Part shown: positions 1 to 53,486 of the stretch, piece after piece
Layout: each line of letters begins with the position of its first letter
Numbering within the stretch: position 1 is the stretch's first letter
Assembly: GCA_016793095.1 (NCBI GenBank)
Contig: JAEUJQ010000063.1
Span: forward strand, 1-53,486
Length of the DNA stretch: 53,486 nt
From: Myxococcaceae bacterium
GTDB lineage: Bacteria; Myxococcota; Myxococcia; Myxococcales; Myxococcaceae
Direction: 5' to 3'
Made by a program: the position numbers and the translations under genes
Notes under the pieces: generated by a model
What the model saw: the letters and a program-made list of their open reading frames with translations, nothing else
Databases searched by the model: none
Told to the model about the DNA's origin: nothing

Positions 1-136
1 CCTCAGGTGGTGGCCTGCTTCCGGGCTCTCCGGCGATTACCCGTGCGGGACTTTCACCCGCTGGTGAAGTGCAGCGTGACTCCGCCTCCTGCTCGGCCGG
101 TCGCCCGTCCGTCGGCTCTGAGTCGTCACGACGCAC
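1..136 (-). mobile_element. Probable group II intron, 5' part (domain I), cut by the window edge
   Basis: Read on the minus strand, the sequence from 136 downwards begins GTGCGTC, which fits the GUGYG 5' consensus of group II introns. About 65 nt later comes GGGTGAAAGTCCCGCACGGG, a hairpin-bearing motif of the kind found in domain I of bacterial group II introns. The rest of the intron would lie left of the window. The window's other end carries a clear intron 3' end in the same orientation, which supports the reading. The exact 5' boundary at 136 is inferred from the consensus only. Confidence 0.45.
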
Positions 137-269
137 CATGCCGCGGGCTCTAGCAACAGGGGTGGCCAGGGCGAAAGCGCCGAAGTTCGCGTGGCGTCGC
201 CGCGGCAGTCGACGGCGGCCGGGCCCTGGGAGTAAGACGCGTCACCCTTCCCAAGGAGCCATCGCTCGC

Positions 270-1211
270 ATGAAGCGCTACTTCGGCATCATCGTCGCCA
301 TCGTCTTCGTCACGGTCGGCATCGTCTTCACCATGCGCAAGTGGGAGGAGAAGTCGACCGAGGCCAAGCGCGAGGCGGCCGCCGCGAAGATCCGGCAGGA
401 CTACCTCGAGCGCGTCGCGTGGATCCGCTCCATCCCCGAGCAGAAGGCGTACACCGACGAGGTCGGCACCTTCCTGCGCTGGTACTTCAAGCAGGTGAAC
501 GAGCACGTGAACGAGTTCCGCCTGAACCGGAACTTCGACGACTACCTGCTCGAGCTCGAGGAGAAGTCGTCGAAGAAGGCGAGCCAGTACTCCGAGTACG
601 AGCAGCCCTCGATGGCCAAAGACCGCACCGGCGACAAGAAGGCGGCCTACGAGAACACGAAGAAGCTCTTCGACACCTTCAAGGCCGGCAGCTACTCGCC
701 GTGGTGGAGCGCCACCAGCAGCGGCATTCGCCTCGACATCGTCTCGGCGGACTCGCGGGGCGATCAGATCCACATGCCGGTCGTCGCCTGGGGCCTGCCG
801 CGCGAGGAGCGCATCGACGAGAAGAAGGTGCGCCGCGTCGTCACCAACGGCAACTTCAAGTTCAACTGGAAGCTGTTCGACGAGAAGGGGAAGTTGATCG
901 CCGAGATCCCCGGCGAGGGCGGTCCGAACGAGCGCGTCGATTGGCCCGAGCGCTACATCAAGTTCTTCCCGCCGATGGTGGTGTTCGGCACCTACGACAT
1001 CGACAAGCTGCCGCCCGAGGCGAAGACCGCGGAGATCTCGTGGACGATCTCGGCCCGCAGCCCCTCCGGCGGCGACATCATGGCCAGCTACCAGTGGAAG
1101 GGTGACGTGCCCGCCGACTGGAAGCTCGCGCCCGGCGAGACGTGGAAGGGCGCTCAGGAGTCGATCCGCCCCGAGGAGGAGATCGACCCCTCGAAGCAGG
1201 CCAAGAAGTAG
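270..1211 (+). CDS. Membrane-anchored protein of unknown function
   Basis: The protein has 313 residues. It begins MKRYFGIIVAIVFVTVGIVF, a single N-terminal membrane segment or uncleaved signal anchor at residues 4-22. A charged region of about 80 residues follows (many K, E and R, probably helical), then a soluble domain rich in aromatic residues that looks beta-rich. No catalytic motif is recognisable. The ATG at 270 was chosen because AAGGAG lies 11 nt upstream and the hydrophobic segment then starts at the N-terminus. The open frame continues upstream to 69, but that part overlaps the presumed intron and has no signal-like sequence. The C-terminus is highly charged and ends 9 bp from a convergent gene. 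The protein probably sits in the inner membrane with its bulk in the periplasm. The function is unknown. Confidence 0.75.
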   Translation: MKRYFGIIVAIVFVTVGIVFTMRKWEEKSTEAKREAAAAKIRQDYLERVAWIRSIPEQKAYTDEVGTFLRWYFKQVNEHVNEFRLNRNFDDYLLELEEKSSKKASQYSEYEQPSMAKDRTGDKKAAYENTKKLFDTFKAGSYSPWWSATSSGIRLDIVSADSRGDQIHMPVVAWGLPREERIDEKKVRRVVTNGNFKFNWKLFDEKGKLIAEIPGEGGPNERVDWPERYIKFFPPMVVFGTYDIDKLPPEAKTAEISWTISARSPSGGDIMASYQWKGDVPADWKLAPGETWKGAQESIRPEEEIDPSKQAKK

Positions 1212-1220
1212 GCGTCGGCG

Positions 1221-3236
1221 TCAGACGACCGAGAGCACCGCGCGCGGCTCGTAGCAGGTGAGCGCGCCGGCCTCGGCGTAGGTGAACAGCGTCAGCCCCC
1301 GCCCGACCGCGCAGTCGGTCAGCTCCGGCTCTCGCGGCGTCGCAGCCAACAGCCGACCTGACGTGGGCTCCACCAGCCGCACGCTCGTGCCAGGCACCAC
1401 CAGCACGTGCTTCGCGAGGCTGGGCTCGATCCGCTGCGTCAGGGCGTCCTCCAGCCCGCCCAGCACCCACGAGACGTCGCCGTCGGGGAGCAGGCGCACC
1501 GCGCCGCCCCGGCCATCGACGGCCAGCACCCCGCGCTCGAAGCCCAGCAGGGACGTGGAGGCGCCGTCGAGCGGGACGCCGCGAAGCCAGAGCACCTCGC
1601 CCCTGGCCGACAGGCAGGCCACCGCGCCTCGGTTGTCGCTCCGGCCAGCGACGAAGATCTTCCCGCGCACGACGAGGGGCGCGCTCGCGTTCTCGAGCGG
1701 CAGCGGCCTCGTCCACGCCACCGCGCCCGCCTGCCCGGCGACGCCGCCCGCCAGCGCTGCGAACCGCAAGACGACGGTCTGGCTCGAGCTGGTGAGCACG
1801 GCGACGCCGTCACGCTGCAGGGGCGCGATCGGCCACGGGCTCGCCACCGGTCCGCGGATGCGGAAGCGCACCTGGCCGTCGCTCGCGTCCAGCCCGTAGA
1901 GATCGCCCGAGTCGGTGCCGATGATCAGGCGCCCACCGATCCTCGACAGCACCGCGCGCTGCGTTCTCGGCGGGTCGAAGCGCCACGCCTCACGGCCCGT
2001 GAAGGTCTCGAGCGCCAGCGCGCCCCGCCCGCCGAGCCTCGTCAGCCATCGCCCGTCGAGCGACTCGAGGCTGGGCCCCACCCGCAGGCCGCTGCCGTCG
2101 CGAAGCCACCGCGCGCTCGTCTCGGCCCCGGAGAAGCACGCCAGCTTCGCCTCGTGCGCGACCAGCAGGTCGCCGTCACCCGTCGCGGCGACGCCCCGCG
2201 TCGCGTGCACCCTGCGCCATTCCTTCCCGGCAGCCGAGAAGACGTGGGCGGCGTGCGGCGCGTGCACCACCACCGCCCGCTTCGACAGCGCGATGCGCCC
2301 GCGTGGCTCACCGAGCGCCACGGGCCGGCTCCACTTCGGCGACAACGTCACGCGCCGCGCCTGGCCCACCGGCGCCAGCGGGGCTTCTCCTCGTGGCCCC
2401 GGAGGTCGGGGCGGCGGCGCGTCGGACAGCGCGGGCGTGGGCGGCCGCAGCGCCGCGAGGCCTTCGGTGCAGCGCACGAAGAGCGCGTCCACCCACGGGT
2501 TGGTGGCCCACCCGGCGTGCCGCTCGTGCAGCGCGGCGCAGAGAGCGAGGCCCAGTTCGAACGCCTCGGCCGACGGGCGCCGGCGCACCAGGCCCATCAT
2601 CGCGAGGAAGGGTGGCTGACCGCTCGTGGCTCCGTCGATCCACAGCCCGCCGCCCGTCAGGAGGGCCGCGAGGTTCGCCGAGCCTCGTGAGACGAGCGTG
2701 GTGCGCCCGTCTCGATCGTCGAGCTCGAGGCGCAGCCCCTCGAGGCTCCTCGAGAACGCCCAGGGCGCCTGCGCGGTGGCTGGGAAGGGGCTGATCGCCC
2801 GGCCCGTGGCCTCGCGCAGCGCGCGCTCGAGCGCGACGATCTGCCCGGCCTCGAGGCCTGACTCCGCGGCCCCTCGCAGGAAGGCGCGGGTGGCTGTCTC
2901 GAGCGCCCGCCGCAGCTCGACCAGATCGATGGTGACGGGGCTGGAGATGCGTCGCGGCTCAGGCTCCAGCGACACCACCGACAGCTCGAGGCCCAGCCCC
3001 GGCCGACGCAACAGGCAGAGCTCGAGCGCGGGAGCCTCGAGCGACACCTGCGCGGTCGCTGCGCGATCGATCAGCATCGCCTTCAGCGCCTCGAGCCACC
3101 CGCCGAGCCATTGTCCGAGATCGACCTCGTCCACTGCCGGCAGCAGCGACACGCCCTCGATCTCGAGCGACACCGAGTCCCTCGGGCCCGCCCCCTTCGT
3201 CCGCCACCGCTCTCCCAGCCTCAGCGTCAGCACCAC
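1221..3236 (-). CDS. PQQ-like beta-propeller repeat protein
   Basis: The protein has 671 residues. From about residue 290 to the end it has repeated blades typical of PQQ-like (quinoprotein-type) propellers, such as GRLIIGTDSGDLYGLDASDG and GKIFVAGRSDNRGAVACLS, each with alternating beta-strands and a G-x-LYGLDA-type turn. The first 280 residues are not recognisable and contain a Pro-rich linker near 270-285. No signal peptide is visible, so a cytoplasmic location is likely. Such propellers usually serve as scaffolds, and no enzyme residues were identified. The start is GTG, with a second GTG directly after it. The gene is divergent from the HARE-HTH gene at 3.3 kb and convergent with the membrane protein on its other side. 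Confidence 0.8.
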   Translation of the reverse strand: MVLTLRLGERWRTKGAGPRDSVSLEIEGVSLLPAVDEVDLGQWLGGWLEALKAMLIDRAATAQVSLEAPALELCLLRRPGLGLELSVVSLEPEPRRISSPVTIDLVELRRALETATRAFLRGAAESGLEAGQIVALERALREATGRAISPFPATAQAPWAFSRSLEGLRLELDDRDGRTTLVSRGSANLAALLTGGGLWIDGATSGQPPFLAMMGLVRRRPSAEAFELGLALCAALHERHAGWATNPWVDALFVRCTEGLAALRPPTPALSDAPPPRPPGPRGEAPLAPVGQARRVTLSPKWSRPVALGEPRGRIALSKRAVVVHAPHAAHVFSAAGKEWRRVHATRGVAATGDGDLLVAHEAKLACFSGAETSARWLRDGSGLRVGPSLESLDGRWLTRLGGRGALALETFTGREAWRFDPPRTQRAVLSRIGGRLIIGTDSGDLYGLDASDGQVRFRIRGPVASPWPIAPLQRDGVAVLTSSSQTVVLRFAALAGGVAGQAGAVAWTRPLPLENASAPLVVRGKIFVAGRSDNRGAVACLSARGEVLWLRGVPLDGASTSLLGFERGVLAVDGRGGAVRLLPDGDVSWVLGGLEDALTQRIEPSLAKHVLVVPGTSVRLVEPTSGRLLAATPREPELTDCAVGRGLTLFTYAEAGALTCYEPRAVLSVV

Positions 3237-3257
3237 GCCCCCAGCTTCCCGTCTTCG

Positions 3258-3286
3258 TTGACTCGCCTCACCGCGGAGCGTAGCTT
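3258..3286 (+). promoter_or_regulatory. Sigma70-type promoter upstream of the HARE-HTH operon
   Basis: TTGACT (3258-3263), a 17-nt spacer and TAGCTT (3281-3286). Transcription would start near 3293, which is 8 nt before the GTG at 3301 and 47 nt before the ATG at 3340. Confidence 0.6.
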
Positions 3287-3339
3287 GCCCTCCCTTTCGT
3301 GTGGGCCGTTTGAAGCCCCCGATTTCGCTTGGAAAACAA

Positions 3340-5085
3340 ATGACTTTCTACGAGGCGGCGCTGCGCGTTCTGGAAGAGGCGGGCGCTCCGTTGCATTACC
3401 AGGAGATCACCAGGCAGTCGCTCGACAAGGGCCTCTTGTCGCACGTGGGCAAGATGCCCGAGCAGACGATGCTCGCGCGGTTGGCAGCGCAGGCCAAGCG
3501 CTCGCGAGATCGCAGGCTCGTCGTCACCGCGAAGGACACCTTCGCCTTGTCCGACTGGATGCTGACCGAAGACCCGGACGCGCTGGCGGTGACCGGCACC
3601 CTCGACCCGAACCCCGAAGAGGCCCTGCCGCCCCTGCGGCCCACCGAGCGGCACCCGGAGCCCCGTGCGGAGTACCTGCGGGCCATTGGCCGCCAGGCCG
3701 AGCGCAACCGGCGCCGTGACGAGGACGGCAAGCGCAAGAAGTACCCGCCGGTGCCCGAGGTGGCCTTCGAGGTGCTCTCCGAGGCCGGCGCGCTGGTGCC
3801 CGCCGAGCTCATCGCGCGACTCAAGGCGCGCGATCTCGTCGACGAGCTCGGCACGCTCTCGTTGCTCGAGGCGCTCGCCGACGACAACCAGCAGCGGGTG
3901 GACCAGGGCCGCCGCCCGCAGTTCGCCGCGTTGCGGGCCGAGAACAACGAGCTGCAGCTCTCGGTGGACGCCTCGCCAGCCGAGACCGCCGCCCCGCCGC
4001 TCCAGGCGCAGGAGGCCTTCTGCAAGGCCGCCAACCTGCCGTTCGAGAACGGCCGCGTGGTGCTGCGGTCGCAGCGCCGAAGAGACGAGCCGATCGTCGC
4101 TTCCCCCGAGGATCTCGCGCTCGTCCACACGGCGCGCACGGCCGTCAAGGACGCGCGCCGGGCGCTGGCCCGGGTGCTGCGCAAGAAGCTCTCGGAGCTC
4201 GAGACCGGCACCTTCGAGAAGGCGTGCGTCAAGCTGCTGCACGCCAACGGGTTCCGCGAGCTCAAGGTCTCGCGGCGCGCGAAGGACGGCGTGCTCCTGT
4301 CCGCACGGAAGAAGGAGGGCAGCCTCGAGCTCCGCTTCGCGATCCGCATCGTCAAGGGCACGGTCCAGGTCGAGCGGCGGAACGTTCAGGAGCTGCGGCG
4401 GGACGTTGGCCAGCTCAGCGCGAACCTCGGCCTGTACCTGACGGCTGGTGAGGCGCGCGGTGACGCCCGCGCCGAGGCGACGAGCGGGGGCGCGCTGACG
4501 ATGCTGTGGTGTGGCGATCACCTGGCCGAGAAGTTCTTCGAGGCCGAGATCGGCGTGTCGGTGACCCGCGTCGAGCTGTTCGAGATCGATGACGCCTTCT
4601 TCGATCAGGCGAAGGCCGACGCCGACGAGGCCACGAAGCGCCGCGAGGAGCGGCAGCGTGAGCGCGACGCGCGCGGTGAGCGGCCCGCGCCTGCCGAAGG
4701 GGACGCCAGCGAGGGGAGCGAGGCGGCGGCCGCAGACGCGAAGCCCGACGCCGCGCCAGAGGTGGAGAGCGCACCGGCCGCCGAGACCGCCGACCGCGGT
4801 GAAGGTGACGACGAAGGTGAGGGCGACGACGAGGGGGATGAGGGCGAAGAGGGTGAAGGGGGCGAGGCTGGGCCTGCCGGTGAGCCTGGCCAACCGGGAG
4901 ATGCCCGCCGCCGCCGCCGTCGCCGTCGTCGCCGCCGCCGTGGTGGCCCAGGCGGTACCCGCCCGGACGGCGCGCCGGTGCAGGCCGGAGAAGCTTCCGC
5001 AGCCGCACCTCAAGCAAGCTCGTCCGACGCGTCCGCTGCCCCCACGCCACCAGCGCCGCCGCCCGCGCCCGGTGAGCCGAGCTGA
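3340..5085 (+). CDS. HARE-HTH / Mrr-like nuclease-fold protein with acidic and poly-Arg tail
   Basis: The protein has 581 residues from the ATG at 3340. Residues 1-65 (MTFYEAALRVLEEAGAPLHY and onward) match the HARE-HTH winged-helix family, which is thought to bind modified or chromatin-like DNA. Residues 270-420 resemble the Mrr-type restriction endonuclease fold: a helix LETGTFEKACVKLLHANGF, then a KDG strand and a central strand LRFAIRIVKG. The usual Q/ExK of the central strand is not clearly present, so catalysis is doubtful. The tail from 450 is disordered: Glu/Asp/Gly-rich, then 12 consecutive arginines at 523-534, then Ala/Pro-rich. An in-frame GTG at 3301 would add 13 residues. I prefer the ATG because the HARE domain begins there. 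It is first in an operon whose second gene starts inside its 3' end. Confidence 0.75.
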   Translation: MTFYEAALRVLEEAGAPLHYQEITRQSLDKGLLSHVGKMPEQTMLARLAAQAKRSRDRRLVVTAKDTFALSDWMLTEDPDALAVTGTLDPNPEEALPPLRPTERHPEPRAEYLRAIGRQAERNRRRDEDGKRKKYPPVPEVAFEVLSEAGALVPAELIARLKARDLVDELGTLSLLEALADDNQQRVDQGRRPQFAALRAENNELQLSVDASPAETAAPPLQAQEAFCKAANLPFENGRVVLRSQRRRDEPIVASPEDLALVHTARTAVKDARRALARVLRKKLSELETGTFEKACVKLLHANGFRELKVSRRAKDGVLLSARKKEGSLELRFAIRIVKGTVQVERRNVQELRRDVGQLSANLGLYLTAGEARGDARAEATSGGALTMLWCGDHLAEKFFEAEIGVSVTRVELFEIDDAFFDQAKADADEATKRREERQRERDARGERPAPAEGDASEGSEAAAADAKPDAAPEVESAPAAETADRGEGDDEGEGDDEGDEGEEGEGGEAGPAGEPGQPGDARRRRRRRRRRRRGGPGGTRPDGAPVQAGEASAAAPQASSSDASAAPTPPAPPPAPGEPS

Positions 5086-5971
5086 GCCGAGGACACGCTG
5101 GCTGATGCTGCTCCTGGCCCTCGGGCTGGGGGTGGGCTGCCCGCGTTCAGACAAGCCGGTCGTGCAGCGCGTCGAGATCGACGTGTTCGAGGGCCGGGAG
5201 ATCGTGGGCTGGGAGGCGCCTCAGCTCGTCGGGCGCCTCGAGACGGCCCTCGAGCGCGCCGGGTTCTCGGTGGTTCGGGAGGGCAGCGTGCCTTCGGGCG
5301 TCAAGCCGTGGCGGGTGGCCATCGCAGCCCGCATCGACGAGCCCGATCCGACGGTCGAGCTGCCCGGCAGCGCGGTCGTGGCGCTCTCGCTGCGGCAGAA
5401 GGGAACGCCCGAGGGGTTCGAGGTCGAGGCGTCGGAGCAGACCAGGCCCGACTCCAACGAGATCGAGGCCGTGCAGGCCGCGGCGGTGAAGGCGCTGGAT
5501 CTCTCGTTGGCCGAAGCCGCGGCCGAGGCCCGCGCTTCCATCGAGCTCGACGCGAAGCCCGACCAGGAGCTCGCGAAGAAGGTCGATGCGTCAGACCGTG
5601 CCGTGCAGGCCGCAGCGATCAGGATCCTGGCCCGCAGGCGTCACCCGGCTGCGCTCCCTGCGCTGGTCAAGCGCCTCGAGAGCGACGATCTGGGCGAGCT
5701 GCACCGGGCCATCGGCCTGCTGGTCGAGCTCAAGGATCCCGCCGCCGTGCCCGCCATCATCGACGCCTCGCGCGCGAAGAACCCCGTCGTGCAGCGCGAG
5801 ATCGTGTTCGCCGTCGCGGCCATCGGAGGAGACGAGGCCGAGGCCTACCTCGACGTGGTCGCCTCAGGACACGAAGATCCCGTGCTGCGCGGCTCGGCCG
5901 AGAAGGCCCTGGCCGAGCTCCGCGAACGATCGAAGAAGCTCAAGCCAGCCCCGAAAGGTCCGCCGCCATGA
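5072..5971 (+). CDS. HEAT-repeat lipoprotein
   Basis: The protein has 299 residues. The GTG at 5072 gives VSRAEPRTRWLMLLLALGLG followed by VGC, a basic n-region, a short hydrophobic core and a lipobox with Cys at 23, so a lipoprotein is expected. Residues 35-160 form an alpha/beta region that may have a two-layer fold. Residues 165-285 contain two to three HEAT-like helical repeats (AIRILARRRHPAALPALVKR, then AIGLLVELKDPAAVPAIIDA). HEAT repeats mediate protein-protein contacts. The start overlaps the previous gene by 14 bp, and the stop codon overlaps the next start as ATGA, which indicates translational coupling through the three-gene operon. An internal ATG at 5105 would leave a signal without charges, so it is less likely. 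Confidence 0.75.
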   Translation: MSRAEPRTRWLMLLLALGLGVGCPRSDKPVVQRVEIDVFEGREIVGWEAPQLVGRLETALERAGFSVVREGSVPSGVKPWRVAIAARIDEPDPTVELPGSAVVALSLRQKGTPEGFEVEASEQTRPDSNEIEAVQAAAVKALDLSLAEAAAEARASIELDAKPDQELAKKVDASDRAVQAAAIRILARRRHPAALPALVKRLESDDLGELHRAIGLLVELKDPAAVPAIIDASRAKNPVVQREIVFAVAAIGGDEAEAYLDVVASGHEDPVLRGSAEKALAELRERSKKLKPAPKGPPP

Positions 5972-6579
5972 TCCGCCGCCACCTCGTGACGTTGCTCCTC
6001 CTCGTCTGCGCGTGCGCGACCGGCTCCGGCGCGAAGGCTGGCGAGGAGAAGGGCAGCACCCGCACGGCCGCCGACTACTTCCCCCTCAAGGTAGGCACTG
6101 CGTGGGAATACGAGGCCTCGATGCTGGGTGAGAAGCGGACGCTCCCCGTCAGCATCCTGAAGGTGGTGGACGGGGCGGCCGAGGACTCCACCGGCGCGCG
6201 GTTGATGGCCGACGCGTGGGGGGTGCGCGACGATCGGCGCTATCTGCTCCGCAACCCCATCGAGACGGGGACGCGGTGGAACAACGTGGTGTCTCCGTCC
6301 TCCATCGAGAACTACGAGATCATCTCCGTCGATCAGCCCTGCGACGCACCAGCGGGACGTTGGGAGGGGTGTGTGATCGTCGAGAGCCGCAACCGCATCG
6401 ATCAGAGCAAGACGCTGGTGAACGAGATCACCCTCGCGCCGGCCGTGGGCATCGTGCGCATGGCCACCACGCTCGACGACGGGGGCCGCCGCCTGCCCCA
6501 GTCACAGCTGACCCTGCTCAGGTTCGTCCCAGCCGGACAGGCACCCGCGCCGGTTGAAGCGGGCAAGCCGGCCCATTAG
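5968..6579 (+). CDS. Small lipoprotein of unknown function
   Basis: The protein has 203 residues and begins MIRRHLVTLLLLVCACATG, a lipoprotein signal with candidate lipidation cysteines at 14 and 16. The mature part begins with the phrase ADYFPLKVGTAWEYEA, a pattern common in secreted or outer-membrane beta-rich proteins of Deltaproteobacteria (the PLxxGxxWxY type), followed by about 170 residues of predicted beta-strand. No active site is recognisable. It is coupled to the preceding HEAT lipoprotein by an ATGA overlap, and the two probably act together in the envelope. Its stop codon TAG is part of the -10 box of the birA promoter. Confidence 0.75.
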   Translation: MIRRHLVTLLLLVCACATGSGAKAGEEKGSTRTAADYFPLKVGTAWEYEASMLGEKRTLPVSILKVVDGAAEDSTGARLMADAWGVRDDRRYLLRNPIETGTRWNNVVSPSSIENYEIISVDQPCDAPAGRWEGCVIVESRNRIDQSKTLVNEITLAPAVGIVRMATTLDDGGRRLPQSQLTLLRFVPAGQAPAPVEAGKPAH

Positions 6580-6582
6580 CCT
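6554..6582 (+). promoter_or_regulatory. Promoter of birA, inside the end of the upstream gene
   Basis: TTGAAG (6554-6559), a 17-nt spacer and TAGCCT (6577-6582), ending 8 nt before the birA GTG. The -10 box contains the upstream gene's TAG stop. The predicted mRNA would have a leader of 0-2 nt. Confidence 0.6.
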
Positions 6583-6590
6583 GCCTTGCG

Positions 6591-7595
6591 GTGGAGCCCT
6601 TCGAGCCAGAGCTGTCGAACGAGGAGATGATCCTCTCCTTCCTCGCCGAGGGCGGGACGGACTTCATCTCGGGCGCGACGTTGTCGGACAAGCTTGGGCT
6701 CTCACGAACGGCGGTGTGGAAGCACGTCGAGACGCTGCGCAAGCTCGGGTACACGATCGAAGCGCAGCCCGCGCGCGGCTACCGGTTGCTGCAGGTCCCC
6801 GATCGTCTGACGGCGCTCGAGATCTCTCCGATGTTGTCCACGCGTGAGCTGGGCCGCACGCTCCACCACTTCGACTCGCTCCCGTCGACGAACGCCCAGG
6901 CCTTCGAGCTCGCTCAGGAGGGAGCGCTGAACGGCGAGGTCGTGATCGCCGAGGCGCAGACGGCGGGGAAGGGTCGGCGTGGGCGCAGCTGGGTGTCGCC
7001 GGCAGGGAAGAACCTGTCGATGTCGGTGATCCTGAAGCCCGAGATCGCGCCGACCCGAGCGCCCGAGCTCACCCTGGTCGCCGCCGTTGCCCTGGCCGAG
7101 ACGCTCGGCGAGGCGGGCGCGCCAGCCCTGATCAAGTGGCCCAACGACGTTCAGCTCGAGGGCCGGAAGGTGGCCGGCATTCTCACCGAGCTGTCGGCGG
7201 ACACCGAGCGGGTCCACTTCGTGGTGCTGGGGATCGGCGTCAACCTCAACACGGCGGCCGCCGACTTCCCGGACGACCTGCGTGAGCTCGCCACGTCCGT
7301 CGCGATCATGCGAGGCCAGCCGGTGCCCCGGGCGCTCTTCACCGCCGCGCTGCTCACCAGGCTCGAGGCCTGGCTCGACACCTGGCAGCAGAACGGCTTC
7401 GGCCCGGTGCGCGACCGGTGGAAGGCGCTCTCGTCGATCCTCGGGGCCGAAGTGCTGGTGCGCTCGGACTCGAAGGAGCTGCGGGGCGTGGCTGAGGACA
7501 TCGACGACTCCGGGGCGCTGCTGCTGAGGGTGGACGGCCGGGTCGAGCGGATCCTCGCGGGCGACGTCGAGCAGGTCCGCCCGCGGAAGGGTTGA
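6591..7595 (+). CDS. birA: Biotin--[acetyl-CoA-carboxylase] ligase / biotin repressor BirA
   Basis: The protein has 334 residues, close to the usual length of bifunctional BirA. It activates biotin to biotinyl-AMP and transfers it to the biotin carboxyl carrier protein, in the cytosol. Residues 12-68 are a winged helix (LGLSRTAVWKHVETLRKLGY) that would bind an operator, so this is the repressor-capable form. The adenylate-binding loop GKGRRGRSW is at 126-134 and KWPNDV at 182-187. A C-terminal SH3-like domain is present (LLLRVDGRVERILAGDV). The start is GTG, with no Shine-Dalgarno but a promoter directly upstream. The next gene is coaX, so two cofactor genes stand together. Acetyl-CoA carboxylase subunit accD is also in this window, at 42.7 kb. 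Confidence 0.95.
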   Translation: MEPFEPELSNEEMILSFLAEGGTDFISGATLSDKLGLSRTAVWKHVETLRKLGYTIEAQPARGYRLLQVPDRLTALEISPMLSTRELGRTLHHFDSLPSTNAQAFELAQEGALNGEVVIAEAQTAGKGRRGRSWVSPAGKNLSMSVILKPEIAPTRAPELTLVAAVALAETLGEAGAPALIKWPNDVQLEGRKVAGILTELSADTERVHFVVLGIGVNLNTAAADFPDDLRELATSVAIMRGQPVPRALFTAALLTRLEAWLDTWQQNGFGPVRDRWKALSSILGAEVLVRSDSKELRGVAEDIDDSGALLLRVDGRVERILAGDVEQVRPRKG

Positions 7596-7638
7596 AGCGC
7601 TCGCCGCGCTGAGGGCTTTGGGTTTGCTGCCCGCTGGG

Positions 7639-7644
7639 TATGCT
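7639..7644 (+). promoter_or_regulatory. Possible -10 box of coaX
   Basis: TATGCT, 11 nt before the coaX ATG. A weak -35 (TTTGGG, 7617-7622) lies 16 nt upstream. No Shine-Dalgarno is seen. Confidence 0.35.
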
Positions 7645-7655
7645 CTCGCGCTGAC

Positions 7656-8419
<764 letters not shown>

Positions 8420-8423
<4 letters not shown>

Positions 8424-9616
8424 GTGAAGAGGTCGCCCCGCCCACGGAAGCCGCCGCACCAGCGCCGGTCCAGGAGGCCGTCAGCGCGTGCCCCATCACC
8501 GCTGCCTTCCTGCCCGAGAACATGCGCAAGCACGTGGACCCGAAGGCGCCCATGCCGCTGCGCATGATGGCGGCGAAGGCCCTGGTGCCGCTGGCTCCGC
8601 CCGACATGCTCGGGGCGCTCTTCATGCTCATGTACGACGCGGACGAGAAGATCCGCGAGACGGCAGGGAAGACGGCCTCGACGCTCCCCGATCGCATCGC
8701 CGCGTCGGGGTTCCGTGATGAGGGCGTGCAGGCGCCGGTGCTGGGCTGGTACCTCGAGGTCTACGCGCAGAACGACGCCTACGCCGAGATGCTGATCCTC
8801 AACGCCACGACGCCCGACCCGGCGGTGGCAGCGATCGCGTCGGTCTGCAGCCAGAAGATCGCCGAGCTGGTCGGTCAGAACCAGCTGCGCCTCCTGCGGC
8901 ACGAGGACATCGTTCGGCAGCTCGCGCTCAACCCCGTGGCTCAGGGCGCGCTGATCGACGGCGTCTGTGACTTCGCGGTGCGCAACGGCCTCGATCTGCC
9001 CGACGTTCCGCAGATGGTGGCCGCGAAGGTGCGCCTGTTCGGCCCCGAGGCCGCGGCCAGGCCCGTCGAGCAGGGCCCCTCGGCCGACGACATCATCTCC
9101 GAGTACGGCGTGGGGGCCGATCACGAGCTCCCCGCCGACGCGGAGCACGCGCAGAAGCTGGCCGAGAAGGAGGCCAAGCTCGAGGACGGCAAGAAGCTCA
9201 CCCTGACGCAGAAGGTGGCGAAGATGTCCGTGTCCGAGCGGATCAAGCTCGCGACGAAGGGCAACAAGGAGATCCGCAGCATGCTGATCCGCGACTCGAA
9301 CAAGCTCGTCGCGGTCGCCACCATCCGCAGCCCGCGCATCACGGACATGGAGGTGATGGCGCAGGCCCTGAACAAGGGCGCTCACGAAGACGTGCTGCGG
9401 GTCATCTACACGCACCGCGAGTGGACGCGGAAATACCCGGTGCGCCTCGCGTTGGTGAAGAACCCGAAGGTGCCCGCGCAGGTGCTGATGCGGTTCCTCA
9501 ACACCCTCGCAGAGGCCGACGTGAAGGCGCTCGCGCGCGACAAGAACGTGTCAGGCGCGATCCAGCTGATGGCCAAGAAGATGATCCAGCGGAAGAACGA
9601 GCCCAAGAAGGGCTGA
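8420..9616 (+). CDS. Conserved helical-repeat protein coupled to coaX, function unknown
   Basis: The protein has 398 residues and overlaps the coaX stop codon as ATGA. There is no signal peptide and no transmembrane segment. The sequence is helical, with repeated units such as [20 protein letters not shown] and [20 protein letters not shown] that resemble HEAT or leucine-rich-repeat-variant helices. The central part (about 225-270) is charged and probably a linker. Tight coupling to coaX suggests co-expression, but coaX does not need a partner, so the link may only reflect shared transcription. The C-terminus is basic ([13 protein letters not shown]). I do not recognise a specific family with confidence. 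Confidence 0.75.
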
Positions 9617-9638
9617 GCCGCGGCGCACGTTCGTCGGG

Positions 9639-11345
9639 TCAGGCCTCGGCGAGCTCGTCGATGTCGATGTCTTCGTCGCCGTCGACGCCCTCGTGCTTGA
9701 GCTGGGAGAGGGCCTGCTCGAGGACCTCACGCACGCGCTCCTCGTCCTTGAGCACGGCCTTGAGCCGGCTCTGCTGCCGGCTCGCCTTGTCTTCGTGGCG
9801 CTTCGACTCGGTCTCGAGGTCGGCGATGCGCTGGCGGAGGCCTGAGATCTCGTCGGCGAAGGCCTGGGCCTGGGTGGTCACCTGGTTCCGCGCGGCGTCG
9901 AGATCGATCTGCGACTGCTCGAGCTGGCTGCGAACGTCGTCGGCCTCGCGGCTGCGTTCTTCGAGCTGGGCCTTCACGGCCTCGAGCTCACCCCGGGCCT
10001 CGGCGAGCTCGGTCTCGGCCTGCTGCCGGACGCTCTCGAGGTCGCTCTTCTCGGTGCGCAGGCTCTCGAGCTCCTGCTCCATCTCCTGGGCACGAGGCTG
10101 GAGGGTGTCGAAGTCGGTCTGCAGCGACGAGAGCCGGGCTGACGCCGAGCGTGCCTCTTCCTTCGCCGTGTTCAGCTGCTGGTCGATCTTCTTGCGCTCC
10201 GCAGCCAGTTGATCGGCCTTCGTCTGCAGGGTCTTGATCTGCGCGTCCTTGCGCGCCAGCTCTCCGGAGCTCTCGGAGGCCTGCTGATCGAGCGTGTTCT
10301 CCTTCTCGCGCAGCTCGACGATCTCCTTCTCCTTGTCGTTGAGCTCGGTCTTGAGCCGGAGGATCTCCTTGTCCTTCTTGTTGACCGAGTCCTTGAGGGT
10401 GAAGAGCTCCTTGTCGTTCTTGCCCGCGCCACCGCCTGTCTTGAGCGCCTCGAGCTCGGTCTGCCGGCTCTCCAGCGTGGTCTCGAGCTCGGCGACCTTC
10501 GCCTCGTGCTCCTCCGCGCGCCGGGTCGCGTCTTCGAGGGCGCTGGTGAGCTCAGCTACCTTCGCGCGCAGCTCCCGTGCTTCCGTTCCGTCGGCCGCGA
10601 CCGACGGTGACGAGCTGAACGCAGGCTTCTTCTCAGGCTCCTTCTTCTCGGCCTTCGGCTTCGGAGGAGGTGGGGGCGCGATGGGCATCATCCCCACGAT
10701 CGTCTTCTCGACCGGGAACTCCTCTTCGTCCTCGGCGGGCGTGAGCTGAATCTCCTCGGGCTCGGGCGGCGGCGGTGGCTCGCCCGACTCAGGAGGCTTG
10801 TCGTCGAACATCGCGTCCACCATCTCGAAGTCCGGGTCGCTGTTGCCGACCGTCTCCTCGTTGGTGGCGCTCTCGAGGGCGAGATCGCCGGTGCCCAGGT
10901 CGCCCTCGTCGAGGAGCGATCCCGGGTCGAAGCCCTCTTCGGCACCCGCGGGCGCGCTGGTGGACTCGGGCGCAGGCGGGAAGCCCGCGAGCGCTCCCAC
11001 GCGGTCGACCACGGCCGACGCGTCGAACGGCTTGCCGAGGTAGTCCTCCGCGCGGGTCTTGAGCTTCTGGTGCTGGCCGAACCCCTTCGGGTCCCCGACG
11101 ATCAGCACCGGCACGCCCTTGAGATCGTCGTCGCTCTTGAGCTTCTTACAGAGGATGTAGCCGTTCTGGCCGGCGTCCAGATCCACCGCCAGCACCACGC
11201 AGGCCGGCTTCCCCTTCTTCACGAGATCAGGCACGGCCTTGCCGTCCGTCGTCTCGTCGACCTCGAAGCCGCGGCCCACGAGCGCGTCGCGCATGGAGTG
11301 CATCAGCGCGACGTCCTTCTCGACGATCAATACTGTCTTGGACAT
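9639..11345 (-). CDS. frzS: FrzS-like gliding motility protein (pseudo-receiver plus coiled coil)
   Basis: The protein has 568 residues; Myxococcus xanthus FrzS, needed for type IV pilus-based social motility and moving between cell poles, is about 555 as I recall. Residues 1-125 are a response-regulator receiver fold. Asp55 sits in the phosphoacceptor position (VVLAVDLDAG) and Lys105 is present (LGKPFD), but the conserved Thr/Ser is Gly84 (LIVGDP). This matches the atypical, phosphorylation-independent receiver described for FrzS. An acidic, Pro-rich linker spans 130-240. From about 245 to 545 the protein is a heptad coiled coil. It ends with an acidic tail (DEDIDIDELAEA). AglZ has a similar plan but is more than twice as long. 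The gene has its own promoter and lies next to an ECF sigma operon. Confidence 0.85.
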   Translation of the reverse strand: MSKTVLIVEKDVALMHSMRDALVGRGFEVDETTDGKAVPDLVKKGKPACVVLAVDLDAGQNGYILCKKLKSDDDLKGVPVLIVGDPKGFGQHQKLKTRAEDYLGKPFDASAVVDRVGALAGFPPAPESTSAPAGAEEGFDPGSLLDEGDLGTGDLALESATNEETVGNSDPDFEMVDAMFDDKPPESGEPPPPPEPEEIQLTPAEDEEEFPVEKTIVGMMPIAPPPPPKPKAEKKEPEKKPAFSSSPSVAADGTEARELRAKVAELTSALEDATRRAEEHEAKVAELETTLESRQTELEALKTGGGAGKNDKELFTLKDSVNKKDKEILRLKTELNDKEKEIVELREKENTLDQQASESSGELARKDAQIKTLQTKADQLAAERKKIDQQLNTAKEEARSASARLSSLQTDFDTLQPRAQEMEQELESLRTEKSDLESVRQQAETELAEARGELEAVKAQLEERSREADDVRSQLEQSQIDLDAARNQVTTQAQAFADEISGLRQRIADLETESKRHEDKASRQQSRLKAVLKDEERVREVLEQALSQLKHEGVDGDEDIDIDELAEA

Positions 11346-11354
11346 GTGTCGGTA

Positions 11355-11383
11355 AGGCTACCGAGGGGGTCCGAGGGGGTCAA
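11355..11383 (-). promoter_or_regulatory. Promoter of the frzS-like gene
   Basis: On the minus strand: TTGACC (11383-11378), a 17-nt spacer and TAGCCT (11360-11355), then 9 nt to the ATG at 11345. No Shine-Dalgarno is seen. This is the clearest sigma70-type promoter in the window. Confidence 0.7.
11361..11380. repeat. Perfect 10-bp tandem repeat in the frzS promoter spacer
   Basis: CCGAGGGGGT occurs twice in direct succession. The two copies fill the region between the -10 and -35 boxes and end inside the -35 box. The unit length equals about one helical turn, so it could be a binding site for a dimeric regulator. Confidence 0.7.
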
Positions 11384-11404
11384 CGAATGCTGGAGGCAGG
11401 TGCC

Positions 11405-12232
11405 CTACCGCTGGAAGGCGGCCGGCTGAACGTCGAGCGGGCGGCGGGTGGGCACGGGAACGGGAACCGGAACCCGCATCGGTGGCTCGGACGGCAGCAG
11501 CTCGCGAATGTCGTCTTCCTCGAGATCGGTGACGAGCTGGTACACGAGATCGCCTTCGCGCCAGGTCACCACGTTGTAGCCGTTGGAGTTGCGGAGATCG
11601 GGGGCACCACGGGCGCCGACGTCGACGTCGTTGGAGTTGTCGCCGAAGACGAACAGACCCACCTGACGAGGCTGCGCCGAGGCGCGGGCCGGAGCGTCGT
11701 AGCGGATGTAGGCGGCCTGCTTCTCGCGCACGTTGAGCACGCGCGCGCCCTCGGCGATGGCGTTGGGGAAGCGGGGCACGGCGACGCGATGGCCCAGCTT
11801 GCCGTCGAACCAGGCCTCCAGCGCCTCGGGCTGAGGCAGGCGCACCTCGAGGGGGAACTGTCGGGCGTGCCGGCTGGCGGCGTCTTCCACGTACAGGCGG
11901 CGCTGGAACGAGCGCCACTGCTGGTGACCGACGAACGCGCACAGCGCCACGCCAGCTGCCGCGGCGGAGAGGCGGAGGAAGCGCCCCTGACGCTGCCTGG
12001 CCTCGACCGCGCGGACAGACGTGAAGATCTTCGCCTTGAGCGACTCGGGGGCTGGCGGCGTGCCGGCCTTGACGAGCGTGCGGAGGAGGGTGCGGTTGTG
12101 CCGACCGACCTCGGCCTGCTTCGAGCAGCCGGCGCACTCGGTGAGGTGTCGCTCCACCGCAAGGCGCTCAGCTTCGACGAGCTCGCCGTCGAGGTAGGGC
12201 ATCACGAGGGGTTCGAGGTCGCGACAGTTCAT
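11405..12232 (-). CDS. Anti-sigma factor with zinc finger (zf-HC2 type)
   Basis: The protein has 275 residues. The N-terminus carries the zinc-binding anti-sigma signature, Cys3 followed by HLTECAGC (His29, Cys33, Cys36). One membrane segment lies near residues 84-100 (LSAAAAGVALCAFVGH), followed by a periplasmic domain of about 170 residues that could sense the envelope. The C-terminal tail has a Pro/Val-rich stretch (VPVPVPVPTRRP). It lies 20 bp downstream of the ECF sigma gene, the usual order in sigma/anti-sigma operons, so it is expected to hold that sigma factor inactive at the inner membrane. frzS follows on the same strand with its own promoter. Confidence 0.85.
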   Translation of the reverse strand: MNCRDLEPLVMPYLDGELVEAERLAVERHLTECAGCSKQAEVGRHNRTLLRTLVKAGTPPAPESLKAKIFTSVRAVEARQRQGRFLRLSAAAAGVALCAFVGHQQWRSFQRRLYVEDAASRHARQFPLEVRLPQPEALEAWFDGKLGHRVAVPRFPNAIAEGARVLNVREKQAAYIRYDAPARASAQPRQVGLFVFGDNSNDVDVGARGAPDLRNSNGYNVVTWREGDLVYQLVTDLEEDDIRELLPSEPPMRVPVPVPVPTRRPLDVQPAAFQR

Positions 12233-12252
12233 CCGTGGCTCGTCAACAGCGC

Positions 12253-12870
12253 TCAGCCCAGCTTCTTCCGCTCCCGGTACGCGTTCAAGTCGACCAGCGG
12301 GGCCTCTTCGGCGAGCTCCCGCTTCCGCAGCAGACCCTCGAGCTGCCGCCGCCCGCGGAACAGGCGGCTCATCACCGTGCCCACCGGCACGTCGAGGATC
12401 TCAGCGATCTCCTTGTACGAGAACTCCTGCAGATCCGCGAGGATCACCACCATGCGGAAGTCGATGGGCAGGCCGTCGATGGCCTTGAGCACGTCGTCGC
12501 TCATCACCCGTTGCAGGAGGAAGTCCTCGGGGTTCTGCGCCTGATCCGTCGTGTCGGCCGAGAAGAACTGGGCCTCGACGCTCTGCCGCTCCGACTCGTC
12601 ACCCAGGGAGCGCTCCTTCACCTGGCGCCGGTAGCCGTTGATGAACGTGTTCGTGAGGATCTTGAAGAGCCACGCGCGGAAGTTGGTGCCCCGCTCGAAC
12701 TTGTCGAAGAAGCGGTAGGCCCGCATCACCGTGTCCTGCACGAGATCTTCGGCGTCACGCTCGTTGCGGGTGAGCCGCAGGGCGCCGCCGTAGAGCGAAT
12801 CAAGCCAGGGCGCGACGAGCCCTTCGAACTCCGCCCGCGTCTTGTCGCTCCTCGTCGAAAACCCCAACAT
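12253..12870 (-). CDS. ECF RNA polymerase sigma factor (RpoE type)
   Basis: The protein has 205 residues. Region 2 is clear (DAEDLVQDTVMRAYRFFDKF, then NFRAWLFKILTNTFINGYRR). Region 4 has the helix-turn-helix YKEIAEILDVPVGTVMSRLF. The ATG at 12870 was chosen because AGGGAGA lies about 10 nt upstream. The open frame extends 60 codons further, but that part does not look like a sigma factor. It forms an operon with the zinc-finger anti-sigma gene. M. xanthus has an ECF sigma gene, rpoE1, reported to affect motility. The nearness to a frzS-like gene makes equivalence attractive, but I cannot confirm it from sequence alone. Confidence 0.92.
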   Translation of the reverse strand: MLGFSTRSDKTRAEFEGLVAPWLDSLYGGALRLTRNERDAEDLVQDTVMRAYRFFDKFERGTNFRAWLFKILTNTFINGYRRQVKERSLGDESERQSVEAQFFSADTTDQAQNPEDFLLQRVMSDDVLKAIDGLPIDFRMVVILADLQEFSYKEIAEILDVPVGTVMSRLFRGRRQLEGLLRKRELAEEAPLVDLNAYRERKKLG

Positions 12871-13093
12871 GTCCGGTCTCCCTGGCCACGGCCTGCCGAA
12901 ATCGAGAAACGCACGAAGTCCTTCAGGTATTTCGTGCGGGCGGCATTCCCACCGAAAGACAGGAGGTGCAGCCCCGGTGCCGGCTCTCAGTCCGCGTAAC
13001 CGCTTGGAATCACACAGGTTGCGAGCCAGCGGGTGAGCATCGACTGACACAGTGGCGCGGCTCCTCGCGCGCAGAGTGTCAGCGTGGGTCGAG

Positions 13094-15562
13094 CTACAGG
13101 GCGAACTCGACGACGTAGAGGGTGAAGCTGGCGTCTTCTTCGGTCGTGGGTCGGGTGAGCGTCACGGTGGTGGAGTTCGTCAGCTCCGTCGTGGCCGTGG
13201 CCGGCCCGAGCTCGTCGTTGTTGAGCGTGGAGTCGCCGACCTCGCCGAGCGCCAGACCCTGAACGGCCTGGGTGCCGAGGAAGGTGAGGGTCCGGTCGGG
13301 ATCGACGGTGGTGATGGCCGCTGTCCGGCTCACATCTCCCATGACGAAGGACACGGTGAGCTGCTGGACCCGCGCTGTCGCGTTGAAGTCGATGCGCTGG
13401 AACGAGAGGTCGCCGCTCGGGTGAACGTCACAGTCGCCGGCTGGCGCGGTCGCCGCACGCGTGAACGTCAGCCCGGAGGGTGAGGTCACGAGGCCGCGGG
13501 CGAACAGGTTGCAAGTGGGCGCGTTGGTGGGCAGGGACGACAACACTTCGAGCTGGGTGAGGACGACCGTGTTGGTCGAGGCGGGCGTTGGCAGGATGAC
13601 GTTGCGTGAACGCATGTTCGTGAACCCGAACCCCGGCACGGTGCCATGGGTCACGGTCACGCCCGCGAAGGTGGCGACCTGGTACTCCCACGCCTCGCAC
13701 CCGCCGGCCGCCTCGATCGAGACCCAGCCTGCGTCGGCTCCACCGACGAGCCGGGTGACCGCGAGATCATCGTTGTTCAAGTTGGCGCCACCTGCCGACA
13801 CCGAGGCCAGGACGAAGCTGCGCGACGAATCGACCGGGGTGGTGAGCGGAAGCTGAGAGCCAGGACACGGAGCCCCCGTCGCGCGCTGCACGAACAGATC
13901 ACTGGCGAGCTCGAGGATCTGCCAGGTGATCGTGGCCGCCGGTCCCCCTCTGAACCTCGAGCAGACGATGTCGGGGCTGGCGAGGCGACAGCGGGTCTCG
14001 AGTCTCGATGGATCATCGTTCATCGGGTCGTGTGCGCGCGCCTGGAAGACCAGGAGTGAACGCGAGGGCAGTGGAGCAGGGGGCGGGACGAAACAGTTCA
14101 CAGAAACAGCAGTGGACGGGAGCGTGCAGGTCCCTCTCCTGACGGCAGCGAGACCGTTCAAGGTCGCCATCGCCGTTCCGAACGAGGCAACAGCCGTGAG
14201 GCTGAGGGGGCCGGCCGCCCGGACCTGCACGTAGATGATGACCGAGGATGAGCCAGCGGGAATGGTGGCGGTCGGGCCCATGGGGGTCGAGCAGGAGGGA
14301 TTCGTGAAGACCGACAGGCCGGGCGACACTCCGACCAGGACTGGTTCTGGCGTGAGCAGGGCCGCTGGAGCGCCTCCTTGGGCGAGCGCTGAGAGGGTGA
14401 CGGGGACGCACGACTTCGCGGCGTACGGCCCTCCTGGCTGCGTGATGGCGAGCGAAACGGGTGCGGGACGGACGGTCAACATCTGGGTGGCCGCGACGAG
14501 GCCCGCTGAGTTCGCCGAGAGAATGGCATCCCCGACGCTGGATGATCGGAACCAGGTCGAGGCGCTGCTCGTGCCGACCGGTATCGTCGTCGTCGGCGAG
14601 ACCACCATGCACATGGCGTCCGAGTAGAACGTGCTGGAGATCGTACCCGTAGACCAGGTCACCGAACGGGGGACGGTCGTCGGGACGACTGCACCCAGCC
14701 CGTCCACGGTCTGCACTGTCGCGATGCCAGAGCACCGGCCGCTGTAGATCGTCTGCGGCGGCGTGGTGAAGGCAAGCCGGACCGGAGATCCTGCGCCGGC
14801 CCCGCCCGCGAAGCCGCCAGCGAATCCTCCGCCCGAAGAACTGCCGCCTGCCGTCGAGCCACCAGCGGTCGAGCCACCAGCCGTCGAGCCACCTGCCGTC
14901 GAGCCACCAGCGGTCGAGCCACCAGCGGTCGAGCCACCAGCAGTCGAGCCACCAGCAGTCGAGCCACCCGCCGTCGAGCCGCCTGCCGTCGAGCCACCCG
15001 CTGTCGAGCCGCCCGCTGTCGAGCCGCCCGCTGTCGAGCCACCCGCTGTCGAGCCACCCGCTGTCGAGCCACCCGCTGTCGAGCCACCCGCTGTCGAGCC
15101 ACCTGCGGTCGAGCCACCTGCGGTCGATCCACCAGCGCTCGAGCCGCCCGCTGAGCCGCCCGCTGTCGAGCCGCCTGCCGTCGAGCCGCCCGCCGTCGAG
15201 CCGCCCGCTGTCGAGCCGCCCGCTGTCGAGCCGCCCGCTGTCGAGCCGCCCGCCGCGCCGCCAGCCGTCGAGCCACCTGCGGTCGATCCACCTGCGCTCG
15301 AGCCACCCGCCGTCGATCCGCCCGCCGTCGAACCGCCCGCCGTCGAACCGCCCGCCGTCGAGCCGCCCGCCGTCGAACCGCCCGCGGAGCCACCGCCTGC
15401 CCCACTCGAGACACATTCGCCCGAAGCGCAGACGAAGCCGGGGCCGCACTCATCCGTCGTTGCGCACGCGAAGCGAGTCGTCGCGGGGTCGAACGCACCA
15501 CAAGTACATCCAGACACTGTCGCAACTGCGATCGCGAAGGTGAGGCGAAGCGTCCGATGCAC
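13094..15562 (-). CDS. Large repeat-spacer lipoprotein with Ig-like and beta-rich domains
   Basis: The protein has 822 residues and a GTG start. The signal peptide ends in VSGC (lipobox). Then comes a small Cys-rich module, CTCGAFDPATTRFACATTDE followed by CGPGFVCASGECV, and a spacer of about 36 GGSTA-type repeats (about residues 57-240). Next come two bacterial Ig-like or invasin-like beta domains (about 258-345 and 350-445), each with a Cys pair. The C-terminal 340 residues form a beta-rich region with two related halves (both have LNNDDLAVT/LNNDELGPA-type motifs). It is probably displayed on the outer membrane, the repeat serving as a flexible stalk. No enzymatic motif was seen. The neighbouring lipoprotein at 15.6-17.4 kb shares the Cys-rich module. 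Confidence 0.8.
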   Translation of the reverse strand: MHRTLRLTFAIAVATVSGCTCGAFDPATTRFACATTDECGPGFVCASGECVSSGAGGGSAGGSTAGGSTAGGSTAGGSTAGGSTAGGSSAGGSTAGGSTAGGAAGGSTAGGSTAGGSTAGGSTAGGSTAGGSTAGGSAGGSSAGGSTAGGSTAGGSTAGGSTAGGSTAGGSTAGGSTAGGSTAGGSTAGGSTAGGSTAGGSTAGGSTAGGSTAGGSTAGGSTAGGSTAGGSTAGGSTAGGSSSGGGFAGGFAGGAGAGSPVRLAFTTPPQTIYSGRCSGIATVQTVDGLGAVVPTTVPRSVTWSTGTISSTFYSDAMCMVVSPTTTIPVGTSSASTWFRSSSVGDAILSANSAGLVAATQMLTVRPAPVSLAITQPGGPYAAKSCVPVTLSALAQGGAPAALLTPEPVLVGVSPGLSVFTNPSCSTPMGPTATIPAGSSSVIIYVQVRAAGPLSLTAVASFGTAMATLNGLAAVRRGTCTLPSTAVSVNCFVPPPAPLPSRSLLVFQARAHDPMNDDPSRLETRCRLASPDIVCSRFRGGPAATITWQILELASDLFVQRATGAPCPGSQLPLTTPVDSSRSFVLASVSAGGANLNNDDLAVTRLVGGADAGWVSIEAAGGCEAWEYQVATFAGVTVTHGTVPGFGFTNMRSRNVILPTPASTNTVVLTQLEVLSSLPTNAPTCNLFARGLVTSPSGLTFTRAATAPAGDCDVHPSGDLSFQRIDFNATARVQQLTVSFVMGDVSRTAAITTVDPDRTLTFLGTQAVQGLALGEVGDSTLNNDELGPATATTELTNSTTVTLTRPTTEEDASFTLYVVEFAL
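14845..15392. repeat. 15-bp coding minisatellite (GGSTA spacer array)
   Basis: A tandem array of roughly 36 imperfect 15-bp units, consensus GAGCCRCCYGCYGTC on the plus strand, encoding (GGSTA)n on the minus strand. Variation is mostly at third codon positions, with a few units shortened or changed (GGSSA, GGAA, GGSA). Copy number probably varies between strains. Confidence 0.9.
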
Positions 15563-15603
15563 GGGCTCAGCCTACCGTATCGGGAACCCTCACGGGGGAA
15601 GGC

Positions 15604-17358
15604 TCACCACGACTGGATCAGGGCGGACGCTCCGTTGCGAGCGCCCGGGCCGCCAACTCCACCATCACTCGCGCGCAGGACGGTTCCTCCGTCGAGGATG
15701 AGGTTCGAGGCCCCGACGAGCACGACCGCCACGGACGGCCCGCCTGCACCGCTCCCGCCGTGCTGGCCGTCGGCGCCGCTCCCGCCTCGCCCCCCTGGGG
15801 GGGCCTGAAGGTCGATGTAGACCTCATCGCCCGGTCCGTTTCCGTAGTAACACGCGGCGTTCGGGCAGACTCCCCCCACGACCCGGCAGGGCTTGGTCTG
15901 GCACCTCACCACACTGCCTGGAGCGCCATTCGTTCCGAGCGCGCCGGTTCCGCCCGGACCTCCTACGGACCCGTTCCCGCCCTGCCCAGCGGTGAGTGAG
16001 GAATAGTCAGCCCTGATGGTTGAATTGACTGCCAGCACCGCCACCGAAGCGCCACCGCCGCGCCCTGCCGAGCCCCCGAAGCCGCCCCGTCCGCCGCACC
16101 CGCATCGGCCCGGAGGCGCCTGCTGGGGCAGCGGACCGCTCGACACGCAGTTCGCGACGCAACCGCAGCCGAGGTAGCACGACACCGCCGCCGGCCCCGG
16201 GCTCCCTGCAGTCCCATTCTGACCCTCAACGCCGTTGGCTCCCCGGTCCCCGTCCCCGGGAACGAAGCCATCGATGCTGAAGCGGCCGCCGTCTGAGCTG
16301 AGACCGCCGGTGAAGAATGGAGTGCCGGACATCCCCGCCTGACAGTCGGCGACGCCTGTGCAGGCCAGGGAGCCCGAGCCTGGAGCGCCTGGACTCGCGA
16401 ATCCCCCCGAGGTGCCGTCTGTTGAAATGACAGACACGTCCACCAGAGTCACGTCCGCGTTTCTCGCCGCCAGCCCCACGCGGGAGACCCCCGGAGCATC
16501 CGCAGCGCCAGGCGTTGATGATCCGTTCCCGGTTCGGGCAGTGAGCGAACGGATGCGATAGCCGCCGTCCGCAACGGCAATTGCTGCACCGCCATCGAGC
16601 GCCACGATGACGGTCTGCGACCTGGCGTCGTCGGAACAGTTTCGGCTCCACCCACTCGGCTGGTGGTTCCAGCCGCCGAGCAGCGCGAGGTCCCTTCCCG
16701 AGAGACTGAGATTGCCTGGATAGACGCCGGCTGAGATGTAGACCGTTGACAGTGATTGAGAGGCCGCAAGGGCGGCCGCGACGCCGATCGACCGCACAGG
16801 GAAGGAGACCGTCCCGGGGAACCCGTCGTCGCCCGATGAGCTGACGAACACACCGCTCACACGGGGCGACTCGATGGGATCGCAAGGCGCGCTCCCTCCA
16901 CCTGCTCCGCCTCCACCCGCCGCACCGCCGCCCGCCACAGCACCACCGCCCGCCACAGCACCACCGCCCGCCACAGCACCACCGCCAGCCACAGCCCCAC
17001 CGCCAGCCACAGCACCACCGCCAGCCACAGCCCCGCCACCCGCCACGGCCCCGCCACCGCCGGCCACGGCACCACCACCCGCCACAGCCCCGCCGCCGGC
17101 CACGCCACCACCGCCTGCCACGGCACCGCCTGCCACGGCACCGCCTGCCACGGCACCGCCTGCCACAGCGCCTCCGCGAGTCGCCGCTCCACCACCACGG
17201 TTGCCAGCGACGCACTCTCCCCCTGCGCAGACGAAGCCCGTTCCGCACTCCTCGGTCGCCCTGCAGGCGAAACGAGTCGTCGCCGGATCGAAGGCGCCAC
17301 ACGTGCAGCTGGACGCGACGACGGAGATCGCGAGCGAGAGGCGCACGAGCAGGTTCAC
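15604..17358 (-). CDS. Repeat-spacer lipoprotein with beta-helix / Gly-rich domain, coupled to a kinase
   Basis: The protein has 584 residues. The GTG start at 17358 overlaps the kinase stop codon (GTGA), so it is translationally coupled. The signal (VNLLVRLSLAISVVASSC) is a lipoprotein type. The next residues, CTCGAFDPATTRFAC and CGTGFVCAGGECV, match the first lipoprotein of the locus almost exactly. A GGAVA/GGGAVA spacer covers about 55-160. From about 165 there is a DUF1565-like right-handed beta-helix (SVSFPVRSIGVAAAL-like, then YISAGVYPGN and LLGG-W), followed by very Gly-rich segments with Cys pairs (GCGCVANC, GRCGCGGRGGFGG). Probably a surface protein; its ligand is unknown. An upstream extension of the open frame lies in the kinase gene and was rejected. 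Confidence 0.8.
   Translation of the reverse strand: MNLLVRLSLAISVVASSCTCGAFDPATTRFACRATEECGTGFVCAGGECVAGNRGGGAATRGGAVAGGAVAGGAVAGGAVAGGGGVAGGGAVAGGGAVAGGGGAVAGGGAVAGGGAVAGGGAVAGGGAVAGGGAVAGGGAVAGGGAAGGGGAGGGSAPCDPIESPRVSGVFVSSSGDDGFPGTVSFPVRSIGVAAALAASQSLSTVYISAGVYPGNLSLSGRDLALLGGWNHQPSGWSRNCSDDARSQTVIVALDGGAAIAVADGGYRIRSLTARTGNGSSTPGAADAPGVSRVGLAARNADVTLVDVSVISTDGTSGGFASPGAPGSGSLACTGVADCQAGMSGTPFFTGGLSSDGGRFSIDGFVPGDGDRGANGVEGQNGTAGSPGPAAVSCYLGCGCVANCVSSGPLPQQAPPGRCGCGGRGGFGGSAGRGGGASVAVLAVNSTIRADYSSLTAGQGGNGSVGGPGGTGALGTNGAPGSVVRCQTKPCRVVGGVCPNAACYYGNGPGDEVYIDLQAPPGGRGGSGADGQHGGSGAGGPSVAVVLVGASNLILDGGTVLRASDGGVGGPGARNGASALIQSW
16880..17190. repeat. Coding minisatellite (GGAVA / GGGAVA spacer array)
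   Basis: A tandem array of 15- and 18-bp units with the core GCCACAGCACCACCGCCCGC on the plus strand, encoding GGAVA and GGGAVA on the minus strand. The unit differs from the GGSTA arrays at 14.8 and 25.0 kb but has the same design. Confidence 0.85.
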
Positions 17359-19061
17359 AGTTTCAGGACCTTCTTGGTGAGCTGGCCCGGCTTGATGTCC
17401 ACCTCGATGGTGAGGTTGATCTTCTCCTGATCGTTGCTCAGCTTCAGTTGGTGTCGTCCAGCCGGCAGGGGGATCTGGAGCAGCGGCGTGTCTCCCAGCG
17501 CCTTGCCACCGAGCGAGACATGGGTCCACGGCTCAGTCTGAAGCGAGAGCTTGCCGACCGCGGGTTCGGCTTTCCGGATCGGCGGGTCCCGTTGAACGAC
17601 CTCGGTCACCCCCGCATCGGCAGGCGCGGTCGCAGGCTCCTGGGAGGGAAGGGCAGGGAGCGACAGCATCATCATCAAGCTCTCGCCTTCTGCCTTCACC
17701 GCGATGGTCTTCGTCACGCGGGAGCGTCCGGGCAGAGAGGCGGCGATGAGGTGTTCGCCCGGCTTCGACTCCGAGAGCGTGACTGGGGCAACTCCGGCGG
17801 GTCTCCCATCGAGGGTGATCTCCGCGCCTGGTGGATCCGTCTCGACCACGATGGACGCGGGGATCCGGGTTGGCTCGACCTGGTGGACGACGGTCTCAGG
17901 CTCCTCGAGGAGACTGCGGACTCCCGAAGCGATGGCCAGACCCAGCAGCGCGACGACCGCGCCGATCGCGAGCCAGCGAGTCCGTCGGGACAGATCGGTC
18001 TGCCCCGGCATCGTGCGGTTGGTCGTGGGCTTGAGCGTCTCGCTCACCTGGCTCGTCGTCGCGACGCCGCGCGCTGCGTTCTCGATCAACGCCTTCCGCT
18101 CGGCGATCCGGTTCGCGAACAGTCCCTGCATCATCGCGCCGAGGTCGGCGGTCGTCGGGCCACCCCCGCGCGTCGACAGCCACTCTTCGAGCGCTGCCTT
18201 GAAGCTCGCTGCGTCGGGCCACCGCTCGTCCGGATCCTTCTCGAGCGCCTTCGCGACGATCGCAGAGAGCGCCTTCGGGACCTTGTGATTGGCCTCGTGT
18301 GCGGTCGCGATGGGCGTGTCGTCGATGAGCGAGCGGAGGATCGCTACCGTGTCGTCGGTCGCGTACAGCCGCCGGTGGGTCAGCAGCTCCCAGAGCACGA
18401 CGCCCGTGGCGAACACATCAGCGCGTGCGTCGAGCTCGAGGTCGCCGCGCGCCTGCTCCGGCGCCATGTAGGCGTACTTGCCCTTGAGCTGATTGCCCTG
18501 AGTCTGCGTCGCCCGGTTGGCTGCCCGCGCGATGCCGAAGTCGACGAGCTTCACCTGCCCGTCCCACGTGAGGATGATGTTCTGCGGGCTGACGTCCCGG
18601 TGCACGACATGCAACGGGCGCCCATCGACGCCGGTGCGGGTGTGGGCGTGCGCGAGCCCGTCGAGGGCGCTCACGATCAGCTTGACGGCCATCTCGAGGC
18701 TGAGCGGCTTGCCTGCCTTGAGGGCGGTCCGCACGATGGTCGCGAGATGCTCCCCCGCGAGGTACTCCATCGCGATGTAGTAGGCGCCCGCGTGCTCGCC
18801 GAGATCGAACACCTGCACGATGTTCGGGTGCGTGAGCTGGACGATGATTCGCGCCTCGTCGAGGAACATCTCGACGAACGACTCGTCGGCCGACAGGGAC
18901 TCGATGATGCGCTTGATCACGACGATGCGCTCGAAGCCCTTGATCCCTGACTGCCGCGCGAGCCAGATCTCGGCCATGCCCCCCGTCGCCAGCTTCGCGA
19001 GCAGGGAGTAGTTCCCGATCATGGCTCCAGGCGCCCACACGGCGCCGACGCTGGTCTCCAT
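17355..19061 (-). CDS. Ser/Thr protein kinase with PEGA domains
   Basis: The protein has 568 residues. An N-terminal Hanks-type kinase domain (about 15-285) has all key residues: glycine loop LATGGMAEIWLA, lysine VVIKRI, catalytic loop VHRDVSPQN, VDFGIAR and MAPEQARG. A juxtamembrane linker leads to one membrane segment near 359-382 (LAIGAVVALLGLAIASG). Outside the membrane are a PEGA domain (about 400-455, ETDPPGAEITLDGRPAG) and a second PEGA-like unit at the C-terminus. PEGA domains are thought to bind envelope polymers or proteins. The start at 19061 is the nearest plausible ATG; another lies at 19079. The gene overlaps the downstream lipoprotein by GTGA, so a kinase and a secreted lipoprotein are made together. 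Confidence 0.9.
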   Translation of the reverse strand: METSVGAVWAPGAMIGNYSLLAKLATGGMAEIWLARQSGIKGFERIVVIKRIIESLSADESFVEMFLDEARIIVQLTHPNIVQVFDLGEHAGAYYIAMEYLAGEHLATIVRTALKAGKPLSLEMAVKLIVSALDGLAHAHTRTGVDGRPLHVVHRDVSPQNIILTWDGQVKLVDFGIARAANRATQTQGNQLKGKYAYMAPEQARGDLELDARADVFATGVVLWELLTHRRLYATDDTVAILRSLIDDTPIATAHEANHKVPKALSAIVAKALEKDPDERWPDAASFKAALEEWLSTRGGGPTTADLGAMMQGLFANRIAERKALIENAARGVATTSQVSETLKPTTNRTMPGQTDLSRRTRWLAIGAVVALLGLAIASGVRSLLEEPETVVHQVEPTRIPASIVVETDPPGAEITLDGRPAGVAPVTLSESKPGEHLIAASLPGRSRVTKTIAVKAEGESLMMMLSLPALPSQEPATAPADAGVTEVVQRDPPIRKAEPAVGKLSLQTEPWTHVSLGGKALGDTPLLQIPLPAGRHQLKLSNDQEKINLTIEVDIKPGQLTKKVLKL

Positions 19062-19134
19062 CTCGCTTGAACTATGCATCACCGGGAGCGCCGCTCGGAG
19101 CCGATTCGCCGACGCCGCGTCGGGTGCGCTCTGG

Positions 19135-19140
19135 TACGCT
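19135..19140 (+). promoter_or_regulatory. Possible -10 box of the TPR gene
   Basis: TACGCT, 6 nt before the GTG at 19147. No convincing -35 box and no Shine-Dalgarno were found. Confidence 0.3.
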
Positions 19141-19146
19141 CGAGGC

Positions 19147-20274
19147 GTGTCAGCCATCGCCCGCGTCAGTCTGGTGGTGTGGCTTCTCCTGCCGCTGCTC
19201 GCCGTCGCCGCCGACGTTCGGGCGCTGGTCGCGAAGGCGGAAGAGGCCATGCAGTCGCTCGAGTACGGCGACGCCGTGAAGGCGCTCGAGGCAGCGCGCA
19301 AGGAGCCCAACACGCCCCGCGACGTCGTCCTCAGGGTGCTCGAGCTGCAGGGGGTCGCCTACGCCTCGCTGGGCCAGGAAGCGAAGGCGCTCAAGGCCTT
19401 TCAGAGCTGGCTCGCCCTCGCGCCTGACGCGAAGCTGAGCGGCAACCAGCCGCCGAAGGTGACGACGGTCTTCTTCGAGGCGCGCAGCTTCGTGAGCCAG
19501 AAGGGCAGCGTGACGCTCAAGCCCTCGAGCACGCGGGGCAGCGGCGGGGTGAAAGACGTGCGGGTCGAGGTCGCGAACGATCCCCTGAAGCTGGTGAAGG
19601 AGATCCGGTTCTTCCTCGTCATCGACGGCTCGCAGCGGCAGGTCGACGTGGCGGTGGCCGGCGGAGGGGCGGTCGCTGCCGCCGGCGCGCAACGCGTCGA
19701 GTGGTGGGCCCTCGCGCTCGGCGAGAAGAAGGCCGGGCTCCTCGAGGCGGGCAGTGGAGACAAGCCGATGGTCGAGGGGACGGCGCCCGTGGCGCGCGTC
19801 GAGCCTCCCGTGAAGCCCGACCCGAAGCCTGACCCGAAGCCTGACGTGAAGTCCGACGTGAAGCCTGCCGCAAAGCCCGACGACGCACCGCCCCCACCGC
19901 CGCCGCTCGTCGAGGTCCGCGAGTCCGTGCCTTCGCGGCCGATGTCGACGCTCCGGATCGCCGGGCTGGTGGCCGGAGGGGCAGGCGCTGTGGCGGTCGG
20001 CGTGGGGTCGATCTTCGGAGTGATGGCGGCGGGGACCAGCGCGCGCGTGGCCAGTGCCGAGCGTGACGCCGCCGGGCGGATCACCGGCCTGACGCGCGCC
20101 GAGGCGCTCGCGCTCGACGCCCAGCAGCGCACCCAGGCGACGCTCGCCAATGTGTTGTGGATCAGCGGCGCAGCCCTGGTGGGGACCGGCGCGCTGCTGT
20201 TCTTCCTCGGGGCTGACAGCCCGGTCGCGGTGGCTCCGTCCGGGACCGGCTTCAGCGTCTTCGGCAGGTTCTGA
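19147..20274 (+). CDS. Signal-peptide protein with TPR-like helices and C-terminal membrane hairpin
   Basis: The protein has 375 residues. The GTG at 19147 gives a signal peptide, VSAIARVSLVVWLLLPLLAV followed by AADV. Residues 22-95 are helical and TPR-like (AEEAMQSLEYGDAVKALEAA, then GVAYASLGQEAKALKAFQSW). A beta-rich segment follows (about 105-200), then a Pro/Lys linker with repeated KPDPKPDPK-type units (218-245). Two hydrophobic segments near 270-295 and 335-358 (IAGLVAGGAGAVAVGVGSIF and VLWISGAALVGTGALLFFLG) form a hairpin anchor. This layout is frequent in myxobacterial genes beside Ser/Thr kinases. It is divergent from the PEGA kinase with about 85 bp between them, so a shared control region is possible. 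The precise role is unknown. Confidence 0.75.
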   Translation: MSAIARVSLVVWLLLPLLAVAADVRALVAKAEEAMQSLEYGDAVKALEAARKEPNTPRDVVLRVLELQGVAYASLGQEAKALKAFQSWLALAPDAKLSGNQPPKVTTVFFEARSFVSQKGSVTLKPSSTRGSGGVKDVRVEVANDPLKLVKEIRFFLVIDGSQRQVDVAVAGGGAVAAAGAQRVEWWALALGEKKAGLLEAGSGDKPMVEGTAPVARVEPPVKPDPKPDPKPDVKSDVKPAAKPDDAPPPPPPLVEVRESVPSRPMSTLRIAGLVAGGAGAVAVGVGSIFGVMAAGTSARVASAERDAAGRITGLTRAEALALDAQQRTQATLANVLWISGAALVGTGALLFFLGADSPVAVAPSGTGFSVFGRF

Positions 20275-20283
20275 TCGACCTGC

Positions 20284-21405
20284 TCACTTACCCTCGATGG
20301 CCTTCTCGATGGGCACCCAGGGGTAGCCGAGATCGCGGGCGACGGCCTCGTAGGTCACGTGACCGCCGTAGGTGTTGAGGCCCTTCGCGAGCGCCGGGTC
20401 GGCCTTGATCGCGGCGATCAGACCCTGGTCGGCGATCTTCCGACCGTAGGGACGGGTCGCGTTGGTGAGGGCGAACGTCGACGTCATCGGGACCGCGCCG
20501 GGCATGTTGGCCACGCCGTAGTGAATGACGCCGGACACCTCGTAGGTCGGGTTGTCGTGGGTGGTGGCCTTGATGGTCTCGATGCAGCCGCCCTGATCGA
20601 CCGCGACATCGACGACGACGGAGCCCTTCGACATCTCCTTGATGAGCTCCGCCGAGACGAGCTTCGGAGCTTTCGCGCCGGTGATCAGCACCGCGCCGAC
20701 CACGAGATCCGACTCACGGACCGTCCGTGTGATGTTCTCGGAGTCGCTCATCAACGTGCGCAGGCGCCCCTGGAAGATGTCGTCGAGGTAGGTGAGGCGG
20801 TCGAGGTTGACGTCGAGCAGGGTGACCTCGGCGCCCATGCCGAGCGCCACCTTCGCCGCGCAGGTTCCGACGACGCCGCCGCCGATGATGGTGACCTTGC
20901 ACGGCCGCACGCCCGGCACGCCGCCGAGGAGAATGCCCTTGCCGCCGTGGGCCTTCTCGAGGCTCGTCGCGCCGACCTGGATCGACATCTTCCCTGCGAC
21001 CTCGGACATCGGCTTGAGCAGCGGCAGCGAGCCGTCCTCGGGCTGAATCGTCTCGTAGGCGACCGCGGCGATCTTCTTCTTCACCAGCACCTTCGCGAGC
21101 TCGGGCACGGCCGCGAGGTGGAAGTAGGTGTAGATGATCTGCCCTTCCTGCATGCGATCGTACTCGGGCTGGATCGGCTCCTTCACCTTGACGATCATCT
21201 GCGCGCGCTTCCAGACCTCGTCGGCGCTGGCGAGCAGCTTCGCGCCGACCCGCTCGTACTCGGCGTCCAGAATGCCGGCGCCCTCACCGGCGGACTTCTC
21301 AACGAAGACCTCGTGGCCAGCGGTGACGTAGGCCCTGGCGATGGCCGGCGTCATGCCGACGCGGTACTCACGGGTTTTGATCTCCTTGGGGACTCCGACG
21401 ATCAC
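20284..21405 (-). CDS. ald: Alanine dehydrogenase
   Basis: The protein has 373 residues, the standard length. It interconverts L-alanine and pyruvate with NAD+ and ammonia in the cytosol. Family marks are the N-terminal [20 protein letters not shown] (Arg15 for substrate), Lys in VKVKEP near 74, His in [10 protein letters not shown] near 96, and the NAD-binding glycine motif [19 protein letters not shown] near 173-190 followed by LLDVNLDRL. The GTG start at 21405 is preceded by GGAGG 6 nt upstream, a clear Shine-Dalgarno, unlike most other first genes here. It is convergent with the TPR gene (9-bp gap). In myxobacteria Ald is linked to development and amino-acid catabolism, but nothing local shows such control. 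Confidence 0.96.
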
Positions 21406-21491
21406 ACGCGCCTCCGGGTAGGAAAGTGGAGCGCCTTGTCGGAGAGAACCATCACGGAGTCAATGGGACTCGCCTGACGCGTCGCGACAGC

Positions 21492-24400
21492 TCACGGCAC
21501 GTTCGCGCTGCCCGGCGTCGGCGTGGTGGACAGCGCCCAGTCCGTCGCTGCGTTGTCGGTGTCGGTGCCGTTGGGCAGCCGGCAGAGCGAGCCGTTCACC
21601 GTGTTGCTGTCGGCCAGCGATGACGGCATGCCCTCGACGAGCGTCGTCGGGCCGGGAATGCCCATGATCGAGGCGTTGGTGAGGCTGCCCTCGTAGGACA
21701 GACGATCGATGATGGTGTTCGTCGCGCTGTCGAGCAGCACCACCCCGTCGGGCGCTCCGTTCTGCACGTTGTCGCCAGCCATCCACCCCATCGGCGTGAG
21801 CCGCGCGCCGCCGAGCAGCGAGAGGTTCGCGTTCGTGATCACGAGGTACCCGTTGGCGGGGAGGCTGCCTGCGGACGCGAGGGGAACCCGCAGGTACTCG
21901 GCGCCGTTGGCGCCGTTGACGAGCACCAGCACGAGGGTGCTGAGCGAGATGGGGCCCGGCGTGCTGTTGTAGAGCTCGATGAACTCGTTCGGGTCGCCCG
22001 TGCCCGGGTTGTCGTAGTCGACCTCGTTGATCACCAGCCCGCCGCCCGTCTGCGTCGTCACTGTCGCGGAGCCCGTCGTGCCCAGCGTCGCGCTGACGGT
22101 GGCGGACGGGGCGCTGCCATTGTTGAGGTAGGTGAACGTTGCCGAGCGCTGGCCGGCGAGCACCGAGACGGTGGCGGGCAGCGTGCCGGCTGTGGGCGGC
22201 ATCAGGCTGAGGCCGATCATCGCCCCCGCCGGCCCGGCGGGAATGTCGAGGGTCACCGTGAAGACGACGCTGCCTCCGGGAGACACGGCGGGCATCGGCG
22301 GCGTGAGCGAGGCGACCGTGCGCGGCTCGGTCGGCGTGATCGCCCTGACCGTCGCGGTGGGCATGCCCATGCCAGGGGCCGCGGTCAGCGTCGAGGTGCC
22401 GGCGTCGCTCGAGCTGACCAGCACCACCGCCGACGTCTGGCCCTGCGCCACCGTGACGCCGCCGTTCTCGACGGAGATCGCGGCGGCGTTGGACGAGCTG
22501 ATCGGCACGAAGGTGTTCATCAGCGCCGGTCCGGTGAGGGTGATCGTGAGCGGCAGCGGGAAGGTGGGGGCGGCCGTGAGCTGTCCGGCGTTCGTGAAGG
22601 CGTCTGGCCCGAACGAGAAGATCGTGGGCGCGCCGGTCGCGAGATCCGCCATTCCGCGAGGGTTCAAGGTCGAGGCGTTCGACCGCCAGGCGAGCACGCC
22701 CGTGATCGCCGTGAAGGTCTGGGTGACCATCGGCATGGGCGAGAGCCCAGCCACCAGGGTGCCGACGGTGATCGAGTCCATGCCGGCGGTGGCGGTGAAG
22801 CTCGTGATGCCGTTGACCGCCGTGACGGTGTTCGGGCCGATGGTGACGAGCACGCCCTCGAGGGCGGCCGCGCGCGTGCCCCCCGTGGTGATCTCGCCGA
22901 TGGTAGCGAGCGTGGAGGCGGGCGGCGCCTCGACCGTGCTGCTCGTGATCTGCGCCGAGCCGAGGTTCGCGAGCACGATGGCGCCGAAGAGATCGGTCAC
23001 CTGGCCATCGACGGCGACCCGGTTGCCGACCGCGACGCTCGAGAGGATGGCGGCCCCCGCACCCGTCTGGATGAAGAGGCCCGAGCGATCGGCGCCGGCG
23101 TACTGCGCGTCTCCGGGCTTCACCTGCACGAAGAAGCCGGTCGACGTCTTCGCCGTGACGAGCAGGTTGTCGAGCGCGACGGTGGACGACAGAGGAAACG
23201 TGCCGTCCTTGACGGCGTAGACGGTGCCCGGGCACGAGGACAGCCCGGGGTTGGCGTTCATCGGGCAGGGGTCGCACGCGTCGCCCTTGCCGTCGAGGTC
23301 GCCGTCGGCCTGGGTGGGGTTGGCGACGAGGGGGCAGTTGTCGAGCGCGTTGGCGACGCCGTCGCCGTCGCGATCGCTCGGCGTGGGCGCGGTACAGTTC
23401 GTCGTGTTCGGCGCGAGCGGGCAGACGTCGCAGGCGTCGGGCACCGAGTCCATGTCGGCGTCGGGGTGCACGCCGTTGTCGACGGGACGCAGCGGGTTGA
23501 AGACGGTGGGGCAGGCATCCATCGCGTCTGGCAGGTTGTCGCCGTCGGCGTCCGTCGGGGAGATCGCGCCGGTGTAGATCGTCGAGCCGTTGACGGCCTG
23601 CGCGCGGCTCGGCGTACAGGTGGGCTCGAGCGTGGGCGCGCCGCACTCGAAGGCGGGCAGGGCGGCCATGCCGGCGGCGGTCTGGGCCTGGCTGTACGTG
23701 ACGCTCGTCTCTGCCACGAGGCAGATGGCGCGCGCACGACCGCAGACGTCGAGCGGCTCGCACCCCGACAGCCGCAGGCTCGAGATGAGCGACGCGTCGC
23801 CGTACAGCGCGATGCTGCCGCGCATCACCAGGGCCACGTCCTGGGGTTGGGCAGCGATCACAGCGCGGTACCCCGTGCGGGCCCGGCCGTCGAAGATGGT
23901 GAGATCGGCGACCCGGCCGGGTGCGAGCACGCCGAGCGAGGCGCCGACGCCGGCGACCTCGGCCGCGTTCGACGTGACGGCGCGGAAGAGCTGCTCGTCG
24001 GTGAGGGCGTTGCCGAAGTAGACGCTGTTCAGCCGGTCGGCGCAGGCGAGCTCGCGCAGCAGGTTGGTCGAGCCCGAGACGACCCAGTCGGTGCCGAGCG
24101 CCACGCGGACGCCGAGGCGCTGCGCGAGCGGAATGGGCGTGGTGTTGCCGTACAGCGCGACATTCGAGCGCGGCGACCAGATGAGCGAGGTGTCGCTTAC
24201 CGCCATCTGCGAGAGTTGCCCCGCGCTCAGCGCCGTCGCGAAGGCGAAGGCCGTCTTCTGGCCCAGCAGGTCGTTCGAGACGCCGGGCGGCGTCGTGTCG
24301 AACGTGGCCGACGACATGCAGCGGTACTCGTTGAGGGCGAAGCGATCGACGCCCTCGGCGGCGTGCGCGAGGTAGGCCGAGTTGGCCGCGAAGGACGCCG

Positions 24401-25385
24401 CCGTGTCGGCCGTTCCGCCGTAGTTGCAGTCACCAGTGCGCTGCACGCCCGCCGCGTCCCCGAGGGGGAAGGGCGACGTCAGGGCGACCTGGCCAGAGGC
24501 ACCCTCGCGCAGCGTGCTGACGTCGAGGTTGCGCGTGAGGCCGGCCACGCCCGGGCCACCCAGGGTGCTGGTCGTGCCCGCCAGCACCGCCCGCAGCTCG
24601 CTCCAGCGCACGGCCTCGGTAGCCCCCGCCGTCGCCATGAGTGGCGTGTGCATGTTGGCGCCGGTGCGCCAGTCGTGGCGGTGCTCGTAGCGTTCACCCG
24701 TCTCGGCTCGCGGCGCGTTGGCGCCGAAGTTGTGGTGCACGTGTGCGTCGATGAGCCCCGGCGAGATCACGCCAGCGGGGCACGCGATCACGAGCTGGCC
24801 GCCGTCGGCGCAGGTGGTGCCGACGCACGAGATGAGGCCTCCTGGCTCGAGCGCGACCTGACCATTGAGGAGCGGTCCGGTCGGCGTGAGGACGGTGCCG
24901 GTGATGAGCCGGCGCGCGCCCGAGCCCGAGATCGTGCAGAGCGGAGCGGTGCCGGCGTCCGGCGCTCCCGCGTCCGTCGCGGAGCCGCCCGCCGTCGACC
25001 CGCCCCCCGCGCCACCGGCCGACGAGCCACCCGCCGTCGAGCCACCGGCCGTCGAGCCACCCGCCGTCGAGCCACCCGCCGTCGAGCCACCCGCCGTCGA
25101 GCCGCCCGCCGTGGAGCCGCCCGCAGCGGAGCCGCCCGCCGCGGAGCCGCCCGCCGTGGAGCCGCCTGCGGTGGAGCCGCCCGCCGTGGAGCCACCCGCC
25201 GTGGAGCCACCCGCCGTGGAGCCGCCTGCCATCGACCCACCAGCGCCGCCTCCCGACGAGCCTCCGCCCGCAGGCACTCCACCGGCGCTGCCTCCACTGG
25301 CACCTCCGTCGGGTGACGGCGTCGGGCCGGGGCACGCGAAGAACACCAACACGAGTGAAGCGGTCCACCAGGGAGCGAGGCGCAT
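21492..25385 (-). CDS. Giant lipoprotein: amidohydrolase + TSP3 repeats + lamin-tail domain
   Basis: The protein has 1297 residues from the ATG at 25385. The signal (MRLAPWWTASLVLVFFACPG) is a lipoprotein type. A GGSTA spacer covers about 45-130. Residues 165-500 are an amidohydrolase-superfamily domain: GLIDAHVHHNF carries the metal-binding HxH, ALGTDWVVSGS the conserved Asp, and LGVLAPGRVADLTIFDG the usual C-terminal strand. Thrombospondin type 3 calcium repeats follow (about 605-710; DxDxDxxPDxxDxCP). Next come OB-like and Ig-like beta domains (715-1110) and a lamin-tail domain (about 1115-1230; LVINEVDYDNPGTGDPNEFI). The enzyme is thus placed outside the cell, probably at the outer membrane. 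An upstream GTG adding 12 residues is possible. The substrate cannot be told. Confidence 0.85.
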   Translation of the reverse strand: MRLAPWWTASLVLVFFACPGPTPSPDGGASGGSAGGVPAGGGSSGGGAGGSMAGGSTAGGSTAGGSTAGGSTAGGSTAGGSAAGGSAAGGSTAGGSTAGGSTAGGSTAGGSTAGGSTAGGSSAGGAGGGSTAGGSATDAGAPDAGTAPLCTISGSGARRLITGTVLTPTGPLLNGQVALEPGGLISCVGTTCADGGQLVIACPAGVISPGLIDAHVHHNFGANAPRAETGERYEHRHDWRTGANMHTPLMATAGATEAVRWSELRAVLAGTTSTLGGPGVAGLTRNLDVSTLREGASGQVALTSPFPLGDAAGVQRTGDCNYGGTADTAASFAANSAYLAHAAEGVDRFALNEYRCMSSATFDTTPPGVSNDLLGQKTAFAFATALSAGQLSQMAVSDTSLIWSPRSNVALYGNTTPIPLAQRLGVRVALGTDWVVSGSTNLLRELACADRLNSVYFGNALTDEQLFRAVTSNAAEVAGVGASLGVLAPGRVADLTIFDGRARTGYRAVIAAQPQDVALVMRGSIALYGDASLISSLRLSGCEPLDVCGRARAICLVAETSVTYSQAQTAAGMAALPAFECGAPTLEPTCTPSRAQAVNGSTIYTGAISPTDADGDNLPDAMDACPTVFNPLRPVDNGVHPDADMDSVPDACDVCPLAPNTTNCTAPTPSDRDGDGVANALDNCPLVANPTQADGDLDGKGDACDPCPMNANPGLSSCPGTVYAVKDGTFPLSSTVALDNLLVTAKTSTGFFVQVKPGDAQYAGADRSGLFIQTGAGAAILSSVAVGNRVAVDGQVTDLFGAIVLANLGSAQITSSTVEAPPASTLATIGEITTGGTRAAALEGVLVTIGPNTVTAVNGITSFTATAGMDSITVGTLVAGLSPMPMVTQTFTAITGVLAWRSNASTLNPRGMADLATGAPTIFSFGPDAFTNAGQLTAAPTFPLPLTITLTGPALMNTFVPISSSNAAAISVENGGVTVAQGQTSAVVLVSSSDAGTSTLTAAPGMGMPTATVRAITPTEPRTVASLTPPMPAVSPGGSVVFTVTLDIPAGPAGAMIGLSLMPPTAGTLPATVSVLAGQRSATFTYLNNGSAPSATVSATLGTTGSATVTTQTGGGLVINEVDYDNPGTGDPNEFIELYNSTPGPISLSTLVLVLVNGANGAEYLRVPLASAGSLPANGYLVITNANLSLLGGARLTPMGWMAGDNVQNGAPDGVVLLDSATNTIIDRLSYEGSLTNASIMGIPGPTTLVEGMPSSLADSNTVNGSLCRLPNGTDTDNAATDWALSTTPTPGSANVP
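25000..25250. repeat. 15-bp coding minisatellite (second GGSTA array)
   Basis: About 15 tandem units with the same 15-bp consensus as the 14.8-15.4 kb array, encoding GGSTA (some GGSAA) on the minus strand. The two arrays are about 10 kb apart in the same orientation, so recombination between them would delete the DNA in between. Confidence 0.85.
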
Positions 25386-25448
25386 GAGGCCCTGTAGAGC
25401 GAAGTCACGTGGGGGCGCCATCGAGATCTGGACGACTCGCGACAGCGC

Positions 25449-26177
25449 TCAAGGCGCGAAGAGCGACAGCGAGCGCGAGAAGGCGCCCTGCCTCAGCTCG
25501 CCGAAGTCGAACAGCGCGTGGAGCAGCAGGCAGCGGTCTGAGGTGTCGGCCTCGGCGCAGCCGTCGTGCAGGCTGGACACCTCGGTGAGCGGCACGTTGG
25601 TGGTCGGGTCGGGCCGGTAGGCCTCGGACACGTAGCCGCCGTCGATGGACGGATGCGGGGACTCGTTGCGGTGGCAGACACCGCAGGTGGTGACGCCGGT
25701 GGGCCGCTGCACGTGCTCGAGGGGCGCAAGGTGGGGGAGGCGGGCCGCGACGGGGACCTCGAGCTCGCCCTTCAGCGTGCGCTTCGCCTCTGTCCACTCG
25801 GCGAACTCGATCAGCCTGGCGCCCGCCCCTTCGTGCGCGACCGAGACGACGAGGCCGGAGTTCAACAGGAAGACGCGAGGGCTTCGTCGGCCGGCGCCGG
25901 GCTGCGCGCTGATGGGGCTCAACGTCGCGACCGCGTCGAGGGGGCGGGGCAGGCTCGCGACGAAGCAGGGCGCCGACACGGGGAGGGGAAGGGCGTTGAG
26001 CCGATCGACCGCGCCGAAGATGGTGGTGACGGCGCCGCTCGACTGCAGGCTGCTGCACGCGCGAAGCGACTCGGCGGGGCCATGCAGGGGCCGAGGCACT
26101 CCCGCGTCGACAGGAGGCGACGACGGGCCGCCGCACGCAGCGAACACGAGGAGCAGGGCCCTGGGGAACCGAAGCAC
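25449..26177 (-). CDS. Lipoprotein with a single CxxCH heme-like motif
   Basis: The protein has 242 residues. The start is GTG and the signal ends in VFAAC (MLRFPRALLLVFAACGGPSS), a lipoprotein signal. The mature protein has a single CGVCH near residues 163-167, the covalent heme attachment motif of c-type cytochromes, with several Met and His residues nearby that could be the sixth ligand. Other cysteines (near 40, 70, 199 and 207) could form disulfides. Multi-heme proteins have more motifs, so this is either a mono-heme protein or a non-heme coincidence. It shares the strand with the giant amidohydrolase lipoprotein, 63 bp upstream of it. The function is unknown. Confidence 0.65.
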   Translation of the reverse strand: MLRFPRALLLVFAACGGPSSPPVDAGVPRPLHGPAESLRACSSLQSSGAVTTIFGAVDRLNALPLPVSAPCFVASLPRPLDAVATLSPISAQPGAGRRSPRVFLLNSGLVVSVAHEGAGARLIEFAEWTEAKRTLKGELEVPVAARLPHLAPLEHVQRPTGVTTCGVCHRNESPHPSIDGGYVSEAYRPDPTTNVPLTEVSSLHDGCAEADTSDRCLLLHALFDFGELRQGAFSRSLSLFAP

Positions 26178-26213
26178 GGCGCAAGATCAACCTTGCGCCT
26201 CGAGCTTCGCAAG

Positions 26214-26287
26214 CGGTCCCGGCGCGATTCGAACGCGCGACCCCTGGCTTCGGAGGCCAGTACTCTATCCAGCTGAGCTACGGGACC
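26214..26287 (-). tRNA. tRNA-Arg (anticodon CCG)
   Basis: On the minus strand the acceptor GGTCCCG pairs with CGGGACC. The D arm is GCTCAGCTGGATAGAGT. The anticodon stem is CTGGC/GCCAG with loop CTCCGAA, anticodon CCG, reading CGG. The T arm is GCGCGTTCGAATCGCGC. The CCA end is not encoded. The 5' ten bases overlap the end of the upstream protein gene. Confidence 0.96.
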
Positions 26288-26784
26288 AGACTGCGGCGCT
26301 GCGTATACAGCCGCGCAAACGCCGCGCCTACCACTTTTCTCGCGACCGGCCGCAGGGCGTCCTCGAGCGAGCCCACGGTGAACTCGTAGACCAGTTGAAG
26401 GTTCCTTGGCTGTCCGCACGCGCACGTCGTGCGACCAGGTTTGAGACCAATGAAGGTGAAGAGCTGGACGTTCGACACTCCGCCGTCTGACAGCGTGTAC
26501 GAGAGCTCTGGCTTCACGATCGTCGGGTCGTCGCAGAACGCCTGGGTGGCGAGGTGCTCGCACGGCGCCGCGCGGCCCTCGACCAGACTCACCTTGCGAA
26601 TCAGCGCGTCCACGTCTTTCAGCTCGATCGACGAGACAGCCGAGCCCTCGAGCTTGCGCAGCTCGAGCCCTGAGTTGGGCTCACTCGTGGTGACCGATGA
26701 CGGCTGCGGCGCGGTCGGCTGCTGCACCTCCAGCGTCGAGCCGGGACCTTGAGAGAGCGCGAGCTGCACGACGAGGGCGAGCAT
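26278..26784 (-). CDS. Small secreted protein whose stop codon lies in the tRNA-Arg gene
   Basis: The protein has 168 residues. It begins MLALVVQLALSQGPG, a hydrophobic segment that may be a short signal peptide. About 45 residues rich in Thr, Pro and Ser follow, then a mixed alpha/beta part with four cysteines (APCEHLATQAFC and TTCACG). The last codons run into tRNA-Arg: CTG GTC CCG TAG, where the TAG is bases 8-10 of the tRNA. A TTG at 26820 would add MKQSHSPAYGVG and give a better charged n-region, but that TTGAAG fits better as the -35 box of a promoter that places the transcript start at the ATG. No family is recognised. It is divergent from the kinase at 26.9 kb. Confidence 0.55.
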   Translation of the reverse strand: MLALVVQLALSQGPGSTLEVQQPTAPQPSSVTTSEPNSGLELRKLEGSAVSSIELKDVDALIRKVSLVEGRAAPCEHLATQAFCDDPTIVKPELSYTLSDGGVSNVQLFTFIGLKPGRTTCACGQPRNLQLVYEFTVGSLEDALRPVARKVVGAAFARLYTQRRSLVP

Positions 26785-26790
26785 GCCCAC

Positions 26791-26820
26791 TCCATACGCG
26801 GGCGAATGGCTCTGCTTCAA
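26791..26820 (-). promoter_or_regulatory. Promoter of the small secreted protein
   Basis: On the minus strand: TTGAAG (26820-26815), an 18-nt spacer and TATGGA (26796-26791), then 6 nt to the ATG at 26784. It predicts a leaderless mRNA. Confidence 0.45.
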
Positions 26821-26867
26821 CGGCCGAACGAGCGGGCGGCTTTCCTCGCAACCGCCGCGCCTCCCGG

Positions 26868-26873
26868 TAGACT
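26868..26873 (+). promoter_or_regulatory. Possible -10 box of the Ser/Thr kinase gene
   Basis: TAGACT, 9 nt before the ATG at 26883. No clear -35 box and no Shine-Dalgarno. Confidence 0.3.
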
Positions 26874-26882
26874 GCCGCGGAC

Positions 26883-29183
26883 ATGCCAGAGACTTCAGGG
26901 GACGTCAGAAAACTCGGGCGCTACGAGCTGCTCCTGCTCCTGGGGCAGGGCGGCATGGGTGAGGTCCACCTCGCGCGCCTGTCCGGCGCTGGTGGCTTCG
27001 AGAAGCTCTGCATCGTCAAGACGATCCTCCCGCAGATGAAGGCCGAGGCGCAGTTCGTCGATCGGTTCATGCATGAGGCGAGGGTGCTCACCCACCTGAC
27101 CCACGCGAACATCGCGCAGGTCTATGACATGGGCGACGCCGACGGCACGCTCTACATGGCCATCGAGTACGTGCCTGGCGTCGATCTCGCGCGCGTCGAG
27201 ACCCGCGGCGCCGACACGGGGACTTTCCTTCCGCTGCCGGTCGCCCTGCACATCGGCCGCCTCATGTGCGAGGCGCTGGGCTACGCGCACCGCAAGACGA
27301 GCCCCGAGGGCACGCCGCTGGGCATCGTCCACCGCGACGTCTCCCCGCAGAACGTCATGGTGTCCTACGAGGGCGAGGTGAAGGTGATCGACTTCGGCCT
27401 CGCCAAGAGCGCGGCGCGGTCGAAGCACACGCTGCCTGCCACCGTGATGGGGAAGCTCGGCTACATGTCGCCGGAGCAGGCGCTCGCGCAGACCGTCGAT
27501 CACCGCTCCGACATCTACTCGGCGGGCATCGTCATCTGGGAGATGATCGCCGGCCGCCCGTGCTTCGCCGGCGCCACCATGGCCGAGATGGTCGCGCGCA
27601 TGGCGATGCCCAACATCGCCTCGCTGCGCACCATTCGCCCCGACGTCAGCGAGACGCTCGATCAGGTGGTGATGCGCTCGCTCCAGAAGGACCCGGCGCT
27701 GCGCTACTCCCGCGCCGACGAGTTCGCCCGAGCGCTGAACGAGGTCTCCGTGCGCGAGGGCCTGACCATCAGCGCCGAAGAGGCCGGCAACTTCGTGCGC
27801 GCGATGTGCCCCGAGGAGTTCGCTGCCGAGCGCAGCCTGCAGTCGCAGCTGTCCCTCCTTCGCAAGGGCGGGCAGCGGCCGCCGTCGAGCCCCGGCCACC
27901 ACCTCAAGCCGAAGTCAGGCACGGTGTCGGCGTCAGACGAGATCCCCCTCGACGGGACCTTCGTACGCGACACCGGCTCGTCGCCGACCGTCCCGCTCAC
28001 GCCTGCCCAGCGCGCGCTCTCGGTGCAGCGCGCGCCGTCATCGCCAGGCAAGCCCGCGCCGGTGGCGCCCGCGAAGGTGACCTCGCGGTCCGCCCAGGCC
28101 ACCGCGCGGGTCGCGCCCATCGTGGCCGAGCAGCCGATGGACGACGCGCCCGTCGTCCTGCCGAAGCGCTCGCCGCTGCCGTTCGTGATCCTCGGCCTCG
28201 TGCTCCTGGTGGCGGTCGCGGGCGGCGGGTACGTGGTGATGGGCTCCAGCGGCTCCCCCAAAGAGCCCATCGCTGAGCCCACGAAGCCCGTCGAACCGGT
28301 GAAGGCGCTCGAGCCCGTGAAGCTCGCTGAGCCGGTGAAGGACCCTGTGAAGCCGGTGGAGCCGATCGCGGCGGTGGACGCCGGCGCCGCCGTCGAGCCG
28401 CCGAAGGTCGCGCGCGTGAAGGTGACGCCGAAGGGCACGCTCTACAAGGTGATCCGGCGCGCCGACGGCGCCTTCATCGACATCGGGAAGGGCAAAGGCA
28501 AGCTGCGTGAGGGCGATCGGCTGCGCCTCGTGGGCGAGGCGGTCGACGGCGATCAACGCGAGGCGTACGGGCAGGCGCGCGTGCTCGAGCTCAAGGCCCG
28601 CGGCACCGTCGCCGAGCTGCTGATGGAAGAGGACGACACCCACCCCGAGCAGTTGTTCGCCTTCGTCGACGAGACCGTCGTCGATCGCCCGAAGGCGACG
28701 AAGAGGCCCGATGAGCCCATCGCGCTCGCCGACCCGTTCAAGAAGCCCGACGAGCCGAAGGGCGCCGATCCGAAGCCCGCCGATCCGAAGCCCGCCGATC
28801 CCAGACCGGTCGAGCCGAAGGTGGCCGAGGTGACGCCCGTCGAGGCGAAGCCGGTCGAGACGAAGCCCGCGGAGAACGCGCTGCCGCGCATCCTGGGGTC
28901 CGTCACCTTCACCCGGAAGAAGGACGTGCTGTTCGGCAACACCACCTCGACGGTGCGCGTGATGGTGAAGCCCGGCCCCGCCGGCGCGAGCTGCGACGTG
29001 CATCTGCCCAACGGCACCCACAAGCTGTTCGGCACCCTCAAGCCTGGCGACAACCACGAGAGCGACGCCGCGAGCTGGGCCCGTGATCCGCGCCCGGATC
29101 CGAACAGGGCGCAGAAGTGGGTGCTGGTCGAGTGTCGGGACGCCGCGGGCTACTTCGAGTACTCCGACCTGGTGAAGAAGTGA
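26883..29183 (+). CDS. Ser/Thr protein kinase with large C-terminal extracytoplasmic region
   Basis: The protein has 766 residues. The kinase domain (about 13-290) has glycine loop LGQGGMGEVHLA, lysine CIVKTI, catalytic loop IVHRDVSPQN, IDFGLAK and YMSPEQALAQ, so it should be active. A low-complexity linker is followed by a membrane segment near 428-453 (PFVILGLVLLVAVAGGGYVV). The outer part has Pro/Lys-rich repeats (KPVEPVKALEPVK, later DPKPADPKPADP) around a beta-rich domain (about 510-600), and ends in a second beta domain with a Cys pair. Such kinases are abundant in myxobacteria and link outside signals to development. A 4-bp-scale gap separates it from the convergent YiiX-like gene, with no terminator visible. 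Confidence 0.92.
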   Translation: MPETSGDVRKLGRYELLLLLGQGGMGEVHLARLSGAGGFEKLCIVKTILPQMKAEAQFVDRFMHEARVLTHLTHANIAQVYDMGDADGTLYMAIEYVPGVDLARVETRGADTGTFLPLPVALHIGRLMCEALGYAHRKTSPEGTPLGIVHRDVSPQNVMVSYEGEVKVIDFGLAKSAARSKHTLPATVMGKLGYMSPEQALAQTVDHRSDIYSAGIVIWEMIAGRPCFAGATMAEMVARMAMPNIASLRTIRPDVSETLDQVVMRSLQKDPALRYSRADEFARALNEVSVREGLTISAEEAGNFVRAMCPEEFAAERSLQSQLSLLRKGGQRPPSSPGHHLKPKSGTVSASDEIPLDGTFVRDTGSSPTVPLTPAQRALSVQRAPSSPGKPAPVAPAKVTSRSAQATARVAPIVAEQPMDDAPVVLPKRSPLPFVILGLVLLVAVAGGGYVVMGSSGSPKEPIAEPTKPVEPVKALEPVKLAEPVKDPVKPVEPIAAVDAGAAVEPPKVARVKVTPKGTLYKVIRRADGAFIDIGKGKGKLREGDRLRLVGEAVDGDQREAYGQARVLELKARGTVAELLMEEDDTHPEQLFAFVDETVVDRPKATKRPDEPIALADPFKKPDEPKGADPKPADPKPADPRPVEPKVAEVTPVEAKPVETKPAENALPRILGSVTFTRKKDVLFGNTTSTVRVMVKPGPAGASCDVHLPNGTHKLFGTLKPGDNHESDAASWARDPRPDPNRAQKWVLVECRDAAGYFEYSDLVKK

Positions 29184-29189
29184 CGCCCG

Positions 29190-30752
29190 TCACTTCTGCG
29201 CCACGTCCCACTTGAGCCGCTTCCAGGTGCCGCGCAGCGCCTCGGCGGAGCTCTCGAAGACCGTGTTCTCTTTCTCCTTCGCGTCGATGAAGAGCACGAA
29301 GTCGAGCTGCGCCTCGGGCTTGCCGTTCTCGAGGTCGAAGCGCTTCACGATCTCGTTCGCCGGCAGCGTGCGTCGCCCCGCGACGTCCACCAGCGGAAAG
29401 TCGAGGCCCTTCATGTCCTTGTCCTGCTGCCACGCCTTGTAGACGAGCTCGGTGCACACGAGGGTCGAGTCCGAGAAGAAGTCGAAGTCGAAGTCGTACG
29501 GGCGCCCCTGGTACTTGAAGGCGCGCTCGATGGCCCGCGCCTTCTCGACGAGCGGCCGCTTCGGCCGGAACGCCCCGAGGTAGTCCACGCCGAACGCGTG
29601 CTCGATGGCGGTGAAGCTGACGCCCTCGGAGATCGCCTCGATGACGCGGATCGGCCCGTGCCCCTGGAAGTCCTGGCCCGACTCGTAGGTCTTCCACTTC
29701 TCGGGGTAGCGCTTCTGGAGGAGCTCGGAGAGCGTCGCCGGCTTCTCGGGTTGCGTCTTGAGCCACGCCTGGACACCCGGGTCGATCTCGATCGCGGCCC
29801 ATTCCTGTGGGCGGCCCACGTACAGCAGCCCGTGTGGCCAGAAGCCCGGCAGCCCGATGTTCGAGAGGAACCAGTTCTGCCGCGTCACCATTACGTCGCC
29901 CGGCTGCAGCTTCGGCAGCACGCTCTTCTCGACGAAGTCCCTCGTGATGAGCGGCTTGCCGTTTCGCGCGACCCGGGTGTCGCCCATCCACTCCGCGAAG
30001 GACTTCTGCACCGGGAAGACGGCGTGCATCGTCGAGTCCTTCATGAGGTCGGTGGCGTTGCCGGCGAAGAGCTTCACGCCGCTCTTCGTCAGCGACGCCT
30101 TCGCCTGCTTCGAGCCGGTCTTCATCTCGCCGAACGCCCACTTCACGTCCTGCTCGTCCATCGCCTTGAGCTTCTTGAGGACCGGCGTGACGGTGATGGC
30201 CCACGCGTCGCCCGTCATGAGCTGCGTCGAGGTGGCGACGTGGATCGCCTTGAGCTTGAAGGCCGCGAACGCCCCCGCCGGAACGCCGAACTCGTCGTTG
30301 GGCTCGTCGAACAACGTCTCGAGCTGCTTGTTGCCCATCACCAGATCGGAGAAGGCCAGGCCGTACGCGAGCAGCGCGGTGAGGGCCGTGTGGGTGATCA
30401 CATAGCCCCAGGCGTGGCGGGCGTCGGTCGGGAGCAGCTTCACGAAGTCCCAGTACTTCTGGCGCAGGCCCTCGATGGACGCGAAGTACCCGAAGAGCGC
30501 TCCCCAGGCCGAGAGCACGGTGCGCTTCTGCTCGGGCGTCAGCACGGAGTCCGCCTTGAGGGCGAAGAGCTGCCGGTTCGCCTGCACCTGACCGTGCGTG
30601 GACTTGAGGCCGGCGACGAACATCTTCAACGTGGCGAGGTCGGCCCGGGCCGACGCGACGAACGGCTGGGCCTCGAGGGTGAAGACGGACGGCTGACCTG
30701 AGGGGGCGGCGGCGAGCAGGGCAGTGACGAGCAGGACCATGCGGCGCACCAT
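29190..30752 (-). CDS. YiiX/YebB-like cysteine hydrolase (NlpC/P60-related)
   Basis: The protein has 520 residues with a signal peptide (MVRRMVLLVTALLAAAPSGQ). The first 270 residues are helical and not recognised. From about 285, PGDVMVTRQNWFLSNIGLPG and FWPHGLLYVG resemble the start of YiiX-type permuted NlpC/P60 proteins, with His as a catalytic candidate. STLVCTELVYKAW near 430 carries the expected Cys. Members cleave or bind peptidoglycan peptides or lipids; substrates vary. The domain is preceded by an unusual long N-terminal extension. The start at 30752 gives the best signal peptide; an in-frame ATG at 30740 is also possible. It is divergent from the CoA-binding protein, with 39 bp between starts. 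Confidence 0.75.
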   Translation of the reverse strand: MVRRMVLLVTALLAAAPSGQPSVFTLEAQPFVASARADLATLKMFVAGLKSTHGQVQANRQLFALKADSVLTPEQKRTVLSAWGALFGYFASIEGLRQKYWDFVKLLPTDARHAWGYVITHTALTALLAYGLAFSDLVMGNKQLETLFDEPNDEFGVPAGAFAAFKLKAIHVATSTQLMTGDAWAITVTPVLKKLKAMDEQDVKWAFGEMKTGSKQAKASLTKSGVKLFAGNATDLMKDSTMHAVFPVQKSFAEWMGDTRVARNGKPLITRDFVEKSVLPKLQPGDVMVTRQNWFLSNIGLPGFWPHGLLYVGRPQEWAAIEIDPGVQAWLKTQPEKPATLSELLQKRYPEKWKTYESGQDFQGHGPIRVIEAISEGVSFTAIEHAFGVDYLGAFRPKRPLVEKARAIERAFKYQGRPYDFDFDFFSDSTLVCTELVYKAWQQDKDMKGLDFPLVDVAGRRTLPANEIVKRFDLENGKPEAQLDFVLFIDAKEKENTVFESSAEALRGTWKRLKWDVAQK

Positions 30753-30791
30753 AGTCCCGATTACCCTCAGCCGTTGGACCCGGAGGCACCC

Positions 30792-31223
30792 ATGGCGAGA
30801 CTCATCGAAGACGGGCAGGGCATCGCGGAGCTGGTCCGGCGGGCGAGGCGCGTCGCGGTGCTGGGGATCAAGACCGAGGCCCAGCGAGATCAACCCGCCT
30901 TCTACGTGGCCGAGTACCTCGCCCAGCAGGGGCTCGAGGTGATCCCGGTGCCGGTCTACTACCCGGACGTCACGACGATCCTCGGCCGCCCGGTGTACCG
31001 GCGCGTGGCCGACATCCCAGGCGGGCCAATCGACCTCCTCGACGTCTTCCGTCGCCCCTCCGATCTCCTGCCGCACCTGGACGATGTGCTGGCCGCGAAG
31101 CCGAAGGCGGTCTGGCTCCAGCTCGGCATCCGCAACGACGAGTTCGCCCGGAAGCTCGTCGAGGCCGGCATCGACGTCGTCCAGGACAAGTGCCTGCTCG
31201 TCGAGCACCGGCGCTTCGCGTGA
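30792..31223 (+). CDS. CoA-binding domain protein (YccU-like)
   Basis: The protein has 143 residues. It has the small Rossmann-like CoA-binding fold (VAVLGIKTEAQRDQPAFYVA near 22-41, then PVPVYYPDVTTILGRPVYR, ending with GIDVVQDKCLLVEHRRF). It is usually a single-domain cytosolic protein related to the N-terminus of succinyl-CoA synthetase alpha; its physiological role is unknown. The typical GxS turn of the first loop is GIKTEAQ here, a mild change. The ATG at 30792 was chosen because GGAGG lies 5 nt upstream. The TTG at 30774 has no such support. Confidence 0.9.
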   Translation: MARLIEDGQGIAELVRRARRVAVLGIKTEAQRDQPAFYVAEYLAQQGLEVIPVPVYYPDVTTILGRPVYRRVADIPGGPIDLLDVFRRPSDLLPHLDDVLAAKPKAVWLQLGIRNDEFARKLVEAGIDVVQDKCLLVEHRRFA

Positions 31224-31318
31224 GCTGCTCCGTCAGACGCGAGGTGGGCGCGGCGTCGTGGCGCTTGCGGCCTCGGGGGGGCTTGTGTAGAGACCGCGCG
31301 GTTTTCAACGGCAGAAAC

Positions 31319-31392
31319 GGCCAGGTAGCTCATCTGGTTAGAGCGGCGGTCTCATAATCCGCAGGTAGACGGTTCGAGTCCGTCCCTGGCCA
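31319..31392 (+). tRNA. tRNA with CAT anticodon (Met or lysidine-Ile)
   Basis: The acceptor GGCCAGG pairs with CCTGGCC, and the discriminator is A. The D arm is GCTCATCTGGTTAGAGC. The anticodon stem is GCGGT/TCCGC, with a T-T pair next to the loop CTCATAA. The T arm is GACGGTTCGAGTCCGTC. The CCA end is not encoded. The lack of the three G-C pairs flanking the anticodon rules out the initiator. Whether it is elongator Met or Ile2 cannot be decided by eye. Confidence 0.93.
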
Positions 31393-31399
31393 CAGTCGA

Positions 31400-31436
31400 A
31401 GCCCCGATTCGTCACCGAGTCGGGGCTGTTTTTTTG
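31400..31436 (+). terminator. Intrinsic terminator after the CAT tRNA
   Basis: A 12-bp stem (AGCCCCGATTCG paired with CGAGTCGGGGCT, one G-T wobble), a TCAC loop and then G followed by seven or more T. It is the only strong Rho-independent terminator noticed in the window. Confidence 0.92.
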
Positions 31437-31514
31437 ACCACTCCCCGAACGCGTCGTCTCATCGCCGGTGACAGGGCTGTAGCGCCTTGTCGCTTCGAGT
31501 CACCAGGAGACGAC

Positions 31515-31742
31515 ATGCACGACGCGCCGATGGGAGTTCCAGCGACCGAGACCAGCTCGGACCGCGAGCTGATCACGAAGCCGGAGAAAGAGGTCGTCAG
31601 CACGCACGTGCTGGTCGAGCAGGAGAAGGTGGAGAAGCTGCGCGAGCTGTCGCGCCGCACCCGCATCGCCCAGTCCGAGTACCTGCGCGAAGCCGTCGAT
31701 GATCTGCTCAGCAAGTACGATCGCCTGCCGGAGGACGACTGA
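31515..31742 (+). CDS. Ribbon-helix-helix protein (CopG/Arc type)
   Basis: The protein has 75 residues. After a 28-residue polar tail, STHVLVEQEKVEKLRELSRR, TRIAQSEYLREAVDDLLSKY fits a ribbon-helix-helix: a short beta-strand followed by two helices, the common fold of small DNA-binding dimers and antitoxins. The ATG at 31515 has AGGAGA 5 nt upstream, a clear ribosome binding site. It starts 1 bp from a following microprotein (TGA-G-ATG), so the two are one unit. A toxin partner would normally be a small basic nuclease-like protein; the neighbour does not look like that. It may be a plain regulator. Confidence 0.75.
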   Translation: MHDAPMGVPATETSSDRELITKPEKEVVSTHVLVEQEKVEKLRELSRRTRIAQSEYLREAVDDLLSKYDRLPEDD

Positions 31743-31743
31743 G

Positions 31744-31914
31744 ATGCCTCCGCGTTCAAACCTCGCCCTGAAGCAGCAGGACCTGCGCTTGCCGGCCTTC
31801 GACTTCGCGGGCCGCCGCCTCAAGGTCGTCCCCCCGCCCCAGCCGCCGAGCGCGCTCGAGGAGCCGTCTCCGATGCTCGAGGCGATTCGCCGCTACCTCG
31901 ACGCTCTGCCGTGA
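31744..31914 (+). CDS. Microprotein downstream of the ribbon-helix-helix gene
   Basis: The protein has 56 residues, beginning MPPRSNLALKQQDLRLPAFD. The second half is Pro-rich, then has an amphipathic helix (MLEAIRRYLDALP). Start and reading frame are supported by tight coupling to the preceding gene (stop TGA, one base, then ATG) and by the VOC gene starting only 4 bp after its end. No known toxin, antitoxin or regulator signature is seen. The function is unknown. Confidence 0.5.
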   Translation: MPPRSNLALKQQDLRLPAFDFAGRRLKVVPPPQPPSALEEPSPMLEAIRRYLDALP

Positions 31915-31918
31915 GCTG

Positions 31919-32311
31919 ATGCACAGCCTCGGCTTTCACCACCTCGCGATCCAGGCGCGCGACGTGGAGCGGGTGGCCGCGTTCTACCGCGACGTGCTGG
32001 GGCTCTCGGAGGTGACGCGGTGGCGCCGGGAGGACGGCTCGTTGCGCAGCGTGTGGATCTCGGTGGGCGGCAGTGAGGGCGGGTTCCTCGCCATCGAGCA
32101 CCTCGCTGATGGAGCCGCCGTCGCCGCGAACTCCCTGGGGCCCTCGATGATCGCGCTGCGCATCGACCCCGCCTCGCGTGCTTCGGTGTTGACCGGGCTC
32201 GCCGCCCTCGAGGTGCCGATCGTCAAGCAGAGCCGATGGACGATCTACGTCCAGGATCCCGAAGGCACCCTCGTGGGGTTGAGTCACCACCCGTTCGATG
32301 CACCACCGTGA
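31919..32311 (+). CDS. VOC (glyoxalase/bleomycin-resistance type) protein
   Basis: The protein has 130 residues. The beginning, GFHHLAIQARDVERVAAFYR DVLGL in sense, is the typical beta-alpha-beta of the vicinal oxygen chelate family, and the end (IYVQDPEGTLVGLSHHPF) is the usual second half with the metal-ligand Glu replaced by a Pro-Glu turn. Members include glyoxalases, dioxygenases and antibiotic-binding proteins. The substrate is unknown. It lies 4 bp after the microprotein. Confidence 0.88.
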   Translation: MHSLGFHHLAIQARDVERVAAFYRDVLGLSEVTRWRREDGSLRSVWISVGGSEGGFLAIEHLADGAAVAANSLGPSMIALRIDPASRASVLTGLAALEVPIVKQSRWTIYVQDPEGTLVGLSHHPFDAPP

Positions 32312-32322
32312 CGCCGCGGGTG

Positions 32323-32328
32323 TATCGT
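32323..32328 (+). promoter_or_regulatory. Possible -10 box of the GspE N-domain gene
   Basis: TATCGT, 7 nt before the GTG at 32336, with a TGTATCGT extended context. No clear -35 box or Shine-Dalgarno. Confidence 0.3.
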
Positions 32329-32335
32329 CCCGCCC

Positions 32336-33526
32336 GTGCCACGACTTGGAAGCCTGCTGCTCGAAGAGAAGCTGATCACCCAGGGCCAGCTCGAAGAGGG
32401 CCTCGAGACGCAGGTCGTCTATGGCGGGCGGCTGGGCACGAACCTCGTGGAGCTCGGCTTCGTGAAGGAGCCGGATCTCGCGCGCGTGCTGGGGCGGCTG
32501 CACAACTGCGCCTTCGCGGCCGGGGAGATGGTGCCGGATCCAGCCGCGCTCGCCGTCGCTGACGCCGACTTCTACGACGACAAAGACGTGCTGCCGATGC
32601 GCGTGGACGCGACGAAGCTGACGGTCGCGATCACGCACCCGAAGCAGATCGAGGCGATCGACGCGCTCGGCTTCAAGTCGGGCAAACGGGTCGTGCAGGT
32701 CGTGATCCCCGAGTTCCGCATGGCGCAGCTGCTGCGGAAGTACGCGAAGGCCTTTCGGCCGATGCGCCCCATCGACATGAACACGCTGCGCCCGTCGAAG
32801 GCGATGAACGCGGGCGACCCGAAGCCCACTGAGGTCGGTGATCTCATCAACGAGGGCGACTTCGCGGCGCTGTACGCCCAGGCCGCGGCGCCGGTGGACG
32901 AGGACGTCATCGAAGGCGCGGTGATCGAGGACGACGTGCCAGTGGTGACCGGCGCTGTCGTCGAGCCGCCGGTGGTCGCGGGCCGGCCGGCGCCGCCGCC
33001 TCCGCTCTCGGTCCCTCCGCCAGAGCCGAAGCCGATCACCTTCGTCGAGGCGCAGAAGCTGCTCTCTCAGAGCCAGAACCGCGACGACATCGCGCAGACC
33101 GTCCTGCGCTTCGCCCGGGGCAAGTTCCGGCGGGCGTTGCTCCTGTCGGTGCGGGGCGATCTCGTCACTGGCTGGCAGGGCCTGGGTAAGGGCGTCAAGC
33201 GCGAGGGCGTGCAGCGCATCGGCCTGTCGCTGAAGGAGGACAACTCGGTGAAGATGGTGCGCGATCTGCGCTCGCACTTCATCGGGCCGATGAAGAAGTC
33301 GCCCGGCATGGAGGTCTTCTACAAGCTGCTCGGCGGCGCCGCGCCGGCGACGGCGGTGATGATGCCGCTGCTCGTGCGCGGCAAGCCCGTGCACATCCTC
33401 TACGTCGACAACGGGCCCGGTCAGATGACCCCGCCTGACATCGGCGAGCTGCTGATCGTCAGTCAGGCCGTGTCGCGCAGCTACGATACGCTCATCAAGG
33501 CTCGCCAGACCGGCGCGGTGAGCTGA
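32336..33526 (+). CDS. Orphan GspE/PilB N-domain protein with GAF-like C-terminus
   Basis: The protein has 396 residues. Residues 1-150 match the N-terminal (MshEN/T2SSE-N) domain of secretion and pilus ATPases: LLEEKLITQGQLEEGLETQ, VELGFVKEPDLARVLGRL, then VLPMRVDATKLTVAITHPKQ. There is no Walker A or B, so the ATPase part is absent. A Pro/Val-rich linker spans about 195-235. The C-terminal 155 residues look like a GAF-related domain (RALLLSVRGDLVTGWQGLGK and LLVRGKPVHILYVDNG). N-domains of this kind can bind cyclic di-GMP, so the protein may be a signal receiver rather than a motor. The start is GTG. Confidence 0.8.
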   Translation: MPRLGSLLLEEKLITQGQLEEGLETQVVYGGRLGTNLVELGFVKEPDLARVLGRLHNCAFAAGEMVPDPAALAVADADFYDDKDVLPMRVDATKLTVAITHPKQIEAIDALGFKSGKRVVQVVIPEFRMAQLLRKYAKAFRPMRPIDMNTLRPSKAMNAGDPKPTEVGDLINEGDFAALYAQAAAPVDEDVIEGAVIEDDVPVVTGAVVEPPVVAGRPAPPPPLSVPPPEPKPITFVEAQKLLSQSQNRDDIAQTVLRFARGKFRRALLLSVRGDLVTGWQGLGKGVKREGVQRIGLSLKEDNSVKMVRDLRSHFIGPMKKSPGMEVFYKLLGGAAPATAVMMPLLVRGKPVHILYVDNGPGQMTPPDIGELLIVSQAVSRSYDTLIKARQTGAVS

Positions 33527-33544
33527 GGTTCGGGAGCTCCAGGC

Positions 33545-35479
33545 TCACTCCAGCTCGACGTTGAAGTTGACCCGCTGCCCCTCGTAGAGGCTGAACGTCT
33601 CGGTCCACTGCGCCTGGCCCACCTTCACCAGGATGCGGTGGAAGCCCTCGTAGATCGACAGGTCGCCTGGCAGGGGCGCGACGCCCTGCTTCTTCCCGTC
33701 GATGAAGATGACGGCCCCGGCCGGCGCCGTCACCCCGACCGTCCCCTTCGAGAAGGTGTACGTCTGGTTGATCGGCTGATCGCCCGAGACGGTCAGCGTT
33801 CGCCCAGCGCTGATGAGCAGGTCCTTGTTCTCGAGCTTCAGCTTGTGAGCGCCGGTGGACAGCCTGCCGGACCACGGCGTCTTGCCCACGCCAGCGCCGT
33901 CGATGGAGAGATCGAGGATCGGCTGCGACTCGATCGTCACCATCAGCTCCGCGGGCGCAGTCACGGCCGTCGCGGTGCCACCAGCGTCGGCGATGGCCAC
34001 GGGGGCAGGGAGGCCGGCGTCGCCCGGCAGCTCCACTCCAGCGTCGAGGGTCGGCTCCTGCGGCCCTGCGTCCGCTTCGCCTCCCGCGTCTGGCGCGGCG
34101 ACGACGAGGGTCGGCGTCGGCGGGGTGGGGTCCCTCGGTCGGATCGGCACTGCGTTGTCGTCCGGCGGGGGCTTCGGCTCGAAGGGCTCGTTGGCCTTCG
34201 ACCAGGCGAAGTACGCGCTCGCGCCGATGACGATCACCAGAAGGAAGATCACCCAGCCGAGGTTCGACCCCTGTTCGTCTTCGCCGCCCTCGGCCTCGAC
34301 CTCTGGAGGCTCGGGCTCCGGCGGCTTGTGGACATGGTGTCCACCGCCATGGGGTTGGTGCGAGCCGGGGTGAGCGGCGGGCCCGGGGGGGAGGGGAGCG
34401 ACCGGCCGGGAGGCGGGCGCTGGCGACGGGCGCTGCGGCGCGGCGATCGGCGGTGGCGGCGCGGCGATCGGCTGCTGCGGCCCTGAGGGCACCTGCACCA
34501 CGGGGATCTGCTTCGTGTCACGCTTGACGGCCCACTGCTCACGCGCAAACGCGGCGATGCCGGCGTCGATGGTGCGCTTCCGCTCGGCGCGGATCTCGCC
34601 AGAGCCGGGGAAGAGCGTGTCGAGGTGCTTCGCGAGCTCGTCTCCTGAGGCGATCTCGCCGGCCATCGCGGCCTCGATGGCCTCGCGCAGGGCGAAGGGC
34701 GTCGGGTAGCGCTGGGCGGCCTTCTTCTGACAGGCCTTCTCGAGGACGGGCCAGAGCGCCTCGGGGATGAGGCCGGGCGTGGCGGGTGGCAGGGGATACG
34801 CGAGCACGGCCTGGTCGAACGCGTCGCCCTGGTCCGCCCACGGCACCACGCCCGTCAGCAGCTCGTAGAAGCACAGGCCCAGCAGGTAGACGTCGCTCGG
34901 CACGGTGATCGCGTCACGGCCGCCGATGATCTGCTCCGGTGAGGAGTGTACGCGCCGGCCCTTCACGCGCTGGCCGCCGATCTCCCGCGGCGCGAAGGCG
35001 AGCGCGCCGTAGCCCGTCACCTTCGTCACGCCAGCGAACGAGAGGAGCAGCGTCTCGGGGCGAACGTCTCCGTGCACGAGCGCCGTGCCGTCGTCGTTGC
35101 CCGCGAGGTGCGCGTAGTGAACGGCGGTGCAGGCGTCGACGATGATGCGGGCCGCCAGCCTCGGAGCGAGCGTCTTCGACAGGTTCAACACCCGGCGCAG
35201 GGACTCGCCATCAGCGAACTCGACGACGCGGGCGTGCTTCTTGTCGAGCTCGGCGAAGCCGAAGACGGTGACGATGTTGGGGTGATCGAGCTGCGCGGCG
35301 TGCTCGGTCTCGCGGCGGATCTTCGCGAGCAGCGTCGCGTCCTTCTCGGCCTCGTCGGGCACGAAGACCACGACGCACGGCTCAGCCCGGCTGTCTTCGA
35401 AGACAGCGAGCCCCAGCTGCGCCCGCGAGCCTTCACCCGCGTGCAGCGCCCCCAGCACCTGGTACCGCACTGGCCGCAT
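33545..35479 (-). CDS. Pseudokinase with membrane segment and PEGA domains
   Basis: The protein has 644 residues. The N-terminal 270 residues have the Hanks kinase fold, but key residues are changed: the glycine loop is lost (GALHAGEGSRAQLGLA), the ATP-binding lysine position reads CVVVFVP, the catalytic loop is LVHGDVRPETLLL (Asn missing), and DFG is replaced by TGYG. A Ser/Pro-rich linker (about 300-400) leads to a membrane segment near 405-427 (GWVIFLLVIVIGASAYFAW). Two C-terminal PEGA-type units follow (about 525-640). The layout mirrors the active PEGA kinase at 17.4-19.1 kb, so it probably acts as a scaffold or sensor. It has its own promoter. Confidence 0.88.
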   Translation of the reverse strand: MRPVRYQVLGALHAGEGSRAQLGLAVFEDSRAEPCVVVFVPDEAEKDATLLAKIRRETEHAAQLDHPNIVTVFGFAELDKKHARVVEFADGESLRRVLNLSKTLAPRLAARIIVDACTAVHYAHLAGNDDGTALVHGDVRPETLLLSFAGVTKVTGYGALAFAPREIGGQRVKGRRVHSSPEQIIGGRDAITVPSDVYLLGLCFYELLTGVVPWADQGDAFDQAVLAYPLPPATPGLIPEALWPVLEKACQKKAAQRYPTPFALREAIEAAMAGEIASGDELAKHLDTLFPGSGEIRAERKRTIDAGIAAFAREQWAVKRDTKQIPVVQVPSGPQQPIAAPPPPIAAPQRPSPAPASRPVAPLPPGPAAHPGSHQPHGGGHHVHKPPEPEPPEVEAEGGEDEQGSNLGWVIFLLVIVIGASAYFAWSKANEPFEPKPPPDDNAVPIRPRDPTPPTPTLVVAAPDAGGEADAGPQEPTLDAGVELPGDAGLPAPVAIADAGGTATAVTAPAELMVTIESQPILDLSIDGAGVGKTPWSGRLSTGAHKLKLENKDLLISAGRTLTVSGDQPINQTYTFSKGTVGVTAPAGAVIFIDGKKQGVAPLPGDLSIYEGFHRILVKVGQAQWTETFSLYEGQRVNFNVELE

Positions 35480-35486
35480 GGAACCG

Positions 35487-35514
35487 ACCGTAGGCCCCTC
35501 GTGCCAGAGGTCAA
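35487..35514 (-). promoter_or_regulatory. Promoter of the pseudokinase gene
   Basis: On the minus strand: TTGACC (35514-35509), a 16-nt spacer and TACGGT (35492-35487), then 7 nt to the ATG at 35479. No Shine-Dalgarno. Confidence 0.65.
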
Positions 35515-35539
35515 CAATTCCAGCGGCTCTGGACCGCGG

Positions 35540-36826
35540 TCAGAACGGGAGGGTCAGGTAGTAGCCCCGCTGCCCCCGCACGAGGAGGAGCAGCACGCTG
35601 CGCGACGCGCGGGCCTGGATGACGGCCTCGCGGAAGTCGTTCACGTTCGTGACGGGGCGGTTGTTCAGCTTGCGGATGACGTCGCCGGGGCGGAGCCCGA
35701 CCTGCGCCGCCACCGAGCCCGGCCGCACCGTGCTGATGACCATGCCGACCCCCTGCATGGGCTTGAGGCGCACGCCCAGGCGATCCCACACGGTGCTGTC
35801 CACGAGCTCCGCGGGGAACTCGACAGGGGTGATGGCGACCTCGAGCGCGCTGCCTCCCCGGAAGATCTGCAGCCGCACCGGAGATCTGGCCGTGAAGCCC
35901 CGCAGGCGGCTCTGGAAGTCGTCGGCGTCTTCGACCTGCGTGGTGCCTACCTGCATCACGACGTCTCCGCGCTGCAGGCCGGCCTTCTCGGCAGGGCTGC
36001 CCGGCTCGACGTTGGAGATCGCCGCGCCGAAGGTCCGGTCCCACCCGAGCTGCCGGCCGAGCTCTGGCGTCAGCGCCTGCACGTCGATGCCGACCCAGGC
36101 CGGCCTGACCTTCCCGAACTGGGTGAGCTCGGTGACGATGCGGCGCACCTTGTCCGCGGGGATCGCGAAGCCGATGTTCTGCGCGCTCGCGACGATGGCG
36201 CTGTTGATGCCGATGATCTCGCCGTCGATGTTGAGCAACGGGCCGCCGGAGTTGCCCGGGTTGATCGACGCGTCGGTCTGAATGAAGTCGTTGAACGTGC
36301 GCGAGTCGCTGCGAATCGTGCGGCCGAGCGCCGACACCACGCCGACCGTCACGGTCTTCTTGAGCCCGAGCGGGCTGCCGATGGCGATCACCGTCTCGCC
36401 GATCATGAGATCGGACGACGTGCCCAATCTGGCGGTGGGGAACGGCCCCTTGCCGAGCAGCTTCAGCACCGCCAGATCCGCGTCCGCGTCGGCGCCGATC
36501 ACCTCCGCGTCCAGCTGGCGCCCGTCGGCCAGCACCACGTGGATCTCCGAGGCTCCGCGGATCACGTGGTCGTTGGTGATCACGATGCCCGAGGCGTCGA
36601 TGATGACACCCGAGCCCAGCCCCTCGACCGCCCGTCGCTCCTCGCTCGGGCCATAGAAGAGGTCGTCGAAGAGCGAGCGCGATCGCAGCGAGCGCTCCAC
36701 CATCTGCACGGTGCCGACGTAGACGACGGAAGGAGAGACCTGCTCCACCACCTGCACCACCGGGCTTCGGCGGCTCTGGAGATCACCGGAGACGAGCGAG
36801 AGGGTCAGCGTGAGTGCGTGGATCAT
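35540..36826 (-). CDS. HtrA/Deg-type serine protease with two PDZ domains
   Basis: The protein has 428 residues from the ATG at 36826, which overlaps the stop codon of the upstream metalloprotease gene (ATGA). The signal is MIHALTLTLSLVSG, short and weakly charged. The trypsin-like domain has the triad His87 (ITNDHVI), Asp117 (ADADLAVLKL) and Ser193 (NPGNSGGP). Two PDZ domains follow (about 255-330 and 345-425). Such proteases degrade or refold misfolded envelope proteins. It is the second gene of a two-gene unit after a secreted metalloprotease. A second, separate HtrA-like protease is encoded at 45.9-47.3 kb. Confidence 0.92.
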   Translation of the reverse strand: MIHALTLTLSLVSGDLQSRRSPVVQVVEQVSPSVVYVGTVQMVERSLRSRSLFDDLFYGPSEERRAVEGLGSGVIIDASGIVITNDHVIRGASEIHVVLADGRQLDAEVIGADADADLAVLKLLGKGPFPTARLGTSSDLMIGETVIAIGSPLGLKKTVTVGVVSALGRTIRSDSRTFNDFIQTDASINPGNSGGPLLNIDGEIIGINSAIVASAQNIGFAIPADKVRRIVTELTQFGKVRPAWVGIDVQALTPELGRQLGWDRTFGAAISNVEPGSPAEKAGLQRGDVVMQVGTTQVEDADDFQSRLRGFTARSPVRLQIFRGGSALEVAITPVEFPAELVDSTVWDRLGVRLKPMQGVGMVISTVRPGSVAAQVGLRPGDVIRKLNNRPVTNVNDFREAVIQARASRSVLLLLVRGQRGYYLTLPF

Positions 36827-38373
36827 GGCGATCGGCGACGGACGAGGGCGGCGAGGAGCAGCAGCAACGGCGTGAGGCCGCCGCCCATTCCGCACCCGCA
36901 CCCGGGCTTCACGGCAGGCAACGGCTGATCGATGGAGGGCAGGGTGACGCCGGCGTCGGGATCCGCTGTGGCGCCCGCGTCCATCGAGGGCGGCAGGAGG
37001 CAGCTCTGCACCTCAGCGGGGGTGCCCACACAGAGCCCCGGGCGCTTGCTGAGCACCGGGCCCACTGCGGAGCGCGCGGTGTTGATGACGGCGACGACGA
37101 GCTCGTCGGCCGTGCTGGTGTCGAACGTCGCGGGCAGGCGCTTCACCTCGACGTTCCGTCCCTGCCGCCGCGCCGCGCCCACCAGCACCATGCCCTCGGT
37201 GTCGTCACCGGCGATGGCGGGATCGTCGAACAGCGCTGCCGTCATCGACGCGCGGCCGTCAACGGGCAGGCGAAGGTACTGGGTCGAGGCGTAGAACACG
37301 CGCATCGGCGAGACCCGGTATGGCGCCGTCACCTGCGTCATCATCACGGTCGGGTAGCGCACGCCGTTGTCGTAGCTCTGCGCCGAGTCGGCGGCCGCGG
37401 GCCCGAGGTACAGGTTCCAGGTGGCGAACTCCTCGAAGGTCCGCGCGAAGGTGGACTGGTACTCGGCGCGCAGCAGCGCGTCGAGCTGGATGACCCAGGT
37501 GGGGTTCGCCTGGTTGGCCGGCTCCGAGTCGAAGCCGCGGCCGTTCTCGAGGTGCTCCCACAGCTTGCGCACGATCGCCGCGTCGTACCGCTCGGTGAGG
37601 AACTGGAAGAAGATCGCCGTGCCGTACGCCGACGCTGGCACCGGCCCCGTGGGCGCGCTGTCGAGGGAGCGATCTGGCCGCGCGAGCCAGGCGCCGATGA
37701 ATCCCTCGAAGTCGTCGCTCTGGGGGTCGTACTGCTCGGTGGCCCAGACGGCCGTTCCTTCCGACAGGTTCACCTCCTGGCTCGAGTCGTAGCCTGCCTG
37801 CACCGCGTGGAAGAACTCGTGGCTGCCGAGGATGCGCGTCGCCTCGGTGAGCGATGGGTAGCCGTACCCGGCGAAGTCGTTCTCCTGCACCATGTACCCG
37901 ATGCAGATCTCCGCGTTGGCCGTGGTGCACGCGTCCTGGCGGAAGGCGCCGTCGGCCTGCCGGGCGAAGTCGAGCAGGTAGACGTCGAAGCGGTCGTCCC
38001 CACCGTTCGACGGCACGGTGGTGTCGCGGGGTGGGTGACGAAACCCCCAGGCGCCGTAGGTCGCCCAGACGTCTTCGTACACGGCGGCGACGTCTTCCAC
38101 GAAGTCCGGCACGCCGGAGTCGTTCCGGTCGGCTGCGGGGACGCGGTGCCGCCCCGCGCGCGTGAAGTGCACCGCGAAGTCGCCTCCGTCCACGCCGAAG
38201 CGCTCGATGACGTCGGTGGGATCGAACCGGAACATCTGCATGCCCGAGGTGTCGGTGGGCCGAAGCTCCTGGCGAACGGTGTCGTGCATCGGATGCGATG
38301 GCGCCGCTTCGGGCACGCCGCAGCCGCTCACACCAGCGGCGACCACGACCGAGAGGACGACCAGGCGAGTCAT
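36823..38373 (-). CDS. Secreted metalloprotease-like protein with HEFFH motif and MYXO-CTERM tail
   Basis: The protein has 516 residues with a lipoprotein-like signal (VVVAAGVSGC). Residues near 183-187 are HEFFH (GSHEFFHAVQAGYD), the HExxH zinc motif of metalloproteases. The C-terminus is GCGCGMGGG, a hydrophobic helix LTPLLLLLAAL and VRRR, matching the MYXO-CTERM sorting signal (Cys/Gly-rich motif, membrane helix, Arg cluster), by which myxosortases place proteins on the surface. It resembles the MXAN_6640-type putative metalloproteases by overall plan. The ATG at 38373 was chosen for the signal peptide; an upstream extension was rejected. It overlaps htrA by ATGA, so the two proteases are co-produced. 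Confidence 0.88.
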   Translation of the reverse strand: MTRLVVLSVVVAAGVSGCGVPEAAPSHPMHDTVRQELRPTDTSGMQMFRFDPTDVIERFGVDGGDFAVHFTRAGRHRVPAADRNDSGVPDFVEDVAAVYEDVWATYGAWGFRHPPRDTTVPSNGGDDRFDVYLLDFARQADGAFRQDACTTANAEICIGYMVQENDFAGYGYPSLTEATRILGSHEFFHAVQAGYDSSQEVNLSEGTAVWATEQYDPQSDDFEGFIGAWLARPDRSLDSAPTGPVPASAYGTAIFFQFLTERYDAAIVRKLWEHLENGRGFDSEPANQANPTWVIQLDALLRAEYQSTFARTFEEFATWNLYLGPAAADSAQSYDNGVRYPTVMMTQVTAPYRVSPMRVFYASTQYLRLPVDGRASMTAALFDDPAIAGDDTEGMVLVGAARRQGRNVEVKRLPATFDTSTADELVVAVINTARSAVGPVLSKRPGLCVGTPAEVQSCLLPPSMDAGATADPDAGVTLPSIDQPLPAVKPGCGCGMGGGLTPLLLLLAALVRRRSP

Positions 38374-38383
38374 GGGCGCGGCC

Positions 38384-38411
38384 TTACAGCGAAGGACAAG
38401 TGCGCTACAAC
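38384..38411 (+). promoter_or_regulatory. Overlapping divergent promoters between the metalloprotease and a small secreted protein
   Basis: Plus strand: TTACAG (38384-38389), 16 nt, TACAAC (38406-38411), then 8 nt to the ATG at 38420. Minus strand: TTGTAG and TAAGGC, 18 nt apart, lie over the same two positions and end 7 nt before the ATG at 38373. The -10 of one strand covers the -35 of the other. Confidence 0.4.
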
Positions 38412-38419
38412 CCGCATCC

Positions 38420-39082
38420 ATGCTCCGAACGCTGACGCTTGCTGTGACGCTCTCGGCTGGCCTGGCCCTCGCGCAGGACGACGCCGAGCCGAAGAAGGTG
38501 GCCGAGACCTACCTGAACGCCCTCACCGGCGCGGGCGACGAGGCCGGGAAGGATCTGCTGCTCGGCGGCGTCACCATGAACGCCCAGCTCTTCACCCTCG
38601 ACAACTGGGAGCTCAAGTCGAAGGACCCGGTGAAGCGCGAGGAGTCCGATCTCGCGCACGCGGTCCACGGCATGAACGATCTCGACAAGGCTGGCCGCTC
38701 GGCGCTCACCAAGCTGATGGGCATGGACCAGGTGGGCGACGATCTGAAGATGACCGAGGTCTCTCAGGCCGACGCGACGAAGATGCTGGGGCCCACGCGC
38801 GAGAAGGCCGCCGCGTTCACCAAGGCGCACCCGGTGCTCGCCTACGTCATGCGCGTGGGCAAAGAGGTCTACTGGCACCCCAAGAACCCGATGCGCGCGG
38901 TCGTCGGCAAGGCGGGCTCGAACGGGAAGTACTCGATCGAGGTGCACCGCTGGGTGGTGCTCTCGAAGGAAGGCCCCGCGAAGCAGGCGCGCGAGTGGCC
39001 GATTCGCGTCGTGCGCTTCCGCGCGGGCAAGGTGGACACCGGGTGGAAGGTGCTGCCGGCGTCCGACTGGAACGCCGAGTGA
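38420..39082 (+). CDS. Secreted protein of unknown function
   Basis: The protein has 220 residues with a clean signal peptide (MLRTLTLAVTLSAGLALAQD, cleavage expected after ALA). The mature part has a mixed helix/strand composition and no cysteine, which fits a soluble periplasmic protein. Segments such as AETYLNALTGAGDEAGKDLL and VEVHRWVVLSKEGP-like strands recall NTF2- or lipoprotein-like folds, but I do not recognise a family. It is divergent from the metalloprotease and convergent with the agmatinase-like gene (4-bp gap). Confidence 0.75.
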   Translation: MLRTLTLAVTLSAGLALAQDDAEPKKVAETYLNALTGAGDEAGKDLLLGGVTMNAQLFTLDNWELKSKDPVKREESDLAHAVHGMNDLDKAGRSALTKLMGMDQVGDDLKMTEVSQADATKMLGPTREKAAAFTKAHPVLAYVMRVGKEVYWHPKNPMRAVVGKAGSNGKYSIEVHRWVVLSKEGPAKQAREWPIRVVRFRAGKVDTGWKVLPASDWNAE

Positions 39083-39086
39083 GCCG

Positions 39087-40115
39087 TCACTTCGACGCGG
39101 TCTTCAGCGTCCAGCCGATCATCTTGTAGAGCAGCCGCGCCGCGACGTTCCCGTCCCACTGATCGCCGGCAGGCCCGGGCGCGACCTCGTTGAGATCGAA
39201 GCCCACGATCGTCTTGCCCGCACGCGCCACGCCCTCGAGCAGCGTGCACGCCTGGTGGAAGGTGAGACCGCCCGGCACCGGCGTCCCGGTGTGCGGGCAG
39301 AGCACCGGCTCGAGCCCGTCGATGTCCCACGACAGGTAGACCCGGTTCGGCAGCTCGTCGACGATCATGTCCACCTGCTCGCGCCAGGGCATGCCGTCGA
39401 GCCGCGCGTGGGCGAGTCGGGCGTCGAAGAACGTGTGAATGCGGCCGTTCGAGCTCTGAAGGTACTCGTACTCCGCCTCACCGAAGTCGCGGATGCCGAC
39501 CTGGACGAGCTTCTTCACGCCCGGGAGCCGCTCCATCACGTTGTGCATGATCGACGCGTGGCTGTAGGTGAAGCCCTCATACGCGCGCCGGAGATCGGCG
39601 TGAGCGTCGAGGTGCAGGATCCCCAACCCCGGGAACGCCTCGGCGTACGCTTTGATCGCCCCGAAGGGCGTCGAGTGATCGCCCCCGATCACGCCCACGA
39701 TCTTCCGCTTCGCGAGCCAATGCTTCGCGGTGTCGTAGACCCACCCGTTCAGCTGCTCGCTCAGCCGGTTGACGGTCTCGAGCGCGGCGGCGTCGGCAAC
39801 GGCGCCCCCCGACTCGATGATGGGCTTCGCCGCTGCCTTCGCGGCGTCGTTCCACGCGCGCACCTCGGCGCTCTCTGCGAGCATCGCGATGCCGGCCTCG
39901 TACGGCCTGCCCGTCTCGAGATCGAAGAGGTCCACCTGCTTCGACGCCTCGAGGATCGCTGCCGGGCCGTCCGCCGTGCCCCCGCCGTAGCTGCAGGTCG
40001 CCTCGAACGGCACGGGGATCAGCACGACCTTCGAGTCCTCGGGCGTGAAGGGCAGGCCGAAGACGCCTGAGTCGGGAGCGGCGGCAGCGTTGGGATCGAA
40101 GGGCATGGCGGTCAC
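39087..40115 (-). CDS. speB: Agmatinase/arginase-family ureohydrolase
   Basis: The protein has 342 residues. The binuclear manganese site is complete: GGDHS near 145, LDAHADLR near 168-175 and SWDIDGLEP near 262. It therefore cleaves a guanidino compound to give urea. Most likely it is agmatinase (agmatine to putrescine) or formiminoglutamase; the exact substrate cannot be told from motifs. The GTG at 40115 is supported by its overlap with the upstream stop (GTGA); an ATG at 40106 is the alternative. It is coupled to the quinone oxidoreductase upstream, an unusual partner. It is slightly longer than typical SpeB (about 306) because of extra helical segments before the first metal motif. Confidence 0.85.
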   Translation of the reverse strand: MTAMPFDPNAAAAPDSGVFGLPFTPEDSKVVLIPVPFEATCSYGGGTADGPAAILEASKQVDLFDLETGRPYEAGIAMLAESAEVRAWNDAAKAAAKPIIESGGAVADAAALETVNRLSEQLNGWVYDTAKHWLAKRKIVGVIGGDHSTPFGAIKAYAEAFPGLGILHLDAHADLRRAYEGFTYSHASIMHNVMERLPGVKKLVQVGIRDFGEAEYEYLQSSNGRIHTFFDARLAHARLDGMPWREQVDMIVDELPNRVYLSWDIDGLEPVLCPHTGTPVPGGLTFHQACTLLEGVARAGKTIVGFDLNEVAPGPAGDQWDGNVAARLLYKMIGWTLKTASK

Positions 40116-41098
40116 CAGGTGAGGACGGTCTTCGCGAAGGTGTCGTTGGCGGCGAGGCGCTCGAGCGCGGCGGCGGCCTCGGCCATGGGCACGGAGCGCT
40201 CCACCACGGGCTTCAGCCGGCCCGCCGTGAAGTGCGGCACCAGGTGCTGCTCGAAGCGACGGGCGACGGCGATCTTCTCTTCGAGGGCGCGGGCGCGCAG
40301 CGTGGTGCCGATCACCGTGAGGCGCTTGCTCAGCACCGTGCGCAGCGGCACCTCGGCCGAGGCGCCCGCCACGAGGCCGACCAGCATGAGGGTGGCCTGG
40401 GGCGCCATCGCGTCGAGCGTCTCGGGCAGCCAGGCGCCGCCCACGAGATCGAGCACGAGATCGACGCCGCGCCCGCCGGTGAGCGTCTTCACCTGCTCGG
40501 CGAACCGCGGCTCGTCCTTGCTGACGAGAAGGGTGTGCTCGAGCCCCATCGCGCGAATGCGCTCGAGCTTGTCAGCGCTGCGACCGGTGCCGATGGCGCG
40601 TGCCCCATGCAGCGCGCACAGCTGCAGCGCGGCGGTCCCGACCCCCGACGCCACCGCGTGGAGCAGGACCTGCGTGCCGGCCGTCATGCGGCCCTGCAGG
40701 AAGAGCGCGTCCCACGCGGTCATGAACGCCTCGGGCACCGCCGCGGCGCTGGAGAAGTCGAGCCCGACCGGCATCGCGATCGCCTCGCGCTCATGAGTGA
40801 CGAGCTGCTCAGCCCACGCGCCACCTGCGACGAGCCCCATCACGCGATCGCCTTGCCGCCACCGGGTGACGCGCGCGCCGACCTCGAGCACCTCACCGGC
40901 ATACTCGAGCCCGGGGATGTCGGCAGGCACGCCCTTCGGGGCCGGGTAGAGGCCCATGGTCTGCAACAGATCGGCGCGGTTGAGCGCGCTGGCCCGCACG
41001 CCGACGCGGATCTCCTCGGGCCCGCACACGGGGGCCGCGACGTCTTTCACCACGAGGCCGTTCGGGCCGTCTGGCGCCTTCATCACCAGTGCCTTCAT
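40112..41098 (-). CDS. Zinc-type NAD(P)H quinone oxidoreductase (PIG3/QOR-like)
   Basis: The protein has 328 residues. It belongs to the medium-chain dehydrogenase/reductase family: GroES-like N-domain (LNRADLLQTMGLYPAPKG, IPGLEYAGEVLEVG) and Rossmann C-domain (HAVASGVGTAALQLCALHGA). The zinc-ligand cysteines are absent, as in quinone reductases of this group. The LNRADLLQ phrase is typical of PIG3-type oxidoreductases, which reduce quinones with NADPH. The ATG at 41098 is the best start. An upstream GTG adding six residues lacks support. It is followed, with a GTGA overlap, by the agmatinase-like gene. Confidence 0.9.
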   Translation of the reverse strand: MKALVMKAPDGPNGLVVKDVAAPVCGPEEIRVGVRASALNRADLLQTMGLYPAPKGVPADIPGLEYAGEVLEVGARVTRWRQGDRVMGLVAGGAWAEQLVTHEREAIAMPVGLDFSSAAAVPEAFMTAWDALFLQGRMTAGTQVLLHAVASGVGTAALQLCALHGARAIGTGRSADKLERIRAMGLEHTLLVSKDEPRFAEQVKTLTGGRGVDLVLDLVGGAWLPETLDAMAPQATLMLVGLVAGASAEVPLRTVLSKRLTVIGTTLRARALEEKIAVARRFEQHLVPHFTAGRLKPVVERSVPMAEAAAALERLAANDTFAKTVLTW

Positions 41099-41174
41099 CA
41101 GGTCGCGCGATAGCACGTTCGGCGCCGCCCGCCGTCGCTTTGGTTTCGCCGACCACCCGCTGCGGCCGGTGAGC

Positions 41175-41180
41175 TAGGGT
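41175..41180 (+). promoter_or_regulatory. Possible -10 box of pepP
   Basis: TAGGGT, 6 nt before the ATG at 41187. No Shine-Dalgarno and no clear -35 box. Confidence 0.3.
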
Positions 41181-41186
41181 GCCCGA

Positions 41187-42584
41187 ATGGGCTTCCACTC
41201 GCGTCGTCAGGCGGTGCTCGCAGCGTTGCGGCGCCCGCTGGTGCTCTTCTCGGGTTCCGCGCTCTCACGGAACTACCCCGCGAACACCTTCCCCTTCCGG
41301 GCAGACTCGAACTTCCTCTACTTCTTCGAGCGGCCCGAGGCGGGCAGCGCCGCGCTCTTCGACCCGCAGGACCAGACGGTGACGCTCTTCCTCCCCGAGC
41401 GCACGATGGCCGATGCGCTGTGGCACGGTGAGGTCGAGTCCTTCGAGGCGGCGAAGGCGCGCCACGGCGTCGATCGGGTGCTGACGGTCGAGGCGCTCGA
41501 GTCGCACCTCGCGTCGCTCGCGAAGGGCCGGCAGCTGGACTCGGTGGCGGTGGCGGACTTCAAGGCGACCCAGCGCGCCCGGGCGATCACCGGACAGGAT
41601 CTGCAGTTCGACGACCCAAAGAAGGTGGGGCCGGGCGACGTGCTCGACGCCATCGCGGCCCTGCGGCTGCGGAAGGCGCCCGAGGAGCTCGCCGAGATGC
41701 GGAAGACGGCGGTCGTCACGCACGAGGCGCACGTGGCGGCGATGCGCGCCTCGAAGCCGGGCGTCAAGGAGGAGCTGCTCGCGGGCCTCGTCGAGGGCGC
41801 CTTCGCGCGCAGCGGCTGCGTGCAGGCGTACGGCACGATCCTCTCGGTGCGCGGCGAGGTGCTGCACAACCACGATCACGGCAACACGCTGCAGGCGGGC
41901 GACGTCGTGCTGCTCGACGCGGGCGCCGAGAACCACGCGGGCTACTGCAGCGACGTCACGCGTTGCTGGCCGGTGGGCGGGCCGTTCACGCCCGAGGGGC
42001 GCGATCTCTACGACCTCGTCCTCGCCGCCGAGCTGCACGGCATCGCGCAGGTGAAGCCGGGTGCTCGCTACCGCGACGTGCACCTCTCGACGTGTCGCGT
42101 GCTGGCGAAGGGGCTGGTCGATCTCGGGCTGCTCTCGGGGACGGCGGACGCGCTCGTCGAGTCGGGCGCACACGCCATGTTCTTCCCCCACGGGCTCGGC
42201 CACCAGATCGGCCTCGACGTGCACGATCTCGAGGCGTTCGGCGATCGAATCCACTACCCGATGGGGCGCCAGCGCTCGTCGCAGTTCGGCCTCGCCTACC
42301 TGCGCATGGATCTCGATCTCGCCGAGGGCATGGTCTTCTCGATCGAGCCGGGCCTGTACTTCGTGCCGGCGATCCTGCGGAACCCGGAGTTCCGCGCGAA
42401 GTTCAAAGGCCAGGTGAACTTCGACGAGGCCGAGCGTTACCTCGCGATGAACGGCGGGCGGGGCTTCGGCGGCATCCGCATCGAAGACGACGTGGTGTGC
42501 ACCGCGAGCGGCGCCGAGGTGCTGACGGCGTCGATCCCGAAGACGCGCGCCGAGCTCGAAGCGCTGGCGGGGGTGGGTGCGTAA
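41187..42584 (+). CDS. pepP: Xaa-Pro aminopeptidase (aminopeptidase P)
   Basis: The protein has 465 residues. The N-domain begins near residue 25 (SRNYPANTFPFRADSNFLYF), typical of AMP_N. The C-terminal pita-bread domain has the five metal ligands expected for M24 proteases: LLDAGAENHAGYCSDVTR (two Asp), PHGLGHQIGLDVHD (His), SIEPGLYF (Glu) and GIRIEDDV (Glu). It removes N-terminal residues before proline, in the cytosol. Length fits the family. The start has no Shine-Dalgarno. The next gene, accD, starts 67 bp downstream. Confidence 0.94.
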   Translation: MGFHSRRQAVLAALRRPLVLFSGSALSRNYPANTFPFRADSNFLYFFERPEAGSAALFDPQDQTVTLFLPERTMADALWHGEVESFEAAKARHGVDRVLTVEALESHLASLAKGRQLDSVAVADFKATQRARAITGQDLQFDDPKKVGPGDVLDAIAALRLRKAPEELAEMRKTAVVTHEAHVAAMRASKPGVKEELLAGLVEGAFARSGCVQAYGTILSVRGEVLHNHDHGNTLQAGDVVLLDAGAENHAGYCSDVTRCWPVGGPFTPEGRDLYDLVLAAELHGIAQVKPGARYRDVHLSTCRVLAKGLVDLGLLSGTADALVESGAHAMFFPHGLGHQIGLDVHDLEAFGDRIHYPMGRQRSSQFGLAYLRMDLDLAEGMVFSIEPGLYFVPAILRNPEFRAKFKGQVNFDEAERYLAMNGGRGFGGIRIEDDVVCTASGAEVLTASIPKTRAELEALAGVGA

Positions 42585-42615
42585 CGCGCTACGCAGTGGC
42601 TGACGATCGGAAGGC

Positions 42616-42644
42616 TTGAGCCTGTCGGACCGTGGCGCTACGAG
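42616..42644 (+). promoter_or_regulatory. Promoter of accD
   Basis: TTGAGC (42616-42621), a 17-nt spacer and TACGAG (42639-42644), then 7 nt to the ATG at 42652. The last base of the -10 box departs from consensus. Confidence 0.45.
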
Positions 42645-42651
42645 CGCGCGC

Positions 42652-43515
42652 ATGTCGTGGTACGCGAAGAAGAAGCCGAAGATCGCCACCGCTGCCGAGG
42701 TCGACGAGGTCGAGCAGCGCAACGCCCCCAGTCGCATGGAGGGGCTGTGGGTCAAGTGCGACGCCTGCGGTGAGATCCTGCTGCGCGAGGAGCTCGAGCG
42801 CGCGGTCAACGTCTGCCCGTCGTGCAACCACCACATGGCGTGGAACGCGCGCGCCCGCCTGCTCGCGACCTGCGATGAGGGCTCGTTCGAGGAGCACGAC
42901 GAGGCGCTCGAGCCGCAGGATCCGCTGGGCTTCTCCGACTCGAAGAAGTACCGCGATCGCATCAAGTCGACGAAGAAGGCGCTGGGCGAGAACGACGCGT
43001 TCGTCTCGGGCACCGGCCGCATCGACGGTCAGCACGTCAGCATCGGCGCGTTCCTGTTCGAGTTCATGGGCGGCTCCATGGGCAGCGTGGTGGGCGAGAA
43101 GGTCGCGCGCGTCTTCGAGCGCGCCCGCGAGCTCGACGTGCCGGCCATCGTCTTCTCGGCCTCCGGCGGCGCCCGCATGCAGGAAGGCATCTTCTCGCTG
43201 ATGCAGATGGCGAAGACCTGCGCGGCCATCAACCGCTTCCGCGAGATCAAGAAGCCGTACATCTCGGTCATGCTGCACCCGACGACGGGTGGTGTGGCGG
43301 CCTCGTTCTCGTGGCTGGGCGACGTGATCCTCGCCGAGCCCCGGGCGCTCATCGGCTTCGCGGGCCCGCGCGTGATCGAGCAGACGATCCGCCAGAAGTT
43401 GCCCGAGGGCTTCCAGCGCTCCGAGTTCCTGCTCGAGCACGGCATGATCGACGCGATCGTGCAGCGCAAGGAGCTGAAGGCGAAGCTGTCGCAGCTCATC
43501 GGCCTGTTGAGCTGA
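42652..43515 (+). CDS. accD: Acetyl-CoA carboxylase carboxyltransferase subunit beta
   Basis: The protein has 287 residues. It forms the carboxyltransferase of acetyl-CoA carboxylase with AccA and makes malonyl-CoA for fatty acids, in the cytosol. The zinc finger is clear (Cys36, Cys39, Cys55 and Cys58 from WVKCDACGE and VNVCPSCNHH). The carboxyltransferase core has FEFMGGSMGSVVGEK, ASGGARMQEGIFSLMQMAKT and GFAGPRVIEQTI. The ATG at 42652 was chosen because it begins with MSWYAKKKPK, which resembles other AccD proteins; an in-frame TTG at 42616 is the -35 box. folC follows after 9 bp, the common accD-folC order. Confidence 0.97.
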   Translation: MSWYAKKKPKIATAAEVDEVEQRNAPSRMEGLWVKCDACGEILLREELERAVNVCPSCNHHMAWNARARLLATCDEGSFEEHDEALEPQDPLGFSDSKKYRDRIKSTKKALGENDAFVSGTGRIDGQHVSIGAFLFEFMGGSMGSVVGEKVARVFERARELDVPAIVFSASGGARMQEGIFSLMQMAKTCAAINRFREIKKPYISVMLHPTTGGVAASFSWLGDVILAEPRALIGFAGPRVIEQTIRQKLPEGFQRSEFLLEHGMIDAIVQRKELKAKLSQLIGLLS

Positions 43516-43524
43516 GTCGCCAGC

Positions 43525-45183
43525 ATGCGGACCGACGAGGCGCTCGCGTATCTCGCGTCGCTGGCGCCCTCGACGATCCGCATGGGGCTGGAGCGCATCA
43601 CCGCCGCGCTCGAGCGCCTCGGCGACCCGCAGCGCGCGTACCGCTCGGTCCACGTCGCCGGCACCAACGGCAAGGGCTCGACCTGCGCGTTGATCGCCTC
43701 GTGCCTCTCTCAATCGAAGCGCGTGGGCTTCTACTCGTCGCCTCACCTCGTGCGCGTGAACGAGCGCTTCAAGGTGAACGGCGAAGACATCTCGGACGAG
43801 GTCCTCGCGGTTCGCGTCGGCGAGCTGCTCGAGCGCCTGGGTCAGGAGCACGAGCTGACGTACTTCGAGTTCGGCACCGCGCTGGCGTTCTGGCACTTCG
43901 CGCAGGAGCGGGTCGAGCTCGCCGTGATCGAGGTGGGGCTCGGCGGCCGCCTCGACGCGACGGTGCTGTGCGCGCCTGCCGTCACCGCGATCACGTCCAT
44001 CTCCTTCGATCACCAGGAGCTGCTCGGCCACACGCTGCCCGCCATCGCGGCCGAGAAGGCCGGCATCGTGAAGCCGGGGGTACCGGTGGTGGTGGCGCGC
44101 CAGCCGCCCGAGGTGCTCGAGGTCTTCGAGCGCGTCGCGCGCGAGCGACAGGCAGCGCTGATCGTCGAGGGGCGCGACGTCGTGTTCCGGGGCGACACGT
44201 TCACCGGACGCGCGCGGACCCTCGGTGGCCTCTCGCTGCCGCTCCAGGGCGCGCACCAGTCGCAGAACGCCGGCGTCGCGCTCGGGTGCCTCGAGGTGCT
44301 GGCCGGGCAGGGCGCCTTCGGGTGGAACGACGACGCAGTTCGCCGGGGCATCGCGACGACGAGGTGGCCCGGCCGGCTGCAGGAGCTCGACGGGGCGCCG
44401 CCCATCCTGCTCGATGGTGCGCACAACCCGGCGGGCGTCGACGCGCTGGTCGCGGCCCTCGCCCGGGAGTTCGCGGGGCGACCACTGCACCTCGTCTTCG
44501 GCGTCTTTGCGGACAAGGACTCCGCGCCGATGATGCGGGCGCTCTTCCCGCTGATGGAGTCGGTGCGCCTGGCGCCCCTCGACAGCCCGCGCTCGAAGGA
44601 CCCGGCCTCGTACCTCACGTTCGCGGGGACCCTGGCCCGGCGGGTCGAGGTCGCGCCGTCCGTCGAGGCCGCGCTCGAGGCCGCGCTCACGGAGGGTGGC
44701 GTGGTGGTGGTGGCGGGGTCGCTGCACCTGGTCGGCGAGGCGCTGGCAGCGCTCCAGCGCCGCTTCGAGGCGATGCTGGAGGCCTTCGGGCGCTTCACGC
44801 CCGGCGAGGATCCCGACGAGACGATGCGCCTGCTCGGAGACGTGGTGCTGCGCGGCCGTCCCTCGTTCGATCCCGTGCGCTACCGCCGCGCGGTGTTCGC
44901 GCTGCTCGAGGCCTTCCCCGACGCGGAGTTCGGCACCCCGGGCGTCGTCGTTCACGAGGTCGAGCGCCGGCCCGGCTTCGAGGATGATCTCGAGGCGTCC
45001 CTCACGCGTCAGCCGACCTTCCTCACGGTGTCGATGGTGAACCGGCTGATGAACCTGACGAACGATCCGAAGGCCCTGGCGCGGTGGTCGGCGGTGCTCG
45101 AGGCCGCGACGCGGAATGAGCGCGCTCCCGACTGGGTGCAGAAAGCCGCCCGCCGCTACCTGGAGCACCAGCGCGACCGTTGA
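43525..45183 (+). CDS. folC: Folylpolyglutamate/dihydrofolate synthase with extra C-terminal domain
   Basis: The protein has 552 residues; FolC is normally about 420-440. It adds glutamate to folates in the cytosol. The ATP-binding loop VHVAGTNGKGSTCALIASCL is at 42-61, and IEVGLGGRLDAT and SISFDHQELLG follow, with the C-domain motif LLDGAHNPAG near 294. The FolC part ends near 425. The last 125 residues (from EAFGRFTPGEDPDETMRLLG) are an extra helical part, with SMVNRLMNLTNDPKALARWS near 500. I do not recognise this domain. It is part of an accD-folC unit and its stop overlaps the grpE -35 box. Confidence 0.93.
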   Translation: MRTDEALAYLASLAPSTIRMGLERITAALERLGDPQRAYRSVHVAGTNGKGSTCALIASCLSQSKRVGFYSSPHLVRVNERFKVNGEDISDEVLAVRVGELLERLGQEHELTYFEFGTALAFWHFAQERVELAVIEVGLGGRLDATVLCAPAVTAITSISFDHQELLGHTLPAIAAEKAGIVKPGVPVVVARQPPEVLEVFERVARERQAALIVEGRDVVFRGDTFTGRARTLGGLSLPLQGAHQSQNAGVALGCLEVLAGQGAFGWNDDAVRRGIATTRWPGRLQELDGAPPILLDGAHNPAGVDALVAALAREFAGRPLHLVFGVFADKDSAPMMRALFPLMESVRLAPLDSPRSKDPASYLTFAGTLARRVEVAPSVEAALEAALTEGGVVVVAGSLHLVGEALAALQRRFEAMLEAFGRFTPGEDPDETMRLLGDVVLRGRPSFDPVRYRRAVFALLEAFPDAEFGTPGVVVHEVERRPGFEDDLEASLTRQPTFLTVSMVNRLMNLTNDPKALARWSAVLEAATRNERAPDWVQKAARRYLEHQRDR

Positions 45184-45207
45184 CACCCGAGGCTCGGCGG
45201 TTACCTT
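45180..45207 (+). promoter_or_regulatory. Promoter of grpE overlapping the folC stop codon
   Basis: TTGACA (45180-45185, containing the folC TGA), a 16-nt spacer and TACCTT (45202-45207), then 9 nt to the ATG at 45217. The -35 box matches the sigma70 consensus exactly. No heat-shock (CIRCE) inverted repeat is seen. Confidence 0.65.
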
Positions 45208-45216
45208 GCCGCCGCC

Positions 45217-45825
45217 ATGAGCGAGTCGGCAAACGCGCGTCCAGACGAGGCCTCCGAGCCTTCGATCAAGGTGAACGACAAGCGGCGGTTCCGCGACGAC
45301 GGCGTGCCCATCGAGGTCGAGGTGACCGGCAGCGCAAAGGTGGACGCCGCCGAGCAGCGGTCGTCGGCCGAGCTCGAGGCGGCGCGCAAGCGCATCGACG
45401 AGCTGGCCCGTGGGCTCCAGCACAGCGAGAGCGAGCGGGAGGCCTTCAAGCAGCGCATGCTCCGTGAGCGCGATCAGCTGCTCGACCTCGAGAAGGGCAG
45501 GGTGGCGCTCGTGCTGCTCGACGCGATCGACGATCTCGAGCTGTGCCTCAGCGGCGCCGACGAGTCGCCGGTCTCCAAGGGCGTCAGGCTCATTCGCGAC
45601 GGGCTGATCCGGAAGGCCGAGGAGTTCGGGCTCGAGCGCGTCGAGCTGAGCGGCGCGGCCTACGATCCCAACCTGGCCGAGGCGAGCGACATGGAGCTCA
45701 CTCCGAACCCGGGCGACGACGGCCGGGTGATCTCGGTCCTCAAGGCAGCCTGGCGCCTGAAGGGCCGGGTCCTTCGTCCAGGTCGGGTGAAGGTCGCGAA
45801 GTACGTGCAGCCTGCGCAGGCGTGA
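45217..45825 (+). CDS. grpE: GrpE-like nucleotide exchange factor
   Basis: The protein has 202 residues. GrpE releases ADP from DnaK. An N-terminal charged region (1-45) leads to a coiled-coil helix (about 48-92), then a four-helix part (KGRVALVLLDAIDDLELCLS) and the C-terminal beta domain (FGLERVELSGAAYDPNLAEA, DGRVISVLKAAWRLKGRVLR, GRVKVAKY). All elements of GrpE are present, though several signature residues are altered (no NxRKR-type repeat). It is not beside dnaK or dnaJ, so it may be a second, divergent copy. A sigma70-type promoter lies immediately upstream. Confidence 0.85.
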   Translation: MSESANARPDEASEPSIKVNDKRRFRDDGVPIEVEVTGSAKVDAAEQRSSAELEAARKRIDELARGLQHSESEREAFKQRMLRERDQLLDLEKGRVALVLLDAIDDLELCLSGADESPVSKGVRLIRDGLIRKAEEFGLERVELSGAAYDPNLAEASDMELTPNPGDDGRVISVLKAAWRLKGRVLRPGRVKVAKYVQPAQA

Positions 45826-45858
45826 CGGTGGGCGGAAACTCGGGTTGAGTCAGCACCC

Positions 45859-47262
45859 GTGCGCCTCGTCCTCTCGTGTCTGCTGTTGAGCCCCATCGTT
45901 GCGCGGGCTGATGACATCGCCGACTGGGGGCGGGCGAAGGTGCGGGCCCAGAAGGAAGGCCTGGCGCCCGCCGTCGCGCCCTCGACCGCCGAGCCGGAGC
46001 AGCCGGGCGCTCCCGCCGTGTGGCGCGAGCGCACGATCATTCCCTTCTGGAAGGAGAAGCTGCCGGGCGGCCCCGCGCTGGTGCCGGCCTTCACCCCGCC
46101 GACGTCACTGGCGCCTCTGGTGCGTGCCGTGCGCGCGGGCGTGGTGAACATCTCGGCGAAGAACGACGCCCGCAGCCGCGGCCTCGGCTCGGGCTTCGTG
46201 ATCACCTCTGATGGGCTGGTCGTCACCAACGCGCACGTCATCGAGCGCGCCGAGACGATCGTCGTGCGCGCGGCGGACGGGAAGAGCCGTGACGCGCGAG
46301 TGGTCGGTCGCGATCCCGAGACGGACCTCGCGCTGCTGCGCCTCACCGACGCGGCAGACCTGCCGGTGGTGACGCTGGGGGACTCCGACGAGCTCGAGGT
46401 GGGCGACTGGGTCGTCGCCATCGGCAACCCCTTCGGCCTCGACACCTCGGTGACGCACGGCCTCATCTCGGCGCGCGAGCGCGTCATCGGCGTGGGGCCG
46501 TTCGACGACTTCATCCAGACGAACGCGCTGATCAACCCGGGCAACTCGGGTGGCCCGCTCTTCGACATGAAGGGCCACGTGGTGGGCGTGACGACGGCGA
46601 TCATGAACCAGGGCCAGGGCATCGGCTTCGCGGTGCCGGTGAACCTGGTGAAGGAGCTGCTGCCCAACCTGCGCGACAACGGCACCCCGGTGCGCGGCTG
46701 GCTCGGCGTGACGGTGAGCCAGGTGAAGGTCTCGGCGCCGGGCGAGGCGGTGATCGTCGACGTGTACCCCGAGTCGCCGGCCGCGCGCGCGGGGCTGCTG
46801 CCGGGCGATCGGCTCGTCTCGGTGAACGGCAAGCCGGTCGATCGCTACCAGCAGCTCCTCCGGCGCATCGCGATTCAGGGGCCGGGCGTGGTGGTGAAGC
46901 TCGGCATCGTGCGCGGCGGGAAGGTGATCAACGCGTCGGCGCTGCTCTCGACCCGGCCGGCGGCGGGCCCGTCGAAGGCGATGGCGTCGGGCGGGCGAAT
47001 CGAGTCGCTCGGGTTGGTGCTCGGCGAGCTCGAGCCGTCGGAGGGACAGGGCGTTCGCGTCGAGGCCGTCGCGCCGGGCAGCATCGCCGAGCTGGGCGGT
47101 CTGGTGGTCGGCGATGTGATCGTCGAGGTGAACCGCACCGCGGTGACGTCGCTGCGGCAGTTGCAGGAGCTCGTGCTCGCGACGCCCACCGCCGAGCCGG
47201 TGTTGCTCAAGTTCAAGCGGGGCGACGCGTCGCGCTTCCTCGCCCTCAAGCGGCGGAGCTGA
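45859..47262 (+). CDS. HtrA/Deg-type serine protease with two PDZ domains (second copy)
   Basis: The protein has 467 residues with a signal peptide (MRLVLSCLLLSPIVARADD). The triad is His126 (TNAHVI), Asp156 (DPETDLALLRL) and Ser230 (NPGNSGGP). Two PDZ domains follow (about 288-365 and 385-460). A Pro/Ala-rich segment of about 60 residues separates signal and protease domain. Start GTG. It shares the family, not the operon or close sequence, with the htrA gene at 35.5 kb. It is 3 bp upstream of ligD, so the two are probably co-transcribed although unrelated in role. Confidence 0.93.
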   Translation: MRLVLSCLLLSPIVARADDIADWGRAKVRAQKEGLAPAVAPSTAEPEQPGAPAVWRERTIIPFWKEKLPGGPALVPAFTPPTSLAPLVRAVRAGVVNISAKNDARSRGLGSGFVITSDGLVVTNAHVIERAETIVVRAADGKSRDARVVGRDPETDLALLRLTDAADLPVVTLGDSDELEVGDWVVAIGNPFGLDTSVTHGLISARERVIGVGPFDDFIQTNALINPGNSGGPLFDMKGHVVGVTTAIMNQGQGIGFAVPVNLVKELLPNLRDNGTPVRGWLGVTVSQVKVSAPGEAVIVDVYPESPAARAGLLPGDRLVSVNGKPVDRYQQLLRRIAIQGPGVVVKLGIVRGGKVINASALLSTRPAAGPSKAMASGGRIESLGLVLGELEPSEGQGVRVEAVAPGSIAELGGLVVGDVIVEVNRTAVTSLRQLQELVLATPTAEPVLLKFKRGDASRFLALKRRS

Positions 47263-47265
47263 TCG

Positions 47266-49125
47266 ATGCGCGCCGAAGATGTCGAGCTGCAGCTGGCCGA
47301 GCCGCGTTCGAGCGCCTTCACCGCCGCCGGCTGGCTGTTCGAGCTCAAGTTCGACGGCTTCCGGCTGCTCGCGGAGCGCGTCGACAAGAAGGTGCGGCTG
47401 GTGCTGCGTCGCGGGCGCGAGGCGACGGCGCTGTTCCCCGAGATCGTCGAGGCGCTCGAGGCGCTGCCGGGGCCGGACTTCATCGTCGACGGCGAGCTCG
47501 TCATCCAGAACGAGCACGGCCACCCGATCTTCCAGCGGCTCCTGAAGCGGTCCACGCTCGCCCACCGGAAGGACATCATCAGCGCCTCGCACGCGGACCC
47601 GGCGGTCTTCTTCGCGTTCGATCTGCTGATGCTCGACGGGCACGACACCCGCAAGCTGCCACTGTCACAGCGCAAGGAGCTGCTCTTCGGCCTCGTGCCG
47701 AAGGTGGCCGGCGCGCGCGTGATGCCGGTCGAGCACGTCGAGGCGCAGGGCGAGGCGCTGCTCGAGATCGTCAAGCAGAAGGGGCTCGAGGGCGTGATGG
47801 CGAAGCGGGCCGACGCGCCGTACGAGGGCGGCCGCAGCGATCGCTGGCTCAAGATCGCGCTCACCACGATCGCCGACTTCGCGGTGACGGGCTTCGCGGA
47901 CGACGACGGCGCGCTCTCGCTCTCGACGTGGGACGGAGAGCGCTGGCTCTACGCGGGGAAGGTGGGCGCCGGGTACAACCCGAAGGTCGCCGCGCCGGTG
48001 CGCAAGGAGTTCGACGCCAACGTGGTGCGCTCGCCCGTGTGTCTGGGTGACGTGCCGCTGGATCCCGAGATGAAGTGGGTGACGCCGACGCTGGTGGTCG
48101 AGGTTCGCTACAAGTCGTGGCCCGAGAACCTGTCGCTGCGGGAGCCCGTCTTCCTGCGCTTCCGCCCCGACAAGCGCCCGGACGAGTGCCCGACGCCGCC
48201 GGAGAAGCGGCTGCCAGAGTCTCCCGGCTCCGACGCGGCCGAATCGCCTGGCGTCGCGCTGTCGAACCCGCAGAAGGTCTACTTCCCGAAGGACGGGCTG
48301 ACGAAGGCCGACGTGTTCGCGTGGTACCGCGACGTCGCGGCGTTCATGCTGCCGTACCTGAAGGACCGGCCGCTGTTGGTGACCCGGTACCCGGACGGTA
48401 TCGCGGGGAAGTCGTTCTTCCAGAAGGCGAAGCCACCGAAGGCGCCGGCCTTCGTGCGCACCGTGCGCACGTACAGCGAGGAGATGAACCGCGAGGTCGA
48501 TCAGATCGTCTGCGACGATCAGCAGACGCTCGAGTGGTGCGCGAACCTGGGGGCGCTCCCGTTCCACATTCCCACGACGCGGGTGGCGACGATCGGCCGC
48601 CCCGACTGGTGCGTCGTCGACTTCGACCCGAAGGACGCGCCGTTCGCTGCGGTGATCACGCTGGCGAACGAGCTGCGGGCGATCACCGAGCGGGCAGGGC
48701 TGCCGGCGTACGTGAAGACGAGCGGCTCGAGCGGGCTGCACGTGTTCATTCCGCTCGGCGGGCAGCTCGATCACGACGGCGCCCGGCAGCTGGCCGAGGT
48801 GCTGGCGACGCTGATGATCCAGAAGCACCCGACGCTCGGAACGATGGAGCGCGTGGTGCCGAAGCGGGCCGGGCGCGTGTACCTGGACGTGATCCAGAAC
48901 GCTCCGGTGAAGGTGGTCGCTGCGCCGTTCTGCGTGCGCGCGAAGGACGGGGCGCCGGTGTCGATGCCGATTCCGTGGAGCGAGGTCGCACCGGGGCTGA
49001 CGCCGACGAAGTTCACGATCCGCAACGGCCGCGCGTGGCTCGACAAGCACGGTGACCCGATGAAGGCCGTGCTGAGCGAGAAGCCCGACCTCGCGAACGC
49101 GTTCGCGAAGCTGACGGGAGGCTGA
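47266..49125 (+). CDS. ligD: LigD: ATP-dependent DNA ligase fused to primase-polymerase
   Basis: The protein has 619 residues. It is a non-homologous end-joining enzyme. Residues 1-300 are the ligase: motif I FELKFDGFRL with the lysine that takes AMP (Lys28), motif III FAFDLLMLDG, motif IV EGVMAKRAD and the OB fold to about 305. Residues 330-610 are the archaeal-type primase-polymerase (KVYFPKDGLTKADVFAWY, VVDFDPKDAPF with the metal Asp pair, KTSGSSGLHVFIPL). The order ligase-polymerase is one of the known arrangements. The phosphoesterase domain is absent. No ku gene is in the window, so the partner must be elsewhere or absent. It directly follows an htrA gene. Confidence 0.94.
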   Translation: MRAEDVELQLAEPRSSAFTAAGWLFELKFDGFRLLAERVDKKVRLVLRRGREATALFPEIVEALEALPGPDFIVDGELVIQNEHGHPIFQRLLKRSTLAHRKDIISASHADPAVFFAFDLLMLDGHDTRKLPLSQRKELLFGLVPKVAGARVMPVEHVEAQGEALLEIVKQKGLEGVMAKRADAPYEGGRSDRWLKIALTTIADFAVTGFADDDGALSLSTWDGERWLYAGKVGAGYNPKVAAPVRKEFDANVVRSPVCLGDVPLDPEMKWVTPTLVVEVRYKSWPENLSLREPVFLRFRPDKRPDECPTPPEKRLPESPGSDAAESPGVALSNPQKVYFPKDGLTKADVFAWYRDVAAFMLPYLKDRPLLVTRYPDGIAGKSFFQKAKPPKAPAFVRTVRTYSEEMNREVDQIVCDDQQTLEWCANLGALPFHIPTTRVATIGRPDWCVVDFDPKDAPFAAVITLANELRAITERAGLPAYVKTSGSSGLHVFIPLGGQLDHDGARQLAEVLATLMIQKHPTLGTMERVVPKRAGRVYLDVIQNAPVKVVAAPFCVRAKDGAPVSMPIPWSEVAPGLTPTKFTIRNGRAWLDKHGDPMKAVLSEKPDLANAFAKLTGG

Positions 49126-49129
49126 AGGC

Positions 49130-49720
49130 TCAGGTCGCGGCGCTGAGTCGCTGGAGCTGCTCGAGGTCCCGGTACAGCTCGGCGATCGGCAGCGCGACGC
49201 CGACCGACGCGAACTCGACCGTCGAGCCAGCGCGGTAGTCCGTGATCACGAAGTGCCCCTCGGCGTTCCGGCGGTGGATCTCGATGACCTGAGCCTTCTG
49301 CGAGATGAAGACGATCTCGCGGATGCTCGCGAAGGCACGGTACTCGGCGCTCTTGGTGCCGCGATCGTATGCCTCGGTCGAGTCGCTGAGCACTTCGATG
49401 ACGAGGACCGGGTTGGCGAGGGCCTGCGGATCATCGGGCGCCTTCACAACCGCGCCGCAGACCACCGACGCGTCGGGATAGCAGCTGAAGTCCGCCTTTG
49501 CGTTGCGGAGCCGCATGTTGGCCTCGAAGACCACGCACGGGCGGCCGCGCAGGGCGTTTCGGAGTTCCCCCACCGCCGCCGCAGAGAGGAGCGAGTGTTC
49601 GGGCGTCCCTCCCGACATCGCGTAGACCTCGCCCCGAATGAAGTCGTGGCGCTCGCGCGAACGGTCCTCGGCGGCGAGGTACTCGGGGTACGTCATGGCC
49701 AGGCGCTCTGCTGCGGTCAT
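49130..49720 (-). CDS. Uma2-family (DUF820) putative endonuclease
   Basis: The protein has 196 residues. Uma2 proteins have the PD-(D/E)xK nuclease fold. Visible are MTYPEYLAAEDRSRERHDFI, GEVYAMSGGTPEHS and the catalytic-type set YPDASVVCG, VLVIEVLSDSTEAYDRGTKS (Asp, Glu and Lys in order), so the nuclease residues look intact. The biological role of the family is unclear. A possible -10 box (TAGACT) lies 7 nt before the start. It ends 4 bp from ligD in convergent orientation. Confidence 0.92.
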   Translation of the reverse strand: MTAAERLAMTYPEYLAAEDRSRERHDFIRGEVYAMSGGTPEHSLLSAAAVGELRNALRGRPCVVFEANMRLRNAKADFSCYPDASVVCGAVVKAPDDPQALANPVLVIEVLSDSTEAYDRGTKSAEYRAFASIREIVFISQKAQVIEIHRRNAEGHFVITDYRAGSTVEFASVGVALPIAELYRDLEQLQRLSAAT

Positions 49721-49727
49721 GCCCGGC

Positions 49728-49733
49728 AGTCTA
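49728..49733 (-). promoter_or_regulatory. Possible -10 box of the Uma2 gene
   Basis: On the minus strand: TAGACT (49733-49728), 7 nt before the ATG at 49720. A weak TTCGCG lies 17 nt upstream. Confidence 0.3.
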
Positions 49734-49823
49734 GCGCCCCGGGCTCAGCCCGCGAAGCGCAGCGCCCGCGCATGGGCCTTCGGGGCGCTCGGTTCCCATC
49801 AGCGCGGCGACGGCGGTCGTCGT

Positions 49824-50675
49824 TCAGCGCCCCTGCGCGACGCGCCGCACCACCACGCCCGCGATCTGCATGCCGAACACGCTCGTCACGAACGCCACTG
49901 AGCCGTCGATCTGGTTCCGGTGCTCGCAGCTGTGGAACTCGTTCTCACCTTGCGGGCACACGCACAGGAAGCCGCCGTGCGCCTCGTCGTACTGCACGGC
50001 GAACGGCTCCCGGCGGGGCTCGATCGAGAACACCGCCGTGATGCCCGTCGGCTTCGAGGTGTCGTGCCCATACTTCCGCTTCAGCAGCTTGCGGATGTCT
50101 TTCGCGAAAGGGTCCATGTGCGTCTCGCAGAGGTCCTCGACGCGGATCGCCGTCGGATCGAGGCGGCCCGCCGCGCCCATGGAGCTCACCACCGGGTAGC
50201 CACGCACCAGGCAGTTGTGGAGCAGGTTCAGCTTCGCCTTCACGTTGTCGATGGCGTCGATCACGTAGTCGAACGGCCCGGCGAGCAGCTGATCGGCCTG
50301 CTCTTCACGGTAGAAGTCCACGATCGGCGTGACCTGCACGTCCGGGTTGATGCTCTTGCAGCGCTGCGCCATCAGCTCGGCCTTCGGCTTGCCGACGGTG
50401 CTGACGGTCGCGTGCAGCTGGCGGTTCGAGTTCGTCACGCACACGAGATCGAAGTCCACCACGGTGAGCTTCCCCACGCCGCTGCGGACCAGGCCCTCCA
50501 CCGCGTAGCTGCCGACCCCGCCGAGACCGAACACGACGACGTGCGCGTCCTCGAGGCGCTTCATTCCCTGGTCGCCCAGGAGCCGCGCTGCGCGATCGAA
50601 GCGCCGGTGCAGGCGCCACGGCTTCGGCGGCGGGGCAGGGACGGGCAGGTGGCTGTTCTCGGGCGACGGCTCCAT
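49824..50675 (-). CDS. tcdA: tRNA threonylcarbamoyladenosine dehydratase (TcdA/CsdL)
   Basis: The protein has 283 residues. TcdA converts t6A at tRNA position 37 to its cyclic form, using ATP. It is a ThiF/E1-like protein: the nucleotide motif VVFGLGGVGSYAVEGLVRSG near 47-66, VDFDLVCVTNSNRQ, DAIDNVKAKLNLLHNCL, and DLCETHMDPFAKDIRKLLK, which is characteristic of TcdA rather than MoeB. The N-terminal 20 residues are Pro-rich. A Cys-rich C-terminal segment (LCVCPQG then CEHRN) is near 235-250. It is divergent from the rhomboid gene. Confidence 0.92.
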   Translation of the reverse strand: MEPSPENSHLPVPAPPPKPWRLHRRFDRAARLLGDQGMKRLEDAHVVVFGLGGVGSYAVEGLVRSGVGKLTVVDFDLVCVTNSNRQLHATVSTVGKPKAELMAQRCKSINPDVQVTPIVDFYREEQADQLLAGPFDYVIDAIDNVKAKLNLLHNCLVRGYPVVSSMGAAGRLDPTAIRVEDLCETHMDPFAKDIRKLLKRKYGHDTSKPTGITAVFSIEPRREPFAVQYDEAHGGFLCVCPQGENEFHSCEHRNQIDGSVAFVTSVFGMQIAGVVVRRVAQGR

Positions 50676-50764
50676 GGGCTCGTCTTTGCCCGAGGGAGGC
50701 TACCGGACGCAACCGCACCGTCCGATCGTCCGACCGCGGCGCCCGAAACCCGAGCAGGCCGCAC

Positions 50765-52267
50765 GTGGTCGCGATACTCACCGCCCCGATGGAGCCCCGG
50801 CGCCCGATCGTCACCTTCGTCCTCGTCGGCATGAACGTCGCCGCGTTCCTCGCCATGGTGGCCTCTGGCATCTCGCCCACCCAGCCGGGCGTGGAGCAGC
50901 TGCTCGCCGTCGGCGCCAACCGCGGCACGCTCGTCGTCTTTCAGCATGAGTACTGGCGGGCGCTCACCAGCATGTTCATCCACATCGGGGTGCTGCACCT
51001 CGCGGTGAACATGTACTCGCTCTGGCGGGTCGGCGCGTTCGTCGAGCGCATGCTGGGCGGCCCGCTGTACGTGCTCGTCTACACGCTCGCCGGTCTCGGC
51101 GGCGCCTTCGCGTCGGTGCTGTGGAACCCCGTCAACGTCTCGGCCGGCGCGTCGGGAGCGATCTTCGGGCTCTTCGGGTTCGTCATGGGCTTCGCCATTC
51201 AGGCGCGCCACCTGCTCCCACCGGACGCCGCGAAGAGCCTGTGGGACGGGATCCTCGCGACCCTGGCCATCAACCTCTTCCTCGCGTTCTCGGTGCCGTA
51301 CCTCGACAACGCCGCACACCTCGGCGGCGCCGTCATCGGTCTGCTCGCGGGCTTCGTCGCCACGGCCTCGGCGCTCGAGCGGGAAGGGCGGGGCGCGGCG
51401 TTCAGCTCCCAGCTCATCGTCATCGCCGCGGTGATCGGCCTCGCGGTGCTCGCCGGAGTTCGCACGCAGAACAACCCCCGGGCCCACGCCGCCGAGCTGA
51501 TGCAGAAGGCGCAGGAGGCCTTTCAGGCGAGACAGTTCGAGCAGGTCGAGGCGCTCACGAGCAAGGCGCTCGAGTCGGGAAAGGAGCCACTGGCCCTGAT
51601 CCTCCGGTCCTTCGCGCGCAACGAGCGCGGCGACAAGGACGGTGGGCTGTCTGACGTGACCGCCGCGATCGACACGATGGTGGGCACCGACGCATCGCCG
51701 CAGCTCCTCGCCGAGGCGTTCGCGCTGCGCGCAGGGGCGCATCAGGTCGATGGTCGGTTCGCCGAGGCCGACGCCGATCTGTCTCGCGCCTACCGGCTGC
51801 GGCCGGATCCAGCCTACGTGGGCCTGCGGGGCTATGCCCGGCTGCGCCTGGGCGACGCCGACGGGGGACTTCAGGACGTGCGCGCGACGCTCTCGCAGCG
51901 AGGCGCTGACGCGATGGTGCTCAACAACCTCGCGTGGGGCCTGCTCGCCACGGGGCAGGATCTCGGCCTCGCCCTGGAGCTGGTGAACGCGTCGATCGCC
52001 AGGAGCCCGAGCGCCGCCGCGAAGGGCACCCGCTGCTGGATTCAGGTGGCGCGGGGACTGCGCGACGAGGCCCTGGCCGATTGCCTCGCCGCCGTGGAGG
52101 GCGCCAACGAGGTGATGGACCGCGGCATGGTGGCCTTCCTGCAAGGCCGGCCCGACGAGGCCGTGCAGTCGTGGGAGGAGGCCTCGCGGCGCAACCCCGT
52201 CGACGCCGCCGACGTCGCGCCCTGGCTCGAGGCAGCGAGGGCGCAGCTCGATGCGGGAGCGCCCTGA
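50765..52267 (+). CDS. Rhomboid-family intramembrane protease with C-terminal TPR domain
   Basis: The protein has 500 residues. Six or seven membrane segments occupy residues 15-235. Rhomboid signatures are present: HIGVLHLAVNMYSLWRVGAF, catalytic serine in NVSAGASGAIFGLFGF (near 129), and the histidine in DNAAHLGGAVIGLLAG (near 185), so the dyad is intact. The last 250 residues are soluble TPR-like helices (AELMQKAQEAFQARQFEQVE and later units to about 490). The TPR part probably binds partners or substrates on the cytosolic side. The GTG at 50765 has weak support; an ATG at 50789 (MEPRRPIVTF) is an equally likely start. Confidence 0.88.
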   Translation: MVAILTAPMEPRRPIVTFVLVGMNVAAFLAMVASGISPTQPGVEQLLAVGANRGTLVVFQHEYWRALTSMFIHIGVLHLAVNMYSLWRVGAFVERMLGGPLYVLVYTLAGLGGAFASVLWNPVNVSAGASGAIFGLFGFVMGFAIQARHLLPPDAAKSLWDGILATLAINLFLAFSVPYLDNAAHLGGAVIGLLAGFVATASALEREGRGAAFSSQLIVIAAVIGLAVLAGVRTQNNPRAHAAELMQKAQEAFQARQFEQVEALTSKALESGKEPLALILRSFARNERGDKDGGLSDVTAAIDTMVGTDASPQLLAEAFALRAGAHQVDGRFAEADADLSRAYRLRPDPAYVGLRGYARLRLGDADGGLQDVRATLSQRGADAMVLNNLAWGLLATGQDLGLALELVNASIARSPSAAAKGTRCWIQVARGLRDEALADCLAAVEGANEVMDRGMVAFLQGRPDEAVQSWEEASRRNPVDAADVAPWLEAARAQLDAGAP

Positions 52268-52339
52268 GACGCCCGGCGCGCGCGGTCATTCCCGGTCGGG
52301 GCCGTGTTGGCGCGACGCGTCCGCGCCGGGGGCGGCGAG

Positions 52340-53125
52340 TCAACCCTGAAACACCGGGAAGAGGCGCCGGGTGTTGTCGAGCAGGGCGCGCCGAAGGGTC
52401 TCGGGCGGCTCCCCACGCTGCTTCGCCATCGCGTCGATGATGAGCGGCAGGTAGGCAGGCTCCGAGCGTTGGCCCCGGTGCGGGTGCGGCGCCTGATCGG
52501 GCGCGTCGGTCTCGGCCAGCAGGCGGTCGAGGGGCACGCTCTTGAGCGCGTCGATCGGCCGTCGCGCCTCGGCGAAGCTGACCGGCCCCGCGAACGAGAA
52601 GTGACAGCCGTGCTTCAGGTACTTCGTCGTCAGATCGGCGGAGCCCGAGTAGCTGTGCATGAGCAGCCCCGCCTCTGGAACCGGCTCCGTCTTCAGCACC
52701 TCGAGCAGCGCCGGGTGCGCGCGCAGGCAGTGCATCAACAGCGGCAGCCGGTGTTTGCGCGCGAGCGCGAAGTGCCCGCGGAGCACGCGCACCTGGCGCT
52801 CCATCGGCGCCGTCGCGACGGTCGGTCCGTCGAGCCCGCACTCCCCCACGGCGATCGCGCCGCCGCACGAGAGCAGCTCGTCGAGGTGCGAGAGGTGCTT
52901 CTCGTCGTCTCGCTCCTCCAGCTCCGGTAGGAGCTGCGGGTGAATGCCCAGGCCCACCTGGACCCGTGCGTCACGACGCGGCCACTCCAGCAGCGCCGCC
53001 CACGTCGATGGGGCGACGCCAGGCACCACGAGGCCCGTCACGCCCGCCGCCCAGGCCCGCTCGAGCGCCGCGTCGCGGTCGTCGTCGAAGCGCGGCAGGT
53101 CGAGGTGGCAGTGGGTGTCGATCAC
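52340..53125 (-). CDS. tatD: TatD-family metal-dependent hydrolase
   Basis: The protein has 261 residues. The start is GTG at 53125, overlapping the upstream stop (GTGA). The TatD/DUF metal site is visible: VIDTHCHLDLPRF (HxH), GECGLDG (Glu), LMHCLRAHP, LLMHSYSGS (His) and LLAETDAPDQAPHPHRG (Asp). Members are 3'-5' exonucleases or deoxyribonucleases, or metal-dependent hydrolases of unknown use. It lies in a two-gene unit with a Trm112-like gene. Confidence 0.93.
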   Translation of the reverse strand: MIDTHCHLDLPRFDDDRDAALERAWAAGVTGLVVPGVAPSTWAALLEWPRRDARVQVGLGIHPQLLPELEERDDEKHLSHLDELLSCGGAIAVGECGLDGPTVATAPMERQVRVLRGHFALARKHRLPLLMHCLRAHPALLEVLKTEPVPEAGLLMHSYSGSADLTTKYLKHGCHFSFAGPVSFAEARRPIDALKSVPLDRLLAETDAPDQAPHPHRGQRSEPAYLPLIIDAMAKQRGEPPETLRRALLDNTRRLFPVFQG

Positions 53126-53355
53126 GAGAAGTTCGGCGTGATGCCCTCGGCCTTCGCCTTCGCCACCAGCGCCTCGTGCTCCTGCGGGCTCGCCTGCGTG
53201 GACTCCTCGACGAGCATCACCGGCACGTCGTCGTCGATGCGGTACTTCCGCTTGAGCCGCGGGTTGTAGAGGAGCCGGTCGGCCGCGAAGTACAGGAGCG
53301 GTCCCTTGTCTTCCGGGCAGGCGAGGATGTCGAGCAGCTTTGGATCGAGCGCCAT
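53122..53355 (-). CDS. Trm112-family small protein (YcaR-like)
   Basis: The protein has 77 residues. It begins MALDPKLLDILACPEDKGPL, the standard start of bacterial Trm112/YcaR (UPF0434) proteins, which partner methyltransferases or assist cell-envelope metabolism. The zinc pair found in some members is reduced here to a single Cys in LACPED, as in YcaR-type proteins. LYNPRLKRKYRIDDDVPVML is the usual second half. The ATG is only 2 bp from the predicted 3' end of the group II intron, so its native promoter and ribosome binding site are displaced by the intron. It is coupled to tatD by GTGA. Confidence 0.92.
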   Translation of the reverse strand: MALDPKLLDILACPEDKGPLLYFAADRLLYNPRLKRKYRIDDDVPVMLVEESTQASPQEHEALVAKAKAEGITPNFS

Positions 53356-53357
53356 TG

Positions 53358-53486
53358 GTAGATCGTGCTTCCTTACTGCGGGTTGAAAGACACAGCGAAG
53401 GAAGCACGACCCCCGTTCAAACCGTACGTGCGGATTTCCCGCATACGGCTTGCCGGTGGGGTTTCGGACAGTCGCATTACGCAGCC
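53358..53486 (-). mobile_element. Group II intron, 3' end (domains V and VI), cut by the window edge
   Basis: On the minus strand, positions 53451-53419 form a domain V: AAGCCGTA pairs with TACGGTTT through the G-U of the AGC catalytic triad, a two-nucleotide CG bulge follows on the 3' side, and a short upper stem closes on a GAAA-containing loop. Positions 53409-53363 form domain VI, with a perfect 12-bp stem TCGTGCTTCCTT / AAGGAAGCACGA and an A next to it that could be the branch point. The intron 3' end is predicted at 53358 (ends in AC). The intron protein, if any, lies outside the window. Confidence 0.82.

Follow-up and report, generated by a model that had tools for sequence, protein, structure and literature searches.

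A divergent member of a myxobacterial family of apparently exported amidohydrolase-like proteins, with phenylalanine in place of the beta-6 histidine

Gene, domain layout and probable surface location

The window, i.e., the whole stretch of 53,486 nucleotides of a Myxococcaceae contig that was analysed here, contains on its reverse strand a gene for a protein of 1297 residues, the features of which are collected in Table 1. It is noted that an alternative in-frame ATG is present at position 25421, 36 bases upstream, giving a protein of 1309 residues; unlike this start, the inner ATG opens directly with the signal peptide. The signal peptide ends at Cys18, which matches what we take to be the lipobox pattern, and the DNA of the linker that follows consists of a 15-base unit repeated 17.1 times in tandem. 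The Pfam matches to Amidohydro_1 (51.5 versus a gathering cut-off of 25), LTD (51.4 versus 34.3) and TSP_3 (49.6 versus 25) all lie above threshold, and together with the open reading frame they confirm the single multi-domain fusion given in a preliminary description of this DNA. The Ig-like domains that it listed are also backed by the structure model, which gives two of them with approximate boundaries, while the OB fold had been missed; the VIA matches of the latter are p204 HIN-dsDNA (Z 10.9), Teb1 (Z 10.4) and RPA (Z 9.7). The codons of the key residues were confirmed by re-reading the window sequence.

Table 1. Features of the gene and of the encoded protein, with positions in the window
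Feature	Position	Strand	Basis
Whole gene, 1297 residues and stop	21492..25385	-	Open reading frame; homologues in G003 and G006
Signal peptide and lipobox, ending at Cys18 (VFFA-C)	25332..25385	-	Sequence, lipobox pattern
Flexible Gly/Ser/Thr/Ala linker (TAGGS repeats)	24951..25331	-	Sequence, tandem-repeat analysis
Amidohydrolase (beta/alpha)8-type domain, residues 146-595	23601..24950	-	Pfam, AF2, VIA
Metal ligands H215-V-H217 (H-D/E-H in canonical copies)	24735..24743	-	Alignment, codons
Beta-5 H341-A-A-E344	24354..24365	-	Both kept in 97/97 canonical copies
F382 (TTC) at the position of the beta-6 catalytic His	24240..24242	-	Alignment with canonical copies and solved relatives
Beta-8 D433, metal ligand/catalytic Asp	24087..24089	-	97/97 canonical copies
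Thrombospondin type 3 repeats, residues 612-716	23238..23552	-	Pfam TSP_3; COMP/thrombospondin matches
OB fold, residues 719-818	22932..23231	-	VIA; partial ExeM/NucH match
First Ig-like domain, residues 919-1018	22332..22631	-	Structure model
Second Ig-like domain, residues 1019-1113	22047..22331	-	Structure model
Lamin-tail domain, residues 1115-1233	21687..22043	-	Pfam LTD; lamin A/C 1ifr Z 10.2

The fusion is not due to an assembly error or to chance, because the homologue in genome G003 (68.5% over 1152 residues) has the whole order of domains with linker and lipobox, that in genome G006 (68.7% over 1150 residues) extends from the barrel to the C-terminus, its N-terminus being lost at a contig end, and the same order is seen again in other members of the phylum. 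The lipobox, the conserved cysteines of the barrel and this recurrent order support the placement outside the cell, the protein probably being an outer-membrane or surface lipoprotein. From the types of its domains it would also bind a large substrate or matrix, as had been suggested.

Fold, family and active site

The AF2 model of the barrel has a pLDDT of 93.9 and shows the (beta/alpha)8 fold, with 4f0s and 4gbd as the top solved matches (VIA Z 31.4, 356-358 residues aligned). By its predicted fold and its metal site, the protein is assigned to the amidohydrolase superfamily. The best solved matches are adenosine/MTA-type deaminases. Among the solved relatives, 4f0s, 4gbd, 4dzh, AtzA (4v1x) and TrzN (3ls9) share the fold over 356-361 residues with Z of 27.6-31.4 and rmsd of 2.6-2.9 A. 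This group comprises the adenosine/MTA/SAH deaminases and the TRZ/ATZ chlorohydrolases of the superfamily. Its HxH motif and beta-8 Asp are aligned with those of the window barrel (in five chains compared, TrzN not among them), as are, via the family alignment, the beta-5 His and Glu. The window protein differs from the group in having only about 20% identity in the barrel, in being apparently exported and cysteine-rich with a 700-residue tail, and in lacking the beta-6 His. The nearest solved enzymes act on differing substrates and none of these is singled out by sequence; the match to the guanine deaminase model TIGR02967 scores 57 bits, far below the curated cut-off of 375.4.

As judged from its sequence, the barrel falls into a family that spans the Myxococcota, the members of which are deaminase-like amidohydrolases, rich in cysteine and apparently exported, with a TSP3-OB-Ig-Ig-LTD tail. 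The barrel is present in 113 of the 179 genomes of the phylum that were searched and in 81 of the 96 searched in the window's taxonomic family. TSP_3 occurs in all 81 tails scanned, the window's included, and LTD in 63 of them; the window protein has the barrel followed by TSP3 in the long form with a lamin tail. The lipobox pattern is found in 78 of the 97 rows with enough upstream sequence, the window and two outgroup rows being counted among the 97. The tail is not a generic module, since in the window genome only the window gene and the canonical copy on contig 47 (C47) carry it at E <= 0.001. The existence of this canonical copy had gone unnoticed in the preliminary description.

The metal ligands, the loss of which had been named as evidence against an enzyme, are kept in sequence: H215, H217, H341 and D433 are all present, each being kept in 97/97 canonical copies. 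We take H341 to be a metal-ligand His and E344, the Glu of the HxxE motif of the mononuclear aminohydrolase group, to be the proton-shuttle Glu. By contrast, the beta-6 residue, His in 94/97 and Gln in 3/97 canonical copies, His also in two distant outgroup copies and in the five solved relatives compared (two being near-identical sequences), is Phe in the window protein and Met in the two other members of its clade. The window copy is therefore not placed, from its residues, in the active mononuclear aminohydrolase group, presumably that labelled "subtype III". A sequencing error is unlikely because the His is lost in three separate assemblies, with the codons TTC and ATG. Linked changes at positions 216, 218, 305, 382 and 416 occur in all three clade members, and position 218 is His only in this clade. 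Judged from the alignment, H218 might compensate for the lost beta-6 His. Some enzymes of the superfamily tolerate unusual active-site residues.

The divergent clade and its possible function

The clade is found in three of the seven genomes of the genus, each of which also has a canonical copy. The genus's own canonical copy was considered as the parent, but in the tree the clade does not branch with it. The nearest tree rows are L039 and L040, from one Myxococcales and one Kofleriaceae MAG, at 51-52% identity, with the placement subject to a long stem branch (0.51), a long-branch warning and a root that is left open.

The clade copy would still be under constraint, because the dN/dS of its barrel (NG86) is 0.18-0.26, the range being 0.18-0.41 when the canonical copies from these genomes are compared with one another; such values are rough at this divergence. 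Of the 53 columns that are invariant outside the clade, 49 are kept by all three members; the clade changes 4/53, while 11 further groups, each with one to three rows, change 0-3, so that the clade is somewhat looser at these columns. The conserved cysteines are kept in all three members.

Based on these data, we propose that the window protein is a retained surface paralogue, in which the small divergent clade has preserved the metal ligands and the HxxE Glu while swapping the beta-6 His for Phe or Met. The paralogue would still fold and would probably still bind metal and ligand, its hydrolysis would be lost or strongly reduced after replacement of the His, and its main role would be that of a surface binding protein, for matrix, nucleic acid or a small ligand, beside the canonical copy of the same genome. 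We give this reading an even chance. In the preliminary description the protein was called an outer-surface enzyme; as the beta-6 catalytic His is replaced by Phe, the word "enzyme" is doubtful for the window copy.

It is also possible, with a probability that we put below even, that the protein is an active extracellular amidohydrolase of altered mechanism or substrate, in which other groups orient the metal water and the site is retuned by two changes combined, that from HDH-I to HVH-H and the loss of the beta-6 His. This would be compatible with the kept metal ligands and E344, which tell against a loss of activity, with the sequence constraint in dN/dS and invariant columns, and with the linked changes shared by the whole clade; it has to contend with the strong conservation of the beta-6 His in the canonical homologues and both outgroup rows, and with H218 probably lying outside the alternating metal-binding pair 215/217.

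A third possibility, which we consider unlikely, is that of a nucleic-acid-associated surface deaminase, where the barrel would deaminate bases or nucleosides set free from extracellular DNA to which the OB fold and lamin tail are bound. The OB fold is nearest to DNA-binding HIN, Teb1 and RPA domains, and the nearest matches of the barrel include adenosine/MTA, isocytosine and guanine deaminases. OB and LTD also occur together in the extracellular nuclease Xds, the activity of which depends on its OB domain but not on its LTD, according to the available portion of that report (PMC6746945), and external LTDs are predicted to bind extracellular DNA or polysaccharide in the available portion of a survey (PMC12419801). 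However, OB folds bind many things, the identity to the solved barrels is low, the window copy lacks the beta-6 His, and none of the four neighbour families that were annotated points to nucleotide use. No substrate clue was found among these four families, with flank lengths differing between loci. Alanine dehydrogenase lies downstream of the window gene and is common to G006, with no match within 19.9 kb around the G003 copy; kinases occur at 31/84 loci and are judged generic for myxobacteria; and a gene family, the single scanned member of which is a TetR regulator, is convergent to canonical copies at 19/84 loci (13 within 150 bases) and is absent at the window locus.

That the copy is a functionless duplicate decaying toward loss is very improbable: its patchy occurrence, its long stem and a copy elsewhere in the family (G063) that has lost every metal ligand would fit, but the reading frame is open in all three genomes over the available part, the barrels are about 75% identical, and the low dN/dS and the kept invariant columns also speak against decay.

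Returning to the retained binding protein, we note that the beta-6 His has changed about five times on the tree among copies of the window's taxonomic family, one of the five changes falling in single-copy genomes. A census of that family at E <= 1e-40 gave 102 copies from 80 genomes. Each of the 18 genomes with several copies retains one or more that are fully canonical, and a copy that lacks the beta-6 His is present in 10 of these 18 as compared with 2 of the 62 single-copy genomes, a count in which fragmented assemblies may hide second copies and an association that is weak once kinship is counted, because the events are few. Moreover, two genomes have a Gln copy only, so that losing this His does not necessarily abolish function. 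It is a tentative and rather doubtful generalization that in myxobacteria an exported, lipid-anchored amidohydrolase has more than once given rise to surface binding proteins, in copies that lost the beta-6 His (once, all metal ligands) but kept the fold, cysteines and OB-Ig-LTD tail; these would be pseudoenzyme receptors or matrix adhesins beside an active parent.

Significance and comparison with known systems outside the cell

The family is common in the window's taxonomic family, probably on the surface or on vesicles, and in it a chemistry of the deaminase type would be coupled, outside the cell, with OB and lamin-tail modules. The same-genome pairs of an intact and a His-less copy offer a clean natural test of the re-use of surface amidohydrolases as binding proteins. 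No published description of an amidohydrolase-TSP3-OB-Ig-LTD fusion was found in the literature searched.

Several known systems can nevertheless be set beside the window protein. The extracellular nucleases ExeM, NucH and Xds are likewise exported and have an OB fold and a lamin-tail domain; the ExeM/NucH model NF033681 matches in part at residues 744-859, over the OB part, with 29.7 bits against a cut-off of 300, and the Pfam scan found no nuclease domain in the window protein. The order in Xds is LTD-OB-nuclease, as given in the available portion of that report (PMC6746945), while here it is enzyme-TSP3-OB-Ig-Ig-LTD. A planctomycete "anchoring" protein, which in a hypothetical model would keep enzymes on the outer surface of the cell, is also exported with a lamin tail and TSP3 repeats; as described in the accessible part of its source, by which alone the two are compared, it has no amidohydrolase and another domain order (PMC6461901).

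In the related M. xanthus, MXAN_0886, a "metal dependent amidohydrolase", is listed in outer membrane vesicles and MXAN0075, an "amidohydrolase", in the extracellular matrix, according to the available portions of the sources (PMC4158809, PMC3222651); these are amidohydrolases reported outside the cell, which correspond to the window protein by their description. Every listed genome of genus g23, which we take to be Myxococcus, has a family copy. It lies at 1.05-1.06 Mb in the single-contig genomes G028 and G115, presumably close to the place expected for a locus numbered around 0886, and at 7.57 Mb in G098 of the same group.

MtsC, the TSP3-repeat cohesion protein of myxobacteria, shares the TSP3 repeats, with the window protein scoring 58.4 bits, far under the NF047638 cut-off of 350, and MtsC has no amidohydrolase. 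The known kinds to which the window protein is related are the amidohydrolase fold and those exported hydrolases that carry OB and lamin-tail modules.

Domains and active site of the window protein

The preliminary description of the window protein as an amidohydrolase fused to TSP3, Ig-like and lamin-tail (LTD) domains is correct in its list of domains, as judged by Pfam, where Amidohydro_1, TSP_3 and LTD each exceed the gathering score, and by structure matches, which add an OB fold. With family alignments, the protein was modelled as two pieces, residues 146-640 containing the barrel (mean pLDDT 93.9, pTM 0.94) and residues 590-1297 containing the tail (mean pLDDT 88.3, pTM 0.54), the low pTM of the latter implying that the single domains are good and their mutual arrangement is not. 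The best matches of the barrel are adenosine/MTA-type deaminases (4f0s and 4gbd, Z 31.4 in VIA), and Foldseek recovers the same group, with AtzA at the top of its ranking. The tail model resembles OB folds at residues 130-229 (p204 HIN with dsDNA, Z 10.9; Teb1, 10.4; RPA, 9.7), bacterial Ig and other Ig-like domains at 330-429 and again at 430-524, and the lamin A/C tail at 526-644 (Z 10.2). The linker of the protein is encoded by a 15-base tandem repeat.

Locations of the genes and sequence features discussed (G, genome; C, contig; L, homologue locus)
Feature	Location	Strand	Remarks
Amidohydrolase-fusion ORF	window 21492-25385	minus	intact, 1297 residues
Upstream gene, putative lipoprotein with CxxCH motif	window 25449-26177	minus	from sequence
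Neighbouring ORF	window 13094-15562		also has TAGGS-type linker
TAGGS-type linker	window 14744-15439		Gly/Ser/Thr/Ala
Third paralogue, window genome (L003/L124)	G000:C29:181022-182464		in-frame TGA inside the match
Copy of G063 (L211)	G063:C1:5155204-5156700		open frame; four metal ligands replaced by N, R, N, H
Copy of G081	G081:C1:2946566-2948064		split across two frames, likely a frameshift
Convergent gene downstream of a canonical copy (example)	L121:2334-2999		

The expected metal ligands H215, H217, H341 and D433 and the beta-5 HxxE glutamate E344, which in the alignment are invariant in 97 canonical copies, are all kept in the window copy. Three changes at the active site are hallmarks of the window clade, which consists of the window copy and its homologues in genomes G006 and G003: V replaces D/E216, H replaces I/L/M/V218, and F or M replaces H382. 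T305 and A416, likewise invariant in the 97 copies, are altered in the clade too. Position 382, the surroundings of which align without gaps, is the beta-6 His: the five solved relatives compared, of which two have near-identical sequences, carry His in the aligned column, as do 94 of the canonical copies, the other 3 having Q. Among 158 aligned copies of a broader set (one of 159 distinct copies dropped out, two having the same locus name), the residue is H in 146, Q in 7, M in 2, S in 2 and F in 1. The loss of H382 is common to the three assemblies, with codons TTC and ATG, and it is derived, because the outgroup and the solved relatives have His there. V216 and D213 of the window copy, which resemble the general amidohydrolase pattern, may be the ancestral state, since the outgroup too has D213.

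Additional copies, constraint and origin

In the taxonomic family, 102 copies were counted in 80 genomes at E <= 1e-40, these being 80 of the 81 genomes with a match (G030, partial, was left out). Each of the 18 multi-copy genomes retains the full canonical signature in one or more of its copies, and a copy without the beta-6 His occurs in 10 of these 18 versus 2 of the 62 single-copy genomes (Fisher p 1.4e-6, kinship ignored). In the copy tree, built from 101 of these 102 sequences (the partial copy of G081 was left out), beta-6 changed five times, in the window clade, in G062, in G012/G032, in a group of four (Q with D433E) and in a group of two (S), with multi-copy genomes holding four of the five changes. 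Q at beta-6 is coupled with E for the beta-8 Asp in four second copies (L198, L201, L202, L204). The copy of G063, a single-copy genome, keeps His382 and has lost all metal ligands, being by its sequence a candidate full pseudoenzyme. Note also that a distant third paralogue (~37% identity) with a short frame is present in the window genome and in G006, where it (L125) is open across 533 residues.

Of the 53 columns that do not vary among the other 97 rows, four are changed in at least one member of the window clade and two in all three, while 11 comparison groups of one to three rows each lose 0 to 3 invariant columns in the same test, which argues for a clade that is somewhat looser than the comparison groups and not decayed. 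Within the clade, barrel dN/dS (NG86) comes to 0.25, 0.26 and 0.18, compared with 0.18, 0.33 and 0.41 between the canonical copies of the same three genomes and 0.48 for L039/L040; with high GC and synonymous substitutions close to saturation, these values serve only as a sign that some constraint on the barrel persists.

The clade has a copy in three of the seven genomes of the genus, and in the tree it does not group with the canonical copies of the genus, its nearest rows being one Myxococcales and one Kofleriaceae MAG (51-52%). Transfer into the genus and an old duplication followed by losses each fit, the root being uncertain.

Spread of the fusion and gene neighbourhood

The fusion of an amidohydrolase to TSP3 and a lamin tail is confirmed and is common across the phylum, a copy being present in 113 of 179 genomes (completeness >= 80, E <= 1e-60) and, within the taxonomic family of the window genome, in 81 of 96 (E <= 1e-40). 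One contig scan gave 116 relatives; of the 80 retained, all but one are listed as myxobacteria, Myxococcota or Deltaproteobacteria, the exception being called only 'uncultured bacterium'. Of 102 distinct rows (window counted), 100 have at least 60 residues past the barrel and two short outgroup rows do not; 81 of these 100 tails were scanned, the 19 omitted being 18 truncated by the locus or contig end and L028, the ORF of which stops 198 residues into the tail. TSP_3 is found in all 81 and LTD in 63 (56 of 56 plus 7 of 25). Judged by ORF length, the 18 tails lacking LTD most probably belong to the 18 proteins that are no more than 1014 residues long, so that a shorter form of the family without the lamin tail exists, of which L028 may be another example. 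A lipobox pattern is seen in 78 of 97 rows with sufficient upstream sequence, a rough count because starts were guessed from translated ORFs.

TAGGS-type linkers recur on many contigs of the window genome. Counted by hand, 121 of 140 matches (from 150 scored out of 315 candidates) fall in the linker part of the window protein; most of them are to other ORFs, and some are several pieces of a single ORF. One type of linker seems to serve many exported proteins in this genus. The upstream gene has no Pfam match. In 19 of the 84 loci compared, a canonical copy has a convergent downstream neighbour (within 150 bases in 13) from one gene family, of which the single member scanned is TetR-type; the window locus lacks this gene.

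Possible role outside the cell and known systems

An outer-surface enzyme had been proposed, and for the window copy it is the enzyme part of this proposal that is weakened by the loss of the beta-6 His. Our best guess, held with about even confidence, is that the window copy is a surface binding protein beside the canonical copy. Two studies of M. xanthus report extracellular amidohydrolases, MXAN_0886 with >65-fold enrichment in vesicles versus the outer membrane (PMC4158809) and MXAN0075 in the matrix (PMC3222651). The canonical orthologue could be either of the two. In two single-contig genomes of the related genus, the copy presumably lies at a map position matching MXAN_0886; in a third genome it does not.

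In V. cholerae Xds, nuclease activity requires the OB domain, and the lamin tail is dispensable for both activity and localisation (PMC6746945), so that membrane tethering by the LTD is not to be assumed for the window protein; the lipobox is the better candidate for an anchor. Extracellular LTDs have been predicted to bind DNA or polysaccharide (PMC12419801), and LTD and TSP3 occur together in a proposed planctomycete anchoring protein (PMC6461901). No paper on an amidohydrolase-TSP3-LTD fusion was found in the literature searched, which covered few subscription journals, and the fusion is a variant of already known kinds.
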